Origin: an uncultured Bacteroidales bacterium
GTDB taxonomy: Bacteria > Bacteroidota > Bacteroidia > Bacteroidales > Muribaculaceae
Length of the DNA: 39,300 bases
Assembly (NCBI GenBank): GCA_947175535.1
Contig: CAMWNF010000009.1
Coordinates: forward strand, 1-39,300
Reading direction: 5' to 3'
In this document: positions 1 through 39,300 of the stretch, piece by piece
How positions within the stretch are numbered: the first letter of the stretch is position 1
How the letters are laid out: each line of letters opens with the position of its first letter
Position numbers and translations under genes: made by a program
The notes under the pieces: generated by a model
Database searches by the model: none
Told to the model about the DNA's origin: nothing
What the model saw: the letters and a program-made list of their open reading frames with translations, nothing else

Positions 1-639
1 TTCAGAGCCGTTTTGCCTTTCGAAAGAAAACATTATGTCTGTCGGTTCGGAGTTGTCCTCACCATTACCGAAAAACAGCTTGCCGTGCATACCGGAAAGT
101 GCTCCGTCAATCGAACTAACAAGATGACTGTTTTTCACATGCTTAATCTCTACGGAGTAGCGGCAGACAGCTTCCGCCATTGGGACAACAATTTTGTTAT
201 CCTTTATGGCTATCTCGTCGATATAGGAAATCCATAGCGAATCAGGAGCAAAGCAAAGAGGGCGATCAGTCTTTGACGAAAGACCCTGCTGCTCGTATGA
301 GTCACGCAAGGCTATTTCAAAATCTTCAGCTCTGCCTGAATTGTTGATTTTCACAGTATTATTATCAGAATTAACGGCAATGGCAGTATAAGCGTCGGGC
401 ACAACGAGAATTTTGCCGCCGTTTTTATCCTCGAATTCGTGACGACGATAACCATCTTTTGAGAAAAGATAGAGGCTCATAGTCTGCGGATTAGCGTCGG
501 GACACTCTGACCAATCGAAGACTACGTCGACAGGTATGCGGTCGTGGTTGTGATCGAAGCACAATTCCTGTTGATTGTAACAAGATGAGAGGGGCAGCAT
601 TGCTAAAGATGTGATAACCATGATTATAGTAGATTTCAT
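1..639 (-). CDS. DUF5119 domain lipoprotein (3' end cut by window edge)
   Basis: Reading leftward from an ATG at 639, 213 codons stay open to the window edge, so the C-terminus is missing. The product starts MKSTIIMVITSLAML and has a lipobox ending in Cys20 (LPLSSC), so it should be an outer-membrane-directed lipoprotein. The stretch after the lipobox (YNQQELCFDHNH, then VFDWSECPDANPQTMSLYLF) matches my memory of DUF5119, a family found beside DUF3575 and Mfa-type fimbrilin genes in Bacteroidales. The start overlaps the stop of the upstream DUF3575 gene as ATGA and is preceded by an unusually good Shine-Dalgarno (GGAGGTGA at 650-643), so translation is probably coupled. A role in fimbria or surface-structure assembly is inferred from the family neighbourhood only. 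Confidence 0.8.
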   Translation of the reverse strand, partial: MKSTIIMVITSLAMLPLSSCYNQQELCFDHNHDRIPVDVVFDWSECPDANPQTMSLYLFSKDGYRRHEFEDKNGGKILVVPDAYTAIAVNSDNNTVKINNSGRAEDFEIALRDSYEQQGLSSKTDRPLCFAPDSLWISYIDEIAIKDNKIVVPMAEAVCRYSVEIKHVKNSHLVSSIDGALSGMHGKLFFGNGEDNSEPTDIMFSFERQNGSE

Positions 640-1886
640 CGCTCACCTCCCTTTCTTATTATATATATGAGTGATATATCTGCCTTTACCGGTCCGAAGT
701 AACGACGCTGACGGGTCGACTCCCATACACTATGACCGTCAATAATTCGATATGTATTATAGCGTCCTGCCATATAACCTACGCTCAATGAAAAATCGAG
801 ACTTAACCGAGACGAAATTTTCATAGCGTAGCCATACTCCGCACCAAGTGTCCATGAAGGATTATCGAGGAAAGATGCACCCGAGCCTCCACTAAGCTGT
901 CCTTTCCCTCCGAAACTGAAATCATAACGGAACAGACTGCCGATGAGACCGACGTGATGGCCACGCATGTTACTGCCTGAAAAATACCTTTTAGCTGACA
1001 ATTCGACTCCTTGTATTCGCCAATAGCGACCACGTTCACGCTTACTCCACCACGCATACATTCCCGAAACGCCGAGCGACCATCCATGACCGACTCCGAG
1101 TTCAAAGCCCAGATTGGGCACAGCAAATGCATCATAAAGCAGATTAGTTCGGACAGCTAAATCGAACGGCTTTGATTCTTCCGAATGTAACACTTTTTCA
1201 TTTCGAACCGGGTGTGCATCAATAAGGTAATTGCGGTGAGATACGAGATTGTATTTCGTCGGAGAGACAGTCGATATCTCCGGCAGAGGTCTATTATAGA
1301 TAATTGTAATATGCGATACCCTTAACTGCGGAAATATTGTATCAAGCATGCATCGCCACGCTTCTCCGTCGCCGAGTCTACGAAGTCTGAGTTTACGGCT
1401 ATCTGTCACCACGCCGTCGCCTATAACCCACTCAGGTGTGTCTCTTATGATTGATACCGCTTCGTCTGCATAAGGGATTTCAGATTGGCTAAGTCTGGAT
1501 GTCAGGCCGTCCCAGTCAATGCCGATTGATGAAACACTAAGAGAGATGCTGTCGGGATCAAACAATCCGGCAAGCAATGTGACTGCTGTTTTGGAGCGAT
1601 CTTCCGACAACTGTTTGTTAAATAAAGTATTGCCTTCGGGCGAAGCGCTTGAAACAATATTTATCGCGTGGACGCTGCCTCTACCGTCTGCAAGTTTTTG
1701 CAAATTTTCCAGAGTTCTTGCATTACTATCCAAGTCGGCATCGAGTACCGCACTTCCGATGGGATAATGAAGACTTACACGCAGAGAATCAACAGCAAAT
1801 ACCTTATCAGTTGTACATAACAACAATGCTGTCACGACAATTGCCTGTCTGACAAACCACAAAACTATGTCTTTCGAAAAATGCAA
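636..1886 (-). CDS. DUF3575 domain outer-membrane protein with OmpA-like N-terminal half
   Basis: This 416-residue protein has a hydrophobic N-terminal segment (about residues 8-31, ending VFA) that looks like a signal peptide. The middle has an OmpA-like pattern (SSASPEG...N..LSEDRS, about residues 59-84). From about residue 245 it has the DUF3575 signature (FDLAVRTNLLYDAFAVPNLGFELG) and alternating aromatic strands typical of a small beta-barrel. It lies directly upstream of the DUF5119 lipoprotein with a 4-base ATGA overlap, the usual order in Bacteroidales fimbria-like operons. The start is doubtful: the only upstream start in frame is TTG at 1886, immediately preceded by an in-frame TAG. 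ATGs at 1911 and 1905 behind an AGGAG are in a different frame. Either TTG is used or there is a frameshift near the N-terminus. Confidence 0.78.
   Translation of the reverse strand: MHFSKDIVLWFVRQAIVVTALLLCTTDKVFAVDSLRVSLHYPIGSAVLDADLDSNARTLENLQKLADGRGSVHAINIVSSASPEGNTLFNKQLSEDRSKTAVTLLAGLFDPDSISLSVSSIGIDWDGLTSRLSQSEIPYADEAVSIIRDTPEWVIGDGVVTDSRKLRLRRLGDGEAWRCMLDTIFPQLRVSHITIIYNRPLPEISTVSPTKYNLVSHRNYLIDAHPVRNEKVLHSEESKPFDLAVRTNLLYDAFAVPNLGFELGVGHGWSLGVSGMYAWWSKRERGRYWRIQGVELSAKRYFSGSNMRGHHVGLIGSLFRYDFSFGGKGQLSGGSGASFLDNPSWTLGAEYGYAMKISSRLSLDFSLSVGYMAGRYNTYRIIDGHSVWESTRQRRYFGPVKADISLIYIIRKGGER
643..650 (-). promoter_or_regulatory. Strong Shine-Dalgarno for the DUF5119 gene
   Basis: GGAGGTGA lies inside the last codons of the DUF3575 gene, with GGAGG ending six bases before the ATG at 639. 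Most starts in this window have no SD, as expected for Bacteroidetes, so this one stands out. It fits re-initiation at an ATGA overlap. Confidence 0.6.
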
Positions 1887-1936
1887 CTAAGCGCAGTTTT
1901 ATCATGTCCATCGGCTCCTGATGAAACGTTAATACT

Positions 1937-1971
1937 AAAAACTGCCTTCGCTAAAACAGAAGCGTGAAGCC
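1937..1971 (-). terminator. Intrinsic terminator of the structured RNA
   Basis: On the minus strand GCTT-CA-CGCT, an eight-base loop and AGCG-AAG-GC form a bulged hairpin followed by TTTTT. It lies between the rod-like RNA and the DUF3575 gene, about 50 bases before that gene's start. It could end an independent RNA or act as an attenuator for the operon downstream. Confidence 0.6.
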
Positions 1972-2305
1972 GATTGTTGCTCGCTCCACCGTATGAGGCC
2001 TTCGCATTGCCCAGTCAAACAGAACGAGCAACGGACCCCACGCCGTATGATACGTCCGACTACGCCCGCAGCTCGCGCTGTAAACGCAGGGGAATATAAT
2101 CATACCCATGAGCATCATCGTTGCATGGTCTCCTGTTTGACTGAAAGTTGCGAAGTTTCATACGGTCAGAAACCAAGCGCCAATAACGCTTTTTTAACAT
2201 GTCCACTCCCAATGGTACAAGCCGTTTGAGAGTAACACCCCACCCTTATTAAATCCGTCCTTGTCCCTCCGGACAATCTTCCACAGAAACGGCGTGGGTG
2301 AGATT
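1937..2305 (-). ncRNA. Candidate structured ncRNA with long rod-like fold (6S-like shape)
   Basis: No protein gene fits this stretch. On the minus strand nested complementary segments form one extended rod: 2158-2166 with 1988-1996 (9 bp), 2150-2155 with 2000-2005 (6 bp), 2133-2143 with 2012-2022 (11 bp), 2119-2124 with 2028-2033 (6 bp) and 2099-2105 with 2045-2051 (7 bp). It is capped by CAGC-GCGA-GCTG, a GNRA-type tetraloop. An internal loop of roughly 11 by 13 bases lies near the middle. The rod is about 180 nt, the size and shape of 6S RNA. The upstream part has further hairpins (2261-2276; 2287-2293 with 2221-2227). A consensus promoter precedes it and a terminator follows. I found no RNase P, tmRNA or SRP landmarks. 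Relation to the Bacteroidales-1 (6S-like) family is possible but not shown. Confidence 0.55.
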
Positions 2306-2311
2306 TGATTA

Positions 2312-2342
2312 CAAAATTATAATGATTTTTTGTTTTTACAAG
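2312..2342 (-). promoter_or_regulatory. Promoter for the structured RNA
   Basis: Minus strand: CTTG at 2342-2339, a 19-base spacer and TAATTTTG at 2319-2312, matching the Bacteroidetes housekeeping consensus TTTG-N19-TAnnTTTG. Transcription would begin near 2305. Confidence 0.65.
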
Positions 2343-2431
2343 CGAATATCGGGATTTTAACAATTTTGCTGACAATTTACCATATTCAATAATCCGTGCC
2401 ATGTAAATTAATATTGAAACAGCAATAATTT

Positions 2432-2462
2432 TTTAGTACTACATAAATTATCACTACTTTTG
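2432..2462 (+). promoter_or_regulatory. Promoter for the patatin gene
   Basis: A TACTTTTG -7 box lies at 2455-2462 with a T-rich, imperfect -33 region at 2432-2435. The -7 box overlaps a TTG at 2460 that could be taken as an upstream in-frame start, which argues that translation begins at the ATG at 2484. Confidence 0.55.
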
Positions 2463-2483
2463 TATTATAAAAATGTGCTTTGT

Positions 2484-3296
2484 ATGTCAGAAGAAATTAA
2501 ACATAAGCTCGGAGTCGCTTTAAGCGGTGGCGGAGCAAGAGGTTTCGCCCATGTCGGCGCTCTTATGGCGATTGAAGAGGCAGGATTAAAGCCCGACATA
2601 ATCGCCGGTGTCAGTGCCGGTTCGGTGATTGCTGTGCTTTATGCAGCAGGGGTTCCTTTCGACGAAATGACCAAGATATTTGAGAAAAAGGGCTTTACTG
2701 ACTTTGCAAGTATGAGCATGGGCGACGGTGGTCTGATGCGCATCGACAAGTTCAAAAAATGCATCATGCAGACTATCAACAAATTCGGCACATACAAAAC
2801 ATTCGAAGACCTCCGTATTCCAACCTATGTCGGCGTCACCGACCTCGATCACGGTTGCGAAGCCGAATTTCATTCCGGCCCGATCGGCGAACGCATGGTC
2901 GCATCGTGTTCGATACCTATAATTTTCAAACCTATCAAGATAGAAGGAGTCAACTATGTCGACGGCGGCGTAGTGCGTAATCACCCGGCATGGATTATCC
3001 GCGACAAATGTGAGACACTTATCGGCGTGAATGTCAGCCCGATGCGCACTCCTGGAAAAGCGACTTCGATGATCGACGTAGCGATGCGAACATATAACCT
3101 TATGGCTAAAGCAAATCAGGGCGCAGATATGGCGCTGTGCGACATATCGGTCCAGACACCGGAACTGTCGAGCTATAAGGTCTTCGACCTCACCAACATA
3201 AAAGCCGTTGTAACAAGCGGTTATATTCACACTCGCCGTGCGCTCAAAGATGCCGGAGTGTGGAAAAAGAAAACCAAAGCCAAACAAGAATCATGA
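2484..3296 (+). CDS. Patatin-like phospholipase
   Basis: The 270-residue protein carries the full patatin signature: the glycine-rich oxyanion loop GGGARG (15-20), the nucleophile elbow GVSAG (42-46, Ser44) and the second dyad residue in DGG (Asp160). Patatin family enzymes are Ser-Asp dyad lipid acyl hydrolases. No signal peptide or barrel is present, so it is probably cytoplasmic or peripheral. An in-frame TTG at 2460 would add eight residues, but it lies inside the promoter box, so ATG 2484 was chosen. The stop overlaps the start of the GH13 gene by four bases, making a two-gene operon. The substrate cannot be read from the sequence. Confidence 0.92.
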   Translation: MSEEIKHKLGVALSGGGARGFAHVGALMAIEEAGLKPDIIAGVSAGSVIAVLYAAGVPFDEMTKIFEKKGFTDFASMSMGDGGLMRIDKFKKCIMQTINKFGTYKTFEDLRIPTYVGVTDLDHGCEAEFHSGPIGERMVASCSIPIIFKPIKIEGVNYVDGGVVRNHPAWIIRDKCETLIGVNVSPMRTPGKATSMIDVAMRTYNLMAKANQGADMALCDISVQTPELSSYKVFDLTNIKAVVTSGYIHTRRALKDAGVWKKKTKAKQES

Positions 3297-4990
3297 GCGT
3301 TAAACCTATTATATATCAGCTTCTCCCCCGTCTTTATACAAATTATTGTCCCACTCCTGTCCATAACGGAACTCTTGAGCAGAACGGCTCGGGAAAACTC
3401 AATGCGATTACCGACCGTGTGCTACGCGACATAAAGTCGCTCGGCACGACCCATGTATGGTACACCGGGGTCATCGAGCATGCTCACGATGCAGACTACA
3501 CTGCTTACGGCATCCGCCGTCACAACCGCCACGTGGTCAAAGGTCACGCCGGCAGTCCTTACGCGATAACCGACTATTATGACATCGACCCCGATCTGGC
3601 TGTTGACGTCGACCACCGCATCGAAGAGTTCGAGGCTCTCGTCGAACGCACCCACAAAGCGGGGATGAAAGTCATTATCGACTTCGTTCCCAACCATGTT
3701 GCCCGCGAATACTACTCCGACGCAAAGCCTGTCGGTATCGAAGACCTCGGTCAGGGCGACAATCACGACATGTTTTTCTCGCCGACAAATAATTTCTACT
3801 ATATCCCCCGCCAGCAGTTCGCTCCGCATGTCGAAATGGGACACGGCGAGGATGCCTACGTCGAATTTCCAGCAAAAGCTTCGGGAAACGACTGTTTCAA
3901 CGCTTTTCCGGGCGTAAACGACTGGTATGACACCGTAAAACTTAACTACGGAGTAGACCCTTGGAACGGTAGCAAACATTTCGACCCTATACCTCCGACG
4001 TGGATGAAAATGCTTCATATCCTCAGATATTGGGCTGCCAAAGGTGTCGACGGTTTCAGATGCGACATGGTCCACATGGTTCCTGTCGAATTCTGGAAAT
4101 GGGCGATATCAAACGTCCGTCGTTCCTACCCCGATGTTATCTTTATAGCTGAAATATATGACGTCGCTTTATATCGACCCTATATAGAAGCAGGCTTCGA
4201 CTACCTCTATGATAAGGTCAACCTATATGACACATTGCGTGCGGTCGAATGTAACGATGTGTCTGCCGCGCAGATTACGTCTTGCTGGCAGACCGTCGAA
4301 GGTATAGGCGACAAGATGCTCAACTTCCTTGAAAACCACGACGAACAGCGCTTTGCCTCGCCCCAATATGCCGGTGACGCTCATCGCGTAATGCCTTCGC
4401 TCATAGTCAGCTCGATGCTTAACACCGGCCCTATGATGATCTATGCAGGTCAGGAACTCGGCGAGGCAGCCCTTGACTCGGAAGGTTACAGCGGTTATGA
4501 CGGACGCACAACGATTTTTGATTATTGGAGCATTCCAAGCATCCGTGCTCATCTTAACGGAGGTAAATGCAACGGCGAACTCCCCGATAATATAAAGCGC
4601 CTGCGCGACAGCTATGCCAAGGTGCTCAAGATGTGCAACGCTGAAAAAGCTCTCAGCGAAGGTCGCTTCTTCGACCTCATGTATGCCAACTACGAGAATC
4701 CGCGCCTCGACCCCCACCGCAACTATGTCTTCCTGCGCGCGACCGACGACGAACTGCTGTTGATTGCCGTAAATTTCGGCAATGAAGATAAGGACATGGC
4801 AGTCAACATTCCCCGCCACGCCTTCGATACACTTGGCTTTCCTGAAGGCAAGGCGCGCATGAAAGAACTGCTGCTCGGAGGTCGCGCCGTAGCTAAAGAA
4901 TTACGTTCCGACCGACCGTTCGAACTGAAAGTGCCGGCTCACGGCGCCGCAATATGGAAAGTAAGTCGCAACGGCATCAGCGAAGAATGA
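3293..4990 (+). CDS. GH13 alpha-amylase family glycosidase
   Basis: All four conserved GH13 regions are present in a 565-residue protein: DFVPNH (130-135), GFRCD with nucleophile Asp258, the acid/base in AEIYD (Glu287) and ENHD with Asp350. A beta-rich C-terminal domain follows. No signal peptide is evident, so it probably works in the cytoplasm on alpha-glucans or maltodextrins. The start is the ATG at 3293, in an ATGA overlap with the patatin stop; a reading frame extends upstream but lies inside the patatin gene. Exact specificity (amylase, maltogenic, debranching) cannot be told from the sequence. The pairing with a patatin looks like shared transcription rather than a pathway. Confidence 0.9.
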   Translation: MSVKPIIYQLLPRLYTNYCPTPVHNGTLEQNGSGKLNAITDRVLRDIKSLGTTHVWYTGVIEHAHDADYTAYGIRRHNRHVVKGHAGSPYAITDYYDIDPDLAVDVDHRIEEFEALVERTHKAGMKVIIDFVPNHVAREYYSDAKPVGIEDLGQGDNHDMFFSPTNNFYYIPRQQFAPHVEMGHGEDAYVEFPAKASGNDCFNAFPGVNDWYDTVKLNYGVDPWNGSKHFDPIPPTWMKMLHILRYWAAKGVDGFRCDMVHMVPVEFWKWAISNVRRSYPDVIFIAEIYDVALYRPYIEAGFDYLYDKVNLYDTLRAVECNDVSAAQITSCWQTVEGIGDKMLNFLENHDEQRFASPQYAGDAHRVMPSLIVSSMLNTGPMMIYAGQELGEAALDSEGYSGYDGRTTIFDYWSIPSIRAHLNGGKCNGELPDNIKRLRDSYAKVLKMCNAEKALSEGRFFDLMYANYENPRLDPHRNYVFLRATDDELLLIAVNFGNEDKDMAVNIPRHAFDTLGFPEGKARMKELLLGGRAVAKELRSDRPFELKVPAHGAAIWKVSRNGISEE

Positions 4991-5050
4991 TTTTTTAAGC
5001 TCTATGTGAAAAAATCGGACCTGACAGGCTCAAAAACGACAAAAAAAGCC

Positions 5051-5058
5051 TAACTTTG
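5051..5058 (+). promoter_or_regulatory. Likely -7 box for prs
   Basis: TAACTTTG fits TAnnTTTG and lies 36 bases before the prs ATG. The -33 region is poor. AGGCT (5026-5030) and AGCCT (5048-5052) form a short inverted repeat around the spacer that could serve as an operator. Confidence 0.5.
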
Positions 5059-5094
5059 CACGCGGAAAAAGTATTCTTCATCATTTCATAAATC

Positions 5095-6039
5095 ATGGAT
5101 AACTCCCTACCCCCTTTCAAAATCTTTGCCGGCACTAACTCTCACTACATGGCGGAAGAGATTTGCAAAAATCTTGGTGTCGAACTTGGCAAGATGAACA
5201 TCCAGCACTTCGCTGACGGCGAATTTGAAGTATCGTTTGAAGAATCGATACGTGGCTGCGAGGTTTATCTCGTTCAGTCAACCTTCCCTAACAGCGACAA
5301 CCTCATGGAGCTGCTGCTCATGATTGATGCCGCAAAACGTGCGTCTGCGAAATCAATTATCGCAGTTATGCCTTACTTCGGATGGGCTCGTCAGGACCGC
5401 AAGGATAAACCGCGTGTGTCGATTGCAGCCAAACTCGTCGCTGACCTTCTGATGACCGCAGGCGTTAACCGCGTAATCACGATGGACCTCCACGCTGACC
5501 AGATTCAGGGTTTCTTCAACGTCCCCGTCGATCACCTCTACGCTTCGTCGGTGTTCATTCCTTACATTCAGTCGCTCGGTCTCGACAACATGGTTATCGC
5601 TACTCCCGACGTAGGCGGTGCGAAACGCGCCAACAGCTACGCCAAATATCTCGACCTGCCCCTTGTGCTTTGCCATAAGCAGCGTGCAAAGGCGAACGTC
5701 GTTGCCAAGATGACCGTTATCGGTGATGTGAAAGACAAGAACGTTATCCTTATCGACGACATGTGTGACACAGCAGGAACAATCGTCAAGGCAGCTCAGC
5801 TGATGATTGACAACGGTGCGAAATCTGTCCGCGCTCTCTGCTCACATGCTATCATGAGCGATCCTGCAACTGACCGCGTCAACGAAAGCCCGCTCACTGA
5901 AATGATTTTCACAAATTCAATCCCCTATCGCAAACACTGCGACAAATGCACGATCATTTCCGTTGCCAAACTTTTCGCCGACACTATCCGCCGCGTTCAC
6001 GACAACGAATCTATTTCTTCCCAATACCTCATTAAATAA
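5095..6039 (+). CDS. prs: Ribose-phosphate pyrophosphokinase
   Basis: PRPP synthase transfers pyrophosphate from ATP to ribose 5-phosphate, feeding purine, pyrimidine, histidine, tryptophan and NAD synthesis. The 314-residue length is normal. Landmarks are FADGEF (39-44), the flexible-loop region RQDRKDKPR (99-107), DLHADQIQGFF (131-141) and the PRPP-binding loop VILIDDMCDTAGT (217-229). It has its own TAACTTTG promoter and is followed by a strong bidirectional terminator, so it is probably monocistronic. The start follows from the conserved N-terminus (KIFAGTNSHYMAEEI). Confidence 0.97.
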   Translation: MDNSLPPFKIFAGTNSHYMAEEICKNLGVELGKMNIQHFADGEFEVSFEESIRGCEVYLVQSTFPNSDNLMELLLMIDAAKRASAKSIIAVMPYFGWARQDRKDKPRVSIAAKLVADLLMTAGVNRVITMDLHADQIQGFFNVPVDHLYASSVFIPYIQSLGLDNMVIATPDVGGAKRANSYAKYLDLPLVLCHKQRAKANVVAKMTVIGDVKDKNVILIDDMCDTAGTIVKAAQLMIDNGAKSVRALCSHAIMSDPATDRVNESPLTEMIFTNSIPYRKHCDKCTIISVAKLFADTIRRVHDNESISSQYLIK

Positions 6040-6065
6040 GGTTTCCAATTCACACATACACAAAA

Positions 6066-6103
6066 AAACTCCGCATCCTTCAACGAAAGATGCGGAGTTT
6101 TTA
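6066..6103. terminator. Bidirectional terminator between prs and the glycosyltransferase
   Basis: ACTCCGCATC (6068-6077) and GATGCGGAGT (6089-6098) form a perfect 10-bp stem with an 11-base loop. T residues follow on the plus strand and seven A residues precede it, so it can stop both convergent transcripts. Confidence 0.9.
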
Positions 6104-6121
6104 TATGGCCTTTCAAAAGAT

Positions 6122-7861
6122 TTATCTACGGTAGAACTTATAGAGCCGCGGCATCTGGTCAAGCATTTTTCGTGGTGAAGCATAACGCTCTTCAAACACA
6201 TATCCTTCTGCCTCGAATTGTGGGAAATATTGCTCCGCATCACGGTCTCCTATCAGCAGGAAACCGCTCTCAGGTTTACGCTTGTAGAAACTCGCCATGC
6301 GGTCTCCGATATAGAAATCTACCTGAAAATAATGGATTGGGTCTCCGGCGGCAAATTCTCCGTGAGAGATAAATTCATAGAGTTCACCTTCTTCCTGCGG
6401 AGCTATCCGATTGATTTCAGCTGTAATACCTTTGACTGATTTGACATTGAGTACAGCCGGTTGATATGCACCTGCCATTGAAAGATATATCGCAATTATT
6501 ATGCCGGAGATTGCGGGGACGATTGTCGATACATCGCATTTCTTTCTCCATTTCGTCCACCATATAACGGCTGCGGCAGGTGAGACAAGCATCCACAACC
6601 AAGCCCAAAAACCTGACAAATCGCCGATTGCATGCATCATGGCGATATTCTGGGCGGCGTGTCGCCCAGTTCCGAACAGGCTGTCAGGAACTATACCGGC
6701 TTTAATGGCGATAAAACAAACAAAAAGCAAACCGGCGATTGCCGCCATGATGTCTCCGAAAACTTTTACTACAGATATTTTATTGCGCGAGACATAAATC
6801 AAAAGTTTCGCGACATAATATGCCACAAAAGGATACATCGGCATCAGATAGACACTGCGTTTACTTTGCGGTATGCAATAAAATACAAATATTGTTGCCG
6901 CTGCTACGGTAGCGAGCAGATTGACAGACGGCATGGTACGGCACATGCGGAACAACTCACGCCATGAGTCAGCTGCAGGGCTGCGTTTGTAACTGCGGTA
7001 TGGCAGCACAAACACTACCATAAGAACAGCCAGCGTCCATGGCACAAAGCCTCCGACAAGCGTAACAATATTATATGGCCACGGATTCACACAAGATTCA
7101 TAACTCATAGTGCTCGTCATGCGTCCGAAATTCTCTTCCAAGACAAGATTGAGAAACTCCTGACCGCCTTGCCCATATGCGGCGACATACCACGCCAATG
7201 GCAACACAAGCGACATCAGAGCCCAAGCAGTCAGCGAGAAAAACGCACGGAAGAAATTAACTCCCCTCAGCAACAAAAATATTCCGATGACAAGACACGG
7301 AATAAGCGTGCCGACCGGACCCTTAGTCAGTGTTCCTATGCTCATCATCAATATGCCGAGCCATGGAACACCTTTCATGCCGCGTTCCCACCATGTATAA
7401 AGCGAATAAATCGCGCCTACAGTTGCAGCAGTGAGAACCATATCGACACGGCAGTTTGCACCGGCTCTGTGAAGTTCGAATGTCGTGAAAGCAATTAGGG
7501 CTGTAGCCAGACCAGTGAGCGGTTCCCTGCGCTTAGCGACAAAAACATATGTCCATACAGTCATTGCAATAAGAGCAATAGCTGACGGGAGACGCGACGT
7601 GAATTCGTTTACAACACCACCGTTAAGCAACGACATTGCTGCAATACACCAATGAAAAAACGGCGGTTTATAAGGTATCTCTCCGCCATTATTGGTCGGC
7701 AAAATCCAGTTTCCACTATCAAGGATGGAGTATGCAACGACAGCCTCTCTGGGCTCGCCTTTTGTATTGAAATCCGCCAAGCCTAAAAAGGGTATCATCA
7801 CCAGCGCACAGACGGCAAGCAATATCCAGGCAGAACGGTCTATTTTGATTTTATTTAACAT
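6122..7861 (-). CDS. ArnT/PMT-type (GT39/GT83 fold) membrane glycosyltransferase
   Basis: The 579-residue polytopic protein has about a dozen hydrophobic segments over the first 450 residues and a soluble C-terminal part. The first loop contains GEPREAV (about 36-42), equivalent to the acidic DEPRY motif of ArnT-like enzymes, followed by ILDSGNWILP and the KPPFFHW motif. These enzymes move a sugar from a polyprenyl-phosphate carrier onto lipid A or a protein on the periplasmic side. The acceptor and sugar cannot be predicted. ATG 7861 has a TATATTTG box upstream (7897-7890). It stands alone, facing prs across a shared terminator. Confidence 0.85.
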   Translation of the reverse strand: MLNKIKIDRSAWILLAVCALVMIPFLGLADFNTKGEPREAVVAYSILDSGNWILPTNNGGEIPYKPPFFHWCIAAMSLLNGGVVNEFTSRLPSAIALIAMTVWTYVFVAKRREPLTGLATALIAFTTFELHRAGANCRVDMVLTAATVGAIYSLYTWWERGMKGVPWLGILMMSIGTLTKGPVGTLIPCLVIGIFLLLRGVNFFRAFFSLTAWALMSLVLPLAWYVAAYGQGGQEFLNLVLEENFGRMTSTMSYESCVNPWPYNIVTLVGGFVPWTLAVLMVVFVLPYRSYKRSPAADSWRELFRMCRTMPSVNLLATVAAATIFVFYCIPQSKRSVYLMPMYPFVAYYVAKLLIYVSRNKISVVKVFGDIMAAIAGLLFVCFIAIKAGIVPDSLFGTGRHAAQNIAMMHAIGDLSGFWAWLWMLVSPAAAVIWWTKWRKKCDVSTIVPAISGIIIAIYLSMAGAYQPAVLNVKSVKGITAEINRIAPQEEGELYEFISHGEFAAGDPIHYFQVDFYIGDRMASFYKRKPESGFLLIGDRDAEQYFPQFEAEGYVFEERYASPRKMLDQMPRLYKFYRR

Positions 7862-7889
7862 ATTTATTCGCTATATATTTATCAATGTG

Positions 7890-7897
7890 CAAATATA
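7890..7897 (-). promoter_or_regulatory. -7 box for the ArnT-like gene
   Basis: Minus-strand TATATTTG fits TAnnTTTG and lies about 28 bases before the ATG at 7861. The -33 region is poor. Confidence 0.45.
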
Positions 7898-7976
7898 CTC
7901 ATTTTTTACACCTTGTCATAATTTATAATAAAAGCAAAGACATTGCGTTATAATATAAGTCCATTTGATATTTACT

Positions 7977-9386
7977 ATGAGAAAATTCCTATATAATATA
8001 TTATTCGGTTTCATTGCAATCTTTGCTTTTGCAGCTTGTATCGACGATAGTTTCACTGATTCTCCATCCGATCAACCGGTCTTCTCGGTCGACACTTTGA
8101 AAATGGGTGTGGTTTTCACCGAACAGATGACGACAACACATAGATTCTCAGTCTCCAATCCGGCATCTAAATCGCTCTCGATTTCCCATATAGGACTTTC
8201 GGGTGACGCAGCCGAATACTTCCGACTGAATGTCGACGGGTTCAGTGGCAGAGAGTTCAACAACGTTGAAATTCGCGGCAAAGATTCGATTTTCGTTTTT
8301 GTCGAGGCTACCCTTCCGACTGCCAACGCTGACCTGCCGGTCGAAATGAATGCATTTGTCGATTTCACCACCAACGGGGTGTCACGCAGCGTGGTTCTGT
8401 CTGCGTTAGGTCAGGATGTCATCCGTCTTAACGGACTTATAGTCGATAATGACACTCACTTCGACTCTGCCAAGCCATATCAGATTTTCGATTCGCTTGT
8501 CGTAGCACAGGGAGCAACTCTTACACTCGCTCCGGGAACGCACCTGCTGTTCCACGACAGTGCCTATCTCGCCGTCGACGGAACTCTTATCAGCGATGGA
8601 ACTGTAGAGCAACCAGTTGTTCTATCCGGGGACCGTACGGGAAATGTTGTCACCGACATCTCGTTCGACCTTATGTCACGCCAGTGGAAAGGAGTTATTT
8701 TCGGAGCAGGTTCGAAAAATAACGACCTACGTCACACAGAAATAAAAAACACAAATTTCGGGGTGATTGTCGACGGAGAGGAAGCTGCTTCTGCCGAAAC
8801 ATCCCTTGTGCTTACTAACTGCCGTCTACATAACTCCGGTGCAACCGTGCTTACAGCTTATCATGCAGATATCGATGCTGTCGGTTGTGAATTTGCCGAA
8901 GGCAGCGAAGGTCTTGTCACCCTTGTCGGAGGTTTACACTCTTTCAACCACTGCACTTTTGCCAACAACTATCTTTTCACAGCCATCTCCGGACCGGCTA
9001 TTGCATTCAGCCATTTCAATGGAGAGACCGATGACCAATCTCAAAAACCGTACCTCACGGCAAATATAGACAATTCCATAATCTACGGACTCGGGCAGGA
9101 TTTGTCCCACGGTGATTTTACAGACACCGAGATTTTTATCCGCAATTGTCTGATGAAAAGCGAAGGTAATGACGATGACAATTTCTTGAACTGTATATGG
9201 GGTGAAGACCCGCTCTATTACACTGTTCGCAGCGAATACCTATTTGACTACAGACTCAAAGCTGATTCTCCTGCCATCGGAGCGGCTGATGCGTCGCTGT
9301 CATCACCGCGTTCGTCTTACGACGCATATGGCAACGCACGCGGCGCACAGCCCGACCTCGGGGCATATGTCTATGTAGCCGATTGA
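7977..9386 (+). CDS. Putative surface lipoprotein with beta-helix (parallel strand repeat) domain
   Basis: The 469-residue product begins with a lipoprotein signal whose lipobox ends FAAC (Cys21). About residues 35-145 resemble an Ig-like/ASPM-type domain (VSNPASKSLSISHIGLSG). From about 160 onward, short repeats such as ATLTLAPGTHLLFHDSAYLAVDGTLISDGT and later NCRLHNSG/NCLMKSEG suggest a right-handed beta-helix of the kind found in polysaccharide-binding or adhesin proteins. A TTG at 7965 is in frame, but ATG 7977 gives a proper signal sequence. Its 3' end overlaps the convergent permease gene by 16 bases. The function is unknown; a surface or periplasmic carbohydrate-related role is a guess. 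Confidence 0.72.
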   Translation: MRKFLYNILFGFIAIFAFAACIDDSFTDSPSDQPVFSVDTLKMGVVFTEQMTTTHRFSVSNPASKSLSISHIGLSGDAAEYFRLNVDGFSGREFNNVEIRGKDSIFVFVEATLPTANADLPVEMNAFVDFTTNGVSRSVVLSALGQDVIRLNGLIVDNDTHFDSAKPYQIFDSLVVAQGATLTLAPGTHLLFHDSAYLAVDGTLISDGTVEQPVVLSGDRTGNVVTDISFDLMSRQWKGVIFGAGSKNNDLRHTEIKNTNFGVIVDGEEAASAETSLVLTNCRLHNSGATVLTAYHADIDAVGCEFAEGSEGLVTLVGGLHSFNHCTFANNYLFTAISGPAIAFSHFNGETDDQSQKPYLTANIDNSIIYGLGQDLSHGDFTDTEIFIRNCLMKSEGNDDDNFLNCIWGEDPLYYTVRSEYLFDYRLKADSPAIGAADASLSSPRSSYDAYGNARGAQPDLGAYVYVAD

Positions 9387-10492
9387 TGGTCGTCGTTTCC
9401 TGTGGTTGTGGTTGAGGCGGATGCTTCTTTCAAAGGTCGGTCTATTACATACTCCTGATAATATGCAAGCAGAAGAGTGGTCATAGGCAGTGCGATAATC
9501 ATTCCTATAAGACCGAGCAACGTACCCCAGACTGACAGAGAGAACAGTATGATTGCAGGATTAAGTCCGAGTGCCTTACCCATGATTTTGGGTGTCAATA
9601 TATAATCGCATATGCTCTGGCTGACAGCATAGACAATCAGACATTGTCCGAAAATCGGCCAGAAGTCAGCCTGACCGCCCATAGAATAAATCAGGCAGAC
9701 AAGTGCAACAGGAATCAGAGTGATATACTGAAAATATGGTATCATATAAAGCACTCCAACCAATATACCGAGCACTATCGACAATGGAATGCCGACAATC
9801 GAAAAACCAATACAATAGAACACTGCTGCAAAAAGCGAAATGAGAGCCTGACCGCGGAAATAATGGTTCATATTAGTCTTGATGTCATCCTCTATCTTAT
9901 AAGCCACTTTTCGGTATTTAGGCGGCACGAGCTGACGAAAGCCTTTCATCAACTGTTCGTAATCAAGCAGAATAAATATTACATAGACAAATGTCAGAAG
10001 CCATTGAATGGTTCGCATCAGAAAGTCGATTGACGCTGACAGGACGGTGGTACTTTTATCAAGTATAGTCTCAATATTGTCGCTGTCAAGCATGCTTTTG
10101 ATATTTTCAGAAGAGAGGAAGCGGCTGACGTAATCATGTACCTGCGTAGGTATATAAGGAATCGCAGCATCCTCTGCCGAATAATCTTTGATAAGTTCCT
10201 TCATCTGGTCTATTTCATGTAATATCGAAGGCACACAGAAATAGCATATTACTCCGATGACCAACGTTACCTCTATGAGCGTCAGGAATGTTGGTATCGC
10301 CCTACCCTTCAGATGATTGATTTTTCGATTAAATTCAACCAACGGGTCAAGCAGATAAGCGATAAGGCATGCGAGGCAGAACGGCAATAACACATACTCT
10401 AAGGTATCGATAAGCCATATGACACCAACAAGCACAATGACGCCGAGCACCATACGGACAACACGGTCGAAAGTAAATGGACGGGATGACAT
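9371..10492 (-). CDS. AI-2E family transporter (PerM-like permease)
   Basis: The 373-residue membrane protein has two N-terminal helices (about 10-50), one near 65-85, a long soluble stretch (about 90-150) and a C-terminal cluster with GLNPAIILFSLSVWGTLLGLIGMIIALPMTTLL. That layout and motif are typical of the AI-2E/PerM (formerly UPF0118) family. Members are linked to autoinducer-2 export or small-solute efflux, but most are uncharacterised. It lies 64 bases downstream of the TIGR02757 gene on the same strand and may be cotranscribed. The C-terminus overlaps the convergent lipoprotein gene. Confidence 0.88.
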   Translation of the reverse strand: MSSRPFTFDRVVRMVLGVIVLVGVIWLIDTLEYVLLPFCLACLIAYLLDPLVEFNRKINHLKGRAIPTFLTLIEVTLVIGVICYFCVPSILHEIDQMKELIKDYSAEDAAIPYIPTQVHDYVSRFLSSENIKSMLDSDNIETILDKSTTVLSASIDFLMRTIQWLLTFVYVIFILLDYEQLMKGFRQLVPPKYRKVAYKIEDDIKTNMNHYFRGQALISLFAAVFYCIGFSIVGIPLSIVLGILVGVLYMIPYFQYITLIPVALVCLIYSMGGQADFWPIFGQCLIVYAVSQSICDYILTPKIMGKALGLNPAIILFSLSVWGTLLGLIGMIIALPMTTLLLAYYQEYVIDRPLKEASASTTTTGNDDHQSAT

Positions 10493-10556
10493 AAATGATG
10501 AATTAATTAACTGCTATAATGTTATACTTTTATTATACCTGGACTTTTTGAATTGT

Positions 10557-11330
10557 TTACAACTCACCTCCTCTACCGCTGACTCCGATGCCAAACAGCG
10601 CGAAATCGTAGAGAGTCGGGTCGTCGGGATTAAAACGTCTGAGTTTTTCTGTCAGCTCATCTACGGCAGCTCGGTCGTTGGCTTTTCGCTCAAGCAGGCC
10701 GAGCTGACGTGAAATATTGCCGACATGCACGTCAAGAGGAATATATAGCTGCGACGGTTTGATAGCCTTCCATACACCCATATCGACGATGCCATCATCT
10801 CGAACAAGCCAGCGTAGAGCCATATTGAAACGCTTCAATGCAGACTTATCAAGTCCGAGTGGCAGACAGCGGCTATCGCATTCGCCACCATTGGCTGCTG
10901 CAAGTTCTCGGTTTATCGCTGCTGCGAGATGCCATGCCGCATGGTCATTCACACCTTTCAGTTCATCGGCTGCAAAGTCCTCGAGACTTGCATATTTCTT
11001 GTATATAGCTCTAAGACCGCGCAAATAGTGACGGAAATTCTTTGCAAAAAAAGTACGGTGGAGATTACAGTCCTCCAACTCTTCATAACCTTCATCCATA
11101 ACATATCGATAAGGCTGATTATCCATCAGTGACAGCATACGGTCGGCATTACGGCAAATCATCGAGCGTTTGCCCCAAGCAATGGTAGAACTCAGCAATG
11201 CAGCGATTTCAATGTCGCGTTTGTCAGAAAATCGACGGGGAAACTGAACAGGGTCTTCAGCTATAAAACTGACATTGTTTATCCTTCGGGCTTCCGTGTC
11301 AAGCAATTCTTTAAGGTCTTTGTCTGTCAT
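10557..11330 (-). CDS. TIGR02757 family protein (DUF2400)
   Basis: The 257-residue sequence has the features I associate with TIGR02757: DPVQFPRRFSDKRDIEIAALLSSTIAWGKRSMI near the N-terminus, LRWLVRDDGIVDMGVWK, and LYIPLDVHVGNISRQLGLL with a conserved D.H motif. A helix-hairpin-helix-like DNA glycosylase relation has been suggested for such proteins, but the function is unknown. ATG 11330 is preferred over an in-frame TTG at 11351, which lies in the tRNA terminator. The gene starts about 20 bases after that terminator, with no clear promoter, so it may depend on readthrough from the tRNA-His unit. Confidence 0.85.
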   Translation of the reverse strand: MTDKDLKELLDTEARRINNVSFIAEDPVQFPRRFSDKRDIEIAALLSSTIAWGKRSMICRNADRMLSLMDNQPYRYVMDEGYEELEDCNLHRTFFAKNFRHYLRGLRAIYKKYASLEDFAADELKGVNDHAAWHLAAAINRELAAANGGECDSRCLPLGLDKSALKRFNMALRWLVRDDGIVDMGVWKAIKPSQLYIPLDVHVGNISRQLGLLERKANDRAAVDELTEKLRRFNPDDPTLYDFALFGIGVSGRGGEL

Positions 11331-11347
11331 TGTCTTTTTCTTAAAAA

Positions 11348-11384
11348 GCAAAAAGCGTCTTTACTTTAATAAAGCAAAGACGCT
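11348..11384 (-). terminator. Terminator of the tRNA-His transcript
   Basis: Minus-strand AGCGTCTTT pairs with AAAGACGCT around a central AT-rich loop (11354-11384), followed by TTTTT. It lies 10 bases after the tRNA and just before the TIGR02757 start. Confidence 0.85.
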
Positions 11385-11393
11385 GAATTTCAG

Positions 11394-11468
<75 letters not shown>

Positions 11469-11485
11469 ATTTTCTAAAAGCACTG

Positions 11486-11517
11486 CAAAGTTACAGCCTT
11501 TTTTTCATTCCTGCAAA
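11486..11517 (-). promoter_or_regulatory. Promoter of tRNA-His
   Basis: Minus strand: TTTG at 11517-11514, a 20-base spacer and TAACTTTG at 11493-11486, ending 17 bases before the tRNA 5' end. Confidence 0.75.
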
Positions 11518-11604
11518 CTTTATCTGATTTTTTTCTTTTCAAACTTTTACGGCTTTATATAACCATTTGCAAATCTTATATTTAACCATTACACCTATCT
11601 CAAA

Positions 11605-11635
11605 TTGCTAATCAACGAATCATTTTCTATCTTTG
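11605..11635 (+). promoter_or_regulatory. Promoter for the TfoX-like gene
   Basis: TTG at 11605-11607 and TATCTTTG at 11628-11635, spaced 20 bases, fit the Bacteroidetes consensus. The predicted leader is about 75 nt. Confidence 0.6.
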
Positions 11636-11718
11636 CAAAAACATTGAAAGCATCTGTATATAATTACCCTTGCATCGACAATACGATAAGACAATTTCCT
11701 ATCATAAACTACTAATGT

Positions 11719-12033
11719 ATGGCTTGTACAATTGAATTTATAGACTCTCTATGCGAGACTCTCTCGCCACTCGGCGAAATCAGTAGCCGAAAGATGATGG
11801 GCGACTACGTTATATATGTCAATGGCAAATGCGTCATTACCGCCTGTGATAACGTTGCATTTGTGAAAAAATTACCATGCATTGAGTCCCTGATGAACGA
11901 AGCCGAATGCGGCTGTCCCTACCCCGGCGCAAAAGCGGCATATATCCTCGACTTCGCTGACAGAAACAAAACTCTGAAAGTAATCGAGACGTTATGGAGT
12001 GCTCTTCCCTTTCCCAAACCTAAAAAGAAATAG
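11719..12033 (+). CDS. TfoX/Sxy N-terminal domain protein
   Basis: The 104-residue protein matches the TfoX N-terminal domain: SRKMMGDYVIYVNGKCVITACDNVAFVKK, then PYPGAKAAYILDF. The C-terminal TfoX domain is absent, as in many stand-alone members. In gamma-proteobacteria TfoX/Sxy activates competence genes with CRP; here only the fold is supported and no regulatory role should be assumed. It is monocistronic, with its own TATCTTTG promoter, and upstream of the MlaE operon, which has its own -7 box. DprA is also in the window, but 15 kb away. Confidence 0.85.
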   Translation: MACTIEFIDSLCETLSPLGEISSRKMMGDYVIYVNGKCVITACDNVAFVKKLPCIESLMNEAECGCPYPGAKAAYILDFADRNKTLKVIETLWSALPFPKPKKK

Positions 12034-12107
12034 CGGCTTTTGCTTTTCGACCAATATTAAGGACAAAAGAGCTTCAGTGATTGAGGGCTTTTCTCCGTTT
12101 TTTATTG

Positions 12108-12115
12108 TATCTTTG
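12108..12115 (+). promoter_or_regulatory. -7 box for the mlaE operon
   Basis: TATCTTTG fits TAnnTTTG and lies 29 bases before the MlaE ATG. No good -33 element is visible. Confidence 0.5.
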
Positions 12116-12144
12116 TCGGAAATAAACAATCCGCGACTAATCAT

Positions 12145-12894
12145 ATGCTGATAACCAATTCGCTTGCAACGTTCGGCAGATACTGCCTATTCATAAAGCG
12201 TGTGTTCGCCATTCCCGACCGGTGGGGCGTATTCGCGCGCCGCACGATAGCCGAAATCTCGAAACTCGGCATCGATTCGATACCTCTTGTGATAGTAATC
12301 TCGATATTCATCGGTGCGGTAATCGCCATACAGATGCAACTCAACATAACTTCGCCGCTTATTCCGGCATATTCGACCGGTCTCGCGACTCGTGATATCG
12401 TATTGCTTGAATTCTCCAACTCGATTCTATGCCTCATTCTTGCCGGAAAGGTTGGTTCAAACATAGCTTCGGAAATCGGGACGATGAGAGTAACCGAACA
12501 GATTGACGCACTTGAGATAATGGGCGTCAACTCTTGTAACTTCCTCGTTCTCCCCAAGATTGTCGCTTTTGTGATGTTCATGCCGTTTCTGGTTATCATC
12601 TGTATCGGCACATCGCTTATCGGCGGCTACCTCGTGGCTTTGTTCACCGAGATTATCACTGTGACAAAATATATTTATGGATTGCAGGCATTCTTTCAGG
12701 AATGGTATGTCTGGTATGGTCTTATAAAATCTCTCTTCTTCGCCTATATCATCGCTTCGGTTGCATCGTTCTACGGTTATTACGTCAAAGGCGGCGCACT
12801 CGATGTTGGCAAAGCAAGTACCGACGGCGTTGTTTCGAGCAGCATTCTTATTCTGCTTTTTGATGTCTTACTCACTAAACTATTGCTGCAATGA
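12145..12894 (+). CDS. mlaE: MlaE family ABC transporter permease
   Basis: The 249-residue membrane protein shows the MlaE pattern: FIGAVIAIQMQLN, then GKVGSNIASEIGTMRVTEQIDALEIMGVNS (about 112-137), followed by hydrophobic segments to the C-terminus. MlaE is the permease of the Mla/MCE lipid transporter that moves phospholipids between inner and outer membranes. The ATPase follows with a 4-base overlap. The MCE substrate-binding protein (MlaD) is not in the operon, so it must be encoded elsewhere or substituted. The gene leads an operon of five overlapping or closely spaced genes. Confidence 0.93.
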   Translation: MLITNSLATFGRYCLFIKRVFAIPDRWGVFARRTIAEISKLGIDSIPLVIVISIFIGAVIAIQMQLNITSPLIPAYSTGLATRDIVLLEFSNSILCLILAGKVGSNIASEIGTMRVTEQIDALEIMGVNSCNFLVLPKIVAFVMFMPFLVIICIGTSLIGGYLVALFTEIITVTKYIYGLQAFFQEWYVWYGLIKSLFFAYIIASVASFYGYYVKGGALDVGKASTDGVVSSSILILLFDVLLTKLLLQ

Positions 12895-13679
12895 TTGAAG
12901 TTAAAGATTTAGTCAAGTCGTTCGATGGCAAGACCGTCCTTCACGATGTGAGTGCGACATTCTATACCGGTAAGACCAATCTTATCATCGGACAGAGCGG
13001 CTCGGGCAAGACTGTTCTCATGAAATCTCTGGTCGGACTTCTTCAACCCGACAGCGGCAGTATTCTTTTCGACGGCAGAGACCTCGTGACTATGCCGCTC
13101 GACGACGTCAAGGAGCTACGCAAAGAAATCGGCATGCTCTTTCAAGGCTCTGCCCTTTTCGATTCAGAGACAGTGCTCGGCAACGTAATGTTTCCGCTGG
13201 TAATGTTCACTGACAAAAGCCGTGAAGAAATCCTCGAACGTGCCCACTTCTGTATAAAGCGTGTCAACCTCGTGGGTTCTGAAGATAAATTTCCATCAGA
13301 AATATCGGGCGGTATGCAGAAACGAGTAGCAATCGCGCGTGCTATCGCCCTCAATCCTAAATATCTATTCTGCGACGAACCTAACTCCGGTCTTGACCCG
13401 AAGACCTCAATAATAATTGACGAACTCCTCAGCGATATCACTCATGAATATGGTATAACTACCGTAATCAACACCCACGACATGAATTCGGTGCTTGGAA
13501 TCGGTGAGAATATAATATTCATCAACAAGGGATATCGGGAATGGGTCGGTGATATGACTCAGATTTATACCACCGCCAACGAAGCCCTGAATGACTTTGT
13601 GTTCGCAACCGAACTGTTCCAACAAGTCAAGAATTACGTCACAGCCAACGGTCATACCAAACAGCCAGACAAACAATGA
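12891..13679 (+). CDS. mlaF: MlaF-type ABC transporter ATP-binding protein
   Basis: The 262-residue ATPase has Walker A GQSGSGKT (34-41), Q-loop LFQGSALFDS, signature SGGMQKR, Walker B YLFCDEP and switch histidine in NTHD. The SALFDS stretch after the Q-loop and the SGGM signature are typical of MlaF. It starts inside the MlaE stop (ATGA) and its own stop overlaps the next gene. It energises lipid transport with MlaE at the inner membrane. Confidence 0.93.
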   Translation: MIEVKDLVKSFDGKTVLHDVSATFYTGKTNLIIGQSGSGKTVLMKSLVGLLQPDSGSILFDGRDLVTMPLDDVKELRKEIGMLFQGSALFDSETVLGNVMFPLVMFTDKSREEILERAHFCIKRVNLVGSEDKFPSEISGGMQKRVAIARAIALNPKYLFCDEPNSGLDPKTSIIIDELLSDITHEYGITTVINTHDMNSVLGIGENIIFINKGYREWVGDMTQIYTTANEALNDFVFATELFQQVKNYVTANGHTKQPDKQ

Positions 13680-14797
13680 GATTTGCTGATATCCCCGGTC
13701 ACGCTGACATAAAGAGACGCCTGGACGAGATGGCAGATACAGGTCGTCTACCTCATGCACTTCTGCTTGAAGGTCCCTCAGGAGCCGGCAAATTCATGCT
13801 CGCAAGGGCTTTCGCCCAATATATACACTGCGAGAACCGGTCTGACGGTGACAGTTGCGGTGTTTGTCCGGCATGTCGCCAACATGCGACTTTCAATCAT
13901 ATCGATACAGTTTTTTCATATCCGGTAATAAAGAAGTCGGGTAAACCTACCGTTTCGGCAGACTATCTTACGGAGTTCAAAGACCTCATGACCGAATACC
14001 CGTTCATGGATACAGAGCAATGGGTCGCTCTCCTTAACGCCGGAAACACTCAGCCAAAGATATATGTCGACGAAGGCACTGAACTACTCCGACGCCTGAA
14101 TTTCCGCGCACATCAGTCGCGCTATAAGATTGTGATTCTATGGCAGCCTGAGAAGATGAACGAGGACACCGCCAACAAAATGCTCAAACTAATCGAGGAA
14201 CCACACGGCGACACACTCTTTCTTCTGGTCAGCAACAATCCGCGCGGCATTCTCCCCACTATCTACTCCCGAACTCAGCGTATTGCAGTCAGCCGCTACG
14301 ACGACAGTGAAATAGTCGATTATCTCTGTAACTTTATGGCTGTCGCTCCGGAAGCCGCAAAAGCAATAGCACGCATATCATCGGGAAGCATCAATGAAGC
14401 TGTCGCGCTTATCAACATTTCCAAGACTCGAAAAATTTTTCTTGACCTCTTCATTGACCTTATGCGAAAGGCTTATCAGCGTAAAATCGGATTGCTGAGA
14501 CAATGGAGCGTCGATGTGGCATCGCTTGGTCGTGAGCAAAACTTAGCATTCCTCGATTATTGCTCGCGAATGATGCGTGAGAATTTCATTCTTAACATGC
14601 ACATTTCCGAACTCAATTACCTTACACCCGAAGAAAACGCTTTCAGCGTAAATTTCTCTCGTTTCATCAACGAGCGCAATGTGCTGAAACTATTCGAAGT
14701 TGTCAACAACGCACGCACCGATATCGCCGGTAATGCCAACGCTAAGATAGTTTTCTTCGACCTCGCCATAAAAACAATACTTTTGCTAAAAGCATGA
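13676..14797 (+). CDS. holB: DNA polymerase III subunit delta' (clamp-loader AAA+ protein)
   Basis: The 373-residue protein starts with the delta-prime/gamma-type fold: LPHALLLEGPSGAGKFMLARAFAQ (P-loop, about 25-48), a cysteine cluster C..SCGVCPACRQ resembling the zinc module, and LKLIEEPHGDTLFLLVSNNPRGILPTIYSRTQRI, which carries SRTQR where other clamp-loader subunits have SRC. It helps load the sliding clamp. GK is followed by F, not T/S, in the P-loop, so ATP hydrolysis is doubtful, as expected for delta-prime. It starts in the MlaF stop and ends in the start of the nuclease gene; the operon mixes envelope and DNA functions. Confidence 0.88.
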   Translation: MRFADIPGHADIKRRLDEMADTGRLPHALLLEGPSGAGKFMLARAFAQYIHCENRSDGDSCGVCPACRQHATFNHIDTVFSYPVIKKSGKPTVSADYLTEFKDLMTEYPFMDTEQWVALLNAGNTQPKIYVDEGTELLRRLNFRAHQSRYKIVILWQPEKMNEDTANKMLKLIEEPHGDTLFLLVSNNPRGILPTIYSRTQRIAVSRYDDSEIVDYLCNFMAVAPEAAKAIARISSGSINEAVALINISKTRKIFLDLFIDLMRKAYQRKIGLLRQWSVDVASLGREQNLAFLDYCSRMMRENFILNMHISELNYLTPEENAFSVNFSRFINERNVLKLFEVVNNARTDIAGNANAKIVFFDLAIKTILLLKA

Positions 14798-17763
14798 CAG
14801 GGAATCCAAAATTTCTTGAGACGGTTGCGCTCTATCTCCTCGACCGTTACGACGACCTGAGCGATTTAACCCTTGTGTTTCCGAACAAACGAAGCGCTAT
14901 GTTCCTGAAAAAATATATGCAGGAAGCACTTGTCAAAACATCGGCTGTGCCACGTTTCATGCCACGCTTTGCAACAATGGGTAATTTCGTATCGCGTTTT
15001 GCCACAAGACCCGAAATGCCTCGTCTCGAGCAACTTTTTCTTCTTTACGACTGCTATCGCCGTCTGTTGCGCGAGCTCGGAAGAGACGAGCAGTTAAGCG
15101 ATTTCGATAAATTTGTTTTCTGGGGTGGGATGATATTGGATGACTTCGATGACATTGACCGTCAGCTTGTCGATGCTTCGAAACTATTCAAGAACCTTAA
15201 AGATCTTAAAGAAATCAACTCCGATTATCTCGACGACGAGCAGAAACGGATTGTCCGTCAGATATGGGGAGAAAGCGCCCGTACAGCGGCGGTCACGGAA
15301 TTCTGGACACATGTCAATAACATAGATGGTGATAATCCTGAAGCCCGTTTTGTTTCTCTATGGCAATTACTTGGCAACCTTTATAAAAACTTCAAGACCG
15401 AACTTCAACGCCTTGGCATGGACACGGCTGGCGGACAGTTCCGCGACGCAGCTGCAATAATCCACGACTCGGACGCAGAGTCTCTCTCTCGCCGTCGTTA
15501 CGCTTTTATCGGGTTCAACGACCTCTCCAATGCGGAAACACTTATGCTGAAAAGGCTGAAAGACGTTGGTTCAGCAATATTCTTCTGGGACTTTGAGTCT
15601 CCGCTTCTCGATATCGCACTCGAAGGTCAATTAAAAAAACGGTTACAGCGCATACGCAAAACGTTCCCTATGCCCGACGACTTCGATGCGCCCGTGTGTA
15701 CCACTATCCCCGACATCGAAGTCCTTGCCGTACCATCAGGCATAGCACAGACAAAGTCTGTCACCGACATACTTGAAAATTGGGAAGCCGAAGGCGTAAT
15801 CAATGCTGCCGATGCCATCGAGACCGCTGTAGTGCTTCCTGACGAAAAATTACTGATGCCTCTGCTGTTATCAATTCCCGAGTCAATTCCTGCGGTTAAT
15901 ATTACGATGGGAGTACCGTTCAATGACACTGCATTCGCATCGATGCTCCATTCAGTAATAGCGATGCAACTGCGCGCCCGGGAAATCAGAGGTAGGATTC
16001 ATTTTTATTACGCCGACGTGATTCAACTTCTCTCACACCCTCACGTCCAGGTAATCGCACCCGAAACTGCTGAAAACATCAAACGTTATATCTCGAAAAA
16101 CAATCTTTTCAATCTCGACGCAGTGTCGCTCTGTGAGGAGTATCCTGAACTTGCCTACCTCTTCAATCCCGTAAAAGGTCTTGATAGCTCTGATGAGATA
16201 TGCAATTACATGTCGGAGCTTATTGACGGACTTTCCCAAGCACTAAAAGCCAATGCCAAAGCTCCGCAAGGTGGTCTGCCGGAAATCGAGATGCTCGATT
16301 ATTTCAAATCCGGTCTTGACGACCTCAAACGTCTGACCGACGCTTACTCCATAACAATGAACGAGGGTACCTATTTCGCTTTGTTCGAACGCCTCATGCA
16401 ATCGCGTCGCATCGACCTTCAAGGCACACCTCTGCGAGGTATGCAGATAATGGGTGTGCTTGAGACTCGTGCTCTCGACTTCGACAATCTTGTCATCCTG
16501 TCTATGAATGAAAATAGTTTTCCACGCAAAAGCTATATGCGCACGATGATTCCTAACAATCTGCGTATAGGCTACGGAATGAACACCATCGACCGGCAGG
16601 ACGCCCTCTACACATATTATTTCTATCGCTTGTTATCTCGCGCACGAAGGGTAAAACTTATCTACGATTCGCGGACAGGCTCGTTCGGCGCAGGCGAGGT
16701 GTCCCGCTTCATCGCCCAACTCCGCCACATTACCCCCGAAGGTACGGTGAGCTTCAGCTCCATGCAGTTTCCGTCCGATTTTAATTCGCCGTCTGCGATT
16801 TCTGTTCCGAAAGACCGGACGGTCATACAACTGCTCGAACGCTTTCGTCCCGGCGGCAACGCAAACCTGTCGGCAAGCGCGCTGAAAGACTACAAGAAAT
16901 GCCGTCTGAGATTCTACCTTCGTTTTGTAAGAAATCTGCGTGGTGATGACGACATAACCGACTACATCTCTGCTTCAGCTTATGGAACAATTGTCCATAA
17001 AGTCGCTGAAATTCTCTTTTCTCCATACGAAGGGAAGCTAATCACGGCAGATATTATATCGGAATTCCTTGACAGACCCGGATTTCTCGAGAAACTTATA
17101 TCCGACACAGTTTTTGACCTCTACTACCGCAACGCACGATATAGTTCACCTGAATCTATGCCCGCTGAAGGAACAGTGACTTGCTCCGTGATAAATCTTT
17201 ACATGCGTAAGATGCTTGAGATTGAGCGCGAAAACTGTAAAATATCTCCGTTCCGCTTCATTAAGGGAGAGATGAAGATTTCGAGTCCGCCGTGGCGCAT
17301 TTCCGACAATCTCGAAGTCAATTTCAAGATGTCGATAGACCGCGTTGACGAAATCGCACCCGGCTACCTCCGTTTCATAGATTATAAGACTGGTTCTGAC
17401 AAGGTCGAAAACACGACTGTCGAAAAAATCCTTAAACGCGAACGTCACGATGACGATGCCGTGTTCCAGCTACTTACCTACTGCATAGCTTATCACGACA
17501 TGGTCGACCCGGATTGCGCCATAAAACCCGTTGTCTACCCTTTCCGCATCCTTGCCTCTACAGGGGAGATTCCTCAGATAACCGTTGACAAACAGGTAAT
17601 GGATGACTACAGGGATTTTGCCGATGAATTTCGCGCCGGACTCTTCGATATGATTTCCGAGATATTCGCTCCGGACATTCCCTTTGACCAGGCTACTGAC
17701 CCCAAATCATGTAAATTCTGTCCGTTTCTTGATCTTTGCGGTCGTACAGTGCCTGAATTCTGA
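14794..17763 (+). CDS. AddB-like PD-(D/E)XK nuclease with Fe-S cysteines
   Basis: The 989-residue protein resembles AddB of double-strand break resection complexes. The N-terminus has LVFPNKRSAMFLKKYM in place of a working Walker A, so the helicase half is probably inactive. The C-terminal third has the RecB-type nuclease: YGTIVHKVAE, RVDEIAPGYLRFIDYKTG (catalytic Asp and Lys). A 4Fe-4S site is suggested by Cys in KKCRLRFY and a C-x2-C-x5-C trio at 973, 976 and 982. The partner AddA helicase is not in the window. It overlaps holB by four bases and is followed 12 bases later by hemW. Confidence 0.85.
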   Translation: MTGNPKFLETVALYLLDRYDDLSDLTLVFPNKRSAMFLKKYMQEALVKTSAVPRFMPRFATMGNFVSRFATRPEMPRLEQLFLLYDCYRRLLRELGRDEQLSDFDKFVFWGGMILDDFDDIDRQLVDASKLFKNLKDLKEINSDYLDDEQKRIVRQIWGESARTAAVTEFWTHVNNIDGDNPEARFVSLWQLLGNLYKNFKTELQRLGMDTAGGQFRDAAAIIHDSDAESLSRRRYAFIGFNDLSNAETLMLKRLKDVGSAIFFWDFESPLLDIALEGQLKKRLQRIRKTFPMPDDFDAPVCTTIPDIEVLAVPSGIAQTKSVTDILENWEAEGVINAADAIETAVVLPDEKLLMPLLLSIPESIPAVNITMGVPFNDTAFASMLHSVIAMQLRAREIRGRIHFYYADVIQLLSHPHVQVIAPETAENIKRYISKNNLFNLDAVSLCEEYPELAYLFNPVKGLDSSDEICNYMSELIDGLSQALKANAKAPQGGLPEIEMLDYFKSGLDDLKRLTDAYSITMNEGTYFALFERLMQSRRIDLQGTPLRGMQIMGVLETRALDFDNLVILSMNENSFPRKSYMRTMIPNNLRIGYGMNTIDRQDALYTYYFYRLLSRARRVKLIYDSRTGSFGAGEVSRFIAQLRHITPEGTVSFSSMQFPSDFNSPSAISVPKDRTVIQLLERFRPGGNANLSASALKDYKKCRLRFYLRFVRNLRGDDDITDYISASAYGTIVHKVAEILFSPYEGKLITADIISEFLDRPGFLEKLISDTVFDLYYRNARYSSPESMPAEGTVTCSVINLYMRKMLEIERENCKISPFRFIKGEMKISSPPWRISDNLEVNFKMSIDRVDEIAPGYLRFIDYKTGSDKVENTTVEKILKRERHDDDAVFQLLTYCIAYHDMVDPDCAIKPVVYPFRILASTGEIPQITVDKQVMDDYRDFADEFRAGLFDMISEIFAPDIPFDQATDPKSCKFCPFLDLCGRTVPEF

Positions 17764-17775
17764 TGATATAACCAT

Positions 17776-18867
17776 ATGGCAGGGCTTTACATCCACATTC
17801 CTTTTTGCCATAGCAAGTGCATCTACTGTGACTTCTATTCAATGCCACAGACCGCCCGACTTGATGCACTCCTTGATGCACTGGCGCGCGAATATGAATT
17901 AAGGAGAGACGAAATAACCGCTCCATTCACGACTGTCTATATCGGTGGTGGCACTCCATCCATAGTCGACCCTGCCAAACTTGCTCGTCTCTGCAAGGCA
18001 TTGCCCATGTCTGACGCAGAAGAATTTACAATTGAGGTCAATCCCGAGGATGTAACCGCGGAGCGTATAAAGGCTTGGCGCGACATCGGAATAAATCGTA
18101 TCAGTATGGGCATACAGTCATTCGATGATAATGAATTGCATGCAATCCGTCGCCGTCACAGCGCAGCCGATGTAATGAAAGCTTTGGACATGCTGCTTGA
18201 AGGTGGTATAAATAATATATCGTGCGACCTGATATATGGACTGCCGGGACAGTCTCTTATGTCATGGCAAGATTCGCTGAAACGGCTTCTTGATTACCGT
18301 TTGCCTCATATTTCGGCATACTGTCTTTCTTATGAACCGGGCACCGCTCTCCATGTACGTATGAGTGCCGGAAAAGTTACCCCTACCGATGATGAAACGC
18401 TTGAAATAATGTATTCCAACTTGTGCCGAGCTACTGCCGATGCGGGATATGAACATTATGAGATATCGAATTTTTCTCTGCCCGGCATGCGTTCACGACA
18501 TAATTCTTCATATTGGACAGGCACTCCCTATCTCGGACTCGGTCCAGGTGCACATAGTTATGATGGAAAGACCAGGCGTTTCAATCCCGGCAAGCTCAAA
18601 GAATATATCGACTCAGCCTCAATAACAGTCGTTGACGAAGAAACCGAAGACGAACGTTTCAATGATTTGTTGATAACAGCGCTCCGCACTGCCGACGGTC
18701 TCGATTTTTCAGAATTGACACCTGAGCGTGCTGAATACCTCAATAATGCCGTAAAACCGTTTATCGCCAATGGTCAGATTATCACTAACGAAATAGGGCG
18801 GCTGAGGATTTCCGAAGCCGCTTGGTTCCGCAGCGATGCAATACTCCGCGAACTTATTATAGCATAA
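17776..18867 (+). CDS. hemW: Radical SAM heme chaperone HemW
   Basis: The 363-residue protein starts MAGLYIHIPFCHSKCIYCDFY, with the radical-SAM cluster cysteines Cys11, Cys15 and Cys18, then YIGGGTPS, EVNPEDV, RISMGIQSFDD and DLIYGLPGQ. The ISNFS...H...YW motif near residue 230 is typical of HemW rather than the coproporphyrinogen dehydrogenase HemN. HemW is thought to insert heme into respiratory proteins; the classic annotation as oxygen-independent coproporphyrinogen oxidase is often wrong. It is the last gene of the mlaE operon. Confidence 0.93.
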   Translation: MAGLYIHIPFCHSKCIYCDFYSMPQTARLDALLDALAREYELRRDEITAPFTTVYIGGGTPSIVDPAKLARLCKALPMSDAEEFTIEVNPEDVTAERIKAWRDIGINRISMGIQSFDDNELHAIRRRHSAADVMKALDMLLEGGINNISCDLIYGLPGQSLMSWQDSLKRLLDYRLPHISAYCLSYEPGTALHVRMSAGKVTPTDDETLEIMYSNLCRATADAGYEHYEISNFSLPGMRSRHNSSYWTGTPYLGLGPGAHSYDGKTRRFNPGKLKEYIDSASITVVDEETEDERFNDLLITALRTADGLDFSELTPERAEYLNNAVKPFIANGQIITNEIGRLRISEAAWFRSDAILRELIIA

Positions 18868-18900
18868 AAAAGCGTTATGCCTGGTTCAGACACAACGCCT
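18866..18900 (-). terminator. Terminator for the OmpA lipoprotein gene
   Basis: Minus-strand GGCGTT/AACGCT (18899-18894 with 18876-18871) form a stem with an imperfect inner extension, followed by TTTTTT. The plus-strand reading has no T tract. Confidence 0.65.
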
Positions 18901-18923
18901 ATAATTCTTATATGTTTATTTGC

Positions 18924-19628
18924 TTAATGCAGTGTTCCTGCTTCAGCCTGCTGAATCATTTCTTTACTTGCTGTAATATAGATTTCAACGCGGCGGTTCT
19001 GTGCACGACCTGCAGCCGTGTCATTCGATGCTACATAATCTGCCATCGGAATTCCCTTGGCTGTCAGACGTGTGGGTGACACTCCGCTATTTACAAGGTA
19101 GCTCAATACAGCACCTGCACGTTCGTTTGAAAGTTTTTCATTGACGGCAAACGAGCCTGTATTATCAGTGAAACCGAGTATCTGCACATCCGTGCCGGGA
19201 TTCTGAATAAGCGACTGGGCGAAACGCGAAAGGTCAGCCTGTGCCTGTGCGTTAAGTGTATATTTTCCTGTCGGGAAAAGAATGCCGCCGTCAAATGTCA
19301 CCTTGATTGCACGCAGACCGTTCTGGTCAGTAGTTTCTTCGACTTTAGCCTGATTGGCAAGTTGTTCCTGCAGTTCCTTCTGCTGTTTGTCCATACGATT
19401 ACCGATAAGCGTTCCGGCACCTGCTCCGACAGCTGCTCCGATAGCCGAGCCGATAGCCGCACCTTTGCCACCGCCAATCAGCGCGCCGAGACCTGCGCCG
19501 ACAGCCGCACCGCCGCCGCCACCGATTAAAGCGCCCTTACCTGTATTTGTCATTGTCGAACATGATGTCTCACCTACGAGCAGTGATACGCTTATAAGCG
19601 CTATTCCTGCGAATTTCAATACTTTCAT
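18924..19628 (-). CDS. OmpA family lipoprotein with glycine-zipper domain
   Basis: The 234-residue protein has a lipoprotein signal ending TSC (Cys23), a glycine-zipper stretch of repeated GA/GG motifs (about 30-76), a short charged linker and a C-terminal OmpA peptidoglycan-binding domain (about 105-225) with TDNTGSFAVNEKLSNERAGAVLSYL and the NRRVEI end motif. It should anchor the outer membrane to peptidoglycan. The start is fixed by the signal sequence. It is transcribed alone and ends at the terminator beside hemW. Confidence 0.92.
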   Translation of the reverse strand: MKVLKFAGIALISVSLLVGETSCSTMTNTGKGALIGGGGGAAVGAGLGALIGGGKGAAIGSAIGAAVGAGAGTLIGNRMDKQQKELQEQLANQAKVEETTDQNGLRAIKVTFDGGILFPTGKYTLNAQAQADLSRFAQSLIQNPGTDVQILGFTDNTGSFAVNEKLSNERAGAVLSYLVNSGVSPTRLTAKGIPMADYVASNDTAAGRAQNRRVEIYITASKEMIQQAEAGTLH

Positions 19629-19713
19629 GAGTTTTATTTATTTGAATGTTATATTTCTGTTTTATTCGGTATATTACCGTTATGATAAAAATACAAATTA
19701 ACTATAGTTTATG

Positions 19714-19746
19714 TTTGCTGCGAATCGGAAAAATTAACTAATTTTG
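19714..19746 (+). promoter_or_regulatory. Promoter of the EamA transporter gene
   Basis: TTTG at 19714-19717 and TAATTTTG at 19739-19746, with a 21-base spacer. The -7 box includes a TTG that would otherwise be an upstream in-frame start, so the ATG at 19777 is preferred. Confidence 0.6.
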
Positions 19747-19776
19747 TACAAAATCTCAGTGTCCGGAAATAATAGT

Positions 19777-20700
19777 ATGCTCAATTTTTCCAAATCAAAA
19801 AGTCAGAAGGCTATGGTGCTCGGTCACATAGGAGCAATCATAACCGTTGCCATTTGGGGAGGCTCTTTTGTTTCTACCAAAGTGCTTCTTGACAATGGCA
19901 TGAATCCCGCTGAGATTTACGTCTACCGTTTTTTCCTTGCCTATATTCTCGTCCTCTTCATGAGTCACAAGCGGCTTTGGGCAAACTCCGTACGCGACGA
20001 ACTTTTGTTTGCATTATGCGGCATAACGGGAGGTTCGATTTATTTTCTCGCCGAGAACACCGCTCTTGAATACACACTCACAACCAACGTCTCCCTTTTG
20101 ACCTCTACATCACCGCTTATAACATCGTTGCTTGTCGGACTCATATATAAAAGCGAACGACCGTCACGAGGCATGCTTATCGGCTCATTCATCGCTTTCA
20201 TGGGCGTGGGATGCGTGATATTCAACAGTAGTTTCAACCTGCAGATACGCCCTCTCGGCGACATACTTTCTATTCTTGCCGCTTTCAGCTGGGCGGTCTA
20301 CAGCCTTGTACTCCGCAAGCTAAATGTTGTTTACGATTTATGGTTTATCACCCGCAAGACGTTCTTCTATGGTGTCATAACCGCTGTACCATTCGTGCTT
20401 TCCGAGCCGCTCAACAATCCTGCAGAGCTGATGGATAATCCGGCGGTTGTCTCCAACCTGCTCTTCCTCGGCATTGGAGCCTCTATGATAGCTTATTATT
20501 TCTGGGCTAAAATCATTAAGCAGGTCGGTGCGGTCAAAGCCAATAATTACATGTATTTACAGTCGATTTTCACTCTTGTGATTTCTGCGATAGCAATCCA
20601 CGAACGCATCTCGATTGTCGGTATATTCGGTTGCTGCATGATACTCGGCGGATTGTGGCTCGGCGACCGACTATCCCAGACATGGCGCAAACAAGGCTGA
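19777..20700 (+). CDS. EamA/DMT family transporter
   Basis: The 307-residue protein has about ten hydrophobic segments in two repeats, typical of the drug/metabolite transporter superfamily: first repeat VAIWGGSFVSTKVLLDNGMNP, second repeat LAAFSWAVYSLVLRKL. Substrates range from amino acids to nucleosides and cannot be assigned. The upstream TTG at 19744 would add 11 residues but lies in the promoter box. It faces the AlkD-like gene with only a 4-base gap and no terminator between them. Confidence 0.9.
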   Translation: MLNFSKSKSQKAMVLGHIGAIITVAIWGGSFVSTKVLLDNGMNPAEIYVYRFFLAYILVLFMSHKRLWANSVRDELLFALCGITGGSIYFLAENTALEYTLTTNVSLLTSTSPLITSLLVGLIYKSERPSRGMLIGSFIAFMGVGCVIFNSSFNLQIRPLGDILSILAAFSWAVYSLVLRKLNVVYDLWFITRKTFFYGVITAVPFVLSEPLNNPAELMDNPAVVSNLLFLGIGASMIAYYFWAKIIKQVGAVKANNYMYLQSIFTLVISAIAIHERISIVGIFGCCMILGGLWLGDRLSQTWRKQG

Positions 20701-20704
20701 TACA

Positions 20705-21268
20705 TTATTCCTCTTCAAGCATCCAGAGACATTCATCTTTTAGCTGCGCCGCAAGAGTGATGCAACGCTTGTCAGTCTCCGATGAAAGTGCTTTCTCGGC
20801 ATATCTTAGCGCATCCCTGACATCAATGTTCAATAAATTGAATTTCAGCCTGAGACCGGTGTAACGTGCCATTCTGTCTGACGAACCGGCAAGTTCATCG
20901 GCGAGAGAAGCTGCATATCCCAAATGTTTCAACAGCTTTAGACACAAAACGTCCGCTACCTCTTCTGCAGGTATGTCGGCAATCCATCGGCGCGCATCGT
21001 CTATTGTGAAGTCTTCTTGTTTGACAAGCATCGGCGCGATGAGCATACTCTCGCGTGTCGTCTTATTCGCCCATAGACTTTCTGCCATTTCTCTACTATG
21101 CGGAGATTTCAATGCTATTTCACTGATTTGCGGAAGATTCAAGCCGAAAATAATTCTGAACGGACTGCCGCTGCGACGGAGCGTGTCGGCAATCACACCG
21201 TTTCTCATCGCAAAAAAATTGCGTTTGACCGTCTGCATGTCGCTGAATGATGTTTCTCCTTTGTCCAT
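20705..21268 (-). CDS. DNA alkylation repair (AlkD-like, HEAT-repeat) protein
   Basis: The 187-residue all-helical sequence has HEAT-like segments (SREMAESLWANKTTRESMLIAPMLV, ARRWIADIPAEEVADVLCLKLLKHLGYAASLADEL) that I associate with AlkD-like DNA glycosylases. It is shorter than characterised AlkD (about 235 residues). Some members only bind DNA, so catalytic activity is not assured. Its -7 box ends four bases upstream of the ATG, so the mRNA may be nearly leaderless, or a later start (Met11) is used. It shares a divergent promoter region with hisS. Confidence 0.65.
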   Translation of the reverse strand: MDKGETSFSDMQTVKRNFFAMRNGVIADTLRRSGSPFRIIFGLNLPQISEIALKSPHSREMAESLWANKTTRESMLIAPMLVKQEDFTIDDARRWIADIPAEEVADVLCLKLLKHLGYAASLADELAGSSDRMARYTGLRLKFNLLNIDVRDALRYAEKALSSETDKRCITLAAQLKDECLWMLEEE

Positions 21269-21270
21269 AT

Positions 21271-21302
21271 CGCAAAATTACTAATTTTTATGTAATTTTG
21301 CG
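21271..21302. promoter_or_regulatory. Inverted repeat carrying two divergent -7 boxes
   Basis: CGCAAAATTAC (21271-21281) and GTAATTTTGCG (21292-21302) are perfect 11-bp inverted arms, 10 bases apart. Each contains TAATTTTG: one directs the AlkD-like gene leftward, the other hisS rightward. The -33 elements are poor on both sides. Confidence 0.7.
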
Positions 21303-21323
21303 CCGTTAAATCAATTCAATAAA

Positions 21324-22685
21324 ATGGCACAGAAACCATCTATCCCAAAGGGGACCCGAGACTTCACGCCTGACGAAATGGCGAAGCGCAACTATATATT
21401 CGACACCATCCGCACTGTTTTCCGTCTGTTCGGTTTCCGTCAGATAGAGACTCCTGCTATGGAAAATCTCTCGACACTAATGGGTAAATATGGTGAGGAA
21501 GGCGACCGTCTTCTTTTCAAGATACTCAACTCCGGCGATTATCTCAACGGTGTTGACCGCTCACTCATCGACAACAACGAGACCGTCAGACTCGCTGCTA
21601 AAATCTGCGAGAAAGGTCTCCGTTATGACCTCACTGTGCCGTTCGCCCGTTTCGTCGTTCAGCACCGCAACGACCTGCAGTTGCCGTTCAAACGCTTTCA
21701 AATTCAACCGGTTTGGCGTGCCGACCGTCCCCAGAAAGGACGCTATCGCGAATTCTATCAGTGCGACGCGGATGTGGTTGGAAGCGAATCTCTCTATAAC
21801 GAGGTCGAACTCCTCCAGCTTATCGACGAAGTATTCGCTCGTTTGGGCATACGCATTGCAATCAAACTCAACAACCGAAAAGTCCTCGCCGGCATTGCAG
21901 AAGTCATCGGCGAACCCGATAAACTTATAGATATAACCGTAGCGATTGACAAAATCGATAAAATCGGCATTGACAAAGTCAACGAAGAACTCGCCGACCG
22001 GGGGCTTTCGTCAGAGGCAATCTCCTCACTGCAACCGATACTCGCCATCAACGGAACTCTTGAAGAGCGGCTCAATGCTCTCGACAGAGTCCTCGCTGGC
22101 AATGAGACAGGCCGTAAAGGAGTAGAAGAACTTCGATTTGTGGCGTCAACAACCGTCAGTCTCGGACTGAGAGCCGAACTCGACCTTGATGTATCACTCG
22201 CTCGCGGTCTCAACTATTATACAGGCACAATTATCGAAGTCAAAGCCCTTGATGTCGAAATAGGCAGTATAACCGGAGGCGGTCGTTATGATAATCTTAC
22301 CGGAGTGTTCGGCATGCCCGGGCTGTCTGGCGTAGGCATATCGTTCGGTGCAGACCGCATCTACGATGTGCTGAATACCCTCGACCTCTATCCAGCCGGC
22401 ACACGCGAGGCTTCAAAAATAATTTTCACCAATTTCGGTGAAAAAGAAGCCGACGCATCCCTTAAAGTAATAAAACGACTCCGTGACGCAGGAATATCAG
22501 CCGAACTTTATCCCGAGTCCGCAAAAATGAAAAAACAACTCGGTTATGCCGACTCGATGCATATTCCCTTTGTCGGTATTATTGGAGAAAGTGAGATTGC
22601 CCAAAATATGATGACGCTCAAAAATCTCGCCACAGGCGAACAGCAGTCTCTCACTATCGAAGGATTGATATCCGCTCTCAGTTAA
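21324..22685 (+). CDS. hisS: Histidine--tRNA ligase
   Basis: The 453-residue class II synthetase has [18 protein letters not shown] at the start, motif 2 [26 protein letters not shown] (about 126-151), the histidine-A loop [11 protein letters not shown] and motif 3 GGGRYDNL...[10 protein letters not shown], followed by the anticodon-binding domain. It charges the tRNA-His encoded at 11394-11468. The start follows from the conserved N-terminus and the TAATTTTG box 23 bases upstream. It is followed by a terminator and is probably monocistronic. Confidence 0.97.
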
Positions 22686-22715
22686 TAATAATAACGCAAT
22701 TCGTAATATAAAAAT

Positions 22716-22757
22716 AAGAGCGTGAGCATATTTGATATGTCCACGCTCTTTGCTTAT
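22716..22757 (+). terminator. hisS terminator
   Basis: AAGAGCGTG (22716-22724) pairs with CACGCTCTT (22742-22750), and CATAT/ATATG pair inside. The T tract is modest. Confidence 0.7.
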
Positions 22758-22779
22758 CTTTAAGGACTGTTGTAATAAC

Positions 22780-22855
22780 AAAAAAATTATCCGTCATCAC
22801 GACGAATAATCTTCTTACCTTAAATCTAATACCATGAAAAACTGATGCAAAGTTA
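22780..22855 (-). ncRNA. Candidate mini-transcript: -7 box, 6-codon ORF, terminator
   Basis: Read on the minus strand: TAACTTTG (22855-22848) as a -7 box, then ATG GTA TTA GAT TTA AGG TAA (22835-22815, peptide MVLDLR), then ATTATTCGTC/GACGGATAAT with a GTGAT loop (22810-22786) and seven T residues. The layout is that of a leader-peptide attenuator or small RNA, about 60 nt. Upstream, TTATGTT-ATAC-AACATAA (22862-22879) is a palindrome near the -33 position. No gene follows on this strand before hisS, so it may be a stand-alone small RNA. The TTG-to-box spacing is only 16, so the promoter is imperfect. Confidence 0.45.
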
Positions 22856-22980
22856 TACTTTTTATGTTATACAACATAATTTTCCAAATAAAAATCTTCC
22901 ATATTTGACAAAATTTAACATTTTGAGCATCTTTTGCAGTAGTATAGTGATTTTCGATGCTACAAAAACAAATTCTCATA

Positions 22981-23011
22981 TTTGGCGGGACTGATATTTT
23001 CATTAATTTTG
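22981..23011 (+). promoter_or_regulatory. Promoter of the nnr-dprA operon
   Basis: TTTG at 22981-22984, exactly 19 bases, then TAATTTTG at 23004-23011: a consensus Bacteroidetes promoter. The predicted leader is about 50 nt. Confidence 0.8.
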
Positions 23012-23069
23012 TAATGCTTATATATCCTACTCCACTGACGCATCAAGGAGCGGTTGCGGCACAGTATCT

Positions 23070-24596
23070 ATGAAACTATTTTCGCAGGAAGACATAAATA
23101 ATTTAGAGGAACTTACGCTTGCCGAATACGGCATGACGAAGATGGACATGATTGAGGCTGTCGGCAAAGATATCGCAGACACAATCATGGCGGTTCATGA
23201 CACCTCTACCCCTATCATTATTTTTGCAGGACCCGACGACTGTGGTGCTTATGCATTGTCAGCCGGCATCACACTCATCGCCCATGGATACAAGCCCTAT
23301 GCTTTTCTTTTCGGGCTGAACCGTCTGACTCCGGAGTGTGAAACTGCCCGCTTACACTTCAAAGATTCCTCGCGTGAGACAAACCTGACCGAAGTGACAG
23401 GCACGCGCTTCTCGATGCCTGAACTCGACAGCGGAATGCTCGTTGTCGACGCTCTTTTTGGAAGCAACATAAGCGGACCTCTTGCCCGCGGTTACCAGAA
23501 TCTTGTAACCCTGATTAATGACTCGGGCGCACGCATAATCGCTGTTGACTCTCCTTCAGGATTACCCGGCAATCCGATGTCGGGGCTAATAAACAGCAAG
23601 ATTATTCATGCCGATTTAACACTGACTGTGTTAATGCCGAAATTATCATTTTTCATAAATGAGAATATCGAACTTGTCGGTCAGTGGAAAGTCATCGGTC
23701 CCACTCCGAGTCAGGCTTCGATAAAACGCACGCGAAATTCTCATTTTCTAATCGAGGCATCAAATATATCACGTCGTCTGAAACCCCGTTCATTCGATTC
23801 TTCAAAAAAAGATTACGGTAGCACCATTATATTTGCTGGTTCTTACGGAATGGTCGGAGCTGCACTTCTTGCCACAAGAGCAGCTGTCAGGTCGGGATGC
23901 GGCAGAGTGATTTGTCATGCGCCCAAATGCGCCTTTCAGATTATGCAGTCCGGCGTTCCGTCAGCACTCTACGAAAGCGACAAAGGTGAACGTGCAATTG
24001 AGAAAATAGAGCTTACACACAACTATTCGTCAGTCGCAATAGGACCTGGCATTGGCACCTCAGATGCTACGCTCCATGCCCTTGAGAATTTCCTCAAAAT
24101 CGCATCGGCTAATAATCGTCCGGTCATCCTTGATGCCGACGCACTCAATTGCATTTCGATAAAACCGACACTGCTCGACTATCTTCCGACCCTATCGATT
24201 CTGACACCCCATGCAGGCGAATTTGACAGACTGTTCGGTCCTCAGCCGTCTTCATCGGCAAGACTCGCGAAAGCGATAGAAGTGTCAAAAATTTACAAAG
24301 TGATAATAGTCCTGAAAGGTTATTACACCGCGACAGTTCGTCCTGACGGGAAAGTATTCTACAACTCGTCGGGAACACCGGCACTTGCGACAGCCGGTTC
24401 CGGTGATGTTCTGACAGGACTGATGGCGGGACTGATGGCTCAGGGACTTAAACCTGAGATAGCATCTATAGCCGCTGTATATATCCACGGCATCGCCGGG
24501 CGTATCGCAGAAGAAGAACACGGAACATATGGAGTCTGTGCTGAAGACGTAGCCGATAATATCGGACGGGCGATAAAATCAATCATGCAACAATAA
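23070..24596 (+). CDS. nnr: Bifunctional NAD(P)H-hydrate epimerase/dehydratase (degenerate epimerase motif)
   Basis: The 508-residue protein has the two domains of Nnr: a YjeF-N-like domain (about 1-210) and a ribokinase-like dehydratase domain (about 225-505) with GSYGMVGAALLATRAAVRSGCGRV, DADALN, TPHAGEFDRLF and AGSGDVLTGLMAG. Nnr repairs damaged NAD(P)HX. In the N-terminal domain the usual NNGGDG loop is replaced by PDDCGAYA (55-62), while VDALFG and a variant AVDSPSGL remain, so the epimerase half may be weak or inactive. The dehydratase half looks intact. It is the first gene of a five-gene operon. Confidence 0.9.
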   Translation: MKLFSQEDINNLEELTLAEYGMTKMDMIEAVGKDIADTIMAVHDTSTPIIIFAGPDDCGAYALSAGITLIAHGYKPYAFLFGLNRLTPECETARLHFKDSSRETNLTEVTGTRFSMPELDSGMLVVDALFGSNISGPLARGYQNLVTLINDSGARIIAVDSPSGLPGNPMSGLINSKIIHADLTLTVLMPKLSFFINENIELVGQWKVIGPTPSQASIKRTRNSHFLIEASNISRRLKPRSFDSSKKDYGSTIIFAGSYGMVGAALLATRAAVRSGCGRVICHAPKCAFQIMQSGVPSALYESDKGERAIEKIELTHNYSSVAIGPGIGTSDATLHALENFLKIASANNRPVILDADALNCISIKPTLLDYLPTLSILTPHAGEFDRLFGPQPSSSARLAKAIEVSKIYKVIIVLKGYYTATVRPDGKVFYNSSGTPALATAGSGDVLTGLMAGLMAQGLKPEIASIAAVYIHGIAGRIAEEEHGTYGVCAEDVADNIGRAIKSIMQQ

Positions 24597-24604
24597 CACC
24601 GATT

Positions 24605-25702
24605 ATGAAATCAATCTTCAAAGTATCATTACTGGCAGCCGCTCTATTCGGCTGCGTGCATAACGGTAACGCGCAGACCACCCAACGTCTGACTGCGACT
24701 AAAGCCAACGAATATGGACTCATATATTCTCTGCCCCGAACACTGGTCGACGTTACAATCGAGGCTGAACACACTCGTCTGACTCCCGGCGAATTTTATA
24801 ATTATGCAGGTCTGAAACTCGGCATCAACGACGCGATTAAGAAACCTCTCCAGAAAGTGACGATAAAGAGTGTCACTCTGACTCCGCGCGGTGTCGCCGA
24901 CAACGACAACCGCTGGCTCGTCCAGTTCAAGGCGGGGGCAACTCCATATATTATTCTTGCAGACAATAATTGTCCGGTTGCTGTCAACACCGACAAATTA
25001 CCAGCCGCCAATGTTCCTGACCTTCCCAAACCCGTGGCTGCCGCTCCCACTCCTCTCGAAACCCCTGCCGCGGCTCAGGCAGTAACTCAGGAAATGACTC
25101 TCGGCTCCTCTCTGTCGAAACGCGCCGATCTTGCCGCCCAACGCATTTTTGAGTTGCGCGAATCTCGCTCCGACTTAATTTCAGGACAGGCCGACAACAC
25201 TCCTCCCGACGGAAAGTCGCTTCAACTCGCGCTCGATAATCTCGCCGCTCAGGAAGCCGCGCTTACCGCTATGTTCACCGGTACACGCAAGACCTACACT
25301 ACAGTCTCGACCGTAACGTTCGAGCCCGACAGCGAAAGCATCAACAATGAGATATTCGCCCGTCTGTCTCCGGTCGACGGCGTTGTAGATGCAAACAACC
25401 TCTCCGGCGCACCCATCTATATATCGGTCGACATTCTTGAGCAAGGCAGCTTACCTGTTAACGAGAAAGGCGAACCCAGAACTTTCCCCAAAGGCGGTCT
25501 GGCTTATAATATTCCCGGCAGGGCTGTCATTTCACTGACCTATGAAGGCAACACTATTGCCCGTGAAGAAATCGGTCTGTCTCAGCTTGGAGTGACCTTC
25601 GGTCTCGACCCCAAATTATTCTCAGACAAAAAGCAACCGTCGAAATTACTTATGGACTCTGCCACCGGCGCGATTATCCTTCTCGGTCCGGCAAACGAAT
25701 AA
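24605..25702 (+). CDS. DUF4831 family protein
   Basis: The 365-residue protein has an N-terminal signal peptide (about 1-23, ending GNAQ) and a domain recognisable as DUF4831 from NEYGLIYSLPRTLVDVTIEAEHTRLTPGEFYNYAGLKLGI. A Pro/Ala-rich stretch (about 130-155) links it to the C-terminal part. It is exported and Bacteroidales-specific as far as I know, with no known function. The gap to nnr is 8 bases and to the next gene 7 bases, so it is cotranscribed. Confidence 0.85.
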   Translation: MKSIFKVSLLAAALFGCVHNGNAQTTQRLTATKANEYGLIYSLPRTLVDVTIEAEHTRLTPGEFYNYAGLKLGINDAIKKPLQKVTIKSVTLTPRGVADNDNRWLVQFKAGATPYIILADNNCPVAVNTDKLPAANVPDLPKPVAAAPTPLETPAAAQAVTQEMTLGSSLSKRADLAAQRIFELRESRSDLISGQADNTPPDGKSLQLALDNLAAQEAALTAMFTGTRKTYTTVSTVTFEPDSESINNEIFARLSPVDGVVDANNLSGAPIYISVDILEQGSLPVNEKGEPRTFPKGGLAYNIPGRAVISLTYEGNTIAREEIGLSQLGVTFGLDPKLFSDKKQPSKLLMDSATGAIILLGPANE

Positions 25703-25709
25703 GTCTAAG

Positions 25710-26759
25710 ATGATAAAGCGCATAGCATTAATACTCTCGGCTATTACCCTATTTGCTCAGACAATGAGTATTGAGGCTTGTACCTCAGCAATTGTCGCCG
25801 GCAAAGCCTCCGCATCAGGGCGACCTATGCTCTGGAAACACCGTGACACTGGATGTGAGAGCAATTTTGTCGAACGTGTCCCAGCAAGCGGTGACACTCA
25901 CGGCTATGTGGCTCTGTTCAATGCCGGCGATTCTTTATTAAAGGAAGCATGGATGGGGATGAACGATGCGGGATTTGCTATTATGAATACAGCTTCCTAC
26001 AATCTTGCCCCCGATACAACCGTTTACAAAGACCGCGAAGGCGAAGTTATGACAGCGGCTCTGCGCCAATGCTCGTCGGTCAACGATTTCGAGCATTTGC
26101 TACTCACTTTGCCTAAACCACTTGGCGTACAGGCAAATTTCGGTGTAATCGACGCAGCCGGAAACGGAGCTTATTTCGAGACTGACGATTATAATTTTAC
26201 GAAATTTGACCTTGCCGACGCTCCTGACGGAGTGATAATAAGGACTAATTTTTCATTTTCAGGCAACGAAACCGACGGTTACGGATATATACGCTATGAC
26301 AATGCGTCTCATCTTCTCGCTGATAAAATAAAATCCGGAGAACTGACGCCGGCTGATTTCACCGAAGGGGTAAGCCGCTCATATTATCATTCGTTGCTCG
26401 GTTACGACGTACTCGCCGACACTGCCCGCTGGGTAGTCGACCAGGACTTTATTCCACGCAATATTTCGACAGCATCGGTTGTCATAGAACTGGATGGAAA
26501 AAACGACGGTGTTATGTGGACAGCTCTCGGCTATCCTCCTTGCGCCATAGTCGAGGCTGCGACAGTAGACTACGTCCCTGACAACATGCGTCCGCTTCTT
26601 CCTGGATATAAATCTGCGGCAGCCGAGGAGTCCCTCTCTAAGAAACGCAAGGCTTTTCCTATAAAAAGAGGAAGCGGACCGAGATATCTCGACATGGATT
26701 TTGTCAGAAAGGCGTCAAAAGACTGCCACGAAAAAAGCATGATAAACTATGCAAGATAA
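25710..26759 (+). CDS. C45/choloylglycine-type Ntn-hydrolase
   Basis: The 349-residue protein has a signal sequence ending just before Cys24 in IEACTSAIVAGKAS. A Cys exposed by cleavage is the nucleophile of Ntn-hydrolases (acyl-CoA:6-APA acyltransferase, linear amide C-N hydrolase groups). Supporting motifs are RPMLWKHRDT, GMNDAGFAIMNT and RTNFSF. It probably cleaves an amide substrate in the periplasm; bile salt, acyl-amino acid or dipeptide substrates cannot be told apart. Its 3' end overlaps the thioesterase start by 11 bases. Confidence 0.8.
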   Translation: MIKRIALILSAITLFAQTMSIEACTSAIVAGKASASGRPMLWKHRDTGCESNFVERVPASGDTHGYVALFNAGDSLLKEAWMGMNDAGFAIMNTASYNLAPDTTVYKDREGEVMTAALRQCSSVNDFEHLLLTLPKPLGVQANFGVIDAAGNGAYFETDDYNFTKFDLADAPDGVIIRTNFSFSGNETDGYGYIRYDNASHLLADKIKSGELTPADFTEGVSRSYYHSLLGYDVLADTARWVVDQDFIPRNISTASVVIELDGKNDGVMWTALGYPPCAIVEAATVDYVPDNMRPLLPGYKSAAAEESLSKKRKAFPIKRGSGPRYLDMDFVRKASKDCHEKSMINYAR

Positions 26760-27156
26760 GAAATATATATTCGAACTGCCTATGAAGGTGCGCGACTATG
26801 AAGTCGATGTGGAAGGTATTGTCAACAATGCCAACTATCTGCATTATCTTGAGCACACCCGACACGAGTTCTGCGAGTCCGCCGGTCTATCTTTCCGCCG
26901 GATGCACCTTGACGGCATCGACCCGGTGCTTTCGAGAGTTGAAATCGACTATAAGACACCTCTGACACTCGGCGAACACTTTGTCAGCAAACTTAACCTC
27001 AGACGACGCGGTCCGATTTTTATTTTTGAGCAGGACATTTACAAAATCGACGGAACACCCGTTGTTATGGCAAAAGTGAGCGTTGCCTGCATCGAAAACG
27101 GTCGGCTGAGCCGTGGCGAAGTTCTCGCCGAAGCATTTAAGGAATATCTTGACTGA
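26749..27156 (+). CDS. Acyl-CoA thioesterase, 4HBT hotdog family
   Basis: The 135-residue protein matches the YbgC/4HBT type: VRDYEVDVEGIVNNANYLHYLEHTRHEF, with Asp20 at the catalytic position, then SRVEIDYKTPLTLGEHF. It hydrolyses acyl-CoA thioesters; the acyl chain is unknown. The ATG lies inside the C45 hydrolase gene (11-base overlap), indicating coupling. Confidence 0.9.
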   Translation: MQDKKYIFELPMKVRDYEVDVEGIVNNANYLHYLEHTRHEFCESAGLSFRRMHLDGIDPVLSRVEIDYKTPLTLGEHFVSKLNLRRRGPIFIFEQDIYKIDGTPVVMAKVSVACIENGRLSRGEVLAEAFKEYLD

Positions 27157-27167
27157 ATTTGGCTGCC

Positions 27168-28289
27168 ATGACCGAAACTATCGACCCTCTCGTTGCGCGG
27201 ATTGCCTTTTCAAAAATTAAAGGCATAAATCACTCGACCGCTACGCGACTGCTCGGCATTGTCGGTTCTCCTGAAAACTTTTTCACTCTGTCAACCACGG
27301 CGCTGGCAGCTTCGACAGGAATAGACTCCAGGTTATGCGACAATACCTATAGACAGGCATTGCTCGATGCTGCCCGCTCTGAAGCAGAGTTCATCAGACA
27401 AAAAAACATATCCGCAAACTTCATTGATTCCGACAGATACCCCCGCAGGCTAAGCGAATGCGACGACGCTCCTTCCATGATTTACTCGATAGGTCCGGCA
27501 AACCTCGACAGCCTTCATACTATATCAGTTGTCGGCACTCGTCACGCCACGCCTTACGGTCTTGACTTCGTTAAGCATCTCATAGCCGATTTGGCATCAT
27601 CGCTCGACAGTTTGGTTGTCATAAGCGGACTGGCTTACGGTATCGATGTCGCAGCACATCGGGCGGCCCTCGATAACGCCGTTCCCACGGTTGCAGTAGT
27701 GGCGCACGGACTTAACACAATATATCCTGCCGACCATCGCGCGACTGCCGCGAAGATAGTCGGCGAAGGCGGTGCCATCGTTACGGAATACACTTCTGAC
27801 GCAGCTATCCACAAAGGAAATTTTCTTGCACGAAACCGCATCGTTGCCTCTCTTGCTGACGCTGTCATTGTCGTAGAAAGCGACACAAAAGGCGGTGCCA
27901 TGTCAACGGCGCGCATAGCCAATGCCTACAATCGCGAAGTCATGGCTGTGCCCGGACGCACTACCGACACATACAGCCGTGGATGCAACGAACTGATAGC
28001 ACGACAGACCGCCTCCATCATCCGTTCTGCAGATGATTTGATTGAAGCTCTTAACTGGACTGCCAAAAAGCCCGAATGCGTCCAGACTGACATTGAATTT
28101 GAAATGACTTCCGAGCAGAAGACAGTTGCCGACTACATCATCTCACATCCTGACCATACGGTCAACGATATCTGCGTCGGACTCGGATTACCGTATCATA
28201 GGCTCAGCGCAATGCTGTTCGAAATGGAAATGAGCGATATGATAATAACTCTGCCCGGCGGTCGCTTTGCTGTTACAAATCACTCTTAA
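27168..28289 (+). CDS. dprA: DNA-processing protein DprA
   Basis: The 373-residue protein has a helix-hairpin-helix-like N-terminus (KIKGINHSTATRLLGI), then the Rossmann-like DprA core: VVGTRHATPYGLD, VISGLAYGIDVAAHRAAL, AHGLNTIYPADH, NFLARNRIVASLADAVIVVES and KGGAMSTARIANAYNREVMAVPG. A C-terminal winged-helix part follows. DprA loads RecA onto incoming single-stranded DNA in transformation. ATG 27168 gives the better N-terminus; a TTG at 27159 is the alternative. It is the last gene of the nnr operon. Confidence 0.95.
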   Translation: MTETIDPLVARIAFSKIKGINHSTATRLLGIVGSPENFFTLSTTALAASTGIDSRLCDNTYRQALLDAARSEAEFIRQKNISANFIDSDRYPRRLSECDDAPSMIYSIGPANLDSLHTISVVGTRHATPYGLDFVKHLIADLASSLDSLVVISGLAYGIDVAAHRAALDNAVPTVAVVAHGLNTIYPADHRATAAKIVGEGGAIVTEYTSDAAIHKGNFLARNRIVASLADAVIVVESDTKGGAMSTARIANAYNREVMAVPGRTTDTYSRGCNELIARQTASIIRSADDLIEALNWTAKKPECVQTDIEFEMTSEQKTVADYIISHPDHTVNDICVGLGLPYHRLSAMLFEMEMSDMIITLPGGRFAVTNHS

Positions 28290-28345
28290 AGCCAACTTTC
28301 ACTCCCTCCATAACGTTTTATTCATAAACTAATACCCCTCAGACC

Positions 28346-29221
28346 ATGACGAAAAGAATAATCCCGGCATCAGAACTCATAATCAACTCAGACGGCTCCG
28401 TATTTCATCTCCATCTTCTCCCCGAACAGTTGACCGACCGCGTTATCCTCGTCGGTGATCCGGCGCGCGTCAATATGGTAGCCGAATTTTTCGACACCAA
28501 GACTTTTGAAGTATCATCAAGAGAATTTCATACCATCGGCGGAACATATAAAGGCAAACCAATAATGTGTCTGAGCCATGGCATCGGACCTGACAATATC
28601 GATATAGTAATCAACGAACTCGACGCCCTCGCAAATGTAGATTTCAAGACTCGCGAGGTGCGCGACGAAAAGCGTTCACTGACACTCGTCCGTATAGGCA
28701 CCTCCGGAGCTCTTCAGCCCGAGCTCTCTCTTGGCACACCTGTCATTGCAGAGAAGGCAATCGGCTTCGACGGCGTGCTAAATTATTATGCCGGACGCAA
28801 CGATGTTGCAGACCTCGATTTCGAGCATGCCCTGTGCAAACACACAGATTGGAATCCTCTGTGGGCGAAGCCATACGTCGTTGACGCAGACCCTGAACTC
28901 GTCAGGCGCATAGGAGGCGATGACATGGTGCGTGGCAACACGATTTCAGCCGTCGGCTTTTATGGGCCGCAGGGCCGCGAACTTCGCCTGCCGCTTGCCA
29001 ACCCCGACTTGAACCGTCGCATCGAAGCTTTCGAACATAACGGCCGCAAAATCACCAACTACGAAATGGAAAGCGCCCCCCTTCAGGGTCTCGGAAAACT
29101 GATGGGACATAAAGCGATGACAGTCTGCTCGATTATCGCAAACCGCTTCAACACCGTAGCCAATCCAAACTACAAATCAGGCATCCGCGACCTCGTCGCC
29201 ACCGTCCTCGACCGCATCTGA
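28346..29221 (+). CDS. udp: Nucleoside phosphorylase (uridine phosphorylase type)
   Basis: The 291-residue protein has RVILVGDPARV (phosphate-binding), CLSHGIGPDNIDIVINEL, LVRIGTSGALQPEL and the NYEMESAPLQGLG motif of the PNP/UDP family. It splits uridine or related nucleosides with phosphate for pyrimidine salvage. It follows dprA after 56 bases with no clear terminator and no promoter seen. The symbol is based on resemblance; other nucleoside substrates remain possible. Confidence 0.85.
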   Translation: MTKRIIPASELIINSDGSVFHLHLLPEQLTDRVILVGDPARVNMVAEFFDTKTFEVSSREFHTIGGTYKGKPIMCLSHGIGPDNIDIVINELDALANVDFKTREVRDEKRSLTLVRIGTSGALQPELSLGTPVIAEKAIGFDGVLNYYAGRNDVADLDFEHALCKHTDWNPLWAKPYVVDADPELVRRIGGDDMVRGNTISAVGFYGPQGRELRLPLANPDLNRRIEAFEHNGRKITNYEMESAPLQGLGKLMGHKAMTVCSIIANRFNTVANPNYKSGIRDLVATVLDRI

Positions 29222-29403
29222 ACAGGAACATTATCTTACATACCACAATCATTAAGCCTTTGGGAAATCCTTGAAGTCTTTTTTATAAAAATCTTATTTT
29301 TGGGGTTAGGAAAATCGAAAGTTAAGGTTTATATAGATGTATGACGATAATATTTCATCAGCGAATTCGGCATATCTTTTGAAATCTCTTCAACAAAGGT
29401 TGA

Positions 29404-29583
29404 AATTCTGAAATCTGGGAAAGATCAACTCCGCTGTTCAGCGAACATCAACAGTTTTACAATCCCTCAGCCCATCGCAGTCTTAACCTGTCTGTAGCTT
29501 ATACAGTCGGCTATGGCAAAAAGGTACAACGCGGAAACGAAGTCGGTGCTCAATCCGGCGCCCCCTCCGCCATAATCAAATAA
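29404..29583 (+). pseudogene. Remnant of an outer-membrane beta-barrel (TonB receptor-like) gene
   Basis: In the frame ending at TAA 29581-29583, 59 codons read NSEIWERSTPLFSEHQ, then NPSAHRSLNLSVAYTVGYGKK, ending SAIIK. The last strand and tail look like the C-terminus of Bacteroidales outer-membrane beta-barrel proteins. A stop TGA (29401-29403) lies directly upstream and there is no start, so this is a decayed 3' end. Scattered fragments in the +3 frame at 29343-29411 (ANSAYLLKSLQQRLKF) may be more of the same gene, which would imply a frameshift. The rest of 29222-29403 shows nothing recognisable. Confidence 0.65.
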
Positions 29584-29624
29584 AAGGTCTAAATAACAAT
29601 GCAACAGACCGCGTATTTACTTTG

Positions 29625-30977
29625 TCAAAGTAGTCCGGTCATGTATAGAGGAAGATAGGTAAGTCCATCTTTTATCTCTAAGTCTTTGGAATGTATTACG
29701 TATGATTTACCAAGGTAATTATGAAACTTATGATTATATTTTTCCAACGATGTCAAAGTATATCTGGCTGAAGATTTAACCTCTATGGGACTTATATTGT
29801 GACGGCTCGTAACTTCTTCTTTACGAATAAGGAAGTCTATCTCCATCCTGTCATCTGCGTTGTCACGTGCTGAACAGGTATAATAAAATAGAGGATGTCC
29901 AGCAGTCCGAAGCAACTGAGCGACCAGATTTTCAACAAGCATACCTTTATTAAATTCAAGTTTTCCGCGCAATATTTTCTCATAAATACCCTCTTGTTCC
30001 AATTCGCCGGCGCCAAAAGCCAATGACACAAGCAAACCTGTATCAGCCATATATAGTTTAACTTTGGACTCATCCTTATTCAAGGCCAATCCGACAGAAG
30101 GTTCGGTAGTGTTATAACAAAAATTAACTACACGACTTTCATCTAACCAAAACATTGTTTCAGAAAAATCTTTCATCTTAGCCCCGTTTCTGACTTTTGA
30201 CGGTCGGAAACGCTTTTCATGTTGATTTAGCATTCCGGGTATATTATCGAATACTCTTGTTACTTTAGGCGCTGAACGCCCTGCGTACTTACTGATGTCG
30301 TTACGATAGAGAGCCAATATATTTCGTTTTATAGCATCAACTTCTCTCATATCCTTGTGTTCCACAAAACTTAACACGGCCTGAGGCATTCCGCCCACAA
30401 GCATATATGTCCGTAACATATCCATCATCTTTCGATGTAGCACCTGCCCAAGCGGAGACTTTGATTTAAACTGTTGTTTTACAAAGTCAAACAACATATC
30501 TTGTCCTAAAGCCCACATAAACTCTTCCAAATCCATTGGATACATATTTAGCCGGACTTCCTCACTTGGTATGACTATATTCTTGACATTGTGATTTATA
30601 CTGACCAGTGATCCAGTCTCGATATAATCATAGCGACCATCTTTTACAAGGTATTTTATGGCAGCTCTCGCCTTGGGATACATCTGAACTTCATCAAAGA
30701 TAATCAATGATTTTCTTGGATATAGTCTCACTCCAGTATATAGACTGAGCCTCATGAAAAAAGTATCAAGATCTGCGAGATAATTTTCAAACAATTCAAT
30801 TATTTCAACCTTGACATTGTTGAAATCAATTATGATATAGGACTCATATTCATTTTTGCCGAATTCTTCGACAATCCAGCTTTTCCCGATACGTCTTGCT
30901 CCATCAACAAGCAATGCGGAACGTCCGTTCCATTGATGTTTCCATTGTAATATCTTATTGTATATTTTTCTTTTCAT
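29625..30977 (-). CDS. AAA family ATPase with DUF4143 C-terminal domain
   Basis: The 450-residue protein has Walker A GARRIGKS (26-33), Walker B SLIIFDEVQ (Asp95, Glu96), the sensor-like IETGS, and a C-terminal half ending in EIDFLIR...ISPIEVKSS, resembling the nuclease-like fold of DUF4143. The family is widespread in anaerobes, often on accessory DNA, and its function is unknown. The gene is visibly more AT-rich than its neighbours and lies next to a decayed gene, which suggests acquisition. It has a consensus promoter and a leader with periodic repeats. Both ATPase motifs and the nuclease-like motif are intact, so the protein is probably functional. Confidence 0.88.
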   Translation of the reverse strand: MKRKIYNKILQWKHQWNGRSALLVDGARRIGKSWIVEEFGKNEYESYIIIDFNNVKVEIIELFENYLADLDTFFMRLSLYTGVRLYPRKSLIIFDEVQMYPKARAAIKYLVKDGRYDYIETGSLVSINHNVKNIVIPSEEVRLNMYPMDLEEFMWALGQDMLFDFVKQQFKSKSPLGQVLHRKMMDMLRTYMLVGGMPQAVLSFVEHKDMREVDAIKRNILALYRNDISKYAGRSAPKVTRVFDNIPGMLNQHEKRFRPSKVRNGAKMKDFSETMFWLDESRVVNFCYNTTEPSVGLALNKDESKVKLYMADTGLLVSLAFGAGELEQEGIYEKILRGKLEFNKGMLVENLVAQLLRTAGHPLFYYTCSARDNADDRMEIDFLIRKEEVTSRHNISPIEVKSSARYTLTSLEKYNHKFHNYLGKSYVIHSKDLEIKDGLTYLPLYMTGLL

Positions 30978-30985
30978 GATATAAA

Positions 30986-31067
30986 ACTACTTTTTCAAAG
31001 CTTTTAGTTCTATAATATCACCACCTTTTCAAGTATTAACACTATAGTGCATCACCACCTTTTCAAG
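30986..31067 (-). repeat. Three 34-bp-periodic leader repeats before the AAA/DUF4143 gene
   Basis: On the minus strand CTTGAAAAGGTGGTGAT occurs perfectly at 31067-31051 and 31033-31017. A degenerate copy (11 of 13 core bases) lies at 30998-30986, exactly 34 bases further. The two perfect copies are separated by 17 bases holding the palindrome CACTATAGTG (31040-31049). The promoter start is near 31063, so the repeats lie at the start of and within the mRNA leader. Their core AAGGTGGTGAT is one mismatch from the anti-SD complement AAGGAGGTGAT. A 7-codon ORF (31052-31029) starts in one copy and stops in the next. Confidence 0.75.
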
Positions 31068-31069
31068 GA

Positions 31070-31101
31070 CAAAGATAGTTATATTTATATTAATGAGCAA
31101 A
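31070..31101 (-). promoter_or_regulatory. Promoter of the AAA/DUF4143 gene
   Basis: Minus strand: TTTG at 31101-31098, a 20-base spacer and TATCTTTG at 31077-31070. Transcription should start close to 31063, at the edge of the first leader repeat. Confidence 0.7.
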
Positions 31102-31149
31102 TTTATCTGACTATATTCCTTTCTGCGGATTAACCGAATATACGGGCAA

Positions 31150-31181
31150 TTTGCTTCGTAAGGTTATTATAGCTAACTTTG
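31150..31181 (+). promoter_or_regulatory. Promoter of the nucleotidyltransferase operon
   Basis: TTTG at 31150-31153, a 20-base spacer and TAACTTTG at 31174-31181, with the ATG at 31208. Confidence 0.75.
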
Positions 31182-31207
31182 CAGAACGAATAAGCTAATT
31201 CTATTTT

Positions 31208-32113
31208 ATGAAACCTACTCTTTTAGTGCTCGCTGCAGGAATGGGAAGCCGCTACGGCGGTCTGAAACAACTCGACGGAGTCGGTCCATCAGGCGAAACT
31301 ATTATGGACTACTCTGTCTATGATGCAATGCGCGCCGGATTCGGACGAGTTGTTTTCGTTATCCGCCATGATTTTGAAGACGACTTCCGCAAAAAAGTAC
31401 TCAGCAAGTACGAAAACTCCATACCTGTCGATGTTGTATTCCAAAGCATCGATGCTCTCCCCGAAGGATATACCGTGCCCGAAGGACGCGAGAAACCTTG
31501 GGGCACCAACCATGCTATCATGATGAGCTCCGACACTATCCGCGAACCTTTCGCCGTCATAAATGCCGATGACTTCTACAGCCGACACGCCTTCGAAGTG
31601 ATAGCTGAAGAGCTCAGCCGCGAAGACCGTAAACCCGGCGAATACTGCATGGTCGGTTTCCGTGTAGGAAATACGATGACCGAAAACGGGTCGGTTTCAC
31701 GCGGCGTCTGCACTACAGAAAACGGCAAGCTGACAAAAGTTGTCGAACGCCGCGCAATCAGTTTCGACCCTGAGCATAAAATATCTTTTGTGGATGAAAG
31801 CGACGGTTCGACAAAATATCTCGAACCCGACACACTCGTATCGATGAATTTCTGGGGACTTACTCCTGACTACTTCGACTATTCGAAACGCGAGTTCCGT
31901 CGTTTCCTCGACAAATACATCGAGACTCCGAAGAGCGAATTTTTCATTCCCTCGGTTGTCGATAAACTGATACGCAACGGAGAAGCGACCGTCAGTGTGC
32001 TTGATACTCATGCCCGCTGGTTCGGCGTCACTTATCCCGAAGACCGCCAGATGGTAGTCGAGAAACTTGCCGAACTTCACGCCGACGGCACCTACCCTGC
32101 CCGTCTGTTCTAA
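31208..32113 (+). CDS. Sugar-phosphate nucleotidyltransferase family protein
   Basis: The 301-residue protein has the nucleotidyltransferase signature LVLAAGMGSRYGGLKQLDGVGPSGETIMDYS at the N-terminus and INADDFYSRHAF at about 119-130, the metal-binding acid pair region. The family makes NDP-sugars from a sugar 1-phosphate; the C-terminal part does not resemble the RmlA or GlmU acyltransferase tails, so the substrate is unclear. It starts its operon with a consensus promoter and is followed 26 bases later by tgt. Confidence 0.85.
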   Translation: MKPTLLVLAAGMGSRYGGLKQLDGVGPSGETIMDYSVYDAMRAGFGRVVFVIRHDFEDDFRKKVLSKYENSIPVDVVFQSIDALPEGYTVPEGREKPWGTNHAIMMSSDTIREPFAVINADDFYSRHAFEVIAEELSREDRKPGEYCMVGFRVGNTMTENGSVSRGVCTTENGKLTKVVERRAISFDPEHKISFVDESDGSTKYLEPDTLVSMNFWGLTPDYFDYSKREFRRFLDKYIETPKSEFFIPSVVDKLIRNGEATVSVLDTHARWFGVTYPEDRQMVVEKLAELHADGTYPARLF

Positions 32114-32139
32114 ATCTTATCACTGAGCGACTCCGAGAA

Positions 32140-33270
32140 ATGGATTTCAAGCTAATCGCAACAGCACCTGACAGTAATGCGCGAGCCGGAACAATAACCA
32201 CCGATCACGGCAAAATCGAGACTCCGATTTTTATGTCTGTCGGCACGCTCGGTTCGGTAAAAGGTGTGCATATACACGAGCTGCGCGACGACATCAAAGC
32301 CCAAATTATTCTCGGCAATACATATCATCTTTATCTCCGACCCGGCATGGAAATAATCCGTCAGGCAGGAGGGCTTCACAAGTTCAATGGCTGGGAACGA
32401 CCAATTCTCACCGACAGCGGTGGATTTCAGGTCTTTTCATTGAGCGAGAACCGCAAACTGACTTCCGAAGGCGCTCACTTCCGCAGTCATATCGACGGTT
32501 CCAAGCATCTTTTCACACCGGAAAACGTCGTCGACATACAGCGTATAATCGGGTCTGACATAATGATGGCTCTCGACGAATGCCCACCGGGAACGGCAGA
32601 CCGAGCATACGCCCGCAAGTCGCTTGACCTTACGAAACATTGGCTCGAACGCGGTTGGAAGCATTTCTGCGAGACCGAACCGCTTTATGGTCATTCGCAA
32701 GCATATTTCCCGATTGTGCAGGGCGTCACCTACCCTGACCTGCGCCGCGAATCAGCGGAATTCGTCGCTTCGCTCGGAGCTGACGGAAACGCTATCGGCG
32801 GTCTGGCTGTGGGCGAACCGGCAGAAGCCATGTATGAGATGATTGAAGTGGTCAACGATGTACTTCCCAAAGACAAGCCGCGCTATCTGATGGGAGTCGG
32901 TACACCGGCTAATATCCTGGAAGCAATCGACCGCGGAGTCGACATGTTTGACTGTGTAATGCCAACCCGCAACGGTCGCAACGGCATGATATTCACGCCG
33001 GATGGCACGATGAACATGCGCAACAAGAAATGGGCTGACGATTTCACGCCCCTGCAGCCCGACGGTCCGAGCTATGTCGACCGTGTATATTCAAAAGCAT
33101 ATGTCCGCCACCTGTTCATTTCACAAGAGTTGCTTGCCATGCAGATAGCATCAATCCATAATCTCGCATTTTATCTGTGGCTTGTCGGCGAAGCTCGCCG
33201 TCATATAATCGAAGGCGATTTCAAATCTTGGAAAACCGAAATGGTCGAACGAGTTATGCGCCGCCTATAA
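32140..33270 (+). CDS. tgt: tRNA-guanine transglycosylase
   Basis: The 376-residue enzyme has GTLGSVKGV, the substrate pocket motif LTDSGGFQVF (catalytic Asp), GGLAVGEP, YLMGVGTP and FDCVMPTRNGRNG, and so should exchange guanine 34 for a queuosine precursor in GUN-anticodon tRNAs, including tRNA-His. The zinc region is unusual: canonical enzymes have C-x-C-x2-C before the YSxAYLRHL motif, but here PSYVDRVYSKAYVRHL has no cysteines, while the later IHN histidine is kept. It lies between the nucleotidyltransferase and the LptF/G permease. Confidence 0.95.
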   Translation: MDFKLIATAPDSNARAGTITTDHGKIETPIFMSVGTLGSVKGVHIHELRDDIKAQIILGNTYHLYLRPGMEIIRQAGGLHKFNGWERPILTDSGGFQVFSLSENRKLTSEGAHFRSHIDGSKHLFTPENVVDIQRIIGSDIMMALDECPPGTADRAYARKSLDLTKHWLERGWKHFCETEPLYGHSQAYFPIVQGVTYPDLRRESAEFVASLGADGNAIGGLAVGEPAEAMYEMIEVVNDVLPKDKPRYLMGVGTPANILEAIDRGVDMFDCVMPTRNGRNGMIFTPDGTMNMRNKKWADDFTPLQPDGPSYVDRVYSKAYVRHLFISQELLAMQIASIHNLAFYLWLVGEARRHIIEGDFKSWKTEMVERVMRRL

Positions 33271-33283
33271 GTAAGGATAAAAG

Positions 33284-34357
33284 ATGTTCAAAATCCTCGA
33301 CCGCTATATTATCCGTAAATTTCTCGGCACCTATGTTTTCGCTATAGTGCTGCTGCTGGCGATTGTGGTGATGTTTGACATCAATGAAAAACTCGACTCT
33401 TTTCTGAAAGCTCCGCTGAAAGCGACTGTTGTCGATTACTTCATCAACTTCCTTCCCTACTTCGCCAATCAGTTCTCTCCACTCTTCACCTTTATAGCCG
33501 TAATATTCTTCACCTCGAAACTCGCCGGCAACAGCGAAATCATCGCTATGCTATCGACCGGCATGAGCTATAGACGGTTGTTGAGACCATATCTGTTCTC
33601 GGCTCTTATAATCGCTGCGCTGACTTACACACTTGACGCTTACATAATCCCTCCGGCAAACATCAAACGAATAGACTATCAGAACACTTATGTAAAAAAC
33701 AAGCGTGTCGACTACGGCTCAAACATAATGCTGATGGTCTCACCGGGGCAGATAGCATATATGAGCCGCTATGACAATATCACCAAGATGGGGTCGCGGT
33801 TCTCGCTCGAGTCGTTCGACGGAAAAGAAATAACGTCGCGACTTACCGCCCAGACCATCAAATGGGATACGCTCTATAACTGGCAGATACGCGACTATAT
33901 CATAAGAGACTTCCGCGACAACCGCGAGTATATAACAAAAGGCAGCAAGCTCGATACCATCATACCATTCGAGCCGAGAGACTTCCTTATCTCGGACAAG
34001 GATTATGAAAAAATGACGACGCCCGCTCTTGCCGAATATATCGACCGACAGAAAGCGCGAGGCGTCGGAAACATCAAATCGTTCGAAGTGGAATATCAAC
34101 GACGTTATGCCATGATTGCCGCTGCATTCATTCTGACAGTTATCGGCATGGCGATATCATCGAAAAAAGTCAAAGGCGGACTTGGTCTGAATATCGGCAT
34201 CGGACTCGTGCTGAGTTTCAGCTATATCCTGTTCATGACCGTGACGAAAAGTTTCGCAATGTCGGGACTGACTTCGCCGTTCATCGCGATGTGGATTCCA
34301 AATATCCTCTATACGATTATCGCGATTTACCTCTACAGCCGATTAAGCAAAGCGTAA
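33284..34357 (+). CDS. LptF/LptG family LPS export permease
   Basis: The 357-residue protein has two clusters of membrane segments (about 15-125 and 275-355) around a periplasmic beta-jellyroll-like region, as in YjgP/YjgQ proteins. Landmarks are ILDRYIIRKFLGTYVFA at the start and NSEIIAMLSTGMSYRRLLRPYL. With LptB and its partner it forms the ABC module that pulls lipopolysaccharide out of the inner membrane. It follows tgt after 13 bases and ends 12 bases from convergent rsgA. LptF and LptG cannot be told apart with certainty here. Confidence 0.9.
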   Translation: MFKILDRYIIRKFLGTYVFAIVLLLAIVVMFDINEKLDSFLKAPLKATVVDYFINFLPYFANQFSPLFTFIAVIFFTSKLAGNSEIIAMLSTGMSYRRLLRPYLFSALIIAALTYTLDAYIIPPANIKRIDYQNTYVKNKRVDYGSNIMLMVSPGQIAYMSRYDNITKMGSRFSLESFDGKEITSRLTAQTIKWDTLYNWQIRDYIIRDFRDNREYITKGSKLDTIIPFEPRDFLISDKDYEKMTTPALAEYIDRQKARGVGNIKSFEVEYQRRYAMIAAAFILTVIGMAISSKKVKGGLGLNIGIGLVLSFSYILFMTVTKSFAMSGLTSPFIAMWIPNILYTIIAIYLYSRLSKA

Positions 34358-34369
34358 ACAATCCAGCTT

Positions 34370-35311
34370 CTATTTGTAACCTTCACGATACTTGCTTTCA
34401 TCGGCATCCTCAAGGATGCTGAGGTATGAAGCATAGCGCGATGCGGCTATTTCGGCATCTTCGACCGCCCGAAGCACAGCGCATCCAGGCTCACATGTGT
34501 GGGTGCAGTTATTGAAACGGCATTCTCCCGACTTCTCGAATATCTCGGGAAAGTAATGGGCGACCTCATTGCGTTCGAAATCGACAGTCCCGAACCCTCT
34601 CACTCCGGGCGTATCAATTATGCTTCCTCCTTCGGGAAGATGGAACATTTCGGAGAAAGTCGTTGTATGCATACCTGTGCCGTGAGCCGCGGAAATAGCA
34701 GCGGTCTTCAAATCGAGTCCGGGAATCAAGTCGTTGATAAGAGATGATTTACCGACTCCTGAATTTCCTGAAAATAATGTTACCTTTCCGACAAGCTCGT
34801 CCTTCAGCGTCGTAAGACCTTCGCCAGTCTTTGCCGACAGAGCAAAGACCTTATAGCCGATAGAGCGATACAGATAGCTGACCGCCTCCTTCAGTTCAAT
34901 ATCATCCTCGCCCGTAAGCAAGTCGATTTTATTTATTGCGATAATAGCGGGAACAGAATATGCTTCGGCTGTTGCAAGAAAACGGTCGATGAAAGTTGTG
35001 GCAGTCGGAGGGTCGACCAACGTAACGACCAAAAGAGCCTGGTCGATATTAGCCGCAATTATATGAGACTCCTTTGACAGATTGCTTGCGCGGCGTATGA
35101 TGTAATTCTTGCGAGGCTTGATTGCTGTTATAAAAGCTGTTCCGTCAGGAGCCGGCTCGCCTACGGTCACGCGGTCACCTACAGCAACGGGATTGGTGGT
35201 GCGTATGCCTTTTATCCGAAAATTTCCTTTGATTTTGCAGCTTATTTCTTCTCCGCCGTCGAGTTCGACGACATAGTGTGAGCCTGTATTTCTTATGACT
35301 GTTCCGTCCAT
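34370..35311 (-). CDS. rsgA: Ribosome small-subunit biogenesis GTPase RsgA
   Basis: The 313-residue protein is a circularly permuted GTPase: an OB-fold N-terminus, then the G4 motif NKIDL (about 125), G1 GNSGVGKSS (about 180), G3 DTPGVRGFG and a zinc site [14 protein letters not shown] (C-x4-C-x-H-x5-C). It acts late in 30S maturation. It is convergent with the LptF/G permease and divergent from the winged-helix gene. No consensus promoter is visible; the best candidate, TAATTTTA upstream, is imperfect. Confidence 0.95.
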
Positions 35312-35438
35312 TTATCGATTTCGATTTATTGTATTGTAAAATTACGACAATCCCGCAAATCGGCAATCACAATTGTAAATTATTTTTCTCTCATTGTCGC
35401 TCAAAGTGTTATTATCAGAAAACAAATTCTCAAACGAA

Positions 35439-35467
35439 TTGTTTTACAGATAAAAGCATTATATTTG
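35439..35467 (+). promoter_or_regulatory. Promoter of the small winged-helix gene
   Basis: TTG at 35439-35441 and TATATTTG at 35460-35467, about 18 bases apart. Confidence 0.55.
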
Positions 35468-35498
35468 CGACAGAAAATTATATCTAAATTTTATAATT

Positions 35499-35717
35499 AT
35501 GACTATTGAATTTATCGGCACCAGCGCAGGAAGCGTGTGGACCGCACTTAATGAAGCTGATGCACTCGGCATCAAACAGCTCAAAAAAATCACGAAACTG
35601 AAAGAAAAAGAAATCTATGCAGCACTCGGCTGGCTTGCCCGCGAAGGCAAAGTCAACATCAACGTTGACCCCGAAGATGCAAAGGAACTCATCGTATCGC
35701 TGACTCAGGACCGTTAA
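35499..35717 (+). CDS. Winged helix-turn-helix protein (DUF2582-like)
   Basis: The 72-residue protein reads as a compact winged helix: AGSVWTALNEADALGIKQLKKITKLKEKEIYAALGWLAREGKV, with helix-turn-helix residues about 25-52. This small family is common in Bacteroidetes and its role is unknown; DNA binding is inferred from the fold. It has its own promoter and a strong terminator, so it is monocistronic. Confidence 0.82.
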   Translation: MTIEFIGTSAGSVWTALNEADALGIKQLKKITKLKEKEIYAALGWLAREGKVNINVDPEDAKELIVSLTQDR

Positions 35718-35735
35718 GTCTCTGAGATACTTATA

Positions 35736-35768
35736 AAAAAAGCTCGTCCACAAAAGACGAGCTTTTTT
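35736..35768. terminator. Bidirectional terminator between winged-helix gene and rplI
   Basis: AGCTCGTC (35741-35748) and GACGAGCT (35756-35763) form an 8-bp stem flanked by A and T runs on both sides, able to end both convergent transcripts. Confidence 0.88.
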
Positions 35769-35787
35769 CATGAGTATATAATCGAAT

Positions 35788-36231
35788 TTATTCTGCTACA
35801 ACTTCGAAAGGCACTTCAACCGAAACTTCTTTGTGGAGGTTGATAGTAGCGTTGTATTTGCCAACTTCTTTCACAGCGTCTTTGATTACAATCTGACGGC
35901 GATCGATGTTGTGACCGAGTTTTTCGAGAGCTTCGGCAATCTGGATAGCGTTAACCGAGCCATAGATTGTGCCGGTTGCGCTTGTCTTTGCACCGATAGT
36001 GAGAGAAACGCCCTCAAGAGCGGCAGCAGCAGCCTGAGCGTCTGCTTTGATTTTTTCGAGTTTGTGAGCGCGCTGACGCTGATTTTCAGCAAGCACCTTA
36101 AGAGCCGAGGGAGTAGCGATGACGGCTTTACCCTGGGGGATAAGGTAGTTGCGACCGTAACCGTTCTTAACTTCTACGACGTCGTCCTTGTATCCAAGAC
36201 CCTGAACGTCTTCTTTAAGTATGATCTGCAT
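35788..36231 (-). CDS. rplI: 50S ribosomal protein bL9
   Basis: The 147-residue protein has the bL9 N-terminus MQIILKEDVQGLGYKDDVVEVKNGYGRNYLIPQGKA, a long central helix and the C-terminal domain. It is third in the rpsF-rpsR-rplI operon, a usual bacterial order, 22 bases after rpsR. A partial SD (AAGGA) precedes it. It ends near the bidirectional terminator. Confidence 0.97.
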   Translation of the reverse strand: MQIILKEDVQGLGYKDDVVEVKNGYGRNYLIPQGKAVIATPSALKVLAENQRQRAHKLEKIKADAQAAAAALEGVSLTIGAKTSATGTIYGSVNAIQIAEALEKLGHNIDRRQIVIKDAVKEVGKYNATINLHKEVSVEVPFEVVAE

Positions 36232-36253
36232 AGTTAATTCCTTAGCTTTTAAG

Positions 36254-36523
36254 TTATTTCATAAGGTCAGCAACGTAGGGCAGAAGAGCAAGGTGACGAG
36301 CACGCTTAACAGCCTGAGCCACACGACGCTGGAATTTCAAAGAAGTGCCTGTGATACGACGGGGAAGAATTTTGCCCTGTTCGTTGAGGAATTTCTTGAG
36401 GAATTCGGGGTCTTTGTAATCAACATATTTGATACCGCTGCGTTTGAAACGGCAGTATTTTTTCTTCTTGACGTCGACAGACATCGGAGTAAGATAGCGG
36501 ATTTCTGATTGTGCCTGTGCCAT
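36254..36523 (-). CDS. rpsR: 30S ribosomal protein bS18
   Basis: The 89-residue protein has [63 protein letters not shown], the standard bS18 core. Its start has a perfect AAGGAGG eight bases upstream, which lies in the last codons of rpsF. Structures of Bacteroidetes ribosomes show bS18, with bS6 and bS21, covering the anti-SD, so an SD on this gene could give autoregulation. Confidence 0.97.
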
Positions 36524-36526
36524 GAT

Positions 36527-36889
36527 TTAGTCCTCCTTAGTTTCTTTAGGTGCGTTATCTTTGTTGGCTTTGAGGCTGCGACGCTTAGCAGCGTATTCGG
36601 CAGCGTATTTGTCGAGACGGAAGGTGAGGAAACGGATCACGCGTTCGTCACGGCGATAAGCTGTTTCGAGTTTCTTAACGATAGTGGGGTCAGCATCGAA
36701 TTCGATAAGGCAATAAAAGCCGGTCGATTTTTTGTCGATAGGATAAGCGAGCTTGCGCAGACCCCATTCTTCAGTGTTCACGATGGCAGCACCGTTATCG
36801 GTGAGCACCTTGCTGAACTTTTCTACCGCTTCCTTCATCTGAGCATCAGACAAAACGGGAGTTAAAATGAAAACGGTTTCGTACTTCAT
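36527..36889 (-). CDS. rpsF: 30S ribosomal protein bS6
   Basis: The 120-residue protein starts [25 protein letters not shown] and has the [27 protein letters not shown] stretch of bS6. It ends three bases before rpsR and its final codons include the SD of rpsR. It leads the operon from a consensus promoter with a leader of roughly 45 nt, and no SD. Confidence 0.97.
36532..36538 (-). promoter_or_regulatory. Strong Shine-Dalgarno for rpsR
   Basis: Minus-strand AAGGAGG, with the final G at 36532, eight bases before the ATG at 36523. Other operon starts in this window (mlaF, holB, the AddB-like gene, GH13) have none. Confidence 0.7.
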
Positions 36890-36942
36890 TGGGTTAAACG
36901 TTTGATTATTAATTAAAAAGTTGAGATTTATTAAATCGCTTG

Positions 36943-36974
36943 CAAAGTTACGTCTTTTTTATCTTTCCTCCAAA
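36943..36974 (-). promoter_or_regulatory. Promoter of rpsF-rpsR-rplI
   Basis: Minus strand: TTTG at 36974-36971, a 20-base spacer and TAACTTTG at 36950-36943. The remaining intergenic bases to 37099 hold nothing recognisable. Confidence 0.7.
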
Positions 36975-37099
36975 TTATCAGAGAATTATTTCAATCAACA
37001 CGCACACAATTTAACAAAACAGGGAATTATGCAGTCGAAGGTTGAAATTAGAACGAATATGATGGCAGTCTTTAGGCGGTTAATGTCGCTTTATCAAGA

Positions 37100-37678
37100 T
37101 TATTTTTCGGGATGAATTCTTGATTTCCATTCTTTGTATGGAATATATTCATTATGGATTAAATCATATACATCACATTCTTCAAAGCCGTCGTCGACGG
37201 GTTCGTAAAAGTAAACTGCATCAATCACTTTGCCGTCCTTTACTTCAAAAAACCAGTAATAGTAAAACCACGCCTTCTCGTTTATGAATCCTCTCTTGTT
37301 TATCTTTTTGCGGTTACAACTATCGAAATAAGGCACAAGGTTATAATAGGTATGGAAGCGTATTCCATAAACTTCAAAAAAATAAGGGGCTTCACCAGTT
37401 TCCAAAGATACGCATATAGAATATGAGCCATTAGCGCAAAATGATTTACTTCCCATCATAGAAAAATTTCCCCAATCAATATCAAATCTATATTCAGTTT
37501 CATATCGAGGCTTATCATATTGTGGAAATATTATATCATGGTCAGTTTGTCCGATAAAGTATGCGATATCGGTCATAAATGGATATTCGAGAACATTCAT
37601 CTCCACTAACCCTTGAGCGGCTAAATCCATTGAAACCATAAATAATATACCAATAATTAATCTGTATCGCATTTTCAT
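37100..37678 (-). CDS. Hypothetical secreted protein
   Basis: This 192-residue protein has a likely signal peptide (MKMRYRLIIGILFMVSMDLAAQG, cleavage after about 21) and a tyrosine- and tryptophan-rich mature part with many acidic residues. I do not recognise a family. It is AT-rich, in line with the accessory character of the right end, and is the last gene of a same-strand set after the RHS fragment. A role as an immunity or surface protein would be pure guesswork from context. Confidence 0.6.
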   Translation of the reverse strand: MKMRYRLIIGILFMVSMDLAAQGLVEMNVLEYPFMTDIAYFIGQTDHDIIFPQYDKPRYETEYRFDIDWGNFSMMGSKSFCANGSYSICVSLETGEAPYFFEVYGIRFHTYYNLVPYFDSCNRKKINKRGFINEKAWFYYYWFFEVKDGKVIDAVYFYEPVDDGFEECDVYDLIHNEYIPYKEWKSRIHPEK

Positions 37679-37809
37679 TTGACCTTCTTATTAGTGTAGT
37701 TCATAATCTTCTATTGTTACACGAATGAATTAAGTACAATTAATCATTAGTTTAGGTAGACGTCTTTCATGTTATTGTCCGATAATATGCATCCATATAA
37801 ACAGCAGTT

Positions 37810-38331
37810 TTATTTAAGGTATAATATTGGAAAATAGTAAGGCTTCATTTTAGAAATGGCCTCTAAGAAACGATTGTTATCAATAATTTTACAATAACCG
37901 AATTTGTCGCCATCCTGTATTCCACTTACACAATCAATTACTATGTCTGAATGCAATATGGTGCTGTCGTTGCGCGCAATAATAATTTCACTTGTAGCAG
38001 TTGCGATATCTCCATAGGTTATTATGGCTTTCATTGATTTTATGATTTGGTCAATATCTTCAGAATTGGAGGTATAGTACACTTTGTGATAAAAATTCCG
38101 TTTCCATGAAAGACCTTCAGGCAAGAAACGATAATCATCAGTAGATAATTTGATATATAGTGTAATTTTTGAATTATTAATGTCTATCGTTGGTACATTT
38201 ATTTGCAACGTGTCATTCCCTTCAATATAGGGATTATGTTTTGGCTCATTTATAGTGATTGAAAATGGAACAAAAAAAGAGCCCAAAAACGTCAGGAATA
38301 ATATAGTCAAAGATACAATTATATTTCTCAT
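37810..38331 (-). CDS. Hypothetical membrane-anchored or exported protein
   Basis: The 173-residue protein starts at ATG 38331 with a hydrophobic N-terminus (MRNIIVSLTILFLTFLGSFFVPF) that is a signal or anchor segment, then a beta-rich domain with no recognisable family. A GTG at 38394 would extend it by 21 residues, but those residues overlap the stop of the RHS fragment and read poorly as a signal sequence. It is AT-rich. By position, just after an RHS core fragment, it could be an immunity protein, but no motif supports this. Confidence 0.6.
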   Translation of the reverse strand: MRNIIVSLTILFLTFLGSFFVPFSITINEPKHNPYIEGNDTLQINVPTIDINNSKITLYIKLSTDDYRFLPEGLSWKRNFYHKVYYTSNSEDIDQIIKSMKAIITYGDIATATSEIIIARNDSTILHSDIVIDCVSGIQDGDKFGYCKIIDNNRFLEAISKMKPYYFPILYLK

Positions 38332-38393
38332 AAAGATTTTATTTTCTAAAATGCCACTGTCCTTTGTTTCTATTACACTATCTATGCCATTCA

Positions 38394-38972
38394 CTATAAG
38401 TAGAAGAGGTTTGTTCCGCCGGTGGTGAGGTATTCCTTCGAGCCGTAGAGATAGGGGTTGAAGCTGTTGCCGCTATACCCGCGGGCGGAGGCGATTATGT
38501 CGCTGCTCTCGTCCATCAGCATACCGTAAGGATAATAGTGGTTGTCCTGTTCGACTCTGCCGTCGGCATCGGTCACCTGCCGCACATTGCCCTGATAGTC
38601 CCTGACATAATATTGTATGGTGCCTGATGCAATGAAGCCATTGGGCGTGTCGATGCGCGACTTAAATCCTGAAGTGAACGTCAGCGGACCGATGTAATCC
38701 ATTGTGGTTTCCTTATATAGTGGTCTTGGCGGATTGATGATTATAGGCCAGTTGGCGAACGGTAAGATAGTGAGTGTCGGCTCCTTATGCACCCTCTGCA
38801 GCAGCATGCCGTCGGCTGAGTAGCAGTTGGTTATCGAAGAGCCGTCGTCGAACTTGACTTCGGACGGCAACCCGATTGCGTTATAGCTGATAGAAGTGAT
38901 TGACTTGTTTGCGTCGGAAGTCAGCCGTCCGTCCTCGTCGTAGGTGTATTCGTATGGGTGGGTTCTAAGCAT
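38394..38972 (-). CDS. RHS core fragment
   Basis: The 192-residue reading frame contains RHS repeats and core motifs: YTYDEDGRLTSDANKSI, YNAIGLPSEVKFDDGS, YYVRDYQGNVRQVTDADG and YYPYGMLM...NPYLYGSKEY. Full RHS proteins are far longer and continue into a variable toxin tip. Here the frame is preceded by an in-frame stop eight codons upstream (TAA at 38996-38994) and ends in tandem stops TAG TGA shortly after YGSKEY. It is much more GC-rich than its neighbours. It is best seen as a displaced or truncated RHS 3' cassette. Confidence 0.75.
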   Translation of the reverse strand: MLRTHPYEYTYDEDGRLTSDANKSITSISYNAIGLPSEVKFDDGSSITNCYSADGMLLQRVHKEPTLTILPFANWPIIINPPRPLYKETTMDYIGPLTFTSGFKSRIDTPNGFIASGTIQYYVRDYQGNVRQVTDADGRVEQDNHYYPYGMLMDESSDIIASARGYSGNSFNPYLYGSKEYLTTGGTNLFYL

Positions 38973-39006
38973 CGCTGTCGTTCTCTTGGTATTTTATTGG
39001 GTATTT

Positions 39007-39300
39007 TTATTTTGGATTGCCTGAGGGTTTCTTGATAATGTCTTCATCCCATGGTATGCACTCTCCTCTATAATACATGTGTTCTTTATCTATGGCATAA
39101 TCATTGCCAATATATTGGAACGTCCGAGGGTCGGCTCCTTCGATTGAAATGTCTCCATAATATAATTCGCCCCCACCATTAACTCCATCGAAAAATTCAG
39201 GACCGCCACCATAGATTGTCCCTCTCGGATAATATACTGAGTTCCTATCTCTGGCATACGGAGACTTATCCTTATTGATATTTACTTCAAAGGACGCAAT
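39007..39300 (-). CDS. DKNYY-type repeat protein (5' end outside the window)
   Basis: Minus-strand reading from 39300 gives 97 codons ending at TAA 39009-39007. The stretch IEGADPRTFQYIGNDYAIDKEHMYYRGE matches the DKNYY repeat pattern (G-ADP-TF--LG--YA-DK--VYY). The N-terminus lies beyond the window. Such proteins are common in accessory regions of Bacteroidetes; a role as an immunity protein beside RHS cassettes is only an idea. It ends 34 bases before the RHS fragment start. Confidence 0.7.
   Translation of the reverse strand: MASFEVNINKDKSPYARDRNSVYYPRGTIYGGGPEFFDGVNGGGELYYGDISIEGADPRTFQYIGNDYAIDKEHMYYRGECIPWDEDIIKKPSGNPK

Follow-up and report, generated by a model that had tools for sequence, protein, structure and literature searches.

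6S RNA binds RNA polymerase as a mimic of an open promoter. Bacteroidales-1/6S (RF01693) resembles the element described here in occurring in Bacteroidales and in having a rod on a 180-nt scale, whereas it occupies one separate locus, and the element is multi-copy, lies mostly before genes, and has another sequence and fold. Attenuator leaders and riboswitches, as a general kind, share with the element a position as 5′ leader, an intricate conserved fold, a stem followed by a U-run, and a pseudoknot near the start codon; the element differs from them in that its genes have no evident shared pathway, that it is apparently portable, and that it matched no Rfam riboswitch family. OLE, ROOL and GOLLD, as they are presented in PMC12286853, are comparable as ornate RNAs with covarying loop-loop contacts and a function that is little understood or undefined, whereas the element is smaller, lies before genes, and was confined to Bacteroidales in the samples searched. 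The HMP2 candidates described in PMC8040213 include short palindromic Bacteroidetes motifs, of which some are described as terminators, in the neighbourhood of TPR or radical SAM genes; compared by these descriptions alone, they differ in size, at 40-132 bp each, and may include fragments of the element family. The Bacteroides-2 and GUCCY-hairpin motifs are listed in PMC2864571 as Bacteroidetes candidate RNAs, there without an Rfam number, and by that listing have Bacteroidetes origin in common with the element. Literature searches, covering open-licence papers, found no description of the element family, and the leader RNA family is apparently undescribed so far.

The window, meaning the whole stretch of DNA analysed, comprises 39,300 nucleotides of contig CAMWNF010000009.1 (assembly GCA_947175535.1) from an uncultured bacterium of the Muribaculaceae. 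The element lies on its minus strand, with annotated features extending to about 1909, slightly past the interval 1937 to 2342 of a preliminary description, which had proposed a structured RNA of no assigned family with a 6S-like rod or, failing that, a leader of the operon that follows. Taken together, the comparisons below identify the element almost certainly as a conserved structured leader.

Identity and distribution of the family

The minus strand of 1930-2350 had a predicted fold energy of -153.7 kcal/mol; shuffled sequences averaged -120.7 kcal/mol (z = -6.1), and none of 100 shuffles equalled it. No family of Rfam 15 reached its gathering score on the window element, and a search of 1750-2450 at E-values up to 10 returned below-threshold, chance-like matches, none of them to 6S or Bacteroidales-1; elements of 20 other loci gave no Rfam match, riboswitch families included. 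With compensatory change found across homologues, where the preliminary description had proposed to look for it, its view of a structured RNA outside known families was borne out. The 6S-like identity was rejected. A divergent 6S RNA might be expected to show a rod with internal loops, a promoter motif and a terminator-like end, as the element does, yet the genome has its own 6S (RF01693) as a single match elsewhere (G000:C66:1789-1978, 126.7 bits), no 6S model matched at the locus, and the window copy is accompanied by 13 further strong copies, so that we give this explanation practically no weight. The Rfam matches in the window lay elsewhere only: a tRNA, and BTncRNA_FopS (RF04319; 22777-22844, minus strand, 59.3 bits), a second, known Bacteroidetes small RNA within the window.

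When 49 genomes of the genus were searched at the DNA level, 28 proved to contain pieces of the element, frequently more than one each; for the most part these came from the same two arms. 31 copies were aligned, and a covariance model built from their 3′ half was used for genome searches, matching 45 of the 49 genus genomes at E-values up to 0.01. In a sample of the order, 66 of 393 genomes and 37 of 206 genera were matched; nine candidates were scored per genome, which makes the per-genome counts, and perhaps the tally, lower bounds. A phylum sample of 395 genomes gave three matches, all from the same order and one from the source genome itself, and thus no relative outside Bacteroidales in that sample. 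The source genome carries 14 strong copies (E at most 5e-10), window copy included. Weaker opposite-strand matches at the same places are palindrome echoes, and the genus counts per genome (up to 20) are somewhat inflated.

A 26-base pattern matched at least 119 stretches in a named sequence collection, and among the matches listed (80 titles), 75 carry names from Bacteroidales or Bacteroidia groups, in a few cases by the known placement of the name. Records of Segatella copri, Bacteroides sp. GM023 and Palleniella muris are among the matches. Four of the listed titles are of Firmicutes type (L122, L134, L160 and L163: Firmicutes, Lachnospiraceae or Eubacteriales), and are probably mis-binned Bacteroidales contigs. 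Altogether, 231 loci gave 229 elements, 196 distinct cores, and 188 cores with flanks, which were used for the family statistics below.

Covariation and fold of the two arms

Covariation was analysed on the 188 copies by APC-corrected mutual information, without imposing a structure. The top pairs fell in helix a (2166-2158/1996-1988, z up to 49), then in helix c (2142-2133/2022-2013, up to 28) and helix b (2155-2149/2006-2000, up to 20), the three helices of the rod (1988..2166), which has the strongest covariation in the family. Px and T ranked lower, at about 13, and M, S1 and H at only 6-7; pairs fitting no helix appear from z of about 10 downwards (columns 66-136 and 2-137, for instance), and for M, S1 and H these ranks are therefore no proof on their own.

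As a control, pairing between each copy's own strands was compared with pairing after strands were exchanged between copies, a comparison that ignores phylogeny, at an effective sequence number of 179 of 188 (85% identity). The resulting z-scores were 38.8 for a, 26.4 for c, 18.9 for b, 15.5 for H, 11.3 for Px, 10.1 for T, 8.7 for M and 8.5 for K, and within Arm 1 they were 14.0 for P2 and 11.2 for hp. P2b and the inner hairpin had no covariation support (z = -0.5 and -0.2), the inner hairpin being too invariant for the comparison. Sliding the partner columns clearly lowered pairing, though M and T kept 0.73 and 0.72 at one slide. Across the 31 aligned sequences, T and H were 97.6% paired (T 97.9%), and double changes were seen at 9 of their 18 pairs.

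In the window copy, the 5′ domain (2190..2305) lacks the GCAGAAGCC/GGCUUCUGC pair; in many relatives this domain carries GCAGAAGCC, able to pair with GGCUUCUGC adjoining stem T (helix Z). Arm 1 (2112..2189), as called by RNAalifold, consists of P2 (GCGUU.. from 2189, with GAUGAUGC ending at 2112), Px (2173-2165/about 2135-2128) and the small hairpin hp (GAAA/UUUC, 2159-2156/2146-2143, loop CUUCGCAAC). Arm 2 (1962..2044) consists of stem T (2043-2034/1971-1962), helix H (2032-2022/1986-1976) and the inner hairpin (GGGC/GCCU, 2012-1996, loop AAUGCGAAG). Between the arms, helix M (2105-2097/2052-2045, span 2045..2105) encloses an apical hairpin, CAGC-GCGA-GCTG (2080-2069), whose GNRA cap is seen directly in the sequence; a GNRA loop on a 4-bp stem occurs in 62 of the 188 copies, against 16 of 188 after shuffling. 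The nested rod of the preliminary description, made up of a, b and c together with K and M, is present, with four helices located, among them a further one at 2124-2119/2033-2028, and with the GNRA cap.

RNAalifold, unprompted, returned two arms from the 31-copy alignment, P2-Px-hp and T-H-inner. Helix b (7 bp) is complementarity between 9-nt loops of the two arms, and helices a and c are pairing between internal-loop strands of the two arms. In the consensus, the helices abut or are separated by 1-4 nt, with few insertions at these joints (10th-90th percentile within 2 nt), so that all helices except K may coexist. The overlap of helices a, b and c with Px, hp, the inner hairpin and H is limited to one or two border nucleotides, and T overlaps by few nucleotides with S1 and with Z. 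The single fold suggested by this spacing may consist of a pair of four-way junctions that a and c connect and that the kissing loop closes. Strict mutual exclusion of the rod and Px/H was dropped when this possible joint fold emerged from RNAalifold and the helix spacing.

Folding restricted to nested structures, without pseudoknots, favoured the rod over the local arms, in a forced Px+H+T+M state, in 161 of 187 copies (median about 13 kcal/mol), yielded a, b and c without Px and H, and gave T a probability near 0. Since nested folding prefers the rod, a two-state switch is the main rival on the fold: the rod (a, b, c) would let transcription go on, and the local set (Px, H, T) would terminate it in the style of a classical attenuator, which is compatible with attenuation. 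Both sets covary, and their order fits an anti-antiterminator, antiterminator and terminator; a, b and c, however, barely overlap Px, hp, the inner hairpin and H and abut them, as they would in one fold. Helix K (GCAACG/CGUUGC) would compete with H, which a switch would accommodate, and besides its swapped-strand score, GCAAAC occurs in 11 of 14 copies with GTTTGC against 14 of 100 copies with CGTTGC. Against this, K is absent from the 80 top unbiased pairs, and a three-way comparison of 52 non-consensus copies gave little gain (of 5 positions, 4.37 were paired in K and 4.23 in H, against 4.12 when the partners were taken from the consensus), with 12 of the 52 fully paired in both K and H, partly as an alignment effect. 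No gain was seen when 57 unusual copies were scanned (5.47 against 5.47); at least 16 of these were misanchored. The case for helix K is weak on these comparisons, and we consider the two-state switch a serious contender that nonetheless falls short of even odds.

The two-junction fold can be compared with the double-crossover architecture of RNA. At well below even odds, we also propose a double-crossover-like RNA, in which arm strands would pair as a and c between near-perfect four-way junctions (Px-a-H-c and a-hp-c-inner), b would be a kissing loop, and the inter-arm sequences would act as locus-specific keys, making the whole a transplantable gene-control cassette, possibly with pairing between molecules from the same locus. 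Across the 13 copies of the source genome compared, helix a was 95% paired with itself, against 60% across copies.

Ends of the leader and position before genes

The window copy has a -7 box, TAATTTTG, of the TAnnTTTG type at 2312..2319 (minus strand), which would place the transcription start near 2305. TAnnTTTG, which we take to be the Bacteroidetes-type promoter, was found 50-150 nt upstream of the conserved GCG (P1) in 125 of 159 anchored copies, with 9.2 expected from shuffles, and a sigma-70 scan of the window found three sites, elsewhere, against 1.4 expected. The promoter of the preliminary description is present and is of the Bacteroidetes type. The predicted leader length has a median of 315 nt (286-366 nt, 5th-95th percentile, 123 copies).

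At the 3′ end, as in an attenuator, the conserved GC-rich stem T is followed at once by a U-run, with a same-strand gene downstream. In the window copy the run, TTCTGTTTT (1953..1961), is interrupted, with 6 U in the first 8; it is stronger in most relatives, and at least 6 U occur in the first 8 nt after T in 136 of 152 copies. T encloses H and its loop is far longer than in textbook terminators, and a scan for small-loop terminators called no hairpin at T in the window or in one other copy (L011). The terminator seen in the preliminary description holds as a long-loop stem with an interrupted U-run, and not as a hairpin that the small-loop scan would call.

Beyond the U-run, the window copy has a 3′ hairpin, S2 (CATC/GATG, 1909..1923), whose stem was read from the sequence by eye; its loop AGGAGCC could form a pseudoknot, helix S1, with GGCUUC in the 3′ strand of T. 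This pairing covaries in the family: own strands paired at 6.37 of 7 positions against 5.66 for swapped strands (z = 16.5, 152 copies), perfect 7-mers occurred in 79 of 152 copies against 1 of 152 after shuffling, and at least 6 of 7 positions paired in 131 of 152 against 47 shuffled. The S1 partner beyond the U-run lies within a hairpin loop in the copies looked at by eye. Conservation of S1 near the start codon in most copies would suit a mainly translational regulator, in which T has a purely structural role and the accessibility of the start codon depends on the S1/S2 pseudoknot and the U-rich stretch; the U-run placed right after a GC-rich stem in so many copies is hard to explain by translation alone, and such a regulator seems to us an unlikely account of the whole.

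A same-strand ORF starts at most 300 nt past the model end in 183 of 188 copies, and 25-100 nt past it in 142 of 188, against 28 of 188 in a divergent-side control. TAnnTTTG lies between the U-run and the start codon in 1 of 160 copies, with 4.5 expected, and because this motif is almost absent there, the gene seems dependent on the leader's promoter. In the window, the first gene after the leader encodes a DUF3575 protein (636..1886, minus strand, 416 aa, TTG start; Pfam PF12099, 1.6e-33), its start at 1886 lying 71 nt past the end of the model match, and the second encodes a DUF5119 protein (1..639, minus strand; Pfam PF17145, 9.7e-40), cut by the window end, which is also the contig end. 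The TTG codon is the first listed start of the DUF3575 gene, and a short ATG frame, seen by eye, overlaps it just upstream in another frame. DUF3575 genes follow the leader at 69-71 nt in three records, the window and two others (L134 and L175, 69 and 71 nt).

An RNA with its own promoter motif and a terminator-like end, and with homology borders near the U-run (below), could also be an independent small RNA, about 300 nt long and with its end at the U-run, its neighbouring gene being incidental. We think this improbable, given that most copies are followed at much the same distance by a gene on the same strand, that no second promoter precedes this gene, and that a conserved pairing partner lies past the U-run. 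Most copies agree in the order of promoter, structure, U-run, pseudoknot and gene start, and the distances between these are alike; the leader or attenuator of the DUF3575-DUF5119 operon, which the preliminary description had held as its alternative, is for this reason a better reading than 6S.

Downstream genes, portability and a model of control

The 186 first genes fall into 122 sequence clusters, of which 92 are singletons, and no shared pathway, such as would be expected of genes behind a riboswitch, was evident among them. By a crude hydrophobicity rule, 92 of 149 first genes have signal-like N-termini, against 35 of 129 upstream controls. LRR_5 (BspA type) was found in 13 of the 149 scanned first genes and is not among the 25 families listed for the 129 upstream control proteins, and thus occurs in at most one of them (worst-case p 0.002). 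An LRR-containing cluster is represented among the first three genes of 49 of 186 copies (single linkage; many loci are too short for three genes). By these sequence comparisons, the downstream genes are mostly unrelated, often encode surface proteins, and are enriched for exported and BspA-type LRR proteins.

At three loci (L021, L119 and L218), the first genes encode short related proteins with RREFFK..(A/V)KGALPILGA; the next ORF of L021 has a CxxxCxxC motif, presumably radical SAM-like, and the second ORF of L119 is homologous to it, so that a modified-peptide operon perhaps lies behind the leader at these loci. Enrichment for anti-phage genes is not claimed, as control proteins match PADLOC about as broadly (152 families in 129 upstream control proteins, 138 in 149 first-gene proteins). 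Single anti-phage-like cases behind the leader are SspB (L120), a HaeIII-type nuclease (L171) and HKD-Snf2 (L154).

Leaders up to 90% identical precede unrelated first genes. Two copies (L115 and L140, the latter with an uncertain gene call) share 329 bp at 95% identity from promoter to U-run, with unrelated flanks on both sides, perhaps because this unit was transferred recently or underwent gene conversion. Among 260 pairs with leader identity above 0.72 and no gene homology, the 3′ border of similarity lay near the U-run (quartiles 0 and +12), and in nine pairs similarity extended beyond -360, so that it seldom passes the promoter. Leader identity is independent of gene homology, with a median of 0.604 in 324 pairs with homologous genes against a background of 0.598. 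These sharp homology borders could in part result from selection that acts only on the leader, and the very similar leader pairs suggest real transfer or gene conversion.

The many copies, and the unrelated flanks of the 95% identical pair, are also what a mobile DNA repeat with a palindrome and no RNA function would leave. Compensatory change in many helices and the constant orientation and position before genes speak against such a repeat; viral contigs held no exact match of one 26-base pattern, and plasmids no blastn match of one copy (L011). We regard it as very improbable. A mobile or phage origin was not supported by these two empty searches and one weak partial match in a fecal record, namely 83 nt at 76.7% identity (L235, 2516-2598) in MT839469, an unverified 4.3-kb fecal 'phage' scaffold.

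By comparison, the family, most helices (through compensatory change), the promoter motif, the U-run, the S1 pairing, the position before genes and the diversity of those genes are established. Transcription as one RNA, termination, control of read-through, the direction of the effect and the signal are inferred. Our main reading, to which we assign a probability of roughly 55%, is that the element is a portable cis-acting leader, present in many copies, and gates the gene behind it, with attenuation at T and the U-run as the most likely means and a further effect of S1 at the start codon. The TAnnTTTG promoter would start a transcript of about 315 nt (median), which would fold into the two hairpin arms P2-Px-hp and T-H-inner; the arms would then pair with each other through the inter-arm helices a, b and c, leaving a GC-rich stem and U-run as the 3′ end of the RNA. 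T and the U-run would terminate part of the transcripts, and the arm-arm fold, under the influence of a ligand, protein or condition, would set how frequently RNA polymerase reads through into the gene. In the read-through mRNA, the 3′ strand of T, once freed, could instead pair with the loop of S2, immediately ahead of the start codon, and might thereby influence translation. S1 is no classical antiterminator, as its 3′ strand sits past the U-run, and formation of T requires pseudoknots or kinetics, given its probability near 0 in nested folding. Against attenuation stand the long-loop T that the scan did not call, the lack of an evident shared gene pathway, and the interrupted U-run of the window copy.

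The family was found in 37 of 206 genera sampled from the order, frequently with numerous copies in one genome, and has no match in Rfam 15. Its most clearly covarying helices are those between the arms, which makes its architecture an RNA question open to experiment. The proteins that the leader family probably controls in common gut bacteria are accessory and for the most part exported, and if the family has spread between unrelated genes, as it appears to have done, this would represent an unusual route to a regulon.
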